DNA from: Fibrobacter sp. UWB10
Lineage (GTDB): Bacteria > Fibrobacterota > Fibrobacteria > Fibrobacterales > Fibrobacteraceae
Assembly: GCF_900182935.1 (NCBI RefSeq)
Contig: NZ_FXUE01000001.1
Coordinates: 310,001-374,000 of the forward strand
Direction: 5' to 3'
Length of the DNA stretch: 64,000 nt
Under the pieces are notes generated by a model, which worked only from the letters and a program-made list of their open reading frames with translations, was not told where the DNA came from and made no database searches. Shown here in pieces: positions 1 to 64,000 of the stretch (the first letter of the stretch is position 1; every line of letters begins with the position of its first letter). The position numbers and the translations under genes are program-made.

Positions 1-2013
1 GGCGGCCACGACGGCTTCCGGAGTGTAACCGAATTCCTTTTCGAGCACGGCAGCCGGAGCAGAGGCGCCAAAGCGTTCAAGACCGGAGACCTTGCCGAAG
101 CCACCCACAACCTGGGCGAACAGAAGCGGAAGGCCGCTGGACTTTGCGAACACCGGAGTCCAAGGAACGATGATGGAATCGCGGTAAGCCTTGTCCTGAG
201 CCATGAAGAGGGCCGGGCTGATCATGGAAACCACGCGGACCTTGAGGCCTTCGCCACGGAGGATTTCAGCAGCGTCGTGAGTCAGGAGCACGTCGGAACC
301 GTTAGACACGAAGGTTAGGTCCGGGCGTGCGGAACCGCAATTGTCGCTCACGATGTAGGCACCCTTGCGGCAAGCCTTGGAAGCTTCGTAGCGCTTGTCA
401 CCGGGGAGCGTCTTCACATTCTGGCGGGTAAGGATGATCGCTGTCGGGCGATCGTTGTTTTCAAAAGCCATTTCCCAGGCGGTCACGGTTTCGAAGGCGT
501 CGGCCGGGCGGAGCACCAGCATTTCGGACTTGCCGTCTTCGCGCTTGAGACCTTCGAGCAAACGGATCTGGGTTTCGTGTTCGATCGGCTGGTGCGTCGG
601 GCCGTCTTCGCCCACGCGGAAGCTGTCATGCGTGTACATGAACTTGACCGGGAGCTTCATGAGGGCTGCCATACGGATAGCCGGCTTCATGAAGTCGCTG
701 AACACGAAGAATGTAGCACAAATCGGATAGAGGCCGCCGTGCAGTGCGATACCGCAGCAGATGGCGCCCATAGTCAGTTCGGCAACGCCCACCTGAACGA
801 AGGCACCCTTGAAGTCGCCTGCGCGGAAGATGCCGGTCTTGTTGAGGAAGGCCTGGGTGTTGTCGGAGTTAGAAAGGTCAGCAGAGCTGCAGATGCAGTT
901 CTTCACGTTTTCAGCGAGGTAGCCGAGCACGGTACCGGAAGTCACGCGGGTAGCGACACCTTCCTTGAGTTCGAGGCCAGAAAGGTCGATCTTCGGAGCC
1001 TTGCCCGAGAGCCATTCCTTGAGGGTGGCAGCCTTTTCCGGGTTCTTGGCGTCCCAAGCAGCCTTGGCTTTCTTCCATTCGGCAACCTGCTTGCGGAGTT
1101 CTTCCTTGCGAGCTTCGAAGCCAGCCTTCACGTCGTCAAAAATCTTGAATGCATCGGCCGGATCGCCGCCGAGGTTCTTCACGGTTGCATCGGTAGAAGC
1201 ACCAGCAGCGTTCAGCGGCTGACCGTGGGTAGAAACAGCACCTTCAAAGGACTTGCCGTCTTCGGCGATGGCGCCCTTGGCCATGGTGGTGTGACCGATG
1301 ATGATGGTCGGCTTTTCAGTTTCGGCCCAAGCGGCCTTGAAAGCCTTGCGGAGTTCAGCAATGTTGTGACCGTCGGCCACGTCAATCACGCGGAAGCCCC
1401 ATGCTTCGTACTGACCAGCCAAGTCGTGGCTCATCACGTCTTCAACCTTGCAGGAGAGCTGCACCTGGTTGGCGTCGTAGAAGAAAATGAGGTTAGAAAG
1501 CTTGAGGTGACCAGCAATACGGCCCACGCCGTAAGCGATTTCTTCTTCGAGACCGCCGTCAGACACGAGGCATACGACCTTGTGCTGCAGAATGTCGCCA
1601 AAGCGTTCGACCATGAAGCGTTCGGCAATAGCGTTACCGAGGGCTACGGCATGACCGATACCGAGCGGGCCCGAGGAGTTTTCGATGCCGAGGGCGACTT
1701 CGACTTCGGGGTGACCCGGAGTGCGGGAGCCGAGCTGGCGGAAATTCTTGAGATCTTCCATCGAGAGGTTGCCGAGCATGGCAAGTTCGCCGTACAGGAG
1801 CGCGGACATGTGGCCCGGGTCCATAAAGAAGCGGTCGCGGGCTTCCCAGTAGGGGTTTTCGGGGTCAAAACGGAGAAATTCCGAATACAGGAGCGTAATG
1901 GCGTCTGCTGCGCCCATGGCTCCACCCGGGTGACCGGACTTTGCCTTCTGCACCATGGCAGCGGAAAGGATTCGAATGTTGTCAGCCGCTTTTGTAACCA
2001 ACGCGTCTTGCAC
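1..2013 (-). CDS. tkt: Transketolase, C-terminal end cut off by the window edge
   Basis: Thiamine-diphosphate enzyme of the pentose phosphate pathway that moves two-carbon units between sugar phosphates in the cytosol. The reading frame starts at a GTG at 2013 preceded by an AGAGAGG ribosome site and stays open for 671 codons to base 1; the family is usually 650-680 residues, so only a few residues are missing. Recognisable motifs are SGHPGGAMGAAD near the N-terminus (substrate and ThDP site), the GDGxxEEE-like ThDP motif read here as SDGGLEEE, and GEDGPTHQPIEHE in the pyrimidine domain. The long plus-strand open frame at 577-2100 is its shadow. Gene identity is firm; only the edge is incomplete. 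Confidence 0.95.
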   Translation of the reverse strand, partial: MQDALVTKAADNIRILSAAMVQKAKSGHPGGAMGAADAITLLYSEFLRFDPENPYWEARDRFFMDPGHMSALLYGELAMLGNLSMEDLKNFRQLGSRTPGHPEVEVALGIENSSGPLGIGHAVALGNAIAERFMVERFGDILQHKVVCLVSDGGLEEEIAYGVGRIAGHLKLSNLIFFYDANQVQLSCKVEDVMSHDLAGQYEAWGFRVIDVADGHNIAELRKAFKAAWAETEKPTIIIGHTTMAKGAIAEDGKSFEGAVSTHGQPLNAAGASTDATVKNLGGDPADAFKIFDDVKAGFEARKEELRKQVAEWKKAKAAWDAKNPEKAATLKEWLSGKAPKIDLSGLELKEGVATRVTSGTVLGYLAENVKNCICSSADLSNSDNTQAFLNKTGIFRAGDFKGAFVQVGVAELTMGAICCGIALHGGLYPICATFFVFSDFMKPAIRMAALMKLPVKFMYTHDSFRVGEDGPTHQPIEHETQIRLLEGLKREDGKSEMLVLRPADAFETVTAWEMAFENNDRPTAIILTRQNVKTLPGDKRYEASKACRKGAYIVSDNCGSARPDLTFVSNGSDVLLTHDAAEILRGEGLKVRVVSMISPALFMAQDKAYRDSIIVPWTPVFAKSSGLPLLFAQVVGGFGKVSGLERFGASAPAAVLEKEFGYTPEAVVAA

Positions 2014-2107
2014 TTTTTTAACCTCTCTTTAGAATTAAGCGCCCCAAATTTAGTTTTTTTACAATTTTCTCTCAAGGTTATGGGACGCTTTTCACACTAA
2101 AACAATC

Positions 2108-5100
2108 TTATTTCTTTCTTTTTACGCCGGTTTTGACCAATCGATACTCAGTATGGCCATCTTTGAACTTGAAGTCGATACGCCAGATATAGACGCCCGT
2201 CCCCACATGACGGCCATCGTCAGATCGGTTATTCCAGTGTAAAAAGCCCGTTTTTGCGTGATTTCGGCCATTTCCGCGTATTTTTTGGCTCATTTCGCCA
2301 TCATCACCGAATTTACGCTTGAACGTCGTCACCACGTTCGAGTAGCTATCGAAAATAGTCACGATGGCCTTGTAAGGCATAATACTTGCAACCCTGATCA
2401 CCGATAGCGTATCCGGAACACGGCTCCAGTCTTCGTCGCCAGGAGCAATCCACTTTTCCTTGTTCTTGATACCGCTCACCGCAGGCGCAGGAGCAACCTC
2501 GTAAAGGTATACGTTACCATTGCTACCGTCAATAGTTATCCCACCACGGCCCATCGGGTTGTCATACTTGTCGACATAGGTCGCCTTGGGATTGGTACGA
2601 ATGCAATTGTAGGTCATGAGATTGTGGTCTGCCAGCACAAATGTCCAGACAAGGCCAGCCGAATCCTTTTCGAGCAGTTTCGAAATGTTCAGCGAATAGT
2701 CCAAGGTATCCTTACAATCTTCCGAATAGGTGAACAATTTTTTCCAAGCATTTTCGTCGCCGGTATTTTCGACCGGTTCCGACAATGTGATTTCCAGAGT
2801 ATCCGGAGGAACTTCATTCGTGCATTCCATGAATTCATCAATAGAAATGGTTCCAGGACGCTTGACCGCCTTCACAGGCACAGCGCCAATACGGTCCTTG
2901 ATTTCCATTTTTTGCGAGAAGCCACCCTTAGGCCTTGTCATCTTAAGATACGGGGCCTCTTCCGCATCGGCTGCGGTGGCGCCATAATCGAACGAATCTT
3001 CAAGACGGGCTTCGACCCAAGAGCGACCGCTCTGCAGTTTGAAGCGTTTCTTGGACACGCTTTGCCACGTGCCACCAGCCTTGTTCCAATACAGGGTATC
3101 AATAGCAGCAACTCCTTCCTTTTGCTTTGACACATAGTGAATTCGAATGGAATCAGCCTCGCCGTCCTTGTCGGCATCGTAAATTTCGGCGGTATCAGCC
3201 GGAATATAGTTCGAGTATACCACCAAGGAATCTCGTTTCCAGCCGAGTTTGTCCTTCTTGATTCCGGCCTTAATCACCACGCGGTTGTAAGAAGCGTTCA
3301 TATTGAACAAGGCATCAAGTTTCGAGCTTTCCAAATCGTCCTTGTCATACGCAAAGTAGAACGTGCCGCTATATTCGAAGGTCGAGGTGTAGTCGCCCGT
3401 TTCCACAGCCTTCACCCACAGCGAGTCATACTTATTAGTAAACAAGAGAACATTCAAAGTATCCTTTTTATGGATAGACTTGCTAACAGATGTCAAGCGA
3501 AGTTTGAATTGGACAGAATCACCCGATTCGAGAGAATCAAGATCCTTTTTGCCAGACGCATTCAAGAACCTGTAGCTAAATTCGACGGTATCGCCCACAA
3601 TGACCGTATCGCGGGCATACGTTCCATAAAGCGGGTCCTTATACTCGGCAACAAGCGTATCACTGCCACTGCAAGAAATCGAACCGTCGTCTCGCTTTGC
3701 AGAATATTCGTTCTTCGAAACAGCCTTGGCCGTTTCGTAGTAACCGGAACGTTTTTCGACAAGCTTGATATTGTTTTCGATATCACCCGACACAAGGCAA
3801 GAAAGCGAAGCCGTCACTGTATCCTTGCCTTCCGTAAAGTCTTCCGTCACAAGCGACAAGCGTATCTTACTCGTTTCGCGCGAAATCGGATCGCCAGAAA
3901 CATTGCCGTTTTTGATAGCAATGGAATCTTCGACATCGCGCACAAGAATTCGTCTGTTACAGACCGGCATGTAAGAATTTTGCGTCTTGAGCCAACGCCC
4001 CGTGGCACCAAGTTCATCTATCGCGCGGACATAGTATTCAATAATACCGTTTTCAAAGGCCTTCGCCGGAACGTAGGCAGTCCAGTAACCCTGAGATTCA
4101 GACATTCTGCGTTCATCAAAGAGGACCGCCACGGAATCCTTGTAATAGAGTATCGCGCTATTGATACCGTTGTCGTCGGTAATCTTAAAGCGGATAGAGC
4201 CCTTACCGCCCGTAGTATCGATACAAGCTATAGAATCCAATTTAACGAAAGGCACATCGTTCTTAATCGGAATAGTATGAGGTTCCTTAGCAGGACTCAT
4301 AACCGCAGGAGTTTTTCCAGTAAGACCAGCGGTATCCGTAGCCGTCACGTAGAAATCAATACCGGGGTATTTCACCATACTATCCGGAAGTACAAAATTC
4401 CACAAGGAATCATTTTCTTGAGTCATCGTATATGTGGTATACGAATCATTTCTCAAGCTCACATTTCGCATATAGAGTTTAACGTCTCTAAGACCCTTAT
4501 CGGATTTAACGTAAACTCCAATAGTAAAGCTCTGGTATTGCGGCTGATTCACGCCCACCATTTTCCATGTAGCCGGAGTCAAATCGACAATAGGCGGCTG
4601 AGCACTTTCATCCCAATAGGCCGTATCGGCGGCATCCTTGTTTAAGAACTTTGTCTTGACAACCACCGTATGAGTGTCACCGTTCCAAACGGCATCGGGG
4701 CTCTGGTAGCAAAGAACATAACGGGCTTGCACCGCGCTCTGAATGGCGGCATAAATATTTGAAAGTTCCGTCGCCGACGGTGCCACCGCAAAAGTACCGC
4801 CCGTACCTTCAGCCATTCCCTTCAAAGGTTCTTTGGTTGCTCCCGAACCGATACCCACAGAATAAATCGTCGTATTCTGCCCAATGGCCTTTTTAACGAT
4901 AGAATCAGTCGTAAAGGATCCTTGTCCAGAACCATCAGAGAATATAATGACAGTCGTCGAACCTGATTCGTTTACCAACTGTTCCAAAGCCGCATGAGCA
5001 CCATTGGTAATGGCGGTTCCGCCACCCGAATGAATCTTTTCGGCGGCTGCATACAGAAGACTCTTTTCGGAAGTCATCGGCTGAATGATTCTGGCAGACG

Positions 5101-8100
5101 TTTCAAAACCAATAAGCGTTGTTCGGTCAGAAGGTCCCATAGCGTCAATGAATGCACGAACCGCAGTCTTAACGTCCGCAATATCAGAACTTGACATGGA
5201 GCCACTTTCATCGACAACAAGTGCCACAGATATGCTGCTCACATTTTGAACCGTCGTCACTTGCACCGGCAAGGATTTCTTATCCTGGAACAGCACAAAG
5301 TCCGACGCTTCAAGACCGGCAATCGGTTTTCTGCTATTTTCATCTACCACAGACACATGGGCGCAGATGGCCGGATGGTTACTCAAGTCAAGATCTGTAA
5401 TCGTAAGTCCCGGTTCCGCAGTCATGTCAAATATATAATTCGCCCTCACATGACAATAACTCGATTGCGGTTCGGCCCTAGTCTGATTCTTGGACAGATC
5501 TCCGATTTTCACCTTACCTTCGACCTTTACCCAAGAATCAAAGACATACCCACCATAAGGAGTCGCATACAAGGTCGTATCGGTACCCGGCGCCACATAA
5601 ACATAACCCGACGGAGAAGTTCGTCCACGAGTCGATTCAACATACATGACATACGGGGAAATCATCTGCACCGTAAAATCTTTAGTGCGAGACGACTTCT
5701 TGGTCGTATCCTTTATAGCATAATAATAGGTCTTGCCAGGCATTCCTTGAAGGAGTACATAATTGGAACCCGTGAGACCATAAGTCTTTACAGAAGAACC
5801 AAAGAGTGAATCTATTCCATAAGAAATGCACATGCCAATAATAGAATCGACTTTCAACAAGTAGTGATTCGTATCCGAAGGTGTCCAGCGGAAGCGAACC
5901 GTAGACGTATCGTTATCGGCATAATGATGCAACTGGATATTGTAGTTTTTCTTTGTCGCAGTCAGTTCATATACACTACCACGTCTGAAGGTAGCCTTAA
6001 GTGTCGCGGTATCGGCCGGAATCGCCATCGTCATGTTGGCATACGGGTCATCAATGCTTGCCGTACCCGATTCCACAATCCACTTGTCAAAGCGGAATTC
6101 ATTTTTCGCAATAGCGGTAATGGGGTAAGCGGTCCCTATCCAAGCAGGCGAATAACCCGTCGGAGAAACGCTTCCGTTAGAATCCGCAGCCACCAACGTC
6201 AGGCTAGCCTTTGTTTGCGAGTAACTAATCCAGAACGGCAACGGCTGCAGCGTATCGCGACTATTGTAATTCTTAACGGTATAGCACACAGATTGACCCG
6301 CCGTAAGCCCTAACTGGTCTAGCTTACCCTTAGTTGAAGTCGTTCTCAATTTATAAGTATTAAATGTACACGTAGTATCATATTCCACCGTCATCAACAA
6401 GTCAAGGCTACGTATAGAAATCGCGTATTGGCCTGTGGTCGGGGCAACGAATTTAAACCTCACGCCATAAGACGGGCTTCTAGAATAATAATTCTCAACC
6501 AGCGTATACTTAGTTGAAACATCTGTAATCGGATACACGGTGCCCACTACAAAATGAGCCTTAACCGTACAATTGCCTTCAGGTATGATAGAAGTTGCAG
6601 CCTTCGTCGAATCGATAATCTTACAAGAGCCCGATGCCACGCTCCATTTGCTAAAGCGATGGTCCACATCGGTCGTATAAGCCCTTATAGGAACGGTATC
6701 GCCTGCAATATGAGTCGAATCATACATACGGGAACCTGATGCACCCATATACGCATATCCCGTACCCGAAGTATCTGTGTACAAGTTGGCTGTTTTTACA
6801 GCCTTAACCCAAACGCTATCACCCCTATAAGATGCCGTATTCGAAACAAATTGGAAATACCGCCTCTGATTTGCATCAAGCGTCACCAAAATTCTGCAGG
6901 ATCCACCTACAGAGCATGATGTCGAATTATAACTATAGAATGTTGAATCGGCATTATAATTGTATATTATCGCCGCATTATTCGTATTCATGACTATCGC
7001 ATACATTCCAGAATCTCTGGTATTCAAAACCGTGCGAACACCATAAATATTTCTTCTAGTATTCGAGCCATTGTCTTTAAACGTATACCCTCTGAAAGAA
7101 GAAGTCAGCTGATAAAGCGGCAATGTCGAAGTAACCGGCTTGATAACCACGGACCCCGTTCCCTTAAGAATAAACGAGGTATTAAGTTCAGAGCTATCTA
7201 CAAATGCACCCTTGCCAGACACAACAGTCCACTTGACAAAATGCGCCCCCGAATCCAAAGACGTCGATAAAGCCAACTGATCGCCAACAGCAAGCGTATC
7301 CACTCTTGACTGACTATCAATTTTGACGGTTCCCCCACGAAGGGCCACGACAGAAACAGGATCATCCCAATATTCAGTCGCATAGGGAATCGTACTTTCA
7401 AAAACTTCCTCGTTTGCGGCTGCCGCTACAACATTAAAAGAGACCTCGTTACTTGTATTGCTATACGTTCTCTTTGCCGAACTGAATGTAGAATCCGCTC
7501 CATAATATCTGTATGTACCTCTAAAGCCCTGCGGTTCAAACTTCAAAACAAAGATTCCCGACGTAGGAGCCTCGTAATGGAACCTTAAACCGCCACTCGG
7601 CGAAACTTCGTAAAAGTCATTCTGGGTTACATAGGTCTTACGCTTATCGGTAATTTCAATCAAATTTGCCGCCTTACAGCGCAACTTAATCTTCGTGTCT
7701 TCCAAAATCGTGTCTTTAATACTATATGCCGTCGAATCGCTAAACTTATGCGAACCGCTCACAAAAGACCAACCATTGGGGCGATACCCCTTTCTGGCAA
7801 ACGCCTCGACAAAAGCCACCTGCCCTTTAAGGACAGGCATCGAGCCCACCTTTGTCGAGCAGCGCGAAGATTCGCTTTGAATTGTAAGCCATATTGAAGG
7901 AATGGTGTCGTAGCTCATGCTGAACGACATCGTAGAATCCCTAGTATAGTCGTTAGTCACAAGATAGAAGATGGAATCACCGGCATTGAGCAAAACGGTG
8001 TCTATAAGAGAAGTCGAGACGCTTTTACTAAAGTCATAACTCGAGAATGCGCCAGTCTGATAACGTTTCAAGTAACTCCATTCGGTACTATCCTTGGTAT

Positions 8101-9217
8101 ACTTGATGACAAAACCACCCGCTTTGGGAGCTACAAAAGAAAACCTTACACCATTAGAAGGCGTTCCCGAATAGAAATGATCATACAAGTTGTATTTTTT
8201 CGCCGTTTTTGTAATCGGATACACTTCGCCGGCCTTAAATACCGCACGAACCTTACAATTGCTGCTGATGACAACACCCGTTTGGGCCGCAGTCGGATTT
8301 ACGATGGAACATGTTCCCGAGACCTTTTCCCACTTTTCAAAACGGGAATTATTTCTTGAAAAGGCATGCAGAGGAACCGTATCGTTTATCACATAGGTAG
8401 AATCATAATTCCGAGAACCGGTACCCACATAAACATAGCCCGGGCCAAGCGTATCGGAGTTCACCTTTAACGTGGGAGCCATGCGGACAGAAACGGTATC
8501 GTCAAAGTAGCTCTGAGAGCTCTGATACATCGCAAAATAATACTTTTCGCCGGCGGTCAACGAAAGCGTAGTACGGCCCTGCGAAGAATGGCTATAAGAA
8601 GACTTTCTCGTAGCAAAAGTCGCATCGGTACCGTAATAATAGGCATAACGAGAATATTTTGCATTCGAAATCAAGGTGTACAAGCCTGTCGCGGTGGGTT
8701 CATACGACATCTTGATGGCAAAAGTATTTTCTCCAATCAAGCTACTATTGGATTGGTAAGTATAGGGAACAAATGTACTCGAAAGAGGATAAACCGTTTC
8801 TGACAAAGCGACTTCTTGCACACTCGCCTTGATATTGTATTTGTAAGAGCTATAAGAAGTGCTGCTTGCACGAACCATGAGATAATACGTTTTGTCTTTC
8901 TCACAATTAAACGTATAGCTCACAGTTCCAGAGCTATAGTCATAATCAATAGCGCTCTGAAAGGTTGCGTCGGTACCGTAATAATACAGGTACCTAGTAA
9001 AAGAGGAACTTTCGTACGAAGTGGATACCGTGCAGAAGCCACTCTTTGCCGGCGTATAGCTATGACGGACATATGTCGCATACTGTGCGTCGTAATAGTT
9101 GTCGTCGGCACTGTATACTTCCGGCGTTTCCGTAATCGGAATAACAGATCCATGCTCAACGGCTGCATGGGCCAGGATTGTAAAAAAAACAACAAGAACA
9201 CTTGAAATTCGTGTCAT
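2108..9217 (-). CDS. Giant secreted repeat protein with vWA domain and C-terminal FlgD-like/basic sorting tail
   Basis: A 2,369-residue exported protein of unknown role, probably at the cell surface. It begins with a signal peptide (MTRISSVLVVFFTILAHA) after an AGAGGAC ribosome site. Residues of about 20-1,350 are tandem modules of roughly 180 residues, each pairing a beta-rich segment (VRFxFxAPxxGxY type) with an InlB-B-like bacterial repeat (FxKWxxxSGxCxI). A von Willebrand A domain follows, with a complete MIDAS start DESGSMS and a downstream FSDGSG. Ig-like modules lie beyond it. The C-terminus has an FlgD-like fold signature (GTGVYIWRIDF) ending in KTGVKRKK, a basic tail like those of type IX-type secreted cargo; that routing is an inference. 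Adhesion is plausible but not shown. Confidence 0.85.
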   Translation of the reverse strand: MTRISSVLVVFFTILAHAAVEHGSVIPITETPEVYSADDNYYDAQYATYVRHSYTPAKSGFCTVSTSYESSSFTRYLYYYGTDATFQSAIDYDYSSGTVSYTFNCEKDKTYYLMVRASSTSYSSYKYNIKASVQEVALSETVYPLSSTFVPYTYQSNSSLIGENTFAIKMSYEPTATGLYTLISNAKYSRYAYYYGTDATFATRKSSYSHSSQGRTTLSLTAGEKYYFAMYQSSQSYFDDTVSVRMAPTLKVNSDTLGPGYVYVGTGSRNYDSTYVINDTVPLHAFSRNNSRFEKWEKVSGTCSIVNPTAAQTGVVISSNCKVRAVFKAGEVYPITKTAKKYNLYDHFYSGTPSNGVRFSFVAPKAGGFVIKYTKDSTEWSYLKRYQTGAFSSYDFSKSVSTSLIDTVLLNAGDSIFYLVTNDYTRDSTMSFSMSYDTIPSIWLTIQSESSRCSTKVGSMPVLKGQVAFVEAFARKGYRPNGWSFVSGSHKFSDSTAYSIKDTILEDTKIKLRCKAANLIEITDKRKTYVTQNDFYEVSPSGGLRFHYEAPTSGIFVLKFEPQGFRGTYRYYGADSTFSSAKRTYSNTSNEVSFNVVAAAANEEVFESTIPYATEYWDDPVSVVALRGGTVKIDSQSRVDTLAVGDQLALSTSLDSGAHFVKWTVVSGKGAFVDSSELNTSFILKGTGSVVIKPVTSTLPLYQLTSSFRGYTFKDNGSNTRRNIYGVRTVLNTRDSGMYAIVMNTNNAAIIYNYNADSTFYSYNSTSCSVGGSCRILVTLDANQRRYFQFVSNTASYRGDSVWVKAVKTANLYTDTSGTGYAYMGASGSRMYDSTHIAGDTVPIRAYTTDVDHRFSKWSVASGSCKIIDSTKAATSIIPEGNCTVKAHFVVGTVYPITDVSTKYTLVENYYSRSPSYGVRFKFVAPTTGQYAISIRSLDLLMTVEYDTTCTFNTYKLRTTSTKGKLDQLGLTAGQSVCYTVKNYNSRDTLQPLPFWISYSQTKASLTLVAADSNGSVSPTGYSPAWIGTAYPITAIAKNEFRFDKWIVESGTASIDDPYANMTMAIPADTATLKATFRRGSVYELTATKKNYNIQLHHYADNDTSTVRFRWTPSDTNHYLLKVDSIIGMCISYGIDSLFGSSVKTYGLTGSNYVLLQGMPGKTYYYAIKDTTKKSSRTKDFTVQMISPYVMYVESTRGRTSPSGYVYVAPGTDTTLYATPYGGYVFDSWVKVEGKVKIGDLSKNQTRAEPQSSYCHVRANYIFDMTAEPGLTITDLDLSNHPAICAHVSVVDENSRKPIAGLEASDFVLFQDKKSLPVQVTTVQNVSSISVALVVDESGSMSSSDIADVKTAVRAFIDAMGPSDRTTLIGFETSARIIQPMTSEKSLLYAAAEKIHSGGGTAITNGAHAALEQLVNESGSTTVIIFSDGSGQGSFTTDSIVKKAIGQNTTIYSVGIGSGATKEPLKGMAEGTGGTFAVAPSATELSNIYAAIQSAVQARYVLCYQSPDAVWNGDTHTVVVKTKFLNKDAADTAYWDESAQPPIVDLTPATWKMVGVNQPQYQSFTIGVYVKSDKGLRDVKLYMRNVSLRNDSYTTYTMTQENDSLWNFVLPDSMVKYPGIDFYVTATDTAGLTGKTPAVMSPAKEPHTIPIKNDVPFVKLDSIACIDTTGGKGSIRFKITDDNGINSAILYYKDSVAVLFDERRMSESQGYWTAYVPAKAFENGIIEYYVRAIDELGATGRWLKTQNSYMPVCNRRILVRDVEDSIAIKNGNVSGDPISRETSKIRLSLVTEDFTEGKDTVTASLSCLVSGDIENNIKLVEKRSGYYETAKAVSKNEYSAKRDDGSISCSGSDTLVAEYKDPLYGTYARDTVIVGDTVEFSYRFLNASGKKDLDSLESGDSVQFKLRLTSVSKSIHKKDTLNVLLFTNKYDSLWVKAVETGDYTSTFEYSGTFYFAYDKDDLESSKLDALFNMNASYNRVVIKAGIKKDKLGWKRDSLVVYSNYIPADTAEIYDADKDGEADSIRIHYVSKQKEGVAAIDTLYWNKAGGTWQSVSKKRFKLQSGRSWVEARLEDSFDYGATAADAEEAPYLKMTRPKGGFSQKMEIKDRIGAVPVKAVKRPGTISIDEFMECTNEVPPDTLEITLSEPVENTGDENAWKKLFTYSEDCKDTLDYSLNISKLLEKDSAGLVWTFVLADHNLMTYNCIRTNPKATYVDKYDNPMGRGGITIDGSNGNVYLYEVAPAPAVSGIKNKEKWIAPGDEDWSRVPDTLSVIRVASIMPYKAIVTIFDSYSNVVTTFKRKFGDDGEMSQKIRGNGRNHAKTGFLHWNNRSDDGRHVGTGVYIWRIDFKFKDGHTEYRLVKTGVKRKK

Positions 9218-9335
9218 TTCGTCCTCTACCTAACAGATGAATAGTACAAATATATTAAAATTCGGTTTATCGTATTTCTTTGCTACAAAAAAATTCTAAT
9301 TTGAGTACCACTTATTTGATGAGGGAATAAACAAG

Positions 9336-10400
9336 ATGTTCTTATCTACCAAAAATGTACTCAAAATAGCATTGCTGTCTCTCGGCATTCAATATGCCTA
9401 CTCCATGGAACTTCGCCCCTTGGCTCAATTTGATTTTCCGGCCAAGGTAACAATCAAGAAAGAAGTCGGCGATGTCAAAGAAGAAAAGAAATGGGACACC
9501 GACCCCGTATTCATTGGTGGCGCAGAATTGCTATTTGGCGCTGAATTTGCACCGATTCGTTACGGTTTTGGCCTTGGATACAAGAGCGCCCAAAAAGACG
9601 GCGGCACCATCGTTGTCCCGGCCGCCCTCCCTATTTGGGGAAACATCTCGTTTGGCGCTTATGGTAAGGATTGGATCGCCGTTCCCTATGCCGTCGTAAG
9701 ACTCGGTTCCCTCGCCCCGCTTACCGGTAACGGAAACTGGTGGGAACTCCCGCTTAACTTCTTCGCAAACGGCGGTGTGGGCGTCATGTTGCCCTACAAC
9801 ATCGGCCTCGAAGTCAACTATAGCTATTCTTCGATGCTCAAGTCGTTCAAGAGCATGGATACCGAATTCCGCGTTTCCTCGGCTCGAGTCGGCCTGCAGC
9901 TCTCTGTCGGTTTCGAACTGACTCATGAAAGAACTTATAAGGAAGACAAGGTTCAAGAAATTAAGGAAGAAAGCCATATTTCGGAACCTGTGGAAGAATC
10001 TAGCGAACCGGAATCTACCGGATTTGACTATTCCGGCGGAGCCTACGACACCACCGAGCCGGAATCTTCGTCTAGCGAATCTGATTCTTACTCGCCGTAC
10101 ACCCCCTATAATCCGGAATCGAGCGAATCTTCTACCGAAGACTCTACAAGCGCTCCTGTAGCAGAAGAAGCCCCGGCCGAAGCTAGTGCTGAAGAGCCGG
10201 CTGCAGAAGAAGCCGCCGCAGAACCCGAAGCAGAACCTGCTGCAGAACCGGAACCCGAACCGGCCGCAGAACCCGCTCCGGAACCGGAACCCAAGCCCGC
10301 TGCAAAGAAGGCTTCGAAGAAGTCCAGCAAGAAGGCATCTAAAAAGTCTTCCAAGAAGTCTTCGAAGAAGTCCTCCAAAAAGAGCAAAAAGAAGAAGTAA
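9336..10400 (+). CDS. Outer-membrane beta-barrel protein with acidic linker and Lys/Ser-rich histone-like tail
   Basis: A 354-residue protein with a signal peptide (about residues 1-24). Residues of about 25-195 alternate hydrophobic and aromatic positions like an eight-stranded OmpA-type barrel, with glycine-rich turns (GVGVMLPYNIGLEVNYSY). A Ser/Glu/Thr/Pro-rich acidic linker follows (about 210-325), containing repeated EPEPAAEP units. The last 30 or so residues are almost only Lys, Ser and Ala (KKASKKSSKK repeats), like histone H1 tails. A periplasmic tail binding peptidoglycan or another polyanion is possible, but this is inference. It has its own strong terminator downstream and diverges from the giant repeat-protein gene. 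Confidence 0.75.
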   Translation: MFLSTKNVLKIALLSLGIQYAYSMELRPLAQFDFPAKVTIKKEVGDVKEEKKWDTDPVFIGGAELLFGAEFAPIRYGFGLGYKSAQKDGGTIVVPAALPIWGNISFGAYGKDWIAVPYAVVRLGSLAPLTGNGNWWELPLNFFANGGVGVMLPYNIGLEVNYSYSSMLKSFKSMDTEFRVSSARVGLQLSVGFELTHERTYKEDKVQEIKEESHISEPVEESSEPESTGFDYSGGAYDTTEPESSSSESDSYSPYTPYNPESSESSTEDSTSAPVAEEAPAEASAEEPAAEEAAAEPEAEPAAEPEPEPAAEPAPEPEPKPAAKKASKKSSKKASKKSSKKSSKKSSKKSKKKK

Positions 10401-10442
10401 CGCTCACACGAAAATGAAATCTGAATAAATTCAGAACGAACT

Positions 10443-10475
10443 AGGCGCCCACGGGCGCCTTCATTATTTATATTT
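10443..10475 (+). terminator. Rho-independent terminator after the barrel protein gene
   Basis: An inverted repeat AGGCGCC...GGCGCCT with a 4-base loop is followed by a T/A-rich run, 43 bases after the stop codon and just ahead of the next gene. Confidence 0.75.
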
Positions 10476-10480
10476 ATAAA

Positions 10481-13048
10481 ATGAAAGCTTTCATCAATGG
10501 ACTTTTAAAGAATCTCGCCCACCCGGGAACCATTATCGGTCTTGTTGTCTCTATCGCGATACCGTTCCTGATTTACCTGGGCCCCAATATCGGACATAAA
10601 GATACCATCAAGAATTTGGATCTTTACCTGCCGCTCCCGCTTTTTGTAATACAATTAATTGCAGGCATCGTCATTTTCGCCCTTTTGCACAAGGATTTTC
10701 GCGAATGGCTCAAGGGTATTCTGCCCGAAAAGAAGATTTCGATTTTGATGCTTGCCTTTACCGCCGCGATTACGATTTTCGCCGGTACCCAGATTGAAGC
10801 CCGCCACCGCGTTCAAAGCGACGAAAGCGTGTTCATGTCGGTCGCCCAGAACATGTATTACAACCAGGAATCGGGCACCTGCAACCAGGGATTCTTCGAA
10901 GACGGCAAGCTGACTTGCGTCGGCAAGTCGAACAGCTTCAAGACCAAGGGCCTCGCCTTCCTTTACTTGCTCGGCATGCCGCTCTTGGGTAACGACCTGC
11001 ACTGGATTTTCCACATGGAGCTCCTGATGCTCCCGCTCGCGGTGCTCCTGATGTTCCTTGCGATTGTCGCCTGGACAAGAATGCCCTTGCTCGCCTTCTT
11101 TGCCGCCCTTTTGACAGCGCTCCAGCCCACGGTGCTTTTCCAGTTCCGCGCCATGTCGGTGGAACCGCTCTACATTTTTCTTTCAGCCCTTTCGCTGTTG
11201 ATTTTCAAGTGGGCTTACGACCGCAACACCCTTAAGCATTGGGCATTGTTGGCACTCGTTCTTGCCTTCTTTGCGCAGACCCGCCAAGAAACAGTCTTCT
11301 GCCTGCTTGCCTTCATTATTTTCGCCCTCCCCAAGCTTTTGGACAGCAAGGGCCCCAAGGCTCCGACATTCTTTGTTACCCTTTCGCTATTCTCGGTTCC
11401 GGCACTGCTCACCATCAGTTACTTCCAGGGTTTTGGATTCCAGGGTGGCGAATTCGAAGCCCACGGGCATTTCTTTGAAGACCTCGCCCGCAACTGGACC
11501 GAAATGACCAAGCCGCTGACCCAAAACGGCGAACTTGAAAATCCATTCCTCACCTATTTCAACTACCTGTTCGCCATTGGCGCCATTTACCTGGTAGCAC
11601 GCGCCATCTGGGGCGCCAAGAAAAAGGAATACTTCTACCTCGAAATTCTCGCTTTCTTGCTCTTGTACCACATTCAGACTTATGTGATTCTCGAAAACGT
11701 CTCGGGCGATTTCAGCATTCAGATTAACCAGCGTTACAGCCTGGTCATGCTGCCGTCGATGGCATTTGTCGGCGCCCTGCCGGTCGCACACCTGATTCAA
11801 CTGCTGATTGGTTCAATGAGCGGTAAAAACGACAAGCAGAATGCAATGACCGCAGCTCTGGTTACGCTTGTCGCAGGCCTTATCTTTACCGGTTGGACCT
11901 TCCACTACAAGGAAGACTTCAACAAGAACATCATGTACAACCGCAACCACCTGACCATCGAAGAACACGAGATTTTGGGTTGGCTTGCAGAGCAACCGAA
12001 AAAAGAACGCATGTTCATTTACGGTCGCCCCTGGCATTTTATCGGTTACGGTGTATCGTCTATTCATTACGACCGCGCACGCCAAATGAGCGCTCTTGAC
12101 CTCAAGAAACTCATCGACAAGTATCAAGGCGAAGTCTACTACATTCGCGGGCTCGACTGCTGGGACAGCCAGACCTACCACAAGAAGGCGGTGGAACACC
12201 GTATTGCCACCACCTGCGACGTATTCGAACGCGATATGGACCTGGAAGGCGTCAAGAACATCTTGATTACCAACAACTACTGGGTACAAATCGCCAAGTT
12301 CAACGGTCGCAAAGAATTCAACCCGCAAAACATTATTGCCGTACGCGACTTGGAATTTGTTGAAGCCGCCCAAGGCGACACTCTTGAAGCAAAGCCAGCC
12401 CTTCGCTACGGCATCAGCCTGAATGAACAATCGGGCATCACAAGAGACTGGGACTATATCGTGATTGCAAACGGCGACACGATTGCCCACGCCACGTACA
12501 TTCCCGGAAGCATTGGCGGACGAATCAGCGAAGACAAATTGCTGCCCGGCTACAACCAAATGGAATTCGTGGTACAGAACCGCGAAAACGGGAAAATCAT
12601 GGCAGACGTTCCCAGGTTCTATTTCAACAAGGCAAACGGAGCTGTGCAACTGACGGAAATGCCCTTCGTAAGTCACAAGCAGGCTTGGGGCAAGCTCCGC
12701 AAGAACGCCTCGCTCGACGGCAACACATTCAAGGTCGGCGGCAAGCTCTACAGCGAAGGCTTTGGCACGCACGCCTCTTCCGAAACCGTATTTAATATCG
12801 AAGGCAAGTTCAAGACGTTCAAGATGGGCTACGGCCTCGACGAAGAATCGCTCTGCAGCGACGGCGTGCAATTGCAAATCATCGCCGACGGCAACGTGAT
12901 TCACGACAGCGGTCGATTCGCACTCGGCAATTTAAAGACCGCCGAAGTGAACGTCGAAAACGTTCAGACGCTCATCATCAGGACAAACTCTTTCGAAGAC
13001 ATGGACTGCGACCACGTCGATATCATCAACCCCGCGCTTATCCCTTAG
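10481..13048 (+). CDS. GT-C membrane glycosyltransferase (ArnT/PMT-like) fused to a C-terminal NPCBM domain
   Basis: An 855-residue integral membrane protein. Residues 1 to about 480 hold around a dozen hydrophobic helices typical of polyprenyl-phosphate-sugar-dependent GT-C enzymes, with an acidic DES motif in the first large loop (RVQSDESVFMSVAQNMYY). A soluble region follows, and the last 120 or so residues match the NPCBM (putative carbohydrate-binding) fold, with LYSEGFGTHA and the Gly/Asp-rich core. It probably transfers a sugar from a lipid carrier to a surface glycan or protein. The next gene, 7 bases downstream, encodes the type of enzyme that makes polyprenyl-phosphate sugars, so the two probably form a donor-and-transferase pair. 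No clear ribosome site is visible. Acceptor unknown. Confidence 0.8.
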   Translation: MKAFINGLLKNLAHPGTIIGLVVSIAIPFLIYLGPNIGHKDTIKNLDLYLPLPLFVIQLIAGIVIFALLHKDFREWLKGILPEKKISILMLAFTAAITIFAGTQIEARHRVQSDESVFMSVAQNMYYNQESGTCNQGFFEDGKLTCVGKSNSFKTKGLAFLYLLGMPLLGNDLHWIFHMELLMLPLAVLLMFLAIVAWTRMPLLAFFAALLTALQPTVLFQFRAMSVEPLYIFLSALSLLIFKWAYDRNTLKHWALLALVLAFFAQTRQETVFCLLAFIIFALPKLLDSKGPKAPTFFVTLSLFSVPALLTISYFQGFGFQGGEFEAHGHFFEDLARNWTEMTKPLTQNGELENPFLTYFNYLFAIGAIYLVARAIWGAKKKEYFYLEILAFLLLYHIQTYVILENVSGDFSIQINQRYSLVMLPSMAFVGALPVAHLIQLLIGSMSGKNDKQNAMTAALVTLVAGLIFTGWTFHYKEDFNKNIMYNRNHLTIEEHEILGWLAEQPKKERMFIYGRPWHFIGYGVSSIHYDRARQMSALDLKKLIDKYQGEVYYIRGLDCWDSQTYHKKAVEHRIATTCDVFERDMDLEGVKNILITNNYWVQIAKFNGRKEFNPQNIIAVRDLEFVEAAQGDTLEAKPALRYGISLNEQSGITRDWDYIVIANGDTIAHATYIPGSIGGRISEDKLLPGYNQMEFVVQNRENGKIMADVPRFYFNKANGAVQLTEMPFVSHKQAWGKLRKNASLDGNTFKVGGKLYSEGFGTHASSETVFNIEGKFKTFKMGYGLDEESLCSDGVQLQIIADGNVIHDSGRFALGNLKTAEVNVENVQTLIIRTNSFEDMDCDHVDIINPALIP

Positions 13049-13055
13049 GTAAATC

Positions 13056-13967
13056 ATGCTGTTATCTGTCATTATTCCAGTCTTTAACGAAGAAGAAATC
13101 GTTGCAGAAACCTACCGCGTTCTCGAAGAAGAACTCAAGAATATTGAACACGAGCTCATCTTCGTAAACGATGGTTCCAAGGACCGTACCCGCGAAATCG
13201 TAGAATCGCTTTTGCCGGGCAACCCGAACAACAAGATTATCAACTTCAGCCGCAATTTCGGCCACCAGGCCGCATTCAGCGCAGGCCTCGATCATTCTAC
13301 AGGCGATGCCGTGGTAATTATTGACGGCGACTTGCAAGACCCGCCGAGCCTGATTCACGAAATGCTCGAAAAGTGGCGCGAAGGTTATCAGGTCGTTTAC
13401 GCCCAGCGTAACAAGCGCAAAGGCGAAACCATTTTCAAGCGCTTTACCGCCTTCTGCTTCTACCGCCTGATTGGCAAGCTCACCAGCATCGACATCCCGC
13501 CTGACACCGGCGACTTCCGCCTGATGGACCGTTGCGTGGTGAATCAGCTCACGAACCTGCCCGAACGTAGCCGTTTCTTGCGCGGGCTCGTATGCTGGGT
13601 CGGCTTCAAGAAGATTGGCGTCAAGTACGACCGCGCTGAACGTACCGCAGGCACTTCCAAGTACCCGCTCAAGAAGATGGTGCGCCTCGCCCTCGACGGC
13701 ATTACCGGATTCAGTTCCGCACCGCTCAAGATTAGTTTCTACGCTGGATTGTTCGCGACTGTCGTCGGTCTCGGCGTGTTGATTTGGTCGATTCTCGAAA
13801 AATTCCTCAGCCCCGCAACAACCGTTCCCGGCTGGGCATCGCTCATGACAGCCATCGTATTCTTCGGCGGCATCCAGCTGATGTCTATTGGCATTATGGG
13901 TGAATACATCGGCCGTATTTACGACGAAGTCAAACAGCGTCCGCTTTATATTGAAGACAAGAAGTAA
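13056..13967 (+). CDS. Polyprenyl-phosphate glycosyltransferase, GT2 family (GtrB/DPM1-like)
   Basis: A 303-residue enzyme that loads a sugar from a nucleotide donor onto undecaprenyl phosphate at the inner membrane. The GT-A domain begins LLSVIIPVFNEEEIV and contains DGDLQDPP (metal/nucleotide site) and NFSRNFGHQAAFSAG, both typical of the GtrB/CsbB/YfdH group. Two transmembrane helices near the C-terminus (about 225-250 and 263-287) anchor it. The start has an AGGT ribosome site and lies 7 bases after the GT-C gene, so they are very likely co-transcribed. The sugar (glucose, mannose or other) cannot be told from sequence. Confidence 0.88.
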   Translation: MLLSVIIPVFNEEEIVAETYRVLEEELKNIEHELIFVNDGSKDRTREIVESLLPGNPNNKIINFSRNFGHQAAFSAGLDHSTGDAVVIIDGDLQDPPSLIHEMLEKWREGYQVVYAQRNKRKGETIFKRFTAFCFYRLIGKLTSIDIPPDTGDFRLMDRCVVNQLTNLPERSRFLRGLVCWVGFKKIGVKYDRAERTAGTSKYPLKKMVRLALDGITGFSSAPLKISFYAGLFATVVGLGVLIWSILEKFLSPATTVPGWASLMTAIVFFGGIQLMSIGIMGEYIGRIYDEVKQRPLYIEDKK

Positions 13968-13976
13968 ACAGTGATT

Positions 13977-14040
13977 AGTGATGAGGAATGTGAAATGAGA
14001 AATGCATGACGAAACATTACACATTACACATTTCACATTG
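13977..14040. repeat. Intergenic hairpin of the ATGTGAAATG repeat family
   Basis: AATGTGAAATG and its exact reverse complement CATTTCACATT flank about 30 bases containing further variants (AGAAATG, CATTACACATTACAC). Related words occur at about 21757-21825, 25754-25789 and 62033-62082. No open frame covers it. Confidence 0.7.
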
Positions 14041-14070
14041 AAATTGATTGCAAGAAGTTAAAAGGTTTTT

Positions 14071-14631
14071 ATGCGCAATAAATTATTCGTTATGAGCGCC
14101 GCTAGCGGCGCAGGCAAGACCACCCTCAAGGATTTGGTCATCAAAGATTTCCCGGATATCAAGTATTCCATTTCGGCCACCACGCGCAAGCCGCGCGAAG
14201 GCGAAGTTGACGGCGTTCATTATTTCTTCAAGACTAAGGAAGAATTCGAAAAGCTCATCAAGGAAGATGGCCTGATCGAATGGAACGAAGTCCACGGGAA
14301 TTACTACGGCACTCCCAAGAGTTTTGTCGAAAAGACGCTTGCCGAAGGGAACCGCGTGATTTTTGACCTCGACGTTTTTGGCAAGGTAAACTTCGACAAA
14401 GTTTACCCCGACGCTACCGGCATTCTGATTTTACCGCCCAGCGAAGAAGAACTTGAAAAGCGCCTGCGCGGTCGTGGCACCGATTCCGAAGAAGTGATTC
14501 AGCTCCGCCTGAAGAACGCCAAGAAAGAAATGGAATTCGCCAAGACGCAGGGCAAGTACGAATACGTCATCATCAACGACGACTTGCAGCGCGCCGCCAA
14601 CGAACTCCGCGAAATTTTAAAGAAAAAATAA
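14071..14631 (+). CDS. gmk: Guanylate kinase
   Basis: ATP-dependent phosphorylation of GMP to GDP, an essential step of purine nucleotide synthesis. The 186-residue length is usual. The P-loop reads SAASGAGKTTL at residues 8-18 and the GMP-binding segment ISATTRKPREGEVDGVHYFF follows, with the guanylate-kinase signature in the right place. An AAAGG ribosome site precedes the ATG. The repeat hairpin separates it from the glycosyltransferase pair, so it may have its own promoter. Confidence 0.96.
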   Translation: MRNKLFVMSAASGAGKTTLKDLVIKDFPDIKYSISATTRKPREGEVDGVHYFFKTKEEFEKLIKEDGLIEWNEVHGNYYGTPKSFVEKTLAEGNRVIFDLDVFGKVNFDKVYPDATGILILPPSEEELEKRLRGRGTDSEEVIQLRLKNAKKEMEFAKTQGKYEYVIINDDLQRAANELREILKKK

Positions 14632-14689
14632 TCCCGATTTAAATCAGGATTATCAAGTACTTTTTGATCGCCACACGGATTTGATTTTG

Positions 14690-15655
14690 CTAACGCAAAA
14701 TTTTTATACTTGCGCGTTTTAAGCGGTCATTTAAGGCCATACCGACTCCGACATTCGGAATCGGGTCTACCAGAATCAAGTCGTACTTGGGGTCATCCAA
14801 GTCATGCATGTAGGCGTACAGCTTGGCTGTCGCCTCTAGCATATTGCCCGATTCCGACAGATTCAGCGTTGCAGGAATCACGCCGGGGGTATTGCCGAAG
14901 GCAATCCGCACGCAGTGTTCCGGCAACGTAAAGCCGGCAGGTATTTCGCCATAGAGCAGCGGAACCTGCGGGCGGTAGTGCGTATCGCACTGCCCCGGCG
15001 CGGCCATCGCTTGCCCAGGCTTAGAAGTCGATTCCTTAATTTTCACATCACCGATGACTTTTGCAATCATCTCGGGCGTAATCGCACCCGGTCGAAGCAC
15101 CGTCGGCTCGCCCACTAAAGAGACAATCGTACTTTCTACGCCCACGTTGCAGGGGCCGCCATCCACGATTCCAGCAAGGCCACGGTCGGCCAGCTGTGCC
15201 GCCACATGTTCTGCCGTCGTCGGGCTCACGTGTTTGAACAAATTCGCACTAGGAGCAGCGAGCGGCACGCCCGCCTTCCAGATAATTTCTTGCGCCACCG
15301 GATGCGACGGGAATCTCACCGCTACAGACGGGAGTCCGCTCGTACACAAATCCGGAATGCATTCTTTCTTGGGCAGAATCATGGTCATCGGGCCCGGCCA
15401 ATAAGCCTTCGCCAACGCATACGCCGCCTCGGGAATATTTTCGGCAATGTCAGCCAACTGCGAAATCTCGCAAATGTGAACAATCAGCGGGTCAAAAGTC
15501 GGGCGTTCCTTAATCGCAAAAATCTGCGCCAGGGCCGACGGCAAATAAGCATTACCCGCAAGGCCGTAAACAGTCTCGGTCGGAATCGCGACCACCTGTC
15601 CATCGTGGAGCAGGCGCGCGGCATCGTCAATACTTGTCCAAGGAGGAAATTGCAT
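14690..15655 (-). CDS. L-threonylcarbamoyladenylate synthase, Sua5 type
   Basis: Makes threonylcarbamoyl-AMP from threonine, bicarbonate and ATP, the first step of the universal tRNA t6A37 modification. The YrdC domain covers about residues 1-200 (VVAIPTETVYGLAGNA, then KERPTFDPL, and SVAVRFPSHPVA). The following 110 or so residues form the extra Sua5 domain (SPGQ-like motif SKPGQAMAAPGQCDTHYRP). The total of 321 residues fits Sua5 rather than the short TsaC. The ribosome site is weak. The gene faces gmk tail to tail and lies downstream of the DUF349 gene, separated by a strong terminator. Confidence 0.93.
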   Translation of the reverse strand: MQFPPWTSIDDAARLLHDGQVVAIPTETVYGLAGNAYLPSALAQIFAIKERPTFDPLIVHICEISQLADIAENIPEAAYALAKAYWPGPMTMILPKKECIPDLCTSGLPSVAVRFPSHPVAQEIIWKAGVPLAAPSANLFKHVSPTTAEHVAAQLADRGLAGIVDGGPCNVGVESTIVSLVGEPTVLRPGAITPEMIAKVIGDVKIKESTSKPGQAMAAPGQCDTHYRPQVPLLYGEIPAGFTLPEHCVRIAFGNTPGVIPATLNLSESGNMLEATAKLYAYMHDLDDPKYDLILVDPIPNVGVGMALNDRLKRASIKILR

Positions 15656-15669
15656 GATAGACCAAAAAT

Positions 15670-15697
15670 AAAAAAATCGCGAGACATGCTCGCGATC
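15670..15697 (-). terminator. Terminator between the DUF349 gene and the Sua5 gene
   Basis: A perfect 8-bp stem (ATCGCGAG / CTCGCGAT, 15676-15696) with a 5-base loop is followed on the minus strand by a run of T. Confidence 0.85.
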
Positions 15698-15712
15698 AAA
15701 AATTGATAAAAG

Positions 15713-15740
15713 GAGATCCCGGCTCTACGGCCGGGAAGAC
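15713..15740. repeat. GAGATCCCGG...CCGGGA palindromic repeat
   Basis: A GATCCCGG/CCGGGA inverted repeat just after the stop of the DUF349 gene. It belongs to the same family as the copy inserted inside the maltokinase gene at 26524-26550. It may add to termination of the DUF349 gene. Confidence 0.7.
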
Positions 15741-15749
15741 ATCGAAGGC

Positions 15750-18644
15750 CTAAGCTTCTGCCGGAGCAGCTGCTACAGCCGGAGCTTCTTCCTTGTCCTT
15801 GCGGCCAAAGGCAAACACCTTGTCGCAAGCGGTATTGAAGCGCTGCCAGGTCTTTTCGGAATGTTCGCGAGGCACGGCGCCCACTTCCTTCCACAAACGA
15901 CGCAGGTGCTTCACCTTGTTCATCGAGGCACCGACAGTCTGTTCGCTCAAGTCAGTCAGCAAGTCTTCGGCCTGTTCGCAGAGCAACAGCTTCTTCTGCA
16001 AGTTGTTCTGGCGAGCCTGTTCCTGAATGTCGAGCTGGTCGCGACGGCGAGTAAAGAAGTCATCGCAAGCTTCGCGGAACTTCTTGTACAGGTCCATATC
16101 TTCCAAGCCGCAGAATCCAAGTTCGCGCCATTCCTTCTGGAGTTCGCGAACGGCGTCTGCAAGCTGGTTAGAGCCAGCGCTTTCGGCAAACTGGCGAACC
16201 TTATCGATCATCGCGTTCTTCTTTTCCTTAATCACGTCGAGGCCCTGAGCCAAGGTCGAATCAGCGTGAGCGAGGCGTTCAAGAATCTTGTTGTAAACCG
16301 TGTTGTAGCGATTGCTGATGGTTTCGATGGCTTCCTTCGGAACCATGCCGATAGCCTTCCATTCAGCTTCCATTGCCTTGAGTTCGTCAAGCGTACCCTG
16401 GGCAGCGGCTTCCATAGCTTCGAGCTTTTCGCACAGAGCGTTCTTGGCATCCAGATTCTTCTGCTTCGAAGCATCCATTTCTTCAAAATGAGCACGCTTC
16501 TTTTCGAAGAAGCTGTCGCATGCCGTGCGGAAACGAGTCCAAATTTCGTCGGACTTGCTCTTGGGCACGGGACCCACGGCCTTCCAAGATTCCTGGAGCT
16601 GTTTTAATTTGTTCGAAGTAGCATTCCAGTCGCTGGATTCCTTGAGAGCTTCGGCTTCCATGCAGAGAGCCACCTTCTTTTCATAGTTGGCTTCGCGGTT
16701 TTCGTCTTCGGCCTTCAAGTTTTCCTTATGCTGTGCATAGTAAGCAGTCGTTGCAGCCTTAAAGCGTTCGGTAAGGGCAGCCACATTTTCCTTGGGCACC
16801 ATACCGATAGCCTTCCACTGTTCCTGGATTTCCTGCATAGCCTTGTACTTGTCCTTCCAGAACATTTCCGTGTTCTTGACAAGTTCTTCAATCTTGGCGC
16901 AAAGGGCTTCCTTGTCGGCCAAGTTCTTCTGGCGTTCCGCATTCATCTCTTCGATAAAGCCGGCGCAGTTTTCCTTAATCTTTTCGTAGTTCGCCTGGAA
17001 GTGGTCGCGATATTCCTGCAGCTTGGCAGCAGAGATAGGTCCGATTTCTTTCCAGCGGTTCGTAATATCCTTGAGCTTAGCAAGAACGGCCTGGCTGCCC
17101 GCTTCCTTGGTCAGCGCATCCATTTCAAGGAGCAAGTCGTCGCGGTCCTTTTCGTTGTGCCAGTTTTCCCACTGCTGCATTTCCTGGAAACGAGCGGTTG
17201 CAGCCTTGTATTCCTGCCACAAGTCGTGATACTTGAACTTGTTTTCGCCCACGATTTCTTTCCACTGCTGGTAGAAGTCGCGAACCTTCTTGTTCAAGTC
17301 GCGGAAGTCTTCGTTTTCGTCGAGAGCCTTTACCTTATCGATAATGGCCTTGAGCTTTGTCGAATTTTCTTCGAAACGCTTCTGGGCGTCATCATCGTAA
17401 GCGGTAATCTTGCCCGAAAGCGTGTTACGCAATGCATTGTAGCTCTGCAACATCGGGTCTTCGCCTTCCAAAAGCGGAAGCTTTTCCCATTCACGCACAA
17501 TGGCATGCAAATGTTTCTTGGTCATGTCGTTCACATCGGTATCTGCCAAGGCCTTAAGGCGTTCCAGCAGTTCCGGTCGAACCGATTCGTCAGTTCCTTC
17601 AGGAACATCGACCACAACTTCTTTAACCTTGCGCAAATCCTGAGCCTTGAAAGAAGCATTATTATAACGCTTGACCCAAGCGGCTTTCATCAGAGACTTG
17701 CCTGCGGCACATTCAGCAAGAATAGCGTCCACGCGTTCGGCGTTGTCAGCCACCTTGTTTTCAGAAATCAAGGTTTCAAGTTCATCGAGAGCTGCAGTGA
17801 GAGATGCAATCTTCGCCTGCTTTTCAGCTTCGGCCTTTTCAGCAGCAATGCGAGCAGCATCCGCTTCGTCGCAGAACTTCTTGAAGCTTGCATAAACTTC
17901 GTCAATAGTCGCCTGCTTGTCGCCCATGCCAAGCTTTGCGGCTTCATCCATCAAAGATTCAAACTGAGACTTGACAGCCAGAGGATCCTTCTGTGCTGCA
18001 AAGAAATGAGCTTGCTGTACAAGAGCTTCGCGCTTGCTTGCCAAGAGTTCGGCCGCCTTTTTACCGTTGTCTTCTGCATCTTTTCTTGCGCGGATTCTTT
18101 CGTTTGCAGCCTTACGAACTTCGGGCTGTCTGGAGTTCTTTGCAATATCCTGGAGCAAGGAGTCGGAGGTCACCTTGCGTGCAGCCGTCATTGCAATATC
18201 TTCGTCCAAGTCGCGATTAGCGGCAAGGGCCAAAATGGACTGTTTGGTACAAATCTTTACGAGTTCTGCACGAACGAGACCTGCAGTGTTCACACCCTTG
18301 AGCAGATCTTCGGCAAAATGCGTATCCTTGATATCTTGCAGATAAGCTAGATCCTCGGCACTCGGTTGGGCCTCGGTTTTAAGCTTTTTGACCACTTCTT
18401 CCAAATAACGAGTCTTAGCGGTACGCTTCACTTCTTCGTCGGAATCATTTTCCGAAATCTTTTTCAGAGTAGAAATGATTGTCAACTTCTTTACGGCAGC
18501 AATCCTTACAGAAGCATCGGTATCGGACTCGGCAATACGTTCCAGAACATCCTGGTTGTCCGCACCCAATTCAGCGATAGCTTCCAGTCGCTTGTCGGGG
18601 TTGGAATTTTGCCACTTCGGTTTAAAGGCGTCAAATAAGCTCAT
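15750..18644 (-). CDS. Large DUF349-repeat coiled-coil protein
   Basis: A 964-residue cytosolic protein. The start at 18644 is chosen because a GGAGA ribosome site precedes it; an open frame 19 codons longer lacks one. Residues 1 to about 200 resemble HEAT-like helical repeats (LEAIAELG, LERIAESDTDASVRIAAVKKL). From about 290 onward, DUF349 units of roughly 75 residues recur, each with W+xIG or W+xVG and FxxAxxxFF motifs (for example ESWKAVGPVPKSKSDEIWTR). The C-terminus is Ala/Glu-rich. Proteins with this repeat are widespread, but their biochemical role is poorly defined. The long plus-strand open frames here are shadows. Confidence 0.85.
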   Translation of the reverse strand: MSLFDAFKPKWQNSNPDKRLEAIAELGADNQDVLERIAESDTDASVRIAAVKKLTIISTLKKISENDSDEEVKRTAKTRYLEEVVKKLKTEAQPSAEDLAYLQDIKDTHFAEDLLKGVNTAGLVRAELVKICTKQSILALAANRDLDEDIAMTAARKVTSDSLLQDIAKNSRQPEVRKAANERIRARKDAEDNGKKAAELLASKREALVQQAHFFAAQKDPLAVKSQFESLMDEAAKLGMGDKQATIDEVYASFKKFCDEADAARIAAEKAEAEKQAKIASLTAALDELETLISENKVADNAERVDAILAECAAGKSLMKAAWVKRYNNASFKAQDLRKVKEVVVDVPEGTDESVRPELLERLKALADTDVNDMTKKHLHAIVREWEKLPLLEGEDPMLQSYNALRNTLSGKITAYDDDAQKRFEENSTKLKAIIDKVKALDENEDFRDLNKKVRDFYQQWKEIVGENKFKYHDLWQEYKAATARFQEMQQWENWHNEKDRDDLLLEMDALTKEAGSQAVLAKLKDITNRWKEIGPISAAKLQEYRDHFQANYEKIKENCAGFIEEMNAERQKNLADKEALCAKIEELVKNTEMFWKDKYKAMQEIQEQWKAIGMVPKENVAALTERFKAATTAYYAQHKENLKAEDENREANYEKKVALCMEAEALKESSDWNATSNKLKQLQESWKAVGPVPKSKSDEIWTRFRTACDSFFEKKRAHFEEMDASKQKNLDAKNALCEKLEAMEAAAQGTLDELKAMEAEWKAIGMVPKEAIETISNRYNTVYNKILERLAHADSTLAQGLDVIKEKKNAMIDKVRQFAESAGSNQLADAVRELQKEWRELGFCGLEDMDLYKKFREACDDFFTRRRDQLDIQEQARQNNLQKKLLLCEQAEDLLTDLSEQTVGASMNKVKHLRRLWKEVGAVPREHSEKTWQRFNTACDKVFAFGRKDKEEAPAVAAAPAEA

Positions 18645-18770
18645 AGAGATCTCCAATAGTAAGCAGCTCCCAAAGGGGAATTGCATACTATAATCTAACA
18701 AAAAAAGTTTTTTGAAACAAAAAAGATTGAAAAATAGGCGCTTTTTGCGGTATTAACTATCTTTTAGCCC

Positions 18771-20852
18771 GTGACAAAACGAATCCCAAAACTTAGCGCC
18801 CCGGAAGAGGTACACCAGAAAATCAAGTCCGAATTGTTAACGGATTTTTGCGAAGTGTACATTCCCATGGCTCCCGATGTATACACCTACGGAGTGCCCG
18901 CAGGCTATCGTCTTACGCGCGGAGACGTTGTATGGGTTCAGTTTGCCACCCGTAAAAAGCCGGCCCTCGCCGTAGTTTCCAAAGTCCACCAGGACCGCCC
19001 CAAGTTTGACGTGCGCCCCGCTTACCCGCACCAGTCCGGCTACCGTTTTAGCGAACGTTATATGGAAATGCTCGAATGGACGGCGCGGTATTACATTAGC
19101 ACACCAATGAAGGCGCTGTTCGTCTTCTGGCCGAGCGACTTCGAAAAGTACCTGGATGCATTGGCCTTTACAAAGGGGGAAGCCTCCCCCTCGCATGAGC
19201 CCCAAGGGTCTCCCGCTACCCCCTCTGCGGGGAGCCACCCCGCAACGCCCCCGAACGCTCAGGCACTGACGTTAGAACAAACTAACGCATTCAACACACT
19301 CTGCGAAGAACTGAACAAGACCGGTTTCCGCGGCGTATTGCTTCACGGCGTCACAGGCTCGGGCAAGACACGCGTTTACCAAGAGCTCGCCCTTGAGGCG
19401 CTCAAGCAGAACAAAAAAGTTTTAATACTCGTGCCCGAAATCGGGCTCACGCCGCAAACGCGCAAGCGCTTCGAAGATTTTCTGCAAGTCCCGATTGTGG
19501 TTTTGCATTCGGCACTTTCGGCGCCCAAGAAGCGCGAAGGTTACGTCTCGATTTTGAAGGGCGACGCGCAAGTGGTTCTCGGCACCCGCAGCGCCATTCT
19601 TGCGCCGTTCGATTTTGACCTCGTGATTCTCGACGAAGAGCACGACACCTCTTTCAAACAGCAGGATCCGGCACCGCGCTATCACACTCGCGAAATGGCT
19701 TTCCATTTGGCGTACAAGTACGGCGCCCTCGTGGTTCTCGGGAGTGCAACGCCTTGCCTCGAGACATTCTATAACGCGCAAGCGAAAAACTTAAAGATTG
19801 TCACACTCAAGGAACGCGCCACACAGGCGCCGCTTCCGAAGGTGCAAATCGTAGACATGGGCAAGATGCGCCAGCAAAAGGGAATTCTCCTATCACCCAC
19901 CCTGCGCGAGGCGTTGACCGATTGCATCGAGAAGGGCGACCAAGCGATTATCCTCATGAACCGCCGCGGTTTTTCAAAGATGCGCGTGTGTACCGAATGC
20001 GGCGAAACGCTTTACTGCAAGCATTGCCACATTCCGCTCGTATACCACAAACAATACCGCTCGCTCATGTGTCACTACTGCGCCGCCCTTTACCCGGTGA
20101 ACACACCGTGTAGCGCCTGCGGCGCCGAAACTTACGAGTTCGTGGGCGGCGCGATCGAGATGCTCGAAGACGAAATCAAGGAATGGATTCCGAATGCGAA
20201 AGTGATTCGCATGGACCGCGACACCACCCAGAACGTGGGCGCCAGCGAAAAGATTCTCGACGCGTTCCGCAACCGCGAATACAATATCCTAATCGGAACG
20301 CAGATGGTCGCCAAGGGCCACGACTTTCCGGGTGTGCAACTCGTCGGGGTCGTTGGCGCCGATAGCGGGCTTGGCATTCCCGATTTCCGCTCTACCGAAA
20401 GGCTATTCCAACTGCTCAGCCAGACCGCAGGGCGCGCGGGTCGTGCCGGCGGCGAAGGCCAAGTACTCATTCAGACGCTCAAGCCCAGCGAACCCATTAT
20501 GCAGTTCGCTGTGAATCACGACTACAACGGATTCGCGAATAAAGAAATGGAAGACCGGCGCGCCGCCTTCTACCCGCCCTTCTGCAAGCTCGTCGAAATC
20601 AGCTGCGGAAGCCGCGACGAAGATTTGTTGCGCCATACCGTCGAACGGCTCGAAGCCCTTCTCCGTGCAAACAAGAATCTCATGGTGCTCGGCCCTGTGG
20701 ACGCCTTCGTGCCCGTCGTACAAAACGTACATTGGGCAAAGCTCTACATCAAGACACAAGACCTCGCCCCCGTCCGCAAAGTTCTGTACCCCATCATAAA
20801 TGCACCCAAGCCCTGGGTGCAAAACATAGAGATTAAGGTGGAAATCGAATAA
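18771..20852 (+). CDS. priA: Primosomal replication-restart helicase PriA
   Basis: 3'-5' superfamily 2 DNA helicase that reloads the replisome at stalled forks. Visible parts are the N-terminal DNA-binding domain (VYTYGVPAGYRLTRGDVVWVQF), Walker A GVTGSGKTRVY, the DEEH box, and the zinc-binding cysteine cluster CTECGETLYCKHC...CHYC...CSAC. The helicase C-terminal motifs include GTQMVAKGHDFPGV and QTAGRAGR. The start is a GTG with no clear ribosome site and may be a little downstream. Between the N-terminal domain and the helicase core lies a Pro/Ser/Gly-rich stretch encoded by GC-rich hairpins (see the repeat at 19175-19243) that looks like an in-frame repeat insertion. Confidence 0.94.
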   Translation: MTKRIPKLSAPEEVHQKIKSELLTDFCEVYIPMAPDVYTYGVPAGYRLTRGDVVWVQFATRKKPALAVVSKVHQDRPKFDVRPAYPHQSGYRFSERYMEMLEWTARYYISTPMKALFVFWPSDFEKYLDALAFTKGEASPSHEPQGSPATPSAGSHPATPPNAQALTLEQTNAFNTLCEELNKTGFRGVLLHGVTGSGKTRVYQELALEALKQNKKVLILVPEIGLTPQTRKRFEDFLQVPIVVLHSALSAPKKREGYVSILKGDAQVVLGTRSAILAPFDFDLVILDEEHDTSFKQQDPAPRYHTREMAFHLAYKYGALVVLGSATPCLETFYNAQAKNLKIVTLKERATQAPLPKVQIVDMGKMRQQKGILLSPTLREALTDCIEKGDQAIILMNRRGFSKMRVCTECGETLYCKHCHIPLVYHKQYRSLMCHYCAALYPVNTPCSACGAETYEFVGGAIEMLEDEIKEWIPNAKVIRMDRDTTQNVGASEKILDAFRNREYNILIGTQMVAKGHDFPGVQLVGVVGADSGLGIPDFRSTERLFQLLSQTAGRAGRAGGEGQVLIQTLKPSEPIMQFAVNHDYNGFANKEMEDRRAAFYPPFCKLVEISCGSRDEDLLRHTVERLEALLRANKNLMVLGPVDAFVPVVQNVHWAKLYIKTQDLAPVRKVLYPIINAPKPWVQNIEIKVEIE
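19175..19243. repeat. GC-rich palindromic repeat inserted in frame within priA
   Basis: Two perfect hairpins, GGGGGA-agcc-TCCCCC (19175-19190) and GCGGGG-agcca-CCCCGC (19227-19243), flank a CCC/GGG inverted repeat. The encoded peptide is low-complexity (Pro, Ser, Ala, Gly, Thr) and sits in the flexible linker ahead of the helicase domain, unlike the rest of the protein. Confidence 0.65.
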
Positions 20853-21016
20853 TTTCTGTATTGTACAGACCAAATTCCCCCTAACAAACTCTTTAGCCCG
20901 TACCGAAATTGCGATTTTTCAAAAAATTTAGGGCTCGTACAGGCCTTTTCCACCATCGCACCTCATCTAGCCTGTACACCCCCTAAAAATTCATTTACAA
21001 CAAACTAAAATCAGCG

Positions 21017-21739
21017 CTAAAAAGGGAACTTCGGATAGTTTTCGCGCACGTACTTGCTCGGATAGGCATTAAAATGCCACCATTCACTGCCGAGCGGGAC
21101 CCAGCCCGCCCCGCGCATAATCTTGCGAAGTTTGTTACGGTTGTCCACTTGCTCCTGCGTCAAGCGCCCGCTCTTTAAAGCTTCCGCTTCGCCGACTTCG
21201 CCCGCGCAGCGTTCAAAAGAATCAAAGTCCGTGCCCATGTCAAGCAAGTTGCCATCGGCACCGATAATTCCCAAATCTAGCGCCAGGCCAAAGTTATGGA
21301 GCCCGCCTGTGGCCGGCGAAGACACGTAGGCTGAATAAGGCGTTCCGCGAACGGTCTTTCGCAAAGCCTCTTGCGCATACAACGGCCGCGAGGCATCAAA
21401 AATCACGAGCACAGAACCTGGCATTTCACGCTCCATAATCTTCACGGCCTTGCGGAGCTTGGCTGCCGCATCCTTATGCACAAAGGCGCGCTGCACGCCA
21501 CAGTACAAATCATGCCCCGTCACGTTTTCAAAGGTGGCGTAGCGCAAGTCCATGCGCACGCCCTTCAAATGGGTGATTTCGACCATGTTGGAATCTGCCG
21601 TCGCAAAAGCAATCCACTTCTTGACGGAACTGCAATAACGCAAAGGCTTTTCGGGCTTCGGCGGAACAAACAGAGAATCAGTCTCATGAGCAAAAGCCAT
21701 GGCACCCAGAAAAAATACTGTCAGAAGTATCCGAAACAT
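21017..21739 (-). CDS. D-alanyl-D-alanine dipeptidase, VanX/DdpX family, exported
   Basis: Zinc peptidase that splits D-Ala-D-Ala; outside resistance clusters, family members recycle or remodel peptidoglycan. The ATG at 21739 is preferred to an upstream TTG. An N-terminal signal (MFRILLTVFFLGAMAFA) sends it to the periplasm. The zinc site GGLHNFGLALDLG (SxHxxGxAxD type) and EWWHFNAYP are intact, as is the FDASRPL segment. Its 240 residues fit the family. It lies downstream of the TonB-receptor gene on the same strand, separated by a repeat hairpin. No vanA- or vanH-like neighbours exist, so a resistance role is unlikely. Confidence 0.9.
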   Translation of the reverse strand: MFRILLTVFFLGAMAFAHETDSLFVPPKPEKPLRYCSSVKKWIAFATADSNMVEITHLKGVRMDLRYATFENVTGHDLYCGVQRAFVHKDAAAKLRKAVKIMEREMPGSVLVIFDASRPLYAQEALRKTVRGTPYSAYVSSPATGGLHNFGLALDLGIIGADGNLLDMGTDFDSFERCAGEVGEAEALKSGRLTQEQVDNRNKLRKIMRGAGWVPLGSEWWHFNAYPSKYVRENYPKFPF

Positions 21740-21756
21740 GAGCCCAACCAAAATAT

Positions 21757-21825
21757 CAATGAGAAATGAGGAATGTGAGATGTATTATTTCCCATCACAC
21801 ATTTCACATTACACATCATTCATCT
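21757..21825. repeat. Intergenic hairpin of the ATGTGAAATG repeat family
   Basis: AATGTGAGATGT pairs with ACATTTCACATT (one mismatch) around an A/T-rich centre, with more copies of the word on both sides. It is the same family as 13977-14040. Confidence 0.65.
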
Positions 21826-21833
21826 TCTAGCAA

Positions 21834-24203
21834 CTAGATTCCCAATTGCACTTCGACGCCGAATTGCACGTACAGGCCCATGCCCTTGGCAATGAACGGC
21901 ACCAAGTCGTAGCCATCGGCAATGTCATCGTTATTGTCGCGGGTCACCCAAGAACGTTCGCGGGCATTTTCACTACCCAAGAACTTGAGGGCACTCACAT
22001 CCAAGTTTGCAAAGATGTTGTCCACTTCTACGTAGAATCTTGCAGTCCTGAAGAAGCTGTTGTTCTTGCCAAACAAGTCCAAGTTCACGCGAGCATCGGT
22101 ACGGAACATATCCGTAAAGTCATGGAAGTCTTTCAGGCGGCGAGTTCCGTTAGAGCGATTCTTGGAATCGGAAGGCATAATCTCGTAGTAGTACAGCGGA
22201 CGGTGCAATGCCGCATGGTGCGTGAGAATGAAAGAAAGAATCGAGTCTTTACGCGGATAATAGCGGAAGTGCGAAAGAATATCCAAACGGGAATTAGCTT
22301 CCCACGGGAGCGACTTGCCGCCTTCAAGTTCGTATTCGCCATACACGGAGCTCACGTTCGTCGCCATCGAGAAATGGTGAGAAGTCTTGAGTTCCATCGT
22401 AGCAGAAGCACCTGCCACCCAGGCAAAGTCAATCGGGGTCACATCGTCGTACTGCGCAAAGGCCTTAGGCATCGGGAGCAGCGGATCCGGGTAGTAACGG
22501 CCAAAGCCAGAACCCTGCGCCACGAAGTACTTGGAATTGTAACCCAAGCCAATCTTGCCGGACACGCCCGATTCCAAGCGACCGGTCAGTTCGCCATCAT
22601 CGTAGCAAGGTTTCCAGTCGCTACGGTAGGCGGCATTTGCAATCAAACGCCAATAGGCAGAATCAACGCGGGAAAGATTCTGGTCAAAGTCGAACGAGGC
22701 TGTAGGCGCAGCTTCACGTTCATGCAAGTCGGTCACCGCACCCACAGAAAGGATCTTTTGCGAAAAGTCGCTCTGCCAGTTCATGCGGCCAGCACCCGAC
22801 CAAACGCCAGCATTAAAGTCATCTGTCAACGAGCCACCATAATCCTGATAGCTACGTTCTACAAAATGGTGTTCATAAAGCAGGGCCCAGCTCAACTTGG
22901 AACCCAAGATAGAGCCCTTGAAGTTCTTGTCGACGCCAGCGGTCAAAGTCATGTGCGTCTGTTCATAGCCATCGATATAGGTTGCGGCTTCCTTGGAATC
23001 AGCCGTATTGCGGAAACCCTTGGTATCGCGGAGCGTATCGCCCAGCACTTCACGAACCAAACCGGCATGCATCGAAGTTCCGAAACGGGAATTGTATTCG
23101 GCACCCACCACCAAATACTGTTGCTTACCTTCGATAATGTCAATCGAGTTCACTTCGTTATAAGAGGTCGCGGTATCCTGGTGCACGCTATATTCGTCAG
23201 AGCTATACAAGGTGCGCAAAGCCCAAGTATTGCCGTTGGTGTCAGAGCCATTAAACTGGGCGTACACGTCAAAGGCGGTCAGGTCGTACGGGTCAGACGT
23301 TTTCACGTTGCAGTCGCTGCCCGAGCATTCTGCGCTACGATCCTTGCGGAATTCGCTAAAGAACTTTTCGCCCATGTTCTTGAGCATTTCATCGTCAAGT
23401 CTGCGGAAAGAGAACCTGAAGCTATCCCAGAAAAGCCACGGGGAATCAAACACCACTTCTTGCAGGGCAATGCCAGCCGTTCCACGCAAGCCCCATTCGC
23501 CCTTGGTCTGTTCAGGGATGTACTGCACAGATGTTGCAAGGCCCTGGCCAATCGGGCCTTCGCCATAGTGGTCATGAATTTCAATGGCACTCAAGATATG
23601 CGGGTTAATCACCGAAAGGTTGCCTGGGAAGCCCACATCCAAGTGGCGCATGTTCGGAATGCGGAGTCTTCCCAAGTGGTAAGCCACGTCGCCTGCGCGA
23701 GAACCTTCATAATAAAGAGCGCTACTAAAATCCTTCTGGCCCGAAATACCCGGCATCTGGCTCAAGTGTTCCGTCACATCAAAACGCATACCGGCGGCGT
23801 CTTCGAGCTTGTCGAGATTCACCTTGCGTTCAAAACTCCACTGCACCTTGTCGCCACCGCCACCAATCACGGTGCTTGTACCCAAGTTGCGCACATCGGC
23901 GGTCGTCTGCATGGTCACCACCATGTCAAACAAGTCGGCAAAGTCCTGCAGTTCCACCTGCACGCTATCGAAGCCATCTTTCTTAAAGATAAGCACCGCG
24001 TTCTTGGAATCGGCAGTCAATTCAAAACGACCGTCCGCATCCGTTTCACCGAGCTTCTTACCCGAGATATAGGTAATCGTCGCATTCTTGACAGGCAAAT
24101 CGGTTTCAGATTCCAGAACCACACCCACAATCAAAGTCGGGGTCGCGGCAAACACGGCTACTGCAAAAAGCAGCACGAAAACAAACAGGGAACGAATTCT
24201 CAT
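21834..24203 (-). CDS. TonB-dependent receptor-like outer-membrane protein with N-terminal carboxypeptidase-regulatory domain
   Basis: A 789-residue protein with a signal peptide (ending AVAVFAA). Residues of about 25-105 form a carboxypeptidase D regulatory-like beta-sandwich (VGVVLESETDLPVKNATITY). A plug-like domain of about residues 110-240 follows (LSQMPGISGQKDFSSALYYEG), and the rest is a long aromatic-rich beta-barrel ending in VQFGVEVQLGI. A large ligand imported through the outer membrane is likely, but the substrate is unknown. An AAGAAGT ribosome site precedes the ATG. No TonB/ExbBD or SusD-like partner is nearby. Confidence 0.82.
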   Translation of the reverse strand: MRIRSLFVFVLLFAVAVFAATPTLIVGVVLESETDLPVKNATITYISGKKLGETDADGRFELTADSKNAVLIFKKDGFDSVQVELQDFADLFDMVVTMQTTADVRNLGTSTVIGGGGDKVQWSFERKVNLDKLEDAAGMRFDVTEHLSQMPGISGQKDFSSALYYEGSRAGDVAYHLGRLRIPNMRHLDVGFPGNLSVINPHILSAIEIHDHYGEGPIGQGLATSVQYIPEQTKGEWGLRGTAGIALQEVVFDSPWLFWDSFRFSFRRLDDEMLKNMGEKFFSEFRKDRSAECSGSDCNVKTSDPYDLTAFDVYAQFNGSDTNGNTWALRTLYSSDEYSVHQDTATSYNEVNSIDIIEGKQQYLVVGAEYNSRFGTSMHAGLVREVLGDTLRDTKGFRNTADSKEAATYIDGYEQTHMTLTAGVDKNFKGSILGSKLSWALLYEHHFVERSYQDYGGSLTDDFNAGVWSGAGRMNWQSDFSQKILSVGAVTDLHEREAAPTASFDFDQNLSRVDSAYWRLIANAAYRSDWKPCYDDGELTGRLESGVSGKIGLGYNSKYFVAQGSGFGRYYPDPLLPMPKAFAQYDDVTPIDFAWVAGASATMELKTSHHFSMATNVSSVYGEYELEGGKSLPWEANSRLDILSHFRYYPRKDSILSFILTHHAALHRPLYYYEIMPSDSKNRSNGTRRLKDFHDFTDMFRTDARVNLDLFGKNNSFFRTARFYVEVDNIFANLDVSALKFLGSENARERSWVTRDNNDDIADGYDLVPFIAKGMGLYVQFGVEVQLGI

Positions 24204-24264
24204 ACTTCTTAAATTAGAAAAAACGCCGTCCTAAATTCAATCAACTAAGTTCTATATTTACCGT

Positions 24265-25035
24265 ATGCTTGATATTTACTTGGTACAAATGGAAGTCGCC
24301 CCGAACGACAAGGCTAAAAACTTCGCCAAAGTGCGCGAATTGACCGCAAAAATCCATAAAGAGCCTAACGATCCCGTGCCAGGTTTAGTCATTTTACCCG
24401 AAATGTTTGCCACGGGCTACCTGCCCCTGCACCCCGAATCGGCCGCCGAAGATTTTTCGGCCAGCGACTCCGGCGAAACCGCCCAGCTTTTATACGAGCT
24501 TGCGAACCAAACCGGTTGCTATATCATGGGTGCTGGCATCGCACTTTCGAACAGCAAGTTATTGAATCACAGCAGCGTCTACGCCCCCGGCAACGCAAAA
24601 GAATTCGCCTCCTACGACAAGCGCCGTCCCTTCTTCATGGAACAGCCCAAATTCAGCGCAGGCGAAAAAGTTAATTTATTCAAAATTCAAAATTGGAACG
24701 TTGCTGCAACCATCTGTTTTGACTTGCGATTCCCGGAACTCTACCGCGACGCCACCAAGGCTGGTGCTAGGCTCATCACGGTTCAGGCCGCATGGCCCGT
24801 AGAACGAATCGCACACTGGAGAACTCTGTTGCAGGCCCGCGCCATCGAAGACCAAGTGTACATCGCCGCCGTGAATACCGCTGTCTACGGCGGAAACTCA
24901 ATGATTGTAAGCCCCAAAGGCGAAATCATGGCAGAGACAGACGACAAAAGCGAAGGCATCGTGCATGCACGCATCGAATCGGCTCCGCAAGAAGAATACC
25001 GTAAAAAATTCCCTGTTTTAAGGGACATTTTATAA
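24265..25035 (+). CDS. Carbon-nitrogen hydrolase (nitrilase superfamily, omega-amidase-like)
   Basis: A 256-residue amidase of the nitrilase fold. The catalytic triad is visible: Glu in VILPEMFATGY, Lys in YDKRRPFF, and Cys in ICFDLRFPELYR. The closest functional analogues by motif are YafV/omega-amidases that act on alpha-keto acid amides in methionine and glutamine salvage; the exact substrate is inference. No good ribosome site is seen. It is transcribed away from the receptor gene. Confidence 0.88.
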   Translation: MLDIYLVQMEVAPNDKAKNFAKVRELTAKIHKEPNDPVPGLVILPEMFATGYLPLHPESAAEDFSASDSGETAQLLYELANQTGCYIMGAGIALSNSKLLNHSSVYAPGNAKEFASYDKRRPFFMEQPKFSAGEKVNLFKIQNWNVAATICFDLRFPELYRDATKAGARLITVQAAWPVERIAHWRTLLQARAIEDQVYIAAVNTAVYGGNSMIVSPKGEIMAETDDKSEGIVHARIESAPQEEYRKKFPVLRDIL

Positions 25036-25177
25036 TATAAAGTAAACAAATCTATACAAAACAATTTAGAGTAATTTTCATCACATTTTCCCTAATTGTA
25101 AAGATTTGATTTAATTCACGGACTATCAACAAGTTAGCTTCAACATACCCAAAAAGCCGAAAAAAAAGGCATTATTT

Positions 25178-25206
25178 TTGACATTGAAATGTCAGAAATA
25201 TATTGT
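25178..25206 (+). promoter_or_regulatory. Sigma-70-type promoter with overlapping palindrome
   Basis: TTGACA (25178-25183), a 17-base spacer and TATTGT (25201-25206) precede the 43-aa gene. A 16-base palindrome TGACATT-GA-AATGTCA (25179-25194) covers the -35 box and is a good candidate operator, possibly for the HTH-like product of the gene itself. Confidence 0.65.
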
Positions 25207-25252
25207 ATCTTTATCGTAAGAAACTAAAACGTCTAAACGTGTGAGGTAAATT

Positions 25253-25384
25253 ATGTCGAACACAAACAGACTCCAGTATGCGAAGGCGCTAATCAAGGCC
25301 GGAATCACGCGTGAACTGATTCTCAAGATCACAGCGATTTCGAGCTATCAGTATTCGCAGATTCAAAGAGAACTTGCGGCCTAA
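25253..25384 (+). CDS. Small (43 aa) helix-turn-helix-like protein
   Basis: A short gene with a good GAGGT ribosome site 6 bases ahead of its ATG. The product begins MSNTNRLQYAKALIKAG and reads as two or three helices (AKALIKAGITRELILKITAI, then SSYQYSQIQREL), resembling the minimal HTH of resolvases and small regulators. It has its own promoter, a palindrome at the -35, and a strong terminator 36 bases after its stop, so it is a compact single-gene unit. I do not recognise a named family; DNA binding is inferred from pattern only. Confidence 0.6.
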   Translation: MSNTNRLQYAKALIKAGITRELILKITAISSYQYSQIQRELAA

Positions 25385-25401
25385 GGTTTCGTACTTTGAA
25401 A

Positions 25402-25755
25402 ATGGTGTTGGTTATTCAAGCGCAGCCTGCCACCTCGAACGAGGAAAGGCAGGCTGTGCTTTTTAGTTGCTTTCGCGACGGTTCCCTTTTAATGGAAGCC
25501 AAAGACGGCAAAAAGCCCGCTCGTTTTTACCTCAAGCCCGGTGACATTTTTCCGTGGGACCAATTTTTACCCAAGCTCCTTGTCAACTGGCAACTTTCTG
25601 ACTATAAAGACATTCCTAGGGAATTCAAGCCCGAAAAGCGCATTCCCGATTTCGTACTCGAAGGCATTCTCAAAGAACCTCTCGAAATCCAGCTCAAGAT
25701 TCTCGCCACCCTCAGGGCACAAGGGTATTTTCCTCCGCTTAAGGCCAGAGGCTAA
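25402..25755 (+). CDS. Unknown small protein; start uncertain
   Basis: A 117-residue frame from the ATG at 25402; a TTG at 25396 and an ATG at 25492 are alternatives. The N-terminal 20 or so codons run through the strong hairpin terminator at 25420-25464, so translation more likely starts at 25492 (87 residues), or the terminator is read through conditionally. The body (FYLKPGDIFPWDQFLPKL, then EPLEIQLKILATLRAQGYF) looks like a compact mixed alpha/beta protein without signal or membrane segment. No family recognised. Confidence 0.55.
   Translation: MVLVIQAQPATSNEERQAVLFSCFRDGSLLMEAKDGKKPARFYLKPGDIFPWDQFLPKLLVNWQLSDYKDIPREFKPEKRIPDFVLEGILKEPLEIQLKILATLRAQGYFPPLKARG
25420..25464 (+). terminator. 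Strong terminator after the 43-aa gene
   Basis: A 12-bp stem (GCGCAGCCTGCC with GGCAGGCTGTGC, one G-T pair) carries an inner CCTCG-AA-CGAGG hairpin and is followed directly by TTTTT. It lies inside the longest reading frame of the next gene. Confidence 0.85.
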
Positions 25756-25789
25756 TGTGAAATGCGTGATGTGAGATGTGCAATGATTG
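25754..25789. repeat. Direct repeats of the ATGTGAAATG family at the maltokinase start
   Basis: ATGTGAAATG, GTGATGTGAGATG and TGCAATGATTG run into the first codons of the maltokinase reading frame and supply several ATG triplets, so the true start of that gene is ambiguous. Confidence 0.55.
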
Positions 25790-26955
25790 AGGACATTTCA
25801 GTAAAACGTTGGTTCATGGGCAAAGGCCGCCCTATCCATTCTATCGAAGAACTCGACAGCATACCCCTCGGCGGCACAAAAGTTTCGATTCTCCAAGTCC
25901 GCTTTGAAAGCGACAAAAACGATGAATGCGATTATTACTGCGTCATCGAAGACGAATCCAAAATAGGTGCGGTACTCGCCGAATACTTCGGCCCAAAATT
26001 TCCAAAAGAAAAATTGCTGCATGCACAGCCCCTGAATGCCGAGCAAAGCAATTCCGCGTTCTACTCCAAGGGTGAATTCTTTTTCAAACTGTACCGCCGT
26101 TTGCAAGTCGGCGAACACCCCGAAGCCGAAATCATGAAGCACCTGAGCCAAAAAGCGGCGCAAGGGCTCCCAAAAATCGCCCCGGATTTCTACGGCGATT
26201 TTAGCTTCACAAAAGATGGCGAAACACGTACCCTCGGGATTCTCGAAGAACACATTCCCGACGCCCAGAATGCTTGGGATTTAATGGTCCGCACACCAAA
26301 TGAGAAAACGCAATCCGGCAGCCAGAATTTTTTTGCCGACGCAGCATTCGAACTCGGGCGCACGACCGCCCAAATGCACAAGGCACTCAAAGATCTAGAA
26401 GGCACGCCCGCACAGGCCGAAGAAGTTCCCTTTGACAAGCTCATCGGGCTATTGAAAGTGAACGGGAAAGATGACCTCGTGCCGATTATTCAGGAAAAGC
26501 AATTCCTTTTCCAACGAAAAAAAGAGATCCCGGAACGAGTCCGGGATGACAAGCATGATACAAGCGCACTCAAACCGCAGCGCATTCACGGAGATTATCA
26601 CTTAGGGCAGTTGCTTTATAAAGACGGCAAGTTTATCGTGCTGGACTTTGAAGGCGAACCCACCCGCACTCTGGAATACAGGCGCAGGCTTCGCTCCCCC
26701 GCCGCCGACATAGCCGGCATGCTCCGCAGCTTCGCCTATGCCAGCGCCGTCCGCGGCGACAAAGAATTCGAGCAAGTCACGGCCGAAGCCTTTTTACAAG
26801 GCTACAGCCGTGAATCTGGCATTTCTGTACAGCAGTTAAAAGAAGAGGCCTCGCCCTATGTACTGGGCAAGGCCATCTACGAAGCTTGTTACGAGCTGGA
26901 ATTCCGACCCGACTGGTTCTGGATTCCAGAAGCCGCCTTAAAAAGCGGACTCTAA
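25783..26955 (+). CDS. mak: Maltokinase (Mak/Pep2 type)
   Basis: Phosphorylates maltose with ATP to maltose 1-phosphate, the donor for GlgE in alpha-glucan synthesis. The 390-residue protein has the aminoglycoside-phosphotransferase-like fold with the diagnostic catalytic loop RIHGDYHLGQLLY and the metal-binding VLDFEGEP. The N-terminal WFMGKGR and the NAEQSNSAFY segment also fit. I start it at the ATG at 25783; the frame is open 7 codons further, but that part lies in an intergenic repeat. A palindromic repeat has inserted in frame just before the catalytic loop. The gene overlaps queA tail to tail by 4 bases. The GlgE gene lies 33 kb away in the same window. Confidence 0.87.
   Translation: MIEDISVKRWFMGKGRPIHSIEELDSIPLGGTKVSILQVRFESDKNDECDYYCVIEDESKIGAVLAEYFGPKFPKEKLLHAQPLNAEQSNSAFYSKGEFFFKLYRRLQVGEHPEAEIMKHLSQKAAQGLPKIAPDFYGDFSFTKDGETRTLGILEEHIPDAQNAWDLMVRTPNEKTQSGSQNFFADAAFELGRTTAQMHKALKDLEGTPAQAEEVPFDKLIGLLKVNGKDDLVPIIQEKQFLFQRKKEIPERVRDDKHDTSALKPQRIHGDYHLGQLLYKDGKFIVLDFEGEPTRTLEYRRRLRSPAADIAGMLRSFAYASAVRGDKEFEQVTAEAFLQGYSRESGISVQQLKEEASPYVLGKAIYEACYELEFRPDWFWIPEAALKSGL
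26524..26550. repeat. Palindromic repeat inserted in frame within maltokinase
   Basis: A perfect ATCCCGGA-acgag-TCCGGGAT hairpin (26527-26547) inside GAGATCC...GGGATGAC, encoding a charged peptide (KKEIPERVRDDKHD) absent from the usual maltokinase core. It is the same family as 15713-15740. Confidence 0.75.
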
Positions 26956-27998
26956 AGAATCAACATTCCGTCGCCATAGCTGAAAAGCTTCATCTTGTTT
27001 TCGACCGCCATCTTGTAGGCTTCGAGGGTGTTTTCGCGGCCATAGAAAGCGGACACCAGCAAAATCAGAGAGCTTTTCGGCCAGTGGAAATTGGTCAGCA
27101 AGCCATCCACAATCTTGTAGCGGTAACCCGGATAGAAGAACGCATGGGTCACGCCCTTCTGCGCCTTCACGATACCGTTGGCGTCAGCAATCGTTTCAAC
27201 AACGCGTGTACTCGTGGTACCTACGGTCACCACTCGACCGCCTTCGCGTTTGGCCTTGTTAATGATGTCGGCGTTTTCCTTGGTGAGCTCGTAATGTTCG
27301 CCATGCATCTTGTGCTGGGTAAAGTCTTCCACCGAGATATTCTGGAAGGTTCCCGGGCCCACATGCAGCGTGACTTCGGCAACATAAACGCCCTTCGCCT
27401 TCAAGGCATCGAGCATTTCTTCGCTAAAGTGCAGGCTTGCCGTCGGAGCGGCCACGGCACCGGAATACTTCGCAAAAATCGTCTGGTAAGCCTTCTTGTC
27501 ATCCTCGTCATCGGGGCGATCAATGTAAGGCGGCAGCGGCACATGGCCTTCGCGGTTCATCACGGCTTCCAGTTCCACAGGCGTTACCGCAAAGCGCAGC
27601 ACGCGAGCGCCGTCTTCCTTGATGTCTTCGACAACCGTCTTGACGCCAGCAATATCGAGTTCGCGCCCAATCTTGAAAGCCTTACCCGGGCGAACTTGCG
27701 CCTCGTAGCGGGCAGAGCCATCTTCAGCAGGAATCAACGCCTGCACCAAGAGCGTTTCGACTTCGCCACCATGCAATGTATGGCCGTAAAGTCGGGCCGG
27801 AATCACCTTCGTGTTATTCACCACCAGGCAATCACCCGGCTTAAAAAGATCGACAATTTCAGGAGCCTTCATAATATGGCGTTCACCGCCATCTTTGGGG
27901 CAATGCAGAATACGAGTTTTCCCTTTGCCCGCCGTGCGGCTGGCAATCAGTTCCTTCGGGAATTCAAAATTATAGTCAGAAAGATTATGCGATTCCAT
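26952..27998 (-). CDS. queA: S-adenosylmethionine:tRNA ribosyltransferase-isomerase
   Basis: Adds the cyclopentenediol moiety from SAM to preQ1 in tRNA, the penultimate step of queuosine synthesis. The 348-residue length is typical. Family landmarks include LSDYNFEFPKELIA at the N-terminus, NNTKVIPARLYG, LHVGPGTFQNI and GEHYELT, and the C-terminal THAFFYPGYRYKIVDGLLTNFHWPKSSL. The start at 27998 fits the family N-terminus; an ATG three codons upstream overlaps the WYL gene stop. It follows the WYL regulator with a TAAAATG junction, so the two are translationally linked. Confidence 0.96.
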   Translation of the reverse strand: MESHNLSDYNFEFPKELIASRTAGKGKTRILHCPKDGGERHIMKAPEIVDLFKPGDCLVVNNTKVIPARLYGHTLHGGEVETLLVQALIPAEDGSARYEAQVRPGKAFKIGRELDIAGVKTVVEDIKEDGARVLRFAVTPVELEAVMNREGHVPLPPYIDRPDDEDDKKAYQTIFAKYSGAVAAPTASLHFSEEMLDALKAKGVYVAEVTLHVGPGTFQNISVEDFTQHKMHGEHYELTKENADIINKAKREGGRVVTVGTTSTRVVETIADANGIVKAQKGVTHAFFYPGYRYKIVDGLLTNFHWPKSSLILLVSAFYGRENTLEAYKMAVENKMKLFSYGDGMLIL

Positions 27999-27999
27999 T

Positions 28000-28983
28000 T
28001 TAGGCATCCATCTCAGCGAGAGCCTTTTTCAACAACTGTTTTACTTCTTCTTTAAGCGAAGCCGGTTTTAAAATGCGAACATCGCCCGCAACACCCATCA
28101 GCCAGGTCTTGAAATCTGGCGTAATGCGGAGTTTCATGTCCACAATCATATTCTTGTTCTTATCGTAGCGTTTCGAAATTTCAGGATTGAAATGCGAACG
28201 TTCGAACTGCGTCTGCAACCACTTATTACGGATTTCAAGCGTAATGTCTTCTGGCTTGCCCGAGCCCGTATACTTGCCAAAGGCATACTTATAATGCATT
28301 GCCGCATCAAAAATAAACTTAGGCATAGCATGGTTCGTTTCTTGCACGCTCTTGATTTGTTCAAAAAGGTAATTCTTGAAAGTCTGATTTCCCTTTTCGT
28401 CTTCTTCACCAGCAATCAAGTACAACGTATCCACGCGCATAATCACCTTGACCGGATTCACTTCCTTGACTTCTTCAGAAACTCCGGAATGATCTGTGGC
28501 GTGGCTATACTGAATTTTGATTGCAAAGCCTTCGTGAATGGCCCTAAGCACGCGATTCACCATGGTATCTTGCAGTTTGTCATCGCTGAACGGGCCGTAA
28601 TCAAGCACATAGTCCGGATCCGTTGAAATCGCCTCGGGCTTAAAGTCTTCGGGATTCGTGGTCTGCATGGTCTTGATGACTTTATCCAAAAGTTTGACCG
28701 TCTTGATTTCAGGAGCGGCATTTGCAGGCAAATTCTTCTTGATTTTTTCAAGCTGCTTTACGACTTCCTGATTGAAATTCGCTTCTTTGTCGGTCTGGAT
28801 AATATAGAAGGTTTCCCCATTTTCCTTGAACTTTCGGAGGCCACAATTTTCTTCACTAATCACTTCCAAATGGCGAAAAATGGTGCGCGGACCGCAACCC
28901 ATCAACTTTGCCAAGCCATTTACCGTCTGCTTAACCTTCAGTTTATTCTTAATTGCATTAATCTTTTCGTAACCGGTAGCCAT
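28000..28983 (-). CDS. WYL-domain transcriptional regulator
   Basis: A 327-residue regulator. The N-terminal winged HTH (about residues 1-60, VNGLAKLMGCGPRTIFRHLE) is followed by a linker and a WYL domain (about 150-230) containing IKIQYSHA, then VNPVKVIMRVDTLYLIAG and YLFEQIKSV. A C-terminal WCX-like part (ITPDFKTWLMGVAGDVRILKP) follows. WYL domains commonly sense nucleic acid or other ligands; targets here are unknown. It sits 9 bases after the BON gene and abuts queA, in one apparent minus-strand operon beginning with gltX. Confidence 0.9.
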   Translation of the reverse strand: MATGYEKINAIKNKLKVKQTVNGLAKLMGCGPRTIFRHLEVISEENCGLRKFKENGETFYIIQTDKEANFNQEVVKQLEKIKKNLPANAAPEIKTVKLLDKVIKTMQTTNPEDFKPEAISTDPDYVLDYGPFSDDKLQDTMVNRVLRAIHEGFAIKIQYSHATDHSGVSEEVKEVNPVKVIMRVDTLYLIAGEEDEKGNQTFKNYLFEQIKSVQETNHAMPKFIFDAAMHYKYAFGKYTGSGKPEDITLEIRNKWLQTQFERSHFNPEISKRYDKNKNMIVDMKLRITPDFKTWLMGVAGDVRILKPASLKEEVKQLLKKALAEMDA

Positions 28984-28992
28984 AGGCTCCTC

Positions 28993-30231
28993 CTATACAA
29001 TTCTTAAACGGTTTTCGATGGACGTCGTCTTGACATTTTTAAGGAGCGTTGCCAAAGCAAGTTCTTTTTGCAGCAACGATTGCACACGACCTTCCAACAA
29101 AAATTTCCGATTATTGCAAGATACTCTAATGTTCGTGCCTTGTAAAAAGGCACTCGCCGCGATTTCCGATTCTACCTTTTGACAAACTTCTACATTTATC
29201 GGATCATAGACTTCTGTCACCAGGCAAATCAAGTCGCGCACGCCAGGGATTTCGGCCAAGCGATTTTCCAAATCTTTCGGGCGTTCATTTTCATAGCAGT
29301 ACGCTTCAATTTGGACCTTGCCTTCTGACACATTCACCTTGTAATCGAACAAGCGCGTCGCAGAGGATTCAATCTGTTCGTACACCGTTTTTTCAATTAC
29401 GGCATCCGTCGTGAGCGAAGACGTTTCCACACGCGTAAAATCAACGCAACCGCGCACTTTGGGAATCGCATTCACGCATTTTACAATCGCGCGCTGAATC
29501 GACAGATTTTTCACCAGGCCATTCAGATAAACAATACCCTGCCCCGCTTCGACAGACACCCTTGTACAATGTTCCGGGAACACTTGTGCCAATTTATTCT
29601 GCACAATCGCACACAACTTGTCATTCGGCAAGTTCTGCGCCAAAGGCGGAAGCGTAATAAAGACAAGCGTATTGTCTTTTAACATCACAGCAAGTTTATC
29701 TTTTTCGCCATCGTTCACCAAGCCAACAGCCACGCCAAACTGGTCTCGAATCGCATGGTAAATAAAATCGCCCAAAAGCGTCTGCGCACTTTGGATTGGC
29801 AACAGACGATACCCTTCGGGAGATTCTTCGTTCACAATAGCCGTTCTCGGCTTTTCAATTTTTTGATCAGGACCACCATCGTAATTGACAATGATAATCA
29901 TCTTATCAGGCGACTGGAAAATACTTTTGACAAGGCCCGGTTTGGGCGATCCTTTAAAGTAAATCCAGTTTCCCGCCTTAATGCGATTGTAGCCGAAAAT
30001 TTTGGTGTAATCCTGATTTACAAATTCTCGACTGCAAAAAATGAATTCGTTCGAGAACGCGACAAACATGGTGTTGCATGCATCGCAGCAACACAAAAGC
30101 GGAATATGCGGTTCCATTCCCCCAAAGGTCGAATACGCCTCGCGGGCAAATATGCCGTGTTCCACTACCTTCTGGCAGCGACGGCAAAAAAGCCTTTGAG
30201 TATAAAGACGATGAGGGAATTGCGAACGCAT
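28993..30231 (-). CDS. BON-domain protein with N-terminal Cys-pair zinc-ribbon-like segment
   Basis: A 412-residue protein without a signal peptide. The N-terminus has two Cys pairs (FCRRCQKVV and CCCDACNTMF) that look like a zinc ribbon. The C-terminal half contains about three BON-like units (VSVEAGQGIVYLNGLVKNLSI; VNVSEGKVQIEAYCYE; IRVSCNNRKFLLEGRVQSLL), each followed by helices and a VRG or VRD turn. BON domains usually bind phospholipid or mediate assembly in the envelope; a cytosolic version with zinc cysteines is less usual. Its ATG shares one base with the stop of gltX. Confidence 0.7.
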   Translation of the reverse strand: MRSQFPHRLYTQRLFCRRCQKVVEHGIFAREAYSTFGGMEPHIPLLCCCDACNTMFVAFSNEFIFCSREFVNQDYTKIFGYNRIKAGNWIYFKGSPKPGLVKSIFQSPDKMIIIVNYDGGPDQKIEKPRTAIVNEESPEGYRLLPIQSAQTLLGDFIYHAIRDQFGVAVGLVNDGEKDKLAVMLKDNTLVFITLPPLAQNLPNDKLCAIVQNKLAQVFPEHCTRVSVEAGQGIVYLNGLVKNLSIQRAIVKCVNAIPKVRGCVDFTRVETSSLTTDAVIEKTVYEQIESSATRLFDYKVNVSEGKVQIEAYCYENERPKDLENRLAEIPGVRDLICLVTEVYDPINVEVCQKVESEIAASAFLQGTNIRVSCNNRKFLLEGRVQSLLQKELALATLLKNVKTTSIENRLRIV

Positions 30232-31703
30232 TACTTCATGAGCGGGAGTGCCACATCCATGCGGCGGAGCACTTCTTCCTTACCGATAAGTTCGAACATT
30301 TCCCAGAGGCCCGGGCCTGCGGTAACGCCAGACACAGCAAGGCGCGGAGCACCGACGAGTTCACCGACCTTGTGGCCGCAACGTTCGGCGAGGTCGTAGA
30401 AACCCTTTTCGATAACCGGAGTCTTGAAGTCTTCGATGGAAGCGAGCATGTCGCGCACGAGCGTCGCCACTTCCTTGGAGCCTTCGCCAAAGTGCTTTTT
30501 AGCACCCTTTTCATCGTAGGTCGTCGGAGCAACAAAGAAGTACACAGCCATGTCGGCGAGGTCCTGCACAAAATGAGCACGCGGCTTGAGCTGCTTCACG
30601 ATTTCATCGAGGCGAGTTTCCGGTTCCTTGGAGAGGTCGATACCCTTCGCGGCAAGGCCTTCCTTCATGATACCCTTGAGCATGCCGTCGTCGCACAGGT
30701 GAATGTGCTGGCCGTTCATCCATTGCAACTTCTTTTCGTCGAAGCTGGCAGACTTCGGGTTAATGCGTTCCAGCGTAAAGCTGTCGACCATTTCCTTAAT
30801 GGTCATGACTTCGCGGTCATCGCCCGGGTTCCAACCGAGCAGGGCGAGGTAGTTCACGAGCGTTTCAGGCAGGTAGCCGAGGTCGCGGAAGTCACCCACA
30901 GAGGCAGCACCCTTGCGCTTAGAAAGCTTACCGCCGTTCTTGTCGAGAATCACCGGCAGGTGGCACCATACAGGCGGCTGCCAGCCAAAGGCCTTATACA
31001 AGAGTTCATGCTTCGGCGTAGAGCTAATCCATTCGTCGCCACGGAGCACGTGAGTCGTACCCATCAGGTGGTCATCGACAACGCTTGCAAAGTGGTAAGT
31101 CGGGTAACCGTCGCGCTTGATGAGCACGAGGTCATCCAGAAGTTCGTTCTGGTAACTGATGTGACCGCGAATCATGTCGTCGAATTCGGTGACACCCGTT
31201 TCAGGCACCTTAAAGCGAATCACAGCCTTTTCGCCGGCGGCAATGCGGGCTTCGGCTTCTTCGCGGCTAATGTTACGGCAATGACGGTCGTAACCGGTCA
31301 CCGGCACATGAGACTTTTCCTGTTCGGCGCGGACTTCCTGCAGGCGTTCTTCGGAGCAGAAGCAGTAGTAAGCATAGCCAGCATCCAAGAGCTTCTTGAT
31401 TTCGCGGTGGTAAATGTCCAAGCGTTCGCTCTGGAAATACGGACCGCAGTCACCTTCGCAGCCCGGACCTTCGTCCCACTGCAGGCCAAGCCACTTAAGG
31501 TCGCGCATCAAGTCGTGCAAGGCAGTTTCGTTATAGCGCTTGCGGTCAGTATCTTCAATACGCAGATAAAACGTACCGCCCATGTGTTTGGCAAAAAAGT
31601 AGTTGTAGATAGCGGTACGAGCACCGCCCACATGCAGGTAGCCCGTCGGGCTCGGGGCAAAACGGACGCGGACAGGACGGTTAGAATTGCAATTTTCGCA
31701 CAT
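30231..31703 (-). CDS. gltX: Glutamate-tRNA ligase
   Basis: Class I aminoacyl-tRNA synthetase. The start at 31703 is chosen over the longer frame because of a GAGG site 7 bases ahead and because the family N-terminus RVRFAPSPTGYLHVGGARTA begins soon after. The HIGH-like motif is YLHVGG and the KMSKS-like motif is KLSKRKGA. The zinc-site region has CFCSEE. The 490-residue length is normal. A single gltX-type gene is seen, so whether it also charges tRNA-Gln is unknown. The gene heads the gltX-BON-WYL-queA run. Confidence 0.97.
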   Translation of the reverse strand: MCENCNSNRPVRVRFAPSPTGYLHVGGARTAIYNYFFAKHMGGTFYLRIEDTDRKRYNETALHDLMRDLKWLGLQWDEGPGCEGDCGPYFQSERLDIYHREIKKLLDAGYAYYCFCSEERLQEVRAEQEKSHVPVTGYDRHCRNISREEAEARIAAGEKAVIRFKVPETGVTEFDDMIRGHISYQNELLDDLVLIKRDGYPTYHFASVVDDHLMGTTHVLRGDEWISSTPKHELLYKAFGWQPPVWCHLPVILDKNGGKLSKRKGAASVGDFRDLGYLPETLVNYLALLGWNPGDDREVMTIKEMVDSFTLERINPKSASFDEKKLQWMNGQHIHLCDDGMLKGIMKEGLAAKGIDLSKEPETRLDEIVKQLKPRAHFVQDLADMAVYFFVAPTTYDEKGAKKHFGEGSKEVATLVRDMLASIEDFKTPVIEKGFYDLAERCGHKVGELVGAPRLAVSGVTAGPGLWEMFELIGKEEVLRRMDVALPLMK

Positions 31704-31820
31704 AGAATCCTCTTTTTGTTTATTCCGTGTCAAAAAATAGCAATTTAGGACGAAGCCGTTCCCTACTTTTCTATCTTTGGTGCCGTTAATTAAAACAGCC
31801 ACCCTTTTCATGGGAAAAAT

Positions 31821-33260
31821 ATGGAAACCTTAAATTCCATCTTAGATACTATTGACGGCTACGTGTGGGGAATCCCGCTCATTGCGGTCATCTTGTTTGT
31901 CGGAATCCTGCTCACAAGCCGCCTCGGCGTGCTTCAGGTGACAAACCTCGGCAACGCTCTGCGTTACATGCTCCACAACGAAAAGCACGGCGAAGGCGAA
32001 GTTTCAAGCTTTGCCGCCCTCTGCACCGCTCTTGCCGCAACCGTCGGCACGGGTAACATTGTAGGTGTTGCCACCGCTATCGGTACCGGTGGCCCGGGCG
32101 CACTCTTCTGGATGGAAGTCGCAGCCTTCTTTGGCATGGCCACCAAATACGCTGAAGGTCTTTTGGCAGTCAAGTACCGCAAGGTCGACACCGACGGCAA
32201 AGTGTTGGGCGGTCCGTTCTACTACATCGAAAGCGGTATCAAGGAACGTTTCGGACTCAACTTTAAGTGGCTCGCCGTTCTGTTCGCCGTCTTTGGCGTG
32301 CTCGCCGGTCTTCTTGGTATCGGAACCATTACGCAGGTCAACGGCATCACGTCGGCAGTCGCAACCGTGTTTCCCTCTGGCGAATTCGTCAACATCGGCG
32401 GCAACTCCGTTTCCGTGTCTACCGCAATTGCAGGCCTTTTCTGCGCAGGCTTTACTGCCCTGGTGATTATCGGCGGTCTCAAGCGCATTGCCAAGGTTTC
32501 GCTCTACATTGTGCCGATCATGGCTATCTTCTACATTCTGTTCTGCTTGCTGATTCTCGGTTTCAACTTCTCCAAGATTTCGGGAGCCGTTGAACTGATT
32601 ATCCGCGCCGCCTTCAACCCGAGCGCTGTAACCGGCGGTGTGGTTGGTACGATTTTCATTGCCATGCAGAAGGGTATTGCCCGCGGCATTTTCAGTAACG
32701 AAGCTGGCCTCGGTTCTGCTCCGATTGCCGCCGCTGCCGCAAAGACTAAGGAACCTGTTCGCCAGGGTCTCGTTTGCATGACCGGAACCTTCATCGACAC
32801 CATCATTATTTGCTCCATGACGGGCCTTGCCATTGTGGTAACGGGCGCATGGACTCCGGAACTCGGCCTCCAGGGCGTAAACATCACCATGGAAGCCTTT
32901 ACCCGCGGTCTCGAAAACCTGCCCGCAGGCGCAAGCGTAGCCCCCTTCATTCTGACAACGGCTTTGGTGTTCTTTGCCTTCACGACGATTCTTGGCTGGG
33001 CTTACTATTCTGAACGCTGCTTAGAATACCTTGTGGGTCGCGGCAAGAAAGGTCCCATTCTCACCTTCCGCTGGCTGTATGTGGCCGCAGTCTTTATTGG
33101 CCCGTACCTCACGGTGAGCGCCGTGTGGACCAGCGCCGACATCTTTAACGGTCTGATGGCTTTCCCGAACTTGGTCGCCCTGGTTCTGCTTTCTGGCATT
33201 GTCGCCCGCGAAACCAAGATTTTCTTGGACAAGCTCCACAACGGAAAAGTAGGTGACTAA
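31821..33260 (+). CDS. Sodium/alanine (glycine) symporter, AGCS family
   Basis: A 479-residue inner-membrane transporter with about eleven hydrophobic helices. Family motifs include FAALCTALAATVGTGNIVGV, GPGALFWMEVAAFFGMATKY and ARGIFSNEAGLGSAPIAAAAA. It takes up alanine or glycine with sodium. The start has a GGGAAAAAT purine tract. It diverges from gltX and overlaps the ispD leader. Confidence 0.94.
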   Translation: METLNSILDTIDGYVWGIPLIAVILFVGILLTSRLGVLQVTNLGNALRYMLHNEKHGEGEVSSFAALCTALAATVGTGNIVGVATAIGTGGPGALFWMEVAAFFGMATKYAEGLLAVKYRKVDTDGKVLGGPFYYIESGIKERFGLNFKWLAVLFAVFGVLAGLLGIGTITQVNGITSAVATVFPSGEFVNIGGNSVSVSTAIAGLFCAGFTALVIIGGLKRIAKVSLYIVPIMAIFYILFCLLILGFNFSKISGAVELIIRAAFNPSAVTGGVVGTIFIAMQKGIARGIFSNEAGLGSAPIAAAAAKTKEPVRQGLVCMTGTFIDTIIICSMTGLAIVVTGAWTPELGLQGVNITMEAFTRGLENLPAGASVAPFILTTALVFFAFTTILGWAYYSERCLEYLVGRGKKGPILTFRWLYVAAVFIGPYLTVSAVWTSADIFNGLMAFPNLVALVLLSGIVARETKIFLDKLHNGKVGD

Positions 33261-33261
33261 A

Positions 33262-33960
33262 ATGAAAGGACGTTTCGCGGCAGTGCTCCCCGCCGGGGGA
33301 CTCGGCAAGCGCATGGGCGGAAACATTCCCAAGCAGCTTATGGTTTTAGGCGGCAAGCCCGTTTACCGTTACAGCCTCGAAACATTCCTTTCGATGGATG
33401 AAATCGCCGAAGTCGTGATGGCCGTGCCAGCCGACTGGAAAGATCATTTCGAAAAAGAAATTTTCAGCGACAACGCAAGCGACGAAATCCGCGCCAAAAT
33501 GAAAATTGTCGTGGGCGGTGCAGAACGTTGGCAGTCTGTCGAAAACGGTGTGAATGCGCTTACGAGCGATGCCGAATTCGTGCTAGTGCACGATGTAGCA
33601 CGCCCATTCATCAGTAAAGAAATCATCCGCGACGTGTGCGAAACGCTTGTCACCAAGGGCAGCTGTCTTGTGGCAAAGCCCGCTGTCGACACCATCAAGA
33701 TTGCAAAAGACGGCAGCGTGCAGCAGACTATCGACCGCAATACCGTATGGATGGCACAGACTCCGCAAGCAGCCTCGGTCGCATTACTGAAAAAGCTCTA
33801 CGGGCGCATTGCCGCAGAGCCTTTAAACTTCACGCCCACCGACGAAGCCAGCATTCTCGAATACTTCGGCGAAAGCGTCTATATCGTCAAGGGCAACAAC
33901 CTGAACGACAAGCTTACGACTCCCGAAGACTTCGAGATTTTCGCAAGCCGCGCCAAATAA
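33262..33960 (+). CDS. ispD: 2-C-methyl-D-erythritol 4-phosphate cytidylyltransferase
   Basis: Third enzyme of the MEP isoprenoid pathway, transferring CMP to methylerythritol phosphate. The 232-residue protein has AAVLPAGGLGKRMGGNIPKQ (nucleotide-binding), VHDVARPF and TEDTLKL-like KLTTPEDF near the C-terminus. The ATG at 33262 has an AGGTGA site within the end of the symporter gene, so the two are likely co-transcribed. Confidence 0.95.
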   Translation: MKGRFAAVLPAGGLGKRMGGNIPKQLMVLGGKPVYRYSLETFLSMDEIAEVVMAVPADWKDHFEKEIFSDNASDEIRAKMKIVVGGAERWQSVENGVNALTSDAEFVLVHDVARPFISKEIIRDVCETLVTKGSCLVAKPAVDTIKIAKDGSVQQTIDRNTVWMAQTPQAASVALLKKLYGRIAAEPLNFTPTDEASILEYFGESVYIVKGNNLNDKLTTPEDFEIFASRAK

Positions 33961-33962
33961 TT

Positions 33963-35444
33963 CTACACTTCCCCGCCGAATTCAAATCCGGCTTCATCAA
34001 CCGCCTTCTTGAGGGCGGTTTCGTTTATATCGTCTTCGTCATGCCACTCCACACGGAGTTCCTTTTTCGCGACATCGGCTTCAGCTGAAATCACGCCGTC
34101 TAGAGCCATTACGGCCTTCTCGACGCAAGCCTTGCAATGACTGCAGTTCATGCCGTTTACGCGATAAGTTTCCACAACATGCTCGTCATGATGGTGATGC
34201 TCATGAGTATGTTCATGGCAAAGGCATTCGCCTTCACCGTGTTCATGATGATGTTCATGGTGATGATGTTCATCGCATTCGCAATGATCTTCACCTTCGC
34301 AGCAGCAATCATGATCGCCGCAACCGCAACCACAATGTCCACAGCCCTTATGCGCAAACTTCGCATAAATAATCAACGCAGCAAACACAATCGCGCAAAC
34401 GTAATCAAACACGCCGAGCGCTCCGTGACCATGACATTCTGCAGAACCATGCGGGAGCATCGAGGCAAGGAACGTATCCATCAGGAACGTGTCGACAATA
34501 AAGCCAAAGAACATCGCACCTAATGCAATCGAAACAAGGTATGCCGCGAGAGTACGCTTGCCAAAAGCCTTGCCCACCACCAACATGCTCGCGATACTCG
34601 TTGCAGGGCCTGCCATCAACAGCACCAAAGCAGCACCCGGCGTAACACCTTTTTCAACAAGAGCCAAAGCCAGCGGAATAGAACCCGTCGCACAAGTGTA
34701 CATGGGCATGGCAAGCACCAGCACCACCAACATGCAAAGCAGCGGATATTCATGTAAGAACAAGAAGAAATCATCCGGCACAAAAGCCGCAATCAGGGCG
34801 CCCAGCAAAAGTCCGATAATCAGCCACTTGCTCACATCGCCAATCATGTTCACAAAGCCATATTCAAAAGTTTCTTTCACCTTCTGCGCAAAAGACTTTT
34901 TCTCGTGTTCATCGTAATCATCATGGTCGCAAGAACAATGATCGCCTTCGCAATCGCAGTGTTCGTGATGCTCATGCTCGTGAGAATTTTCAAGTACGGC
35001 AACACCCGTTTCAGGCTCGTTCTTTGTGACCAGATTAGTAAACACGCCGCCAAGCATTGCCGTCACAAAAGCGGCCACCGGGCGCAAAATTGCAAACGGT
35101 CCGCCCAACAGCGAATACGTCGCCAAAATAGAATCCACACCCGTCGCAGGCGTCGAAATCAAGAAACTCACGCTCGCGCCCTTGCTCGCCCCCTCTTTCC
35201 GGAGCGCAATCGAAGTCGGAATCACGCCGCAGCTACAAATCGGAAGCGGAACCCCGAACAAGGCCGCCCACAATACCGACTTAAAGTTCGGCTTCGCAAT
35301 CTTTGGCACATACAAGTGATTCGGCACCCACACATGCAAAATGCCCGCAAGCAAAAAGCCGAGCAAAAGGAACGGCGCCATCTCCGAAAACAGCGTAATG
35401 AATTGCCAAACAAACTTTTCCAGAATTTCTAAAACAGCAGGCAT
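33963..35444 (-). CDS. Cu/Zn efflux permease (SO_0444/DUF318 type) with His/Cys-rich loops and C-terminal HMA domain
   Basis: A 493-residue inner-membrane permease, about eight to ten helices, with the family motif FGVPLPICSCGVIPTSIALR and FLISTPATGVDSI. The central loop and the segment after the last helix are packed with His, Cys, Asp and Glu (about residues 148-175 and 365-415). The C-terminus is a heavy-metal-associated domain with GMNCSHCKAC. Metal export, most likely Zn or Cu, is inferred from these sites and from the ArsR/SmtB-type gene directly upstream (TAA-ATG junction). Confidence 0.88.
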   Translation of the reverse strand: MPAVLEILEKFVWQFITLFSEMAPFLLLGFLLAGILHVWVPNHLYVPKIAKPNFKSVLWAALFGVPLPICSCGVIPTSIALRKEGASKGASVSFLISTPATGVDSILATYSLLGGPFAILRPVAAFVTAMLGGVFTNLVTKNEPETGVAVLENSHEHEHHEHCDCEGDHCSCDHDDYDEHEKKSFAQKVKETFEYGFVNMIGDVSKWLIIGLLLGALIAAFVPDDFFLFLHEYPLLCMLVVLVLAMPMYTCATGSIPLALALVEKGVTPGAALVLLMAGPATSIASMLVVGKAFGKRTLAAYLVSIALGAMFFGFIVDTFLMDTFLASMLPHGSAECHGHGALGVFDYVCAIVFAALIIYAKFAHKGCGHCGCGCGDHDCCCEGEDHCECDEHHHHEHHHEHGEGECLCHEHTHEHHHHDEHVVETYRVNGMNCSHCKACVEKAVMALDGVISAEADVAKKELRVEWHDEDDINETALKKAVDEAGFEFGGEV

Positions 35445-35777
35445 TTACTTACCCTTCTTGTGCAGAATATGTGTGAGACCCGTATTGAAAATCAATCCAA
35501 TATGTTCATCGTCGAGCGAATAGAACATCTTGCGACCATCGCGACGCGGCTTGACCAAGTTCGCCGTACGCAGAATGCGCAACTGGTGACTTACCACGGA
35601 CTGTTCCAGGTTCAACTTTTCGGCAATATCGTTCACCGAAATTTCGCCCGAAAGCATTAAATGGATAATGCGGATACGCGTGGTATCGCCAAAGAACTTG
35701 AAGAACTCCGACAGTTCGAAAAGAACATCCATTGAGACTTCGTTTTTCGCATTTTTGATATATGAACAGTTATTCAT
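35445..35777 (-). CDS. ArsR/SmtB-family metal-sensing repressor
   Basis: A winged-helix repressor of up to 110 residues. The HTH reads VNDIAEKLNLEQSVVSHQLRIL. The C-terminal helix carries a complete alpha5 site, Asp-x-His then ten residues then His-x2-His (within DDEHIGLIFNTGLTHILH), as in the zinc sensors SmtB and CzrA, so zinc is the likely inducer. The first ATG (35777) overlaps the operator; an ATG at 35732 would give a 95-residue protein of usual length. Neither start has a clear ribosome site. It forms one unit with the permease. Confidence 0.9.
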   Translation of the reverse strand: MNNCSYIKNAKNEVSMDVLFELSEFFKFFGDTTRIRIIHLMLSGEISVNDIAEKLNLEQSVVSHQLRILRTANLVKPRRDGRKMFYSLDDEHIGLIFNTGLTHILHKKGK

Positions 35778-35779
35778 AT
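35760..35779 (-). promoter_or_regulatory. ArsR/SmtB-type operator
   Basis: ATATGAA-N6-TTCATAT, an inverted repeat matching the 12-2-12 operators of zinc-responsive ArsR proteins, at the 5' end of the repressor-permease unit. An A/T-rich run with TATATA lies just upstream on the minus strand. Confidence 0.75.
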
Positions 35780-35905
35780 TTTCATATATACATTTTTAGC
35801 GACACTTCGTCAAGGTCAAAACCCGAAATTCGCACCCTTTTTCTCGAAAAATTCACCCAAACTCCCCCATTTTTGTATTTTTAGCCTAAAAATTGAGGAT
35901 TTGTA

Positions 35906-36925
35906 ATGAAAATTGCAGTTATTGGTGGCGCAGGTTATATCGGTAGCCACACGATTATTGAATTGTATAAGGCAGGTCATTCTGTTGTCGCCGTCGACAA
36001 CCTCGTGAACTCTTGCGACGAATCACTCCGCAGAGTCGCCGAAATTATCGGGCAGCCCGTCCCCTTCATTAAGGCCGACGCCCGCGATGCCGCCGCCATG
36101 GACAAGATTTTCAAAGAAAACCACTTTGACGCCTGCATCCATTTTGCCGGACTCAAGGCCGTAGGCGAATCCGTCGCCAAGCCGCTGGAATACTACGAAA
36201 ATAACATGAACGCCACGTTCGTGCTCCTGAACGCTATGCGTAACAACGGCTGCAAGAACTTCATCTTCTCGTCTTCGGCAACCGTGTACGGCAATCCCGC
36301 CGAAATTCCCATTACCGAAAAATGTCCGAAGGGCGCCATCACCAACCCTTACGGTCAGACAAAGTCGATGCTGGAACAGGTGCTGATCGACGTGCAGAAG
36401 GCAGCCCCCGAATGGAACGTGGTGCTGCTGCGCTACTTTAACCCGATTGGCGCCCACCCGAGTGGCCGCATCGGCGAAGACCCGAACGGCATTCCGAACA
36501 ACCTAATGCCTTACATCACGCAGACCGCCGTAGGTATCCGCAAGGAACTCGGCGTGTTCGGCAACGACTACGACACCCCCGATGGAACCGGCGTACGCGA
36601 CTACATTCACGTTTGCGACCTCGCCTCGGGCCACGTGAGCGCCCTCAAGGCCATCGAAAACAAGTGCGGACTCGCCATTTACAACCTGGGAACAGGCCAC
36701 GGCTACTCCGTGCTCGACGTGGTGCACGCCTTCGAAAAGGTGAACGGCATCAAGGTGCCCTACAGCATCAAGCCCCGCCGCGCAGGCGACATCGCCACCT
36801 GCTACTGCAACCCCGAAAAGGCCTACAAGGAACTCGGCTGGAAGGCCCAGTTCGGCATCGAGGAAATGTGCCGCGACGCTTGGAACTGGCAGAAGAACAA
36901 CCCTAACGGTTACCGCAAGGGGTAA
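35906..36925 (+). CDS. galE: UDP-glucose 4-epimerase
   Basis: Interconverts UDP-glucose and UDP-galactose with bound NAD. The 339-residue SDR protein has the GGAGYIGSH nucleotide motif at residues 7-15, the catalytic SSSATVYG Ser and YGQTK Tyr-x3-Lys, and the RYFNPIGAHPSG segment. A GAGG site precedes the ATG. A terminator follows, then tRNA-Gly. Confidence 0.97.
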   Translation: MKIAVIGGAGYIGSHTIIELYKAGHSVVAVDNLVNSCDESLRRVAEIIGQPVPFIKADARDAAAMDKIFKENHFDACIHFAGLKAVGESVAKPLEYYENNMNATFVLLNAMRNNGCKNFIFSSSATVYGNPAEIPITEKCPKGAITNPYGQTKSMLEQVLIDVQKAAPEWNVVLLRYFNPIGAHPSGRIGEDPNGIPNNLMPYITQTAVGIRKELGVFGNDYDTPDGTGVRDYIHVCDLASGHVSALKAIENKCGLAIYNLGTGHGYSVLDVVHAFEKVNGIKVPYSIKPRRAGDIATCYCNPEKAYKELGWKAQFGIEEMCRDAWNWQKNNPNGYRKG

Positions 36926-36944
36926 CGACCCCAAAAGCCGCTTT

Positions 36945-36970
36945 CCGCAAAAAAATTCATTTTTTGCGGC
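36945..36970 (+). terminator. Terminator-like hairpin after galE
   Basis: CCGCAAAAAA pairs with TTTTTTGCGG across a short loop, ending 10 bases before the tRNA promoter. Confidence 0.55.
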
Positions 36971-36979
36971 ACCTTCCCC

Positions 36980-37008
36980 TTGACACCTCCGCCCAATTAT
37001 TCTATAAT
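36980..37008 (+). promoter_or_regulatory. Consensus sigma-70 promoter of tRNA-Gly
   Basis: Exact TTGACA (36980-36985), 17-base spacer and exact TATAAT (37003-37008), 11 bases upstream of the tRNA. Confidence 0.92.
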
Positions 37009-37019
37009 TGGGCAACCCC

Positions 37020-37092
<73 letters not shown>

Positions 37093-37102
37093 CTAAAAAG
37101 AA

Positions 37103-37130
37103 AAAGACACCTACATGGTGTCTTTTTTCG
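37103..37130 (+). terminator. Terminator of tRNA-Gly
   Basis: AAAGACACC-tacat-GGTGTCTTT stem followed by a T run. Confidence 0.88.
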
Positions 37131-37140
37131 TTTTATAACA

Positions 37141-37428
37141 CGGGAAGGGACCCGGCACCCTCGAAGAGGGTGCGACCAAATTCTTTTTTGGGCAAAGCCC
37201 GTGAAAAGAATTTGGAGCTTAACGCGAACGAAGTGAGTGTTGAGCCCGTAGGGCGGCAAGTCAGCCGCGCAGCGGAGACTGACGCAGCCGCAGTCCCTTT
37301 TCCCATACGACGAATCACATAATTTGGCTCATGCACGAAGCGCGTGCGAATTATTTAGGAACTCACGCCCTAAAGGGCGGGAGGCCCGTCAGGGTGAGGA
37401 GCTAGCCGGTCGTAGACCGGAGACTAGC
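37141..37428. repeat. Array of about eight hairpins in non-coding DNA after tRNA-Gly
   Basis: No credible gene lies between 37132 and 37650. The stretch is packed with perfect inverted repeats: GCACCCTC/GAGGGTGC (37155-37173); a 12-bp stem CCAAATTCTTTT/AAAAGAATTTGG enclosing GGGC-aaa-GCCC (37176-37215); GCCC-gta-GGGC (37244-37254); GTCAG-CCGC-gca-GCGG-aga-CTGAC (37260-37283); GCACG/CGTGC inside ATAATT/AATTAT (about 37319-37354); CGCCCT-aa-AGGGCG (37366-37379); and GCTAG-CCGGTC-gta-GACCGG-aga-CTAGC (37401-37428). The fourth and last have the same architecture with different paired bases. This suggests selection for structure, either as an RNA or as a REP-type mobile repeat cluster. Confidence 0.7.
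37292..37304 (+). repeat. Copy of the tRNA-Gly 3' end
   Basis: AGTCCCTTTTCCC, identical over 13 bases to tRNA-Gly positions 37077-37089. It could be an attachment-site-like duplication left by integration next to the tRNA. Confidence 0.5.
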
Positions 37429-37436
37429 GACGAATC

Positions 37437-37449
37437 AATCCCTTTTCCT
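37437..37449 (+). repeat. Second, diverged copy of the tRNA-Gly 3' end
   Basis: AATCCCTTTTCCT, 11 of 13 bases identical to the tRNA 3' end. It and the copy at 37292 are each next to a GACGAATCA word (37309 and 37430). Confidence 0.4.
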
Positions 37450-37493
37450 CAGCATCAAATTGCATCTGGCAAGCATCCCCTTCAAATCAAAGC

Positions 37494-37525
37494 TGATTAA
37501 TCACTGATTAATCAGCATTTAATCA
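37494..37525 (+). promoter_or_regulatory. Candidate enhancer site: tandem TGATTAATCA palindromes
   Basis: Two perfect TGATTAATCA copies (37494-37503, 37505-37514) and a degraded third (37516-37525) are spaced 11 bases apart, one helical turn, 53 bases upstream of the -24 element. The same array with three perfect copies occurs at 63485-63516. Confidence 0.7.
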
Positions 37526-37577
37526 CTTTCTTTTTTTTCCAGTCGCGATTTTACACCAAAATCGCCAATTTTACATT

Positions 37578-37593
37578 TGGCACAATTCTTGCA
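37578..37593 (+). promoter_or_regulatory. Sigma-54 (-24/-12) promoter of the toxin-antitoxin operon
   Basis: TGGCAC-AATTC-TTGCA with GG-N10-GC spacing (GG 37579-37580, GC 37591-37592), matching the RpoN consensus. A GCCAA/TTGGC inverted repeat overlaps the -24 element, as at the SpoVG promoter. Expected transcription start is near 37604. Confidence 0.75.
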
Positions 37594-37653
37594 ATTAAAG
37601 AAAATAAACAACCCATCCCCTTGACACTGTATCAAAAAGGAGATACATTTGGA

Positions 37654-38040
37654 ATGAAGGAATATGTTGCCTATGAAGGCCCATGCTTTACAATAGAATG
37701 GTTCTATAACGAACAAGGAGAAAGCCAGGCTTTAGAATATTTTAACGGATTAAGTGATGCACAACAGCGAAAGGTGCTGATGCTTTTTAAGCGAATTGGC
37801 GATTTCGGAAGGATTTCAGATATAACAAAGTTCAGAAACGAAGGCGATAAAATATACGCATTCAAGCCGCAACCAGATCGTTTTTTGTCATTCTTCTATA
37901 TAGGCAAGAAAATAATCATAACAAACGCTTTTCGCAAAAAAACGCAGAAATTGCCGGAAGAAGAGAAACGACAAGCACTACTCAATATGCAAAGCTACAA
38001 TAAACGTGTTTTAAAGGATGTATATTATGAAAAAGACTAA
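37654..38040 (+). CDS. RelE/HigB-superfamily toxin (phage Gp49-like)
   Basis: A 128-residue protein of the type II toxin group related to phage protein Gp49 and HigB, which usually cleave mRNA on the ribosome. Matching parts are IEWFYNEQGESQALEYFNGL, then KRIGDFGRISDITKFRNEGDKIYAFKP and FFYIGKKIIITNAFRKKTQKLP. The ATG at 37654 follows an AAGGAGAT site; an upstream TTG is less likely. Toxin before antitoxin is the HigBA order. The unit sits next to the tRNA-associated hairpin array, which fits acquisition on a mobile segment. Expression from a sigma-54-type promoter would be unusual for this class. Confidence 0.85.
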   Translation: MKEYVAYEGPCFTIEWFYNEQGESQALEYFNGLSDAQQRKVLMLFKRIGDFGRISDITKFRNEGDKIYAFKPQPDRFLSFFYIGKKIIITNAFRKKTQKLPEEEKRQALLNMQSYNKRVLKDVYYEKD

Positions 38041-38335
38041 ATCGACTTTTGAAAGAGTCATGACAAGTCCAAAACAGAAAAAGGCTTTTGAAAAAGAATA
38101 TGCGAACTTTCTTCTGTCGGAACTATTGCTGGATGCCATGTCCAAGCAAGATATTAGCGTGCGAGCCCTATCTAAGGCATCAGGCATTTCAACCTCAGTG
38201 ATTCAAAACCTGCGAGCCATGCAGCCCGTAAACATCACGCTAAAAACATTGAACGCCCTACTTTCCTCTTTAGGCTATGAACTTATCGCCCGAAGAGGTC
38301 GGCATTGCGTAAGCCTGACTACACAATCGGTGTAA
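38027..38335 (+). CDS. HigA-like antitoxin with Xre-type HTH
   Basis: A 102-residue partner overlapping the toxin stop by 14 bases. The HTH is VRALSKASGISTSVIQNLRAM. An N-terminal basic helix (MKKTKSTFERVM) probably contributes to toxin neutralisation or DNA binding. The start at 38027 is chosen over an ATG three codons upstream. Such antitoxins normally repress their own operon; an operator could be the GCCAA/TTGGC repeat at the promoter, but the conserved copy at the SpoVG gene argues for another regulator. Confidence 0.85.
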   Translation: MKKTKSTFERVMTSPKQKKAFEKEYANFLLSELLLDAMSKQDISVRALSKASGISTSVIQNLRAMQPVNITLKTLNALLSSLGYELIARRGRHCVSLTTQSV

Positions 38336-38381
38336 AGCCCCCTCCCCTCTCTTAAAAATTTTATTACATTTCACCCTACCG

Positions 38382-39539
38382 ATGCAAGACGAGAAATACA
38401 TACTGGTAGATAGCGAAGAATCGCTGGCGAATTTGCTAGCAGATTTGGAGCTGTACGAAATGGCCGCCGTCGATACCGAGGCGGATTCCATGTACCATTA
38501 TACCACCCGTCTTTGCCTGATCCAGATTACCATCGGCGAACACCACTACATTGTGGACCCGCTGTGTGGGCTTGACCTTGCCCCTTTGTTCAAGGCCCGC
38601 GCCATGCAGACGCTCATTTTCCACGGCGCCGACTACGACTTGCGACTGCTGTGGCAGACCTACGGCTTTTCGCCGAAGCAAATTTTCGATACCATGCTCG
38701 CGGCAAAGATTCTGGGCGAAGATCACCTGGGCCTTGCGGACTTGGTGCGCGAATACTTCGGTGACGAACTCAAGAAAGAAAACCAGCGTGCCGACTGGAC
38801 CACGCGACCGCTGCCGCTCGAAATGTGCGAATACGCCATTCACGACACGTTCTACCTGCACGAACTCTGCGCGATTCTCGTAGAAAAGTTGCAAGAAGCA
38901 GGCCGCATGAGTTGGCTTACCGAACAGTGCGATGCCTTGATCGAACACGCCAAGCACCCTGCCCCGCCGAGAAAAGACCCCTGGCGCGTCACGGGCTCCG
39001 CTCCGCTTTCGCCGTGCGCCCTGAACGTGCTCAAGTTCCTCTGGGAATGGCGCGAAAACCAGGCCCAGGAACTGGACCGCCCTCCCTACAAGGTGATGCC
39101 GGTGGAACTCATGCTCGCCATCGCACGCCGCAGCGAGGCGAATTTCCCGACCGTGGACTTGGAAAAGTTGCCGAAGCTCCCCCGCAATTTCCGCGACGAG
39201 CGCCTGGATTCGTTTGTGAACATGCTGCAGACTGCCGTGGCCGTGCCGCAATCGGACTGGCCCGAGCGCTTGCCCAAGGCCCCGCCCCCGCCGGTGGTGC
39301 CGAACTCTGACCTGCTCTCGGTGCTCAAGACCTGGCGCGACTTAAAGGCCGAAGAACTGGAACTGGACCCGTCGCTCCTCGCCAACAAGGCGCAGCTCAT
39401 TTGGCTTGCCGCTCCGGGAGACATGCCCTGGGAGGCCCGCTACGAAGAAGCTCACCTCATGAACTGGCAGCGCGTCCTGTGGACTGAAATTTTGCAACAG
39501 AACTTGCCCAACGCAAAGCGTGTAGGCGACCCCGACTAA
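38382..39539 (+). CDS. rnd: Ribonuclease D
   Basis: 3'-5' exoribonuclease for tRNA 3' maturation. DEDDy exonuclease motifs are DTEAD (Exo I), FHGADYDLRLL (Exo II) and YAIHDTFYLHEL (Exo III). Two HRDC-like domains follow (about residues 210-290 and 305-380). The 385-residue length is typical. No clear ribosome site is visible. Confidence 0.94.
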   Translation: MQDEKYILVDSEESLANLLADLELYEMAAVDTEADSMYHYTTRLCLIQITIGEHHYIVDPLCGLDLAPLFKARAMQTLIFHGADYDLRLLWQTYGFSPKQIFDTMLAAKILGEDHLGLADLVREYFGDELKKENQRADWTTRPLPLEMCEYAIHDTFYLHELCAILVEKLQEAGRMSWLTEQCDALIEHAKHPAPPRKDPWRVTGSAPLSPCALNVLKFLWEWRENQAQELDRPPYKVMPVELMLAIARRSEANFPTVDLEKLPKLPRNFRDERLDSFVNMLQTAVAVPQSDWPERLPKAPPPPVVPNSDLLSVLKTWRDLKAEELELDPSLLANKAQLIWLAAPGDMPWEARYEEAHLMNWQRVLWTEILQQNLPNAKRVGDPD

Positions 39540-39597
39540 ATTTTTTTATAACTCACCTCAACCGCCCGCTACTGGACAAAACCCCCGCAGGCATACT

Positions 39598-40173
39598 ATG
39601 GAATCTGTACTTCTCGTTTCTGCCTTACTCCTTTTGATTTTCGGCTCCAGGCCGCTTTTCGAGATGTTGCGCAAAAAGCGCGACGGCGAAGAACTTATCG
39701 GAAACCCGTGGGAAGAAATCCACGCCATCAAGGGTTACAAGGAATCGCGCAAGGTGGCGGCGTTCTACCCGCTCACGGGCGAACCGAATATTATGCCGAT
39801 TATCGAGCAGCTCGCCGACGAAGACCGCTTGCTGCTCCCCCGCTGCACGGGCCCCACGACCATGGAATTCTGCCACGTGCAAAGCCTCAAGAAAGACCTG
39901 GTCAAAGGCAAGTTCGGCATCATGGAACCGCGCGGCGACATCCCGGCCTACGAGGGCGACTTCACCGTGTTCCTGGTTCCCGGCACCAAGTTCAACCTGA
40001 CCGGCGAACGCTGCGGCCACGGCAAGGGTTACTACGACCGCTTTTTGGCAAAGCACCCGAACGCCCACAAGGCAGGCATTGCGACCCCCAAGCAGATTAG
40101 CGTAGAGCCGCTCGTGCAAAAACTGACCGACATCAAGATGAACCAGATTATCATTTGTAGGGAAAAACCCTAA
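39598..40173 (+). CDS. 5-formyltetrahydrofolate cyclo-ligase with N-terminal membrane-anchor-like segment
   Basis: Converts 5-formyl-THF to 5,10-methenyl-THF with ATP. The family C-terminal signature is clear (ERCGHGKGYYDRFLAKHP), and FKYPLTGE-like AAFYPLTGEPNI and GIMEPRGD support it. The first 20 or so residues (MESVLLVSALLLLIFGS) form a hydrophobic helix that the family normally lacks, replacing part of the usual ATP-binding N-terminus (the Lys/Arg-rich start). The protein may be membrane-tethered or diverged in its N-terminal site. Confidence 0.85.
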   Translation: MESVLLVSALLLLIFGSRPLFEMLRKKRDGEELIGNPWEEIHAIKGYKESRKVAAFYPLTGEPNIMPIIEQLADEDRLLLPRCTGPTTMEFCHVQSLKKDLVKGKFGIMEPRGDIPAYEGDFTVFLVPGTKFNLTGERCGHGKGYYDRFLAKHPNAHKAGIATPKQISVEPLVQKLTDIKMNQIIICREKP

Positions 40174-40181
40174 GACAAAAC

Positions 40182-40212
40182 GTCATTGCGAGCACGCCGT
40201 GCGAAGCAATCC
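40182..40212. repeat. REP-like palindrome of the GTCATTGCGAG...GAAGCAATC type
   Basis: ATTGC-ga-GCAC-gcc-GTGC-gaa-GCAAT hairpin between two genes. The pattern matches a palindromic repeat seen in many bacterial genomes. Confidence 0.75.
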
Positions 40213-40238
40213 AAGGAAAATTTTTAAAAGGAAAAAAA

Positions 40239-41225
40239 ATGGCTTTCGACAAGAACAAAGAAACAGAATTCGGCATCATTCGCCACGACTTCAAGGACCG
40301 CGAATCTCGTGACGGTTTCCGCGAACACCGCGAAGGATTCGAGGATTTCCGCCGCCGCGATTTCAACAAGCCGCGCGAAGGTTTTAACAGCGAACGTCCG
40401 CGATTCAACAAGGACCGCGACGGCTTTACCCGCCGTAAAACCGATGGCGACCGCCGCGTGAGTTTCGGTGACCCCGATGGCGCTCCGCAAACCGCTATCG
40501 GCGGCATCCGCGAAGTGACCGACCTTCTGGAACGCAGCCCCATGCAAGTACACCGCGTGCTCTTTATGCACCAGTCGGGCAACCCCAAACTCTACGAACT
40601 GCAGAAGCTCGCCAAGCGCGCCCACGTGCACGTACAGCAGGTCGATTCCAAGGTTCTGAACACCTACACCACGCAACACCACGGCGTGGTCGCACTCTTG
40701 AACGAAAAGGAACTTCTCGTTTGGGAAGACATTCGTGAAGAATATTTTAAGGCCAAGGAAAACGGCGAACGCAAGCTGATTGCCGTAGGCACCAACATCG
40801 AAGACCCGCGTAACCTGGGCGCTTGCATCCGTAGTGCGCTCGCATTGGGCGTAGACCTCTTGATGCTCCCGGCCAAGGGCATGTGCGGCATTACGCCGGC
40901 TGTCGCCCGCTCTGCCGCAGGCGCACTCGACAAGATGAAGATTTGCCGCCCGAACAACCTGGAAGCCGCCGTCGGCGAACTCAAACTCGCAGGCTACCAG
41001 ATTCTTGGTCTCGACGCCGACACCGAAACCAACCTCGCCGGCTTCGAATTCAGCGACCAGGCGGTCATTGCCGTCGGTGGCGAAGACGTGGGCCTTCCGC
41101 CCTTCATTCGCAAGCAGTGCGACGCTGTACTCCGCATTCCCATGATGCCCGAAGCGCATTCCTACAACGCCTCGGTGGCCCTTTCGCTCGGTCTGTACGA
41201 ATACGCACGCCTCCGAATCAAGTAA
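40239..41225 (+). CDS. SpoU/TrmH-family RNA 2'-O-methyltransferase (RlmB-like)
   Basis: A 328-residue SPOUT enzyme. Residues 1 to about 80 are Arg/Asp/Phe-rich and probably disordered RNA-binding tail (repeats of the FNKPREGFNSERPRFNKDRD kind). A substrate-binding domain follows, then the methyltransferase with GTNIEDPRNLGACIRSA (motif 1), AVGGEDVGLPP (motif 2) and MPEAHSYNASVALSLGLYEYAR (motif 3). 23S rRNA G2251 is the commonest target of this type, but a tRNA target is possible. The ribosome site is AAAAGG. Confidence 0.9.
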   Translation: MAFDKNKETEFGIIRHDFKDRESRDGFREHREGFEDFRRRDFNKPREGFNSERPRFNKDRDGFTRRKTDGDRRVSFGDPDGAPQTAIGGIREVTDLLERSPMQVHRVLFMHQSGNPKLYELQKLAKRAHVHVQQVDSKVLNTYTTQHHGVVALLNEKELLVWEDIREEYFKAKENGERKLIAVGTNIEDPRNLGACIRSALALGVDLLMLPAKGMCGITPAVARSAAGALDKMKICRPNNLEAAVGELKLAGYQILGLDADTETNLAGFEFSDQAVIAVGGEDVGLPPFIRKQCDAVLRIPMMPEAHSYNASVALSLGLYEYARLRIK

Positions 41226-41230
41226 ATTAT

Positions 41231-41246
41231 TCCAACTTGGACTATA
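41231..41246 (+). promoter_or_regulatory. TCCAACTTGGA palindrome upstream of the GGDEF gene
   Basis: TCCAACTTGGACTATA, identical over 16 bases to the minus strand at 47467-47482. It lies about 95-105 bases before the GGDEF start and between the methyltransferase stop and its terminator. Confidence 0.5.
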
Positions 41247-41275
41247 AAAGCACCCTGTAGGGGGTGTTTTTTTTA
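41246..41275 (+). terminator. Terminator of the SpoU methyltransferase gene
   Basis: CACCC-tgtag-GGGTG stem preceded by A and followed by eight T. Confidence 0.87.
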
Positions 41276-41335
41276 TCGCAAACCGAATATCCCAACCAAA
41301 ATGGTATATCTTTTTACTACAAGAAGGGAAAATTT

Positions 41336-42709
41336 ATGGACTTCGATTCACTGTTATCGAAATACGAAGCAAAAGCCTGCATTGTCTCCGTTGACTTTTA
41401 CGAAGACGAAACGTATGGGAACATCCGTATTCTCGCGGGTAACAAGGCTCACTGTGACGAAATGGAAATGACGCAAGGTCGTCCCTTTATTCCTGGGTCG
41501 CCTTACGAGGCTTGTTTTCCTCAAAACCGCAATTTCGAAGATTACTGTTTCCGCTGCACACGAACCAAAAAGCCTCTCCATGCCTACGTGGAACTTTACA
41601 CCATGGGGCTCTGGCTGAACATGTTCCTGATTCCGATTGAATCGGATAAGCCGAACACCGGCTACTGCATTTACGTTTACGATGTATCGCCCAAGGTGGA
41701 TTCTGCTGCCATGGTCGACCTTTCCGGCGATGTGGCCTCTGAGGTGTTAAAGGCATGCGTCAAGCTCCGTAGCTCGAACGACATCAAGAAGACCTTCCAA
41801 GAAGTCATCGAAGATATCCGTAGCCTTTGCGATTCTGAACACTGCTGCATTTTGCTGACCAATCCAGATACACGCACCTGCGATATTCTAGGAGACGCCC
41901 TCAGCAAAGGCACAAGCCTGCTTCCCATGTCGACCTATCTAGAAGGCTTCTACGAAATTACGGAAACATGGGCCGCAACACTAGGCGGAAGCACCTGCAT
42001 TATCATCAAAGACCGCCACGACATGGATCACCTGCATCAACAAAACCCCGTGTGGGCAGATTCGCTCGAAGGCGCCATGGTCAAGACAATCGTGCTGTTC
42101 CCGCTGCGATTCGACAACAAGGTGCTCGGTTACATGTGGGCCATCAACTTCAACGCCGAAAACACCATCAAGATTAAAAAGACGCTTGAACTGACGACCT
42201 ACTTCCTCGCCTCCGAAATTGCAAACCACTTGCTTCTGAAGAAGCTTGAAATCATGAGTTCCATTGACTCGCTCACGGGTATCAAGAACAGAAACATGAT
42301 GAACAATCGCGTAGACTTGATTGTAAGCGGTAAAGAACGCACCCCAGACGCCGTGCTCTTTATAGACCTGAACGGGCTCAAGCGCGTGAACGACGATCAG
42401 GGCCACAATTCAGGCGACAAGATGCTCCGCACGGCAGCAAAGATTTTGCAAGAAGTTCTCCACGACGGCGAAGTGTTCCGCGCTGGCGGCGACGAATTTA
42501 TGGCGATGTTTCCGAAAATTACCGAAGCCGAACTGCAAAAGCGAATCGAACAGATTCACGAAGTCGCCAAGGCAAACAACATTCACTTCTCTATCGGATC
42601 GTGCCTCGGCGGCACCGATGTCCGTAGATCCATGCATATTGCCGACGAACGCATGTACGCCGACAAGAACGCTTACTACGCCGCACACCCCGAAGAAAAG
42701 TACCGGTAA
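41336..42709 (+). CDS. Diguanylate cyclase with N-terminal sensory and GAF-like domains
   Basis: A 457-residue cytosolic protein. Residues of about 1-130 form a PAS-like or novel sensory domain rich in Cys (YCFRCTRTKKP). A GAF-like domain follows (about 145-290), then GGDEF (about 295-450) with an intact active site FRAGGDEFMAMF and DSLTGIKNR. The RxxD inhibitory site is absent at its usual place. It should make cyclic di-GMP. The start at 41336 has an AAGGG site. Its stop abuts the stop of the convergent peptidase gene with no gap, and its leader shares a palindrome with the MACPF gene. Confidence 0.9.
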   Translation: MDFDSLLSKYEAKACIVSVDFYEDETYGNIRILAGNKAHCDEMEMTQGRPFIPGSPYEACFPQNRNFEDYCFRCTRTKKPLHAYVELYTMGLWLNMFLIPIESDKPNTGYCIYVYDVSPKVDSAAMVDLSGDVASEVLKACVKLRSSNDIKKTFQEVIEDIRSLCDSEHCCILLTNPDTRTCDILGDALSKGTSLLPMSTYLEGFYEITETWAATLGGSTCIIIKDRHDMDHLHQQNPVWADSLEGAMVKTIVLFPLRFDNKVLGYMWAINFNAENTIKIKKTLELTTYFLASEIANHLLLKKLEIMSSIDSLTGIKNRNMMNNRVDLIVSGKERTPDAVLFIDLNGLKRVNDDQGHNSGDKMLRTAAKILQEVLHDGEVFRAGGDEFMAMFPKITEAELQKRIEQIHEVAKANNIHFSIGSCLGGTDVRRSMHIADERMYADKNAYYAAHPEEKYR

Positions 42710-51041: not shown

Positions 51042-51404
51042 TTATTCTGCTGCGAGTTCGTTAAACCTCTGGCAATCACTCAAAACCTGTTCGTAGAACT
51101 CGTCGCGGTTCACACCCGTATAGGTCGTATCGTTATCATCCATGTGGTAGCTGCCCATATATTCCTTAAACTCTACCGTAGTTTCATCAACCCACGTATA
51201 GACATCTATATAATTCCATGAAGAATAGGAATACTTCCAAACATTGTCTGCTTTAGAGAATCCGCAGACAGCGTCTTCACTGCCATTGCCCTTTGTGTCA
51301 CCAGGCACATTCGACGGATTAGCATTCTCTGCCGAAGACGACGACGAATCGCCACACGCGGCAAGGAACATTGTCATACAAAACGCGACCAGAATCTTTT
51401 TCAT
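51042..51404 (-). CDS. Small lipoprotein
   Basis: 120 residues with a clear GGAGG site, lipobox FLAAC (Cys about 17) and a Ser/Asn-rich linker, followed by a small acidic, aromatic domain (DNVWKYSYSSWNYIDVYTWV). No family recognised. It is the first gene of the lipoprotein, flavoprotein, acetyltransferase, pheS cluster. Confidence 0.75.
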   Translation of the reverse strand: MKKILVAFCMTMFLAACGDSSSSSAENANPSNVPGDTKGNGSEDAVCGFSKADNVWKYSYSSWNYIDVYTWVDETTVEFKEYMGSYHMDDNDTTYTGVNRDEFYEQVLSDCQRFNELAAE

Positions 51405-51562
51405 AAAGCCTCCAATTATTTTCAAAGGAACTGTCTCTGCCAAATGTAATTTATCAAAACAAGAATCACGTTAGTGCTTCCCAATTTTACACGCCTCTTA
51501 CACAAAAAGATGTTTACTTATGTTGTTTTTGTCAGCAACGCTTATTATCATTACAATACTGC

Positions 51563-51584
51563 ATACATTTCGACTGAAATGTAT
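51563..51584. promoter_or_regulatory. Inverted repeat upstream of the beta-helix lipoprotein gene
   Basis: ATACATTTC-gact-GAAATGTAT, a perfect 9-bp inverted repeat 25 bases before the start codon and just ahead of the AAAGGAG site. It could be an operator or a leader hairpin. Confidence 0.5.
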
Positions 51585-51609
51585 ATTGCATAAAAAAGGA
51601 GTGTGTTCA

Positions 51610-53637
51610 ATGAAATTCGTGAAATTGCCAGTAATTGCGGCGTCTGTCGCCTTAAGCATTATGGCCTGTTCAGACGACAATGGTTCTAACGCAGTACCCA
51701 CCGGTGAAGATCCAATCTCCGCCCAAAACCCCGCTGGCAACGAATTTTCTGGAACAGAAATTCCCGGTACCGAAATCCCTGGCAACCAGATTCCCGGCAA
51801 CGAAGTTCCGGGTTACGAAAACCAGATTCCAGGTAACGAAAATCCCGGTAGCCAAATCCCCGGAACTGAAAATCCGGGCAATGAAAATCCTGGGACTCAG
51901 ATTCCGGGTAGCGACCTTTCTAGCTCTAGCAACGGAACGCCAGGCACAAGCGTTCCCGGCGGAGAACTTTACAGTTCCAGCAGCGTTACTCCAGTCAATC
52001 CCAATCCGGGCAATGAACCCGGCGATGACGAAAACGACAACGAAGACTCCAGAACTTTGGACGGCACGCAGATTCTCTTGAAGCTTGCAGGCACCTCGGC
52101 TACCGTCGACAACAACAACGGTTGCGTTGAAATTGCAGACAAGAGCGCCACCATCACTTGCCCGGGTGCTTACTATGTGACCGGCGAATCCTCCGACTTC
52201 CAGGTAGTCGTAAATACTCCGGCCGCCGAAAAAGAAGGCAACACCGGAATCTACCTCTACAACGCCACTTTGAAAAGTTCTAACGCCCCGATTCTCGTGA
52301 AGAACGCCGACAAGACGGTGATTCACTTGGTCAAGGGCACCACCAACGTAGTCGAAGATGGCAATGGCAATCATTTGTTCACCAAGATCAACGGCGCACA
52401 AGACACCGCTAAAGCAGCCATCTACTCTAGAGACGACTTGAACATCAAGGGCGCAGGCACCTTGACCGTCAAGGGCAAGTTCAGAAACGGCATCCAGTGC
52501 AGCAACGACCTTAAAATCAAGAACGGCAACATCACCGTCGAAGCCGAAGAAAACGCCATCAAGGGCAAGGGCAGCCTCCAGATTTCAGGCGGCGTCCTGA
52601 ACGTTACCGCCAAAAAAGGCGACGGTCTCGAAAGCGACGAATGCGAAGAAGTCAATGGCGAATGCAAGAAAATCGTTGAAGGCAAGGGCATTGTCGAAAT
52701 CTCGGGTGGCAATATCACCATCAAGGCCGGCGATGACGGCATCCAGGCAGAAAACTTTATCCGCGTCAGCGATTCCACCGAAACCTCGACCGTCAAGATT
52801 ACTTCTACCGGCAAGGGATTTTCGGCCGAAAAGTATGTCTATGTGGACGGCGGCACCATCGACGTGACTTCGGATGATGACGCTATCCATACTCACTACC
52901 AAGTGTTCATGAATGCGGGCAACGTGACTATTTCGACCAAGGACGACGGCATTCACGCTGACTCCATTCTGTACCTGAAGGGTTCTACGGTTAACGTGAA
53001 GACCGCTTACGAAGGCCTTGAAGCCTACAAGATTATTGCCGAGGGCGGCGTTACCGCGACATTTGCCACCAACGACGGCTGGAATGCAGCCGGTGGCGCC
53101 AAGGAAAATTCAGGCGGATATTCCATGTTCAGCGAATCCAGCGGACATGCGGTAATTAGCGGCGGTTACCATTACATCGCCTCGAAGGGCAACATGATCG
53201 ACGTACTCGATGCCAACGGCTCTGCAAAGATGAGCGGCGGCGTGTTGATTCTTGAGATTACCGGCCAGAGCTACGAGAACCAAGGTGGCATGGGCTGGGG
53301 AGGCGGCATGGGAGGATTCCCGGGCATGGGCGGCCAACAAGGCGGCAATGGTTGTCCCTCCAACATGGCTGGCGGTCTCATTGACACCGATACCGGATTC
53401 GAAATTACCGGCGGTGTGCTGCTCGCCTTCGGCGACTACTCGACAGACACCCCGAACTGCGCATCTGTAAGCTTCACCAGCGACAACTGGTACGGCTCCG
53501 ACAAGGCGGCCTTCAAGCCGGAATACAAAGGCAGTACCATCTTCTATGGTGGCGACGTCAAGTCCGTAAGCCAGGTGAATACATCTGGTATGAAGGAATT
53601 CAAGTTCCCGAACGGCAAGGTCTACATGTACAAGTAG
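51610..53637 (+). CDS. Cthe_2159-like carbohydrate-binding beta-helix lipoprotein
   Basis: A 675-residue lipoprotein (AAGGAG site; lipobox SIMAC, Cys about 17). Residues of about 40-130 are a linker made of tandem PGNE/IPGTE-type repeats. The C-terminal two thirds match the Cthe_2159 (DUF4353) family, whose founding member binds cellulose and acidic sugars through a right-handed beta-helix: ATITCPGAYYVTG, repeated VxISGGxxxxxAxxDGI turns (GNITIKAGDDGIQAE, DSILYLKGSTVNVKT) and a Gly/Met-rich insertion near residue 560. Surface attachment to plant cell wall is the likely role. Confidence 0.87.
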   Translation: MKFVKLPVIAASVALSIMACSDDNGSNAVPTGEDPISAQNPAGNEFSGTEIPGTEIPGNQIPGNEVPGYENQIPGNENPGSQIPGTENPGNENPGTQIPGSDLSSSSNGTPGTSVPGGELYSSSSVTPVNPNPGNEPGDDENDNEDSRTLDGTQILLKLAGTSATVDNNNGCVEIADKSATITCPGAYYVTGESSDFQVVVNTPAAEKEGNTGIYLYNATLKSSNAPILVKNADKTVIHLVKGTTNVVEDGNGNHLFTKINGAQDTAKAAIYSRDDLNIKGAGTLTVKGKFRNGIQCSNDLKIKNGNITVEAEENAIKGKGSLQISGGVLNVTAKKGDGLESDECEEVNGECKKIVEGKGIVEISGGNITIKAGDDGIQAENFIRVSDSTETSTVKITSTGKGFSAEKYVYVDGGTIDVTSDDDAIHTHYQVFMNAGNVTISTKDDGIHADSILYLKGSTVNVKTAYEGLEAYKIIAEGGVTATFATNDGWNAAGGAKENSGGYSMFSESSGHAVISGGYHYIASKGNMIDVLDANGSAKMSGGVLILEITGQSYENQGGMGWGGGMGGFPGMGGQQGGNGCPSNMAGGLIDTDTGFEITGGVLLAFGDYSTDTPNCASVSFTSDNWYGSDKAAFKPEYKGSTIFYGGDVKSVSQVNTSGMKEFKFPNGKVYMYK

Positions 53638-53640
53638 TTT

Positions 53641-54993
53641 TTACTCACCCAGTAAATGCATAATCACAGGCCGGTTCTTACCGGCCTCTGTTTTATGTAT
53701 GGTAAGTTTACCGGTACTATCGTAGCTGAACTGTTCGCCCACGCGTTCACCGTTCACAAAGGTGAGGCTATCGCGAAGCACTCCGCTCCGATACCAGTTG
53801 CGCATAATTCCATTGCGCTTGCCATCTTTCCAAAAGGTTTCGCTTGCAAGTTTTCCGCCCATGCTGTCCGGGAAAAAGCTACGGCTTTCTGCAATTTGAC
53901 CATCCTTCCAGAATTCTTCGTAAAGCAATAAACGGCCCGGTTTAAAGTAACGTACGGTCGCCGGATACTTACCAATACTTTGTACAAAATTCACACTTTG
54001 GGCAAGATTGCTGCTATCAAGAATTCCATTGACACCGCCCACATACGAAGTCTCGGCGCAAAACTTGGCCATATCACCTTCACAGGCGCCATAAATCACA
54101 CCATTCTGACTCAAGTCCACTTCACGCACTAGCTCACCGCGTTCATCGAACCAGCGCCAAACAGAATCGCGCTTGCCCTCGGCATTCCAGTGTTCCTGTT
54201 TCATACGAGACCCGTCGGCCCTAAAGTAGGTCACCGTCCCGATAAGGGCGCTGTCTTTGCCGGTCGTTCCCTTGCCAAGTACACCCTGCACTCGCACACG
54301 TCCGGTTCCGCAATTTGCGGCATCTACCGTTTCGCCATAGCTTTCATAATACAACGCAAACGGTCCGTCCAATTCTCCATTCTTGCAGGTGAATTCTTCG
54401 AGCAAATGACAATCCTTCGAAAAACGTTTCAGGTAGGTAGAATCACTTGCGGCAGAAACAATCTCGCGTTTAGAATCCCACTTGGCGTGGCAATTGCCTT
54501 CTTGTTGCAAGGCGCCATTGTCAAACCATTTTTTCCAGATTCCAACTGCCAGACCATCGTCGTTATAATGTTCTTCGAAAGATCGTTCGCGGTTGTAGTG
54601 CCAGCCTTCCCAATCTCCCACGGGGTGATCATTTTCGTAATAGAGGTAAGCTTCGACTTTCTTGTCGCTAAAAAGAGCCGTCCACTTGCCGTCTTTAAGA
54701 CCTTTCTTGTAATGCCCGAGCAAGGCCACATCGCCAAAACCCGTCCAACGCTTGAAGTCGCCATGCGGCACGCCGTCTTTGTAAGGGATTTCCAATTCCT
54801 TAATTCCGTCGGTGTACCATTCGTTCCTTTTTAAGATTTCGCCATCGGTGTAAACCCAAATCGAGGTCTTTTTTGCCCCGTTTGCATGTTCTGCGAGCAC
54901 TTTTTCTTCGGCACGTTCCACCGTACAGCCCGAAACGAGCATCAAAACAGGGGCAACAAGGCCGAAAAAGGGTATAAAACGAATCGTACGCAT
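53641..54993 (-). CDS. MORN-repeat (YwqK-like) lipoprotein
   Basis: A 450-residue lipoprotein (lipobox LVSGC, Cys about 23). At least eight MORN_2-type units recur, each around a GxWxxxxxxGxL or DGxxxG core (YKKGLKDGKWTALF, VGIWKKWFDNGALQQEGN, DSVWRWFDERGELVRE, KRNGIMRNWYRSGVL). Such proteins are often called YwqK-family antitoxins, but that role is not supported here. It converges on the beta-helix gene 3 bases away. Confidence 0.8.
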   Translation of the reverse strand: MRTIRFIPFFGLVAPVLMLVSGCTVERAEEKVLAEHANGAKKTSIWVYTDGEILKRNEWYTDGIKELEIPYKDGVPHGDFKRWTGFGDVALLGHYKKGLKDGKWTALFSDKKVEAYLYYENDHPVGDWEGWHYNRERSFEEHYNDDGLAVGIWKKWFDNGALQQEGNCHAKWDSKREIVSAASDSTYLKRFSKDCHLLEEFTCKNGELDGPFALYYESYGETVDAANCGTGRVRVQGVLGKGTTGKDSALIGTVTYFRADGSRMKQEHWNAEGKRDSVWRWFDERGELVREVDLSQNGVIYGACEGDMAKFCAETSYVGGVNGILDSSNLAQSVNFVQSIGKYPATVRYFKPGRLLLYEEFWKDGQIAESRSFFPDSMGGKLASETFWKDGKRNGIMRNWYRSGVLRDSLTFVNGERVGEQFSYDSTGKLTIHKTEAGKNRPVIMHLLGE

Positions 54994-55027
54994 ACCAGGT
55001 AAAGTAGAAAAAAGGTAATTTCTAATT

Positions 55028-55831
55028 GTGCTAGAGTTAAAGAATAAATCGATTGCCGATACCTTTAACGCAAGAATCCGCTCCCCTTGGGCGTGGGTGG
55101 TTTTAGCAGTTGCAATAGGACTTACCATTCTATTCTATTTCTCGCAAAAACCACAAATCATCATGTATTCGCGTTACATCAAGACGCTTTCCGACTACCA
55201 GTTGCAGGAATCGTATGCCATGCGCGGTATGGAACGCGTGCGAATCGGGTTCGGCATCGACACCGTATTTGTACAAGCTCAGACCATGACGCTTCGCGAA
55301 ATCGCAGTCGCATTCTCGCGCGAAATGGATGAAATCAGTCATGTCGGAGTCAAGGCTCCCCCGCGTTCAACCGTCGAGCATTTCGAGCGCGAAGTTCTCG
55401 CCAAAGTTTCAAGCATGCGCCGCTACGCGGCAAGCCGCCATGTGTGGCTCGAAAGACTGCAAGCTATCAACCAGCAAGCGGCAAGCCTCCCCGCAAACAT
55501 TCAAATTCCGCTCCAAGGAGTTCTTGATTCGGCACGCGCAGGCTACATGGTCGGGCTGTCAGGCCTTGGCGATAGCATTCTAAGCGCAATCCCTGATACC
55601 ACCAAGAACGCCATTTTCGCCCTGCTCCAAGACAACGAAGAACAGACGCTCGCCTGGAGCCGCTTTAACAGCGAACTTGCTATCATGTACAGCGAAGACC
55701 TGATTCATTTTTTCCAAAGCCAGAACGCCGAAGAAATGTCGCTTAAGTCAAAAATTCCGATGGCGTTCTACTTCTTGACTCTCGTACTGATGCTTTCTAC
55801 CTTCTTCTTTATTTTTAGATCCAAGCAATAA
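55028..55831 (+). CDS. Membrane protein of unknown function (two helices, periplasmic helical domain)
   Basis: A 267-residue frame starting at a GTG with a weak AAGGT site. One transmembrane helix near the N-terminus (WVVLAVAIGLTILFYF) and one near the C-terminus (MAFYFLTLVLMLSTFFFIF) enclose about 180 residues of mainly helical periplasmic sequence. This resembles the layout of receptor input domains but lacks any signalling output. It is 7 bases upstream of the next membrane protein, so the two may form a complex. No family recognised. Confidence 0.65.
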   Translation: MLELKNKSIADTFNARIRSPWAWVVLAVAIGLTILFYFSQKPQIIMYSRYIKTLSDYQLQESYAMRGMERVRIGFGIDTVFVQAQTMTLREIAVAFSREMDEISHVGVKAPPRSTVEHFEREVLAKVSSMRRYAASRHVWLERLQAINQQAASLPANIQIPLQGVLDSARAGYMVGLSGLGDSILSAIPDTTKNAIFALLQDNEEQTLAWSRFNSELAIMYSEDLIHFFQSQNAEEMSLKSKIPMAFYFLTLVLMLSTFFFIFRSKQ

Positions 55832-55838
55832 GGAACAC

Positions 55839-56357
55839 ATGCGATTCTTTACCACTAGAAAACCGGCTCTTTTGAACTTCTCTTTGCTGCTAATGTTTTT
55901 AGCAGGGTGGCTCTTGTCTTACCTGATGCCCGCCCTCAAGGGCCTAATGCACGAAGAACACTTGTTCTACGGTACCGTTTCGCATGCCGCCATTCCAAGC
56001 ATTTTTGGCGGAAGCAACATTCCCTTTTTTGACAAGACGATTTTCCAGATTAACGGCGACGACAAGGCAAACTTTATTCTGTACGCCTCAACCGACATGC
56101 TGGATACCATGTCCGAATGGTACAGCTTTGCAAGCCGCAATGCAGGCGATATTCCGCTTGAAATTTCGGCATCGAGAGTCAACGACAATACGTTCATCGT
56201 GCACAGCATGTCTTCGACCGACGGCGAAATAGACTTCGACACACTCGTGATGGAATACCAAGTCTACTACGGATTCATCGGTTGCACTCTCGTGCTTGGA
56301 CTGGCACTCGCTTCGCTCGCCCTGTTCATTCTCTGGATTGTGAAAAAGAGACGATAG
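55839..56357 (+). CDS. Small membrane protein of unknown function
   Basis: 172 residues with an N-terminal helix (LLNFSLLLMFLAGWLLSYL) and a C-terminal helix (YYGFIGCTLVLGLALASLALFILWIV) ending in KKRR, which is cytosolic. The loop between them is about 100 residues. An AAGGA site precedes the ATG. It has the same layout as the preceding protein. No family recognised. Confidence 0.7.
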   Translation: MRFFTTRKPALLNFSLLLMFLAGWLLSYLMPALKGLMHEEHLFYGTVSHAAIPSIFGGSNIPFFDKTIFQINGDDKANFILYASTDMLDTMSEWYSFASRNAGDIPLEISASRVNDNTFIVHSMSSTDGEIDFDTLVMEYQVYYGFIGCTLVLGLALASLALFILWIVKKRR

Positions 56358-56374
56358 CCACTAGCGGTCAGGAC

Positions 56375-57121
56375 ATGACAAAGCGACTTATCTTATTTCT
56401 GCTGACGGCGGCATTCTGCTTTGCAAACCCACCATCGGACACCCTTACTATACACATGAAACGGCCTCTACAGGGTTCCGTCATGTTCCCAGTAACAAGC
56501 CAGACAAGCGATATGCCAATCGGAGTTTGGCGCTACATTTCAAAAAAGAACCAACCCGCCACCGGAACTATAGTTTGGTTTCATGGCGGCATGACTAGCA
56601 ACAATTGTACAAAAGGGCTTGCCGCAGGCGGCGGACTTGCCAACATGCTCCCCAACTATACCGTGGTGAGTGCTTCGGCTTGCAAACAGAACCACTGGGT
56701 AGAACCCTCTACCATCCAGGCTGTAGACGACGCCCTCGACAGTCTCGCTAGAAAGCAAAAGAAAGAAATTCCCGAAGTTTCGCTCGTCGGAATTTCAGAC
56801 GGTTCACTCGGAGTCATCGCCTATTCCATGTGGGGCAAACGCAAAATCAAGAACCGCATTCTCATGAGTTCATACGGAGAATCGCTTGGACCGGCAGCAC
56901 AAGTCGCCGCACAAGCTCCACTCAAAAACGGACGTTGGCGATTCATCCAGGGTGGCTCCGACCGCTTGTACCCCTCCGAAAAGACAGTCCCCTGGATTCA
57001 GGAGTTCTGCCAGAACGTGGGCACCCAGTGCGACCTCAAATTTGACCCGCAAGGCGAGCACGACTGGACCTACTGGCAAAACAAGCACAAAGACTGGATT
57101 TTAGAGATTTTTTCTAAATAA
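56375..57121 (+). CDS. Exported alpha/beta hydrolase (esterase-like)
   Basis: A 248-residue protein with signal peptide (TKRLILFLLTAAFCFA). The fold is suggested by TIVWFHGGMTSNN (oxyanion region), the nucleophile elbow LVGISDGSLGV (Ser in GxSxG), and a His in GEHDWTYW near the C-terminus. Substrate unknown; esterases in this lineage often act on plant polysaccharide side chains. The start at 56375 is set by the signal peptide. Confidence 0.75.
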   Translation: MTKRLILFLLTAAFCFANPPSDTLTIHMKRPLQGSVMFPVTSQTSDMPIGVWRYISKKNQPATGTIVWFHGGMTSNNCTKGLAAGGGLANMLPNYTVVSASACKQNHWVEPSTIQAVDDALDSLARKQKKEIPEVSLVGISDGSLGVIAYSMWGKRKIKNRILMSSYGESLGPAAQVAAQAPLKNGRWRFIQGGSDRLYPSEKTVPWIQEFCQNVGTQCDLKFDPQGEHDWTYWQNKHKDWILEIFSK

Positions 57122-57166
57122 CCCTTGACAAATAGGGCAAATTTTTCAAAATTTGGCTTACCCCAC

Positions 57167-57250
57167 GCGGATGTGGTGGAACTGGTAGACACGCTAGATT
57201 CAGGTTCTAGTGCCTGCAAGGGCATGAAGGTTCAAGTCCTTTCATCCGCA
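57167..57250 (+). tRNA. tRNA-Leu (CAG)
   Basis: Acceptor GCGGATG/CATCCGC, anticodon stem CTAGA/TCTAG with loop TTCAGGT (anticodon CAG), long variable arm TGCCTGCAAGGGCAT, and T arm AAGG-TTCAAGT-CCTT. CCA is not encoded. A TTGACA box (57125-57130) lies upstream with a poor -10. Confidence 0.94.
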
Positions 57251-57253
57251 CTG

Positions 57254-57285
57254 AAAAACCGTCGAAGCAATTCGACGGTTTTTTC
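57254..57285 (+). terminator. Terminator of tRNA-Leu
   Basis: A 12-bp stem AAAACCGTCGAA/TTCGACGGTTTT with a GCAA loop, then T. Confidence 0.92.
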
Positions 57286-57315
57286 CTTTTTATCCAATTT
57301 ACTATCTTCCCCCTT

Positions 57316-57918
57316 ATGGAGAATTTTGACGATTTTTTCACCGAAGCATTCGAGACCGCAACCCTCAAGGGCAACCTTGTTACTCTAAGGGGCATTCGCG
57401 AAAATGCTCCTGGCGAAGCCTCGGCAGAAAACATCTTCAAGGCAATCGAAGGTTCGCGCGACTTCTTGAACGAACACCTTCCCTGGATCCAAGAAACCGA
57501 CATCTTCGATCTCAAGAAAAGAATCCGCTCGTGGGTTTTAAACGAACGTTTCGGGCAAGGCGGCTGTTGGCTCATATTCAAGAACACCCCCGACAGCGAA
57601 GAGGGCGTTTTTGCAGGCGCGATCATGATGGAAGTAAACATCCGAAACCATTCGGCAACGCTTAGTTACTGGCTTACAAAACCGTTTACCGGCCAAGGCC
57701 TGATGACCGAATCGGTAAAGCTCATCATCAAGTTTGCATTTGAGCACCTAAAGCTTAACCGTCTGGAACTTTTAGTATCTGTACACAATGGCAAAAGTGC
57801 CGCCGTCGCCACCCGCTGCGGGTTTATGGAAGAAGGCATAAATCGCGATTACGAGCTCATAAACGGCAAATTTATAGATCACAGGCGCTTTTCGCTACTC
57901 GCCCGAGACGTTTATTAA
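57316..57918 (+). CDS. GNAT N-acetyltransferase, RimJ/RimL type
   Basis: A 200-residue transferase of the ribosomal-protein/aminoglycoside acetyltransferase group: TLRGIRENAPGEA at the N-terminus, ATLSYWLTKPFTGQGLMTES (acetyl-CoA site) and NGKSAAVATRCGFMEEGINR. It follows tRNA-Leu and its terminator, with no visible ribosome site. Target unknown. Confidence 0.85.
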   Translation: MENFDDFFTEAFETATLKGNLVTLRGIRENAPGEASAENIFKAIEGSRDFLNEHLPWIQETDIFDLKKRIRSWVLNERFGQGGCWLIFKNTPDSEEGVFAGAIMMEVNIRNHSATLSYWLTKPFTGQGLMTESVKLIIKFAFEHLKLNRLELLVSVHNGKSAAVATRCGFMEEGINRDYELINGKFIDHRRFSLLARDVY

Positions 57919-57953
57919 TAGTTACAATGGTTACTCGGGTAAACGGGAAACTT

Positions 57954-57992
57954 AAAATAGATATGGCTTTTGAAGACAAAGACTTCTATTTT
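57954..57992 (+). terminator. Weak terminator-like inverted repeat
   Basis: AAAATAGA pairs with TCTATTTT across about 23 bases with an inner GAAG/CTTC, ending in T. It may terminate the acetyltransferase gene or form a leader structure. Confidence 0.35.
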
Positions 57993-57999
57993 TTAAGGT

Positions 58000-58848
58000 A
58001 TGGATAATGGAGAAAAGCAGAAACTCGTAGAACCGGATATCCTGCAGTACACAAACTATAGGGTATTTCTCCGTGACTATTACGAGTATAAAAAGAAAAC
58101 CTCGACCGCGTTCAGTTTGCGGTTCTTTGCCGAGAAGGCAGGGCTTTCTAGCCATGCCCATTTAAAGCTCGCAATCGACGGCAAGCGCAATATTACCAAA
58201 AATACGGTCACCAAGCTTATTCATGGCCTGGGTCTCGAAAACCAGCGCGCCGCTTACTTCGAAAGCCTCGTATTCTTTAACCAGGCCCAAACCGACGCCG
58301 ACAAGCAAATCTACTACGCCCAGCTCATCAAGGCAAGTCCTCGTTCCAAACTGCACAAGATGGACAAGGCTCAGTTCCGTATTTTCCAGGAATGGCACCA
58401 TTCTGTAATTCTTGAGATGGTAGGGCTCAAGGATTTCCGCCCCATTCCCGACCAGATTTCTAAAAAGCTTCGTGGACTCGTAACACCGGCCCAGGTGACC
58501 GAATCGCTCCAATTGCTCTTGGAACTGGGGCTCCTAGTCAAAACCGCCAATGGTTACCGCCAGCGCGACCCCCTGATTACGACCGACGACGAAGTGCAAG
58601 ACCTGATGGTCAAAATGTACCATTTACAGATGCTCAAGCTCTCGGCCAACATGCTGACGGAGCTTCCGGGCCCAGAAAGGGACGTTTCTGCGCTCACTTT
58701 TGGAATTAAGCGCTCAGATTTTCCCAATTTGAAAAAACATTTACAACTAATGCGAAAAGAACTACTAGATTTCTCTGCAAAAGCCGGAGAAGCAGAAGAT
58801 GTTGTGCAAATCAACATTCAGCTCTTCCCCTTGACCCGAGGAGTGTGA
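58000..58848 (+). CDS. TIGR02147-family protein (Fibrobacter-type)
   Basis: A 282-residue cytosolic protein of a family expanded in Fibrobacter. The N-terminal part (YTNYRVFLRDYYEYKKK, SLRFFAEKAGLSSHAHLKLA, NITKNTVTKLIHGLGL) resembles an HTH. The C-terminal half (PAQVTESLQLLLELGLLVKT, ISxFxLxP-like VVQINIQLFPLTRG) matches the usual core. A regulatory role is commonly supposed but unproven. Its stop overlaps the start of the next lipoprotein gene by one base (TGATG), so the two are made together. Confidence 0.88.
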   Translation: MDNGEKQKLVEPDILQYTNYRVFLRDYYEYKKKTSTAFSLRFFAEKAGLSSHAHLKLAIDGKRNITKNTVTKLIHGLGLENQRAAYFESLVFFNQAQTDADKQIYYAQLIKASPRSKLHKMDKAQFRIFQEWHHSVILEMVGLKDFRPIPDQISKKLRGLVTPAQVTESLQLLLELGLLVKTANGYRQRDPLITTDDEVQDLMVKMYHLQMLKLSANMLTELPGPERDVSALTFGIKRSDFPNLKKHLQLMRKELLDFSAKAGEAEDVVQINIQLFPLTRGV

Positions 58849-60236
58849 TGAAATTCTTTTTGTCCATAGCCACGATTGCCGTATACGCCACCGCGTTTTT
58901 GTCTTTGGTTGCTTGTTCCAACGACAAGTCTATTACTGGTATCGAAATTGGCAACCCGAGCCTTGCGGACAGCGATACAACCGGAAAAGACACGACAGCA
59001 AAGGACACCTCCGTAAAGGACACATCGGTCAAGGATACCACACCTAAGGATACCGCTGTCAAAAAACAACCGGCACTGCCGCTTGTTGCAGAATTTTCTG
59101 TCGATTATTCCGAAGTCAACGTGAAGGCTCTCGCCAAAGAAGCTTCTTCCGGTAGCGACGCCGAAGAACCCGTTCTTCTCGATACATTCTCACTCGTTCT
59201 CACACAAGTGCGTTCGTTCTCGAGTTACTACACCAGCATCTCGGTCGACCCGGTACTCGGCCTGCAGCTTTGGCCCTACGAAGAAACTCCGGACGAGACT
59301 CTTGAAATTTCGTTCACCAAGGGATCTTCTGTTGAAGACCGTTTCAAAAACATCGACTTGCAAGAAGAAGGCTACCTCAAGGAAATGGGCATCGGATTCA
59401 GTCCCGACGAAACCATGGCCATATTCGGTCGTATTCTCATCAATAAAAAATATCATCCCTTCGTTTACAGCCTTTCGAACTTCCAGACGCTCATGCTGCG
59501 CTACCACTACTCGCAAATTGACACCACAGGCGGAAAGGCTAACTTGTCTGTAATTTTCCGTGTCAAGCTCTTTACTAACGGGATCGATTTCTCTGGAGCA
59601 GAAGTTGGCGAAGATAGCGTAATCCACATTGATTCCAAGTACAATTCGGATTTGTGGAACGCCATGAACGAACGTTTCGTTACAAGCTTCCAGCCGCTGC
59701 GCTATGACTACACCACGGTCGCAGGCGATGCACACTCCGAATACGTTATCGACATCTGGAAAGGGATTGCCGCCAAGAAGGGCGAAAATACGATTATCAA
59801 TGGTAACTTCCAATCGCCCTTCACAACCGACTGGATTCTGATGAACCAATTCGGGGGCAACGCCGACACAAGCGTCATTCTTGAAAAAGGATCCAAGGAC
59901 CGCATTATGAAGGTGAATGTCACCGAAGGCGGCAAACACTCTTACAGCGTGCAGTTGATTCAAGAAAACGTGGCCCTGATTGCAGGCGTCCAGTACCAAT
60001 GCGTATTCACCATCTGGTCCGATGTCGAAGGCCAAATTACCGCCCGAATCGGTACGTACAACACCTACGAAACCATCGGTTTCCAGGAACATGTCGAAGT
60101 GCATACCACAGGACAATCGGTGGGTATCACCTTCACTCCGGAAGTCAACGACCCGTTCGCCCGCTTCGAACTGAACCTCGGCGGCTCCGAACGAACCTTC
60201 TGGATTAAGGAAGTCAAGGTCTTAAGAATCAACTAA
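58848..60236 (+). CDS. Lipoprotein with Lys-Asp-Thr linker and C-terminal CBM4/9-like domain
   Basis: A 462-residue lipoprotein (GAGGAG site; lipobox LSLVAC, Cys about 23). A linker of repeated KDTS/KDTT units follows (about 45-75), then a conserved beta-rich domain of about 230 residues of unknown fold. The C-terminal 145 residues look like CBM4/9: NTIINGNFQSPFTTDWILMN, then YSVQLIQENVALIAGVQY and a closing WIKEVKVLRIN. That family binds cellulose, xylan or glucans. Coupling to the TIGR02147 gene suggests the latter controls or assists it. Confidence 0.8.
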   Translation: MKFFLSIATIAVYATAFLSLVACSNDKSITGIEIGNPSLADSDTTGKDTTAKDTSVKDTSVKDTTPKDTAVKKQPALPLVAEFSVDYSEVNVKALAKEASSGSDAEEPVLLDTFSLVLTQVRSFSSYYTSISVDPVLGLQLWPYEETPDETLEISFTKGSSVEDRFKNIDLQEEGYLKEMGIGFSPDETMAIFGRILINKKYHPFVYSLSNFQTLMLRYHYSQIDTTGGKANLSVIFRVKLFTNGIDFSGAEVGEDSVIHIDSKYNSDLWNAMNERFVTSFQPLRYDYTTVAGDAHSEYVIDIWKGIAAKKGENTIINGNFQSPFTTDWILMNQFGGNADTSVILEKGSKDRIMKVNVTEGGKHSYSVQLIQENVALIAGVQYQCVFTIWSDVEGQITARIGTYNTYETIGFQEHVEVHTTGQSVGITFTPEVNDPFARFELNLGGSERTFWIKEVKVLRIN

Positions 60237-60252
60237 AACCAAAACGCATTTT

Positions 60253-60280
60253 AAGGGCTCGCCACGGCGGGCCTTTTTTG
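60253..60280 (+). terminator. Terminator between the lipoprotein gene and glgE
   Basis: GGCTCGCC-ac-GGCGGGCC (one T-G pair), then TTTTTT. Confidence 0.82.
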
Positions 60281-60296
60281 CTAAATTTTCGTTACT

Positions 60297-62027
60297 ATGG
60301 CTACTATTCCTACTCGCAAAGACAATCTCGTCATCGAAAACATTCGCCCCCAAATCGAAGGCGGGCGTTTTATGCTCAAGCGCGAACCGGGCGACACCGT
60401 CACGCTCACCGCAGACATTTTCCGCCACAGCCACGAAAAGTATGACGCGGCGATTTTCTACCGCCACGATTCCAAGAAGAAATGGGAAAAGGCTCCCATG
60501 CACTTTGTCGATAACGACCAGTGGGAAGGATCCTTCACGGTCAACAATATCGGCTACTATGAATACAAGATTTGCGCTTGGACAATCGAGCCCAAGGACG
60601 AACCGACCGAAAGCCCCGTGATGAAACTCCGCGTGGATCCCTCTTACGCCCGCATTGGTACTTGGTACGAAATGTGGCCGAAGAGCCAAGGCACCGACCC
60701 CAAGAAGAGCGCCACCTGGAAGGATTGCGAAAACCAGCTTGACTACATCGCAAACCTCGGCTTCGATACCGTTTATCTGGTGCCGATCCACCCGATTGGT
60801 GTCACGAACCGTAAGGGTGCAAACAACGCCCTGCACGCCAAGGTTGACAAGAAGGGCAAGCCGCTCGAACCGGGCTGTCCGTACGCTGTAGGTAACAAGA
60901 ACGGTGGTCACTACGATGTGGACCCCGAACTTGGCACCATGAAGGACTTTGAACACTTTGCAAAGGCTGCCCGCAAGAAGGGTCTCCGCCTTGCGCTCGA
61001 TATTGCACTCAACTGCAGCCCCGACCACCCGTATGTGAAGTCGCACCCGGAATGGTTCTACCACGAACCGGATGGCAGCATCAAGTTTGCAGAAAACCCG
61101 CCCAAGAAGTACGAAGACATTTACCCCTTCGACTACTACAACAAGAACTACAAGGCCCTGTGGAAAGAAATCGAAAACATTATCTTGTTCTGGGCCGACA
61201 AGGGTGTGGAAATTTTCCGTATCGATAACCCGCACACCAAACCTTTCCCGTTCTGGGAATGGCTCATCGCCGACGTCAAGGAAAAGCGCCCGGAACTGGT
61301 GTTCCTCGCCGAAGCCTTCACTCGTCCGAAGATGATGCATCGCCTGGCCAAGTCGGGCTTCGATATGAGCTACACTTATTTCGCCTGGCGCTCTGCCAAG
61401 TGGGAATTCGAACAGTACCTCAAGGAACTCACGCAGTCCGACGCCAAGGAATACATGCGTGGCATCTTCTTCCCGACGACTCCGGATATTTTCCCGAAGT
61501 ACCTCGCCTACAAGGGCCCGAACGCCTTCAAGCAGCGTTACTTCCTGGCCGGCACGCTTTCTAGCCTTACCGGCATGTACAACGGCTACGAACTCTGCGA
61601 AAACATTCCAAGCCCCATCAAGGAAGAACTTGCCGACAGCGAAAAGTATCAGTACAAGGTTCACAACTGGACTGGCCCCGGCATTCAAGACTTCGTGCGC
61701 CGCGTGAACACCGCCCGTCAGGAACACATCGCCCTGCAGGAATACGACAACCTCGACTTCCACTACTGCGCCAACGACCAGCTGATGGTGTATTCCAAGA
61801 AGTCCGGCGAAGACGTTATTTTGTGCGTATGCAACATGGACATGGATAACGCCCAAGAAGGCATAGTGGAACTCGACATGGCAAAGCTCGGCCTGAATCA
61901 GGACGCCTTCTACTTCTTGAAGGACTTGATTACCGATGAAAGCTTTGTATGGCGTGGCAACAGAAACTTTGTTCGCCTCGACCCGAACAAGGCTCCTGGC
62001 CACTTATTGGTGCTGAAGAAGATCTAA
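60297..62027 (+). CDS. glgE: Alpha-1,4-glucan:maltose-1-phosphate maltosyltransferase (GlgE)
   Basis: GH13_3 enzyme that extends alpha-1,4-glucan using maltose 1-phosphate. The nucleophile Asp310 is in EIFRIDNPHTKPFPFWEW and the acid/base Glu339 in FLAEAFTRPKMM, spaced 29 residues as in characterised GlgE. An N-terminal beta domain (GDTVTLTADIFRHSHEKYDA) and a C-terminal beta domain are present. At 576 residues it is clearly shorter than the usual 650-700, lacking part of the N-terminal helical extension and insertions. No clear ribosome site is visible. Maltokinase, which makes its substrate, is encoded at 25783-26955. Confidence 0.92.
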   Translation: MATIPTRKDNLVIENIRPQIEGGRFMLKREPGDTVTLTADIFRHSHEKYDAAIFYRHDSKKKWEKAPMHFVDNDQWEGSFTVNNIGYYEYKICAWTIEPKDEPTESPVMKLRVDPSYARIGTWYEMWPKSQGTDPKKSATWKDCENQLDYIANLGFDTVYLVPIHPIGVTNRKGANNALHAKVDKKGKPLEPGCPYAVGNKNGGHYDVDPELGTMKDFEHFAKAARKKGLRLALDIALNCSPDHPYVKSHPEWFYHEPDGSIKFAENPPKKYEDIYPFDYYNKNYKALWKEIENIILFWADKGVEIFRIDNPHTKPFPFWEWLIADVKEKRPELVFLAEAFTRPKMMHRLAKSGFDMSYTYFAWRSAKWEFEQYLKELTQSDAKEYMRGIFFPTTPDIFPKYLAYKGPNAFKQRYFLAGTLSSLTGMYNGYELCENIPSPIKEELADSEKYQYKVHNWTGPGIQDFVRRVNTARQEHIALQEYDNLDFHYCANDQLMVYSKKSGEDVILCVCNMDMDNAQEGIVELDMAKLGLNQDAFYFLKDLITDESFVWRGNRNFVRLDPNKAPGHLLVLKKI

Positions 62028-62032
62028 AAAAA

Positions 62033-62082
62033 ATGTGTAATGTGTGATGTGAAATGACATTCTCATACATCACAACTTAATA
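62033..62082. repeat. ATGTGAAATG-family repeat after glgE
   Basis: ATGTGTAATGTGTGATGTGAAATGACA followed by ATACATCAC, related to the copies at 13977, 21757 and 25754. Confidence 0.55.
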
Positions 62083-62111
62083 AGCACAAAGCTCTGCACG
62101 TATAAAATATT

Positions 62112-62140
62112 GGAAGTTGTCCCCGCAACTTCCTTTTTTC
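62112..62140 (+). terminator. Terminator of glgE
   Basis: GGAAGTTG-tccccg-CAACTTCC followed by six T. Confidence 0.9.
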
Positions 62141-62156
62141 TTTATATATTGAAGGC

Positions 62157-62912
62157 ATGATCGATATTTATTCGCTTGCTAAGAATCCACTGGTTTTCCA
62201 GAAACAACGCACCATCACCTCGGCCTACATCGATGTTTCAGGCAAGATGGGCATCGCGCAGACTGTGCTCATGGTTCAGGACAACCTCACCGAAAATTTC
62301 GGCGCGCTCAAGATGGACAATTTTTGCGTAAACGAAAAGGGCGGTTACTGGGCAATCTATAAAGCAAAATTCAAGTTTTTCAAGCGTCCGTTCTGGCGCG
62401 ACAAAGTCATCACGACTTCTTTCCCCACGGACAACGCCCCGATTCGCACACACGTTAACACCTCCATTACAACCGTTGAAGGTGAACCGATTATTCTTGC
62501 CGTGCAAGAAGCCTGCTGCCTCGACTTGGAACGTCACCGTCCCATGAAGCTAGAAGCTGTCGACTTTCCGGCAGAAGGCGCTCCGGAACACTTTATGGAC
62601 AACAAATTTTCGAGGTTCCCCGTGGAATCCGAAGAATACCAAGAAGTGTACCGCCAGAAGGTGTTGCCGCAGCATATCGACATGTCGCACCACATGAACA
62701 ACATCGAATACGTGAAACTCGCCTTGAACGTATTCAGCGCTACCGACTTGGAACTTTGCATTCCTGCAATGCTTGAATTGCATTTCATGGGCGAAACCCG
62801 CGAAGGCCAAGAAGTCAAGATTTTCCGCGCCGACAAAATGGGTGCGACCTACATGAAGATTGAAGACGACACCGGTCGCCAAGTCTTCGAAATGAAAATC
62901 AAGATGAAGTAA
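62157..62912 (+). CDS. Acyl-ACP thioesterase (FatA/B-like double hotdog)
   Basis: Releases fatty acids from acyl carrier protein. Two hotdog domains are visible in 251 residues: the first with NFGALKMDNFCVNEKGGYWA, the second with the conserved LPQHIDMSHHMNNIEYVKLA (catalytic Asn/His region). A GAAGG site lies close to the ATG. It may supply or recycle medium- and long-chain fatty acids. No fatty-acid gene is adjacent. Confidence 0.88.
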   Translation: MIDIYSLAKNPLVFQKQRTITSAYIDVSGKMGIAQTVLMVQDNLTENFGALKMDNFCVNEKGGYWAIYKAKFKFFKRPFWRDKVITTSFPTDNAPIRTHVNTSITTVEGEPIILAVQEACCLDLERHRPMKLEAVDFPAEGAPEHFMDNKFSRFPVESEEYQEVYRQKVLPQHIDMSHHMNNIEYVKLALNVFSATDLELCIPAMLELHFMGETREGQEVKIFRADKMGATYMKIEDDTGRQVFEMKIKMK

Positions 62913-62917
62913 CCGAA

Positions 62918-63466
62918 TTAAAATTCGCGAAAATATTCAGGCCGGTGAAAATCCGGCTTTTCTGTTTCGATTTCAAAGGCGCTCAAGTAATGGGGCGTCT
63001 TTGCCTTATCGGCACACTTGTAAAGGTTCCCCCGAAGAGTCACCCCTTCAAAGGTCCGCATACCAAAGAGTGAAGGCGGAATTTGGACCGTCATTCCCCA
63101 ACATACAAGATTGCCAGCGACACTGGCAAGTTGCTTGGTGCGAATAACTGAATCGATTTCGGATTGCGTCAGCTTGGTGCGCGAATTGCGATCGGGCCCA
63201 CGGGCTGCCAACAAGTAGCCGCGGCAAGTCGTTTCGAAGTTGAAGTACTCAGCAGGGTTCGCCGGATTCTGCAAGAAAATTTCGACGCAGGAATCTTCCC
63301 AGCTAGAGCCGTTGTCTTCCATGACTTCAGCACGAAAGCAGTCTGAAGGTTCTTCGACAACAAAATTCACCGTAAAATAATCCGGCGAAACATCGACTTC
63401 GGCAAGCACCGACGGAAGAGTCTTTCCCTGGTTTGCCGCCCAATTCATATTCGGTTTCAAGAGCAT
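62918..63466 (-). CDS. CBM9/DOMON-like carbohydrate-binding protein
   Basis: 182 residues without a signal peptide, matching the CBM9-like/DOMON beta-sandwich: SSWEDSCVEIFLQNPANPAEYFNFE, CRGYLLAARGPDR and the C-terminal LRGNLYKCADKAKTPHYLSAF. Similar stand-alone proteins occur in cellulose degraders; the ligand is unknown. There is no clear ribosome site. The 40-base palindrome at 63481-63520 lies 14 bases upstream of its start, so it may share regulation with the divergent SpoVG gene. Confidence 0.75.
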   Translation of the reverse strand: MLLKPNMNWAANQGKTLPSVLAEVDVSPDYFTVNFVVEEPSDCFRAEVMEDNGSSWEDSCVEIFLQNPANPAEYFNFETTCRGYLLAARGPDRNSRTKLTQSEIDSVIRTKQLASVAGNLVCWGMTVQIPPSLFGMRTFEGVTLRGNLYKCADKAKTPHYLSAFEIETEKPDFHRPEYFREF

Positions 63467-63480
63467 GATTAAAAGGTAGT

Positions 63481-63520
63481 AAAGTGATTAATCACTGATT
63501 AATCAGTGATTAATCACTTT
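63481..63520. promoter_or_regulatory. 40-base perfect palindrome of three TGATTAATCA units
   Basis: Three perfect TGATTAATCA copies (63485-63494, 63496-63505, 63507-63516), 11 bases apart, flanked by AAAG and CTTT, so the whole 40 bases equal their reverse complement. It is a candidate enhancer-binding site for the sigma-54-type promoter 67 bases downstream, and matches 37494-37525. Confidence 0.75.
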
Positions 63521-63582
63521 GCCAACGTTGTGCCCCTTTCAGAAAACAGCGTTTCTGCGCGAAATTCGCCAATTTTGATTAT

Positions 63583-63598
63583 TGGCATGCTATTTGCA
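63583..63598 (+). promoter_or_regulatory. Sigma-54 (-24/-12) promoter of the SpoVG gene
   Basis: TGGCAT-GCTAT-TTGCA with GG-N10-GC spacing (GG 63584-63585, GC 63596-63597). A CGCCAATTTT...TTGGCA block surrounds the -24, as at the toxin-antitoxin promoter. Confidence 0.75.
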
Positions 63599-63647
63599 TT
63601 TAGAGGTTCGCTCACAAAGCATAAACACTAACAAATAGGAGACCTCT

Positions 63648-63977
63648 ATGGTTACCAAAAACAAAATGCCTGAAAAAGAAACTGAGGCTAGTTCCGCATT
63701 CGATTGCCTCGCTGTCACCAACGTTCAAGTCTATCCTTTTCAAGAAGGTCCCTCAATGGGACACACCAAGGGAATCGCATCGATTGTATTGAACGATCAG
63801 TTCATGATTCGCGGGCTGCGCGTCATGGATGGCGAAAACGGCTTGTTCGTGGGCTACCCCATCGACCCGTTTTTCAAGGGCGAAACCTACCGTTCGATTT
63901 GCAACCCGGTAACGCGACAGCTTCGAGAACACATCGAAAATTGCATTCTTGAAAAATACCAAGCCTCCATCGTGTAG
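63648..63977 (+). CDS. spoVG: SpoVG-family protein
   Basis: A 109-residue homologue of the SpoVG nucleic-acid-binding regulator. The family core is plain: VTNVQVYPF, GIASIVLNDQFMIRGLRVMDGENGLFVGYP (read in two parts) and YRSICNPVTRQLREHIE. SpoVG binds RNA and DNA and tunes many genes in Gram-positives and spirochetes. An N-terminal tail of about 20 residues precedes the core. An AGGAG site precedes the ATG. It is preceded by the sigma-54-type promoter and the 40-base palindrome. Confidence 0.92.
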   Translation: MVTKNKMPEKETEASSAFDCLAVTNVQVYPFQEGPSMGHTKGIASIVLNDQFMIRGLRVMDGENGLFVGYPIDPFFKGETYRSICNPVTRQLREHIENCILEKYQASIV

Positions 63978-63985
63978 GGGTTAGC

Positions 63986-64000
63986 ATGTTCCGTCGAATC
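63986..64000 (+). CDS. Start of a further gene, cut off by the window edge
   Basis: An ATG 8 bases after the SpoVG stop with an AGGGG site; only five codons (MFRRI) are visible, so the product is unknown. Confidence 0.4.

Follow-up and report, generated by a model that had tools for sequence, protein, structure and literature searches.

RtT-like elements behind a tRNA-Gly gene of Fibrobacter: hairpin units bounded by copies of the adjacent tRNA 3' part

Introduction

What is the dense cluster of hairpins that directly follows a tRNA-Gly gene in Fibrobacter sp. UWB10, and does it persist as a folded RNA or as a folded DNA? The cluster lies in a window of 64,000 nucleotides (contig NZ_FXUE01000001.1, positions 310,001 to 374,000 of the forward strand); coordinates below are those of the window. 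A first-pass annotation, made from the letters alone, described an array of hairpins with compensatory base changes and read it as a structured RNA or a family of structure-selected mobile repeats, possibly linked to a REP-associated transposase.

Repeats in the tyrT operon have been known for decades and, to our knowledge, have been regarded as an oddity of a single enterobacterial operon. They give rise to the RtT RNA, which is about 171 nt long and is released from the tRNA transcript. RtT RNAs are released from tRNA operon transcripts, in E. coli from tyrT, where RtT has been described as a modulator of the stringent response; RtT-family RNAs have been detected by RT-PCR in Actinobacillus pleuropneumoniae, and in Actinobacillus they also occur near Asn and Lys tRNAs (PMC4986893). 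Nothing on such elements in Fibrobacter was found in open-licence papers.

Results

Organization of the array

The region from 37141 to 37449 consists of two tandem copies of one folded element, located directly 3' of tRNA-Gly(GCC) and its terminator. The tRNA gene (37020-37093, plus strand; ARAGORN and Rfam) is preceded on the same strand by a TTGACA-17-TATAAT promoter (36980-37008) that matches the consensus at 12 of 12 positions. In the spacer between tRNA and element lies a hairpin resembling a bidirectional intrinsic terminator (37100-37128, plus strand), and the array follows, behind the tRNA gene as the first-pass annotation had placed it. No promoter-like site was seen within the array. 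The arm and the tails of the element have as their template the 3' part of tRNA-Gly(GCC) from the T-loop onward (GAGTCCCTTTTCCCGCTC).

Both units are on the plus strand. Unit 1 opens with the 5' arm of P0 (37141-37151), the reverse complement of the tRNA 3' part (CGGGAAGGGAC), which in the fold pairs with the tail at 37292-37304 to form the outer stem of the unit. Within this stem, the fold contains P1 (37155-37173; GCACCCTC-GAA-GAGGGTGC), whose 3' strand GAGGGTGCGA mimics the tRNA T-arm GAGGGTCCGA. The long hairpin P2 (37176-37215) and the hairpin P3 (37217-37245) are supported by both fold and covariation, as is P5 (37254-37290), a two-part hairpin with an AGA bulge on its 3' side. Between P3 and P5 lies the mini-hairpin P4 (37246-37252), whose core CCC-GTA-GGG is a motif shared with E. 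coli RtT (CCCGAAGGG). The unit closes with a tail (37291-37304; CAGTCCCTTTTCCC) that copies the tRNA 3' part as an exact repeat of 13 nt. Unit 2 contains P2', P3', P4' (CCC-GTCA-GGG), P5' (37401-37428) and a tail (AATCCCTTTTCC) at 37437-37449. The 13-mer AGTCCCTTTTCCC, which belongs to the tRNA 3' part (37077), is found again as a direct repeat at 37292, and an altered copy of it lies at 37437.

When a covariance model derived from relatives was applied, it placed two tandem units in the window, at 37166-37300 (120.5 bits) and at 37309-37445 (63 bits, E 6.8e-13 in the genome). The predicted RNA fold of 37135-37445 had an energy of -136 kcal/mol, compared to -100.6 +/- 5.5 for shuffled sequences (z = -6.45). 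The two hairpins singled out in the first-pass annotation, GTCAG-CCGC-GCA-GCGG-AGA-CTGAC (37260-37283, within P5) and GCTAG-CCGGTC-GTA-GACCGG-AGA-CTAGC (37401-37428), are present exactly as described there. That description did not include the outer stem, the unit ends copied from the tRNA, the organization into two units or the kinship with RtT.

Directly 3' of the array, at 37654-38335, is a toxin-antitoxin-like pair, the first gene coding for a Gp49/HigB-like product (PF05973) and the second for an HTH protein that resembles antitoxins (PF13443). By eye, an HTH antitoxin-like protein also lies 3' of a tRNA-Gly array in another genome (G003, locus L062), and the sequence 3' of tRNA-Gly appears to be a site of variation. 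The sequence TGATTAATCA occurs five times in the window against 0.06 expected, always within two perfect tandem palindromes (37492-37516 and 63485-63516), the first of which sits just before the toxin-antitoxin pair. These palindromes are possibly operators of a regulator.

Distribution and covariation

A Gly-type covariance model was built from 28 units and comprised P0, P2, P3, P4 and P5. In its alignment, 38 of 55 stem pairs were altered on both sides, and the covariation score was 0.346, compared to 0.148 for shuffled alignments and at most 0.095 when pairing partners were slid. The compensatory changes proposed for the array are therefore real and strong, far above both kinds of control. 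The model search that had been suggested for further copies was positive in 73 of the 80 Fibrobacter genomes, with 1 to 13 copies per genome; the absence of other copies, named at the outset as evidence against the proposal, was not what was found. In the 168-genome sample of the phylum, matches of the Gly model outside Fibrobacter were confined to a few members of the same family.

Six copies were found in the UWB10 genome with the Gly model, all behind tRNA genes, including a second tRNA-Gly(GCC) and tRNA-Gly(CCC). All 84 Gly-type matches checked lay downstream of tRNA-Gly on the same strand, 61 of them directly and the others in tandem or slightly further away; some of these loci were retrieved with a tRNA-containing query, and those retrieved by the model alone behave alike. 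The exact tRNA-Gly tail pattern was found in 36 stretches, all in records named Fibrobacter or Fibrobacterales. A model of the Ser element (described below) matched 82 of the 168 phylum genomes, in a few genera of one family, and 19 of 20 further loci from its list lay behind tRNA-Pro(CGG), the remaining one having no detected tRNA. Searches of phage and plasmid collections gave no match to the element. Two tail-pattern matches in viral contigs lacked a tRNA and were set aside as apparent coincidences in coding sequence.

The first downstream ORFs are diverse, with 38 dissimilar ORFs in 54 loci, which argues against a cis-regulated partner. A cis-regulatory RNA acting on the downstream gene, the toxin-antitoxin pair included, was rejected because downstream genes are not conserved.

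Elements match their own tRNA neighbour

Weak matches in the UWB10 genome led to copies at tRNA-Pro(TGG) and tRNA-Pro(CGG), and a survey of the genome's 51 tRNAs added tRNA-Ser(CGA). The elements at these three loci have the same P1-P5 order and are framed by copies of the T-arm and 3' part of their own tRNA. One arm and the 3' tail copy the neighbouring tRNA's 3' part from the T-loop onward, with the junction after TTCGA. When 16-nt tails were compared, using one chosen example per context, identity to the own neighbour averaged 15.0 of 16 positions, compared to 7.9 for the other neighbours. The tRNA-Pro(TGG) gene has two variants, and the inverted arm is complementary to whichever variant is present locally (21 of 22 cases; 6/7 and 15/15; Fisher 9e-5). 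The Pro inverted arm matches the upstream tRNA better than it matches the element's own tail.

No copies were found away from tRNA or tmRNA genes, and the same five tRNA genes are occupied throughout Fibrobacter. The loci are polymorphic for presence and absence: tRNA-Pro(TGG) and tRNA-Ser(CGA) carry a full element, a short one, several or none. None of the loci yielded a clean, precise insertion that could be reconstructed against an intact empty site. Alleles of P2, P3 and P5 (20, 20 and 22, respectively) reassort between units, as seen from four-gamete violations. A terminator-like hairpin precedes 51 of 55 distinct first units in spacers from the genus.

In a related genus (g8, genome G146; L112:1024-1157), the 5' end of tmRNA is adjoined by an element in antisense orientation, the first non-tRNA neighbour among the elements examined here. 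The last 16 nt of this element exactly reproduce the complement of the tmRNA 5' end, next to a T-loop-like TCGA/AGCC; this is a single, weakly scoring example (25 bits).

Kinship with RtT

A permissive Rfam scan reported RtT (RF00391) on the Ser element at 33 bits. Matches to RF00391 were obtained in 28 of the 61 Fibrobacter genomes searched, with E down to 1.6e-5 and a best score of 37.6 bits against a gathering cut-off of 45, which none of the 61 genomes exceeded. Among the 20 loci that this search returned, tRNA-Ser(CGA) accounted for 16 and tRNA-Pro(CGG) for two, and the other two had no detected tRNA, and among 14 control genomes E. coli alone gave a match. In the reciprocal search, which in E. 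coli covered the tyrT region, a model trained exclusively on the Ser elements of Fibrobacter scored 52.2, 39.4, 37.9 and 37.8 bits on the four E. coli units. The same model scored 40 bits on two of the three Gly loci of the UWB10 genome and 17 on the third. The Gly model (R1) reached 12.9 bits in E. coli, and the Gly branch by itself would not reveal the kinship. Rfam at gathering thresholds reported only tRNAs in the window, and the window's copy (locus L019) was not listed for RF00391 even at E up to 0.5.

The Fibrobacter and E. coli elements have in common the sequence CCCG..AGGGTGAGGAGC...GCGACGAAT.AATCC. The E. coli tyrT region, the source of the small RNA rttR, contains an inverted tRNA arm (GGGGAAGGAT), a P1 ending in AAGGTTCGA, a P3 hairpin, CCCGAAGGG, GAGGAGC...GCGACGAAT and the tail AATCCTTCCCCCACCACCA. 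Both groups thus have tandem units after a tRNA gene, an inverted arm from the tRNA 3' part, a P1 that ends in a T-arm half (AAGGTTCGA / GAGGGTTCGA), the P3 hairpin, the CCCGAAGGG motif and a tail that copies the tRNA 3' part from the T-loop. They differ in that the neighbours are Gly, Pro and Ser tRNAs in Fibrobacter and Tyr in E. coli, that an intrinsic terminator stands before nearly every Fibrobacter first unit whereas the E. coli spacer has none, and that the Fibrobacter P2 and P5 are longer, P5 with its AGA bulge; the Gly units are only weakly alike. Because the covariance models match reciprocally, we call the Fibrobacter elements a divergent RtT branch. They form an RtT lineage in another phylum. 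The assignment of the window's array as two tandem units of an RtT-like element, a Fibrobacter branch of the E. coli tyrT family, is well supported.

Comparison with other known systems

REP/BIME repeats moved by RAYT (TnpA-REP) share with the elements their small intergenic palindromes, bulges and GNA-like loops. In contrast, the Fibrobacter elements are bound to tRNA genes rather than dispersed, have arms copied from tRNA and show no dependence on a Y1 transposase. The layout that the first-pass annotation saw in common with the REP at 40182 is superficial, as the covariance models do not match that repeat. The REP-like palindrome itself (CGTCATTGCGAGCACGCCGTGCGAAGCAATCC, 40181-40213), unrelated to the array by the models, is the single exact site in the window.

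In integrative elements that target tRNA genes through the att sites of tyrosine recombinases, direct repeats of the tRNA 3' part likewise flank the unit and the boundary lies in the T-loop. The Fibrobacter units differ in being about 145-215 bp long, in having neither genes nor an integrase, and in carrying an inverted copy of the tRNA end and a conserved fold. GOLLD and ROOL are large structured RNAs often described near tRNAs, mostly in phages; they are much larger than the Fibrobacter units, and no Rfam match to either was found in the elements scanned.

RNA or DNA

In the Ser alignment, 61 cells of the stems were altered on both sides and two on one side, and G.U pairs were nearly absent. 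Most apical loops have the form C(GNA)G; C(GNNA)G tetraloops, among them GTCA, GCCA and GTTA, also occur. In single-stranded DNA, mini-hairpins capped by GNA or GNNA are stable, whereas RNA favours GNRA. In Gly elements read on the tRNA strand, flanked mismatches were G.T in 64 cells and A.C in nine, corresponding to 12 and six distinct events, a count confounded by shared ancestry and by the structure-fitted alignment. The excess hints at strand-specific folding, and it arises in part because G.T pairs of the T-stem are inherited. A neutral count with a stem finder, set aside as too noisy, gave G.T to A.C ratios of 10:4 for Gly, 3:1 for Pro and 3:11 for Ser.

Discussion

These data establish the anatomy of the elements, the covariation, the local match to the tRNA, the reassortment of modules, the presence/absence polymorphism and the kinship with RtT. 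Our leading explanation, which we hold with about even confidence, is a DNA-level foldback repeat that resides beside a few tRNA genes, with arms that are copies both of the adjacent tRNA gene and of one another. We favour it because of the strict Watson-Crick double changes, the C(GNA)G loops, the preceding terminator, the reassortment of modules and the arm that follows the tRNA. Each unit is a junction of hairpins P1-P5 set between inverted and direct copies of the adjacent tRNA 3' part, beginning in the T-loop after TTCGA. Under such a scheme, the hairpins would form in single-stranded DNA, and the arms would stay matched to the tRNA and to each other through arm-to-arm copying of the template-switch or quasi-palindrome type. 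The repeated tRNA 3' ends could allow units to be duplicated or deleted and hairpin modules to be exchanged by recombination. Any RNA from the element would represent read-through past the tRNA terminator, and a dedicated transposase would probably not be involved.

The readings that compete with this one put either RNA or movement first. The elements may instead encode a functional small RNA, co-transcribed by read-through and released by tRNA processing, whose fold is kept for a role in trans or related to the stringent response and whose arms pair with the tRNA or its precursor. Such a role is plausible in Fibrobacter since RtT is a real released RNA in E. coli, said to modulate the stringent response, and RtT RNAs were detected in A. 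pleuropneumoniae by RT-PCR (PMC4986893); the strong fold and covariation and the G.T excess on the tRNA strand are also in its favour. However, 51 of the 55 spacers between tRNA and unit contain a strong intrinsic terminator, a feature lacking in the E. coli spacer, and the array has no promoter-like site of its own. The scarcity of one-sided and G.U changes in the Ser stems, the antisense orientation of the tmRNA copy, and the variation in unit number, down to loci with no unit, likewise argue against an RNA function, which we consider doubtful, though it is the main rival. An actively mobile, non-autonomous foldback element would account for other features. It would target TTCGA^A, copy the tRNA 3' ends as target duplications and be moved by some enzyme, perhaps an HUH enzyme, a tyrosine recombinase or a reverse transcriptase. 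Consistent with this, all the tRNAs have the junction at one and the same position of the T-loop, the antisense tmRNA case has it at a T-loop-like TCGA^AGCC, the tails repeat the tRNA 3' part in direct orientation, and the loci are polymorphic with reassorting modules. Yet genus-wide the elements keep to the same five tRNA genes, and none was seen anywhere but beside tRNA or tmRNA; they have no linked cognate gene, phages and plasmids yielded no matches, and Y1 transposases are missing from 24 of 41 genomes. We consider active mobility unlikely.

A further reading is that of REP/RAYT repeats moved by a REP-associated tyrosine transposase, as the first-pass annotation had suggested. The elements are palindromic, bulged, intergenic and repeated, and genome G000 carries one Y1 transposase. 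However, Y1 was found in 17 of 41 genomes of the genus, a distribution that refutes REP/RAYT as a general explanation; it is missing from most of the copy-rich genomes (G038, which has 13 copies and none of these transposases, G051, G057 and G068), and the elements always lie by tRNA genes rather than being dispersed. We regard this mechanism as highly improbable. The initial reading as a structured RNA or structure-selected mobile repeats was thus a good guess with respect to the many copies and strong covariation, and it did not hold in its likeness to REP and its link to a transposase.

Returning to the DNA-level foldback repeat, a broader version can be put forward tentatively, with more doubt than conviction: E. 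coli RtT and the Fibrobacter arrays may together make up a single class of foldback DNA elements that spans phyla, docks at the T-loop and copies the 3' end of its tRNA or tmRNA neighbour, whichever that is. In that case the "RtT RNA" would be a by-product, while the arms would be the footprint of an undescribed copying or insertion mechanism. Fibrobacter provides a second, much larger natural collection of RtT-like elements, with hundreds of copies, five tRNA types, tandem arrays, and gains and losses. As the tRNA-mimicking part changes with the tRNA, it becomes testable whether RtT is a working RNA, parasitises tRNA genes, or is a scar left by DNA copying from one hairpin arm to the other. 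The collection is also a warning that strong "compensatory" covariation can arise from a mutational cause.

Other repeats beside tRNA genes were observed. In the UWB10 genome (L149; C2:126135, minus strand), a copy of the tRNA-Arg(ACG) 3' part of at least 18 nt (about 29 by eye) lies about 170 bp downstream of the gene. The hairpins between the two copies are different, and this stretch is a separate small tRNA-bounded element outside the RtT-like family. A hairpin-rich sequence 3' of tRNA-Cys (GCA) in the same genome (L158; GAGCAAC...GTTGCGAGAG) is like the Arg element and unlike the RtT-like ones. In another genome (L065, G025:C23), similar copies of a different non-coding stretch (CTGAAAACAAGCATTCAGG...TTTTACGGGAAA) accompany each of two tRNA-Gly genes that are separated by about 1.5 kb.
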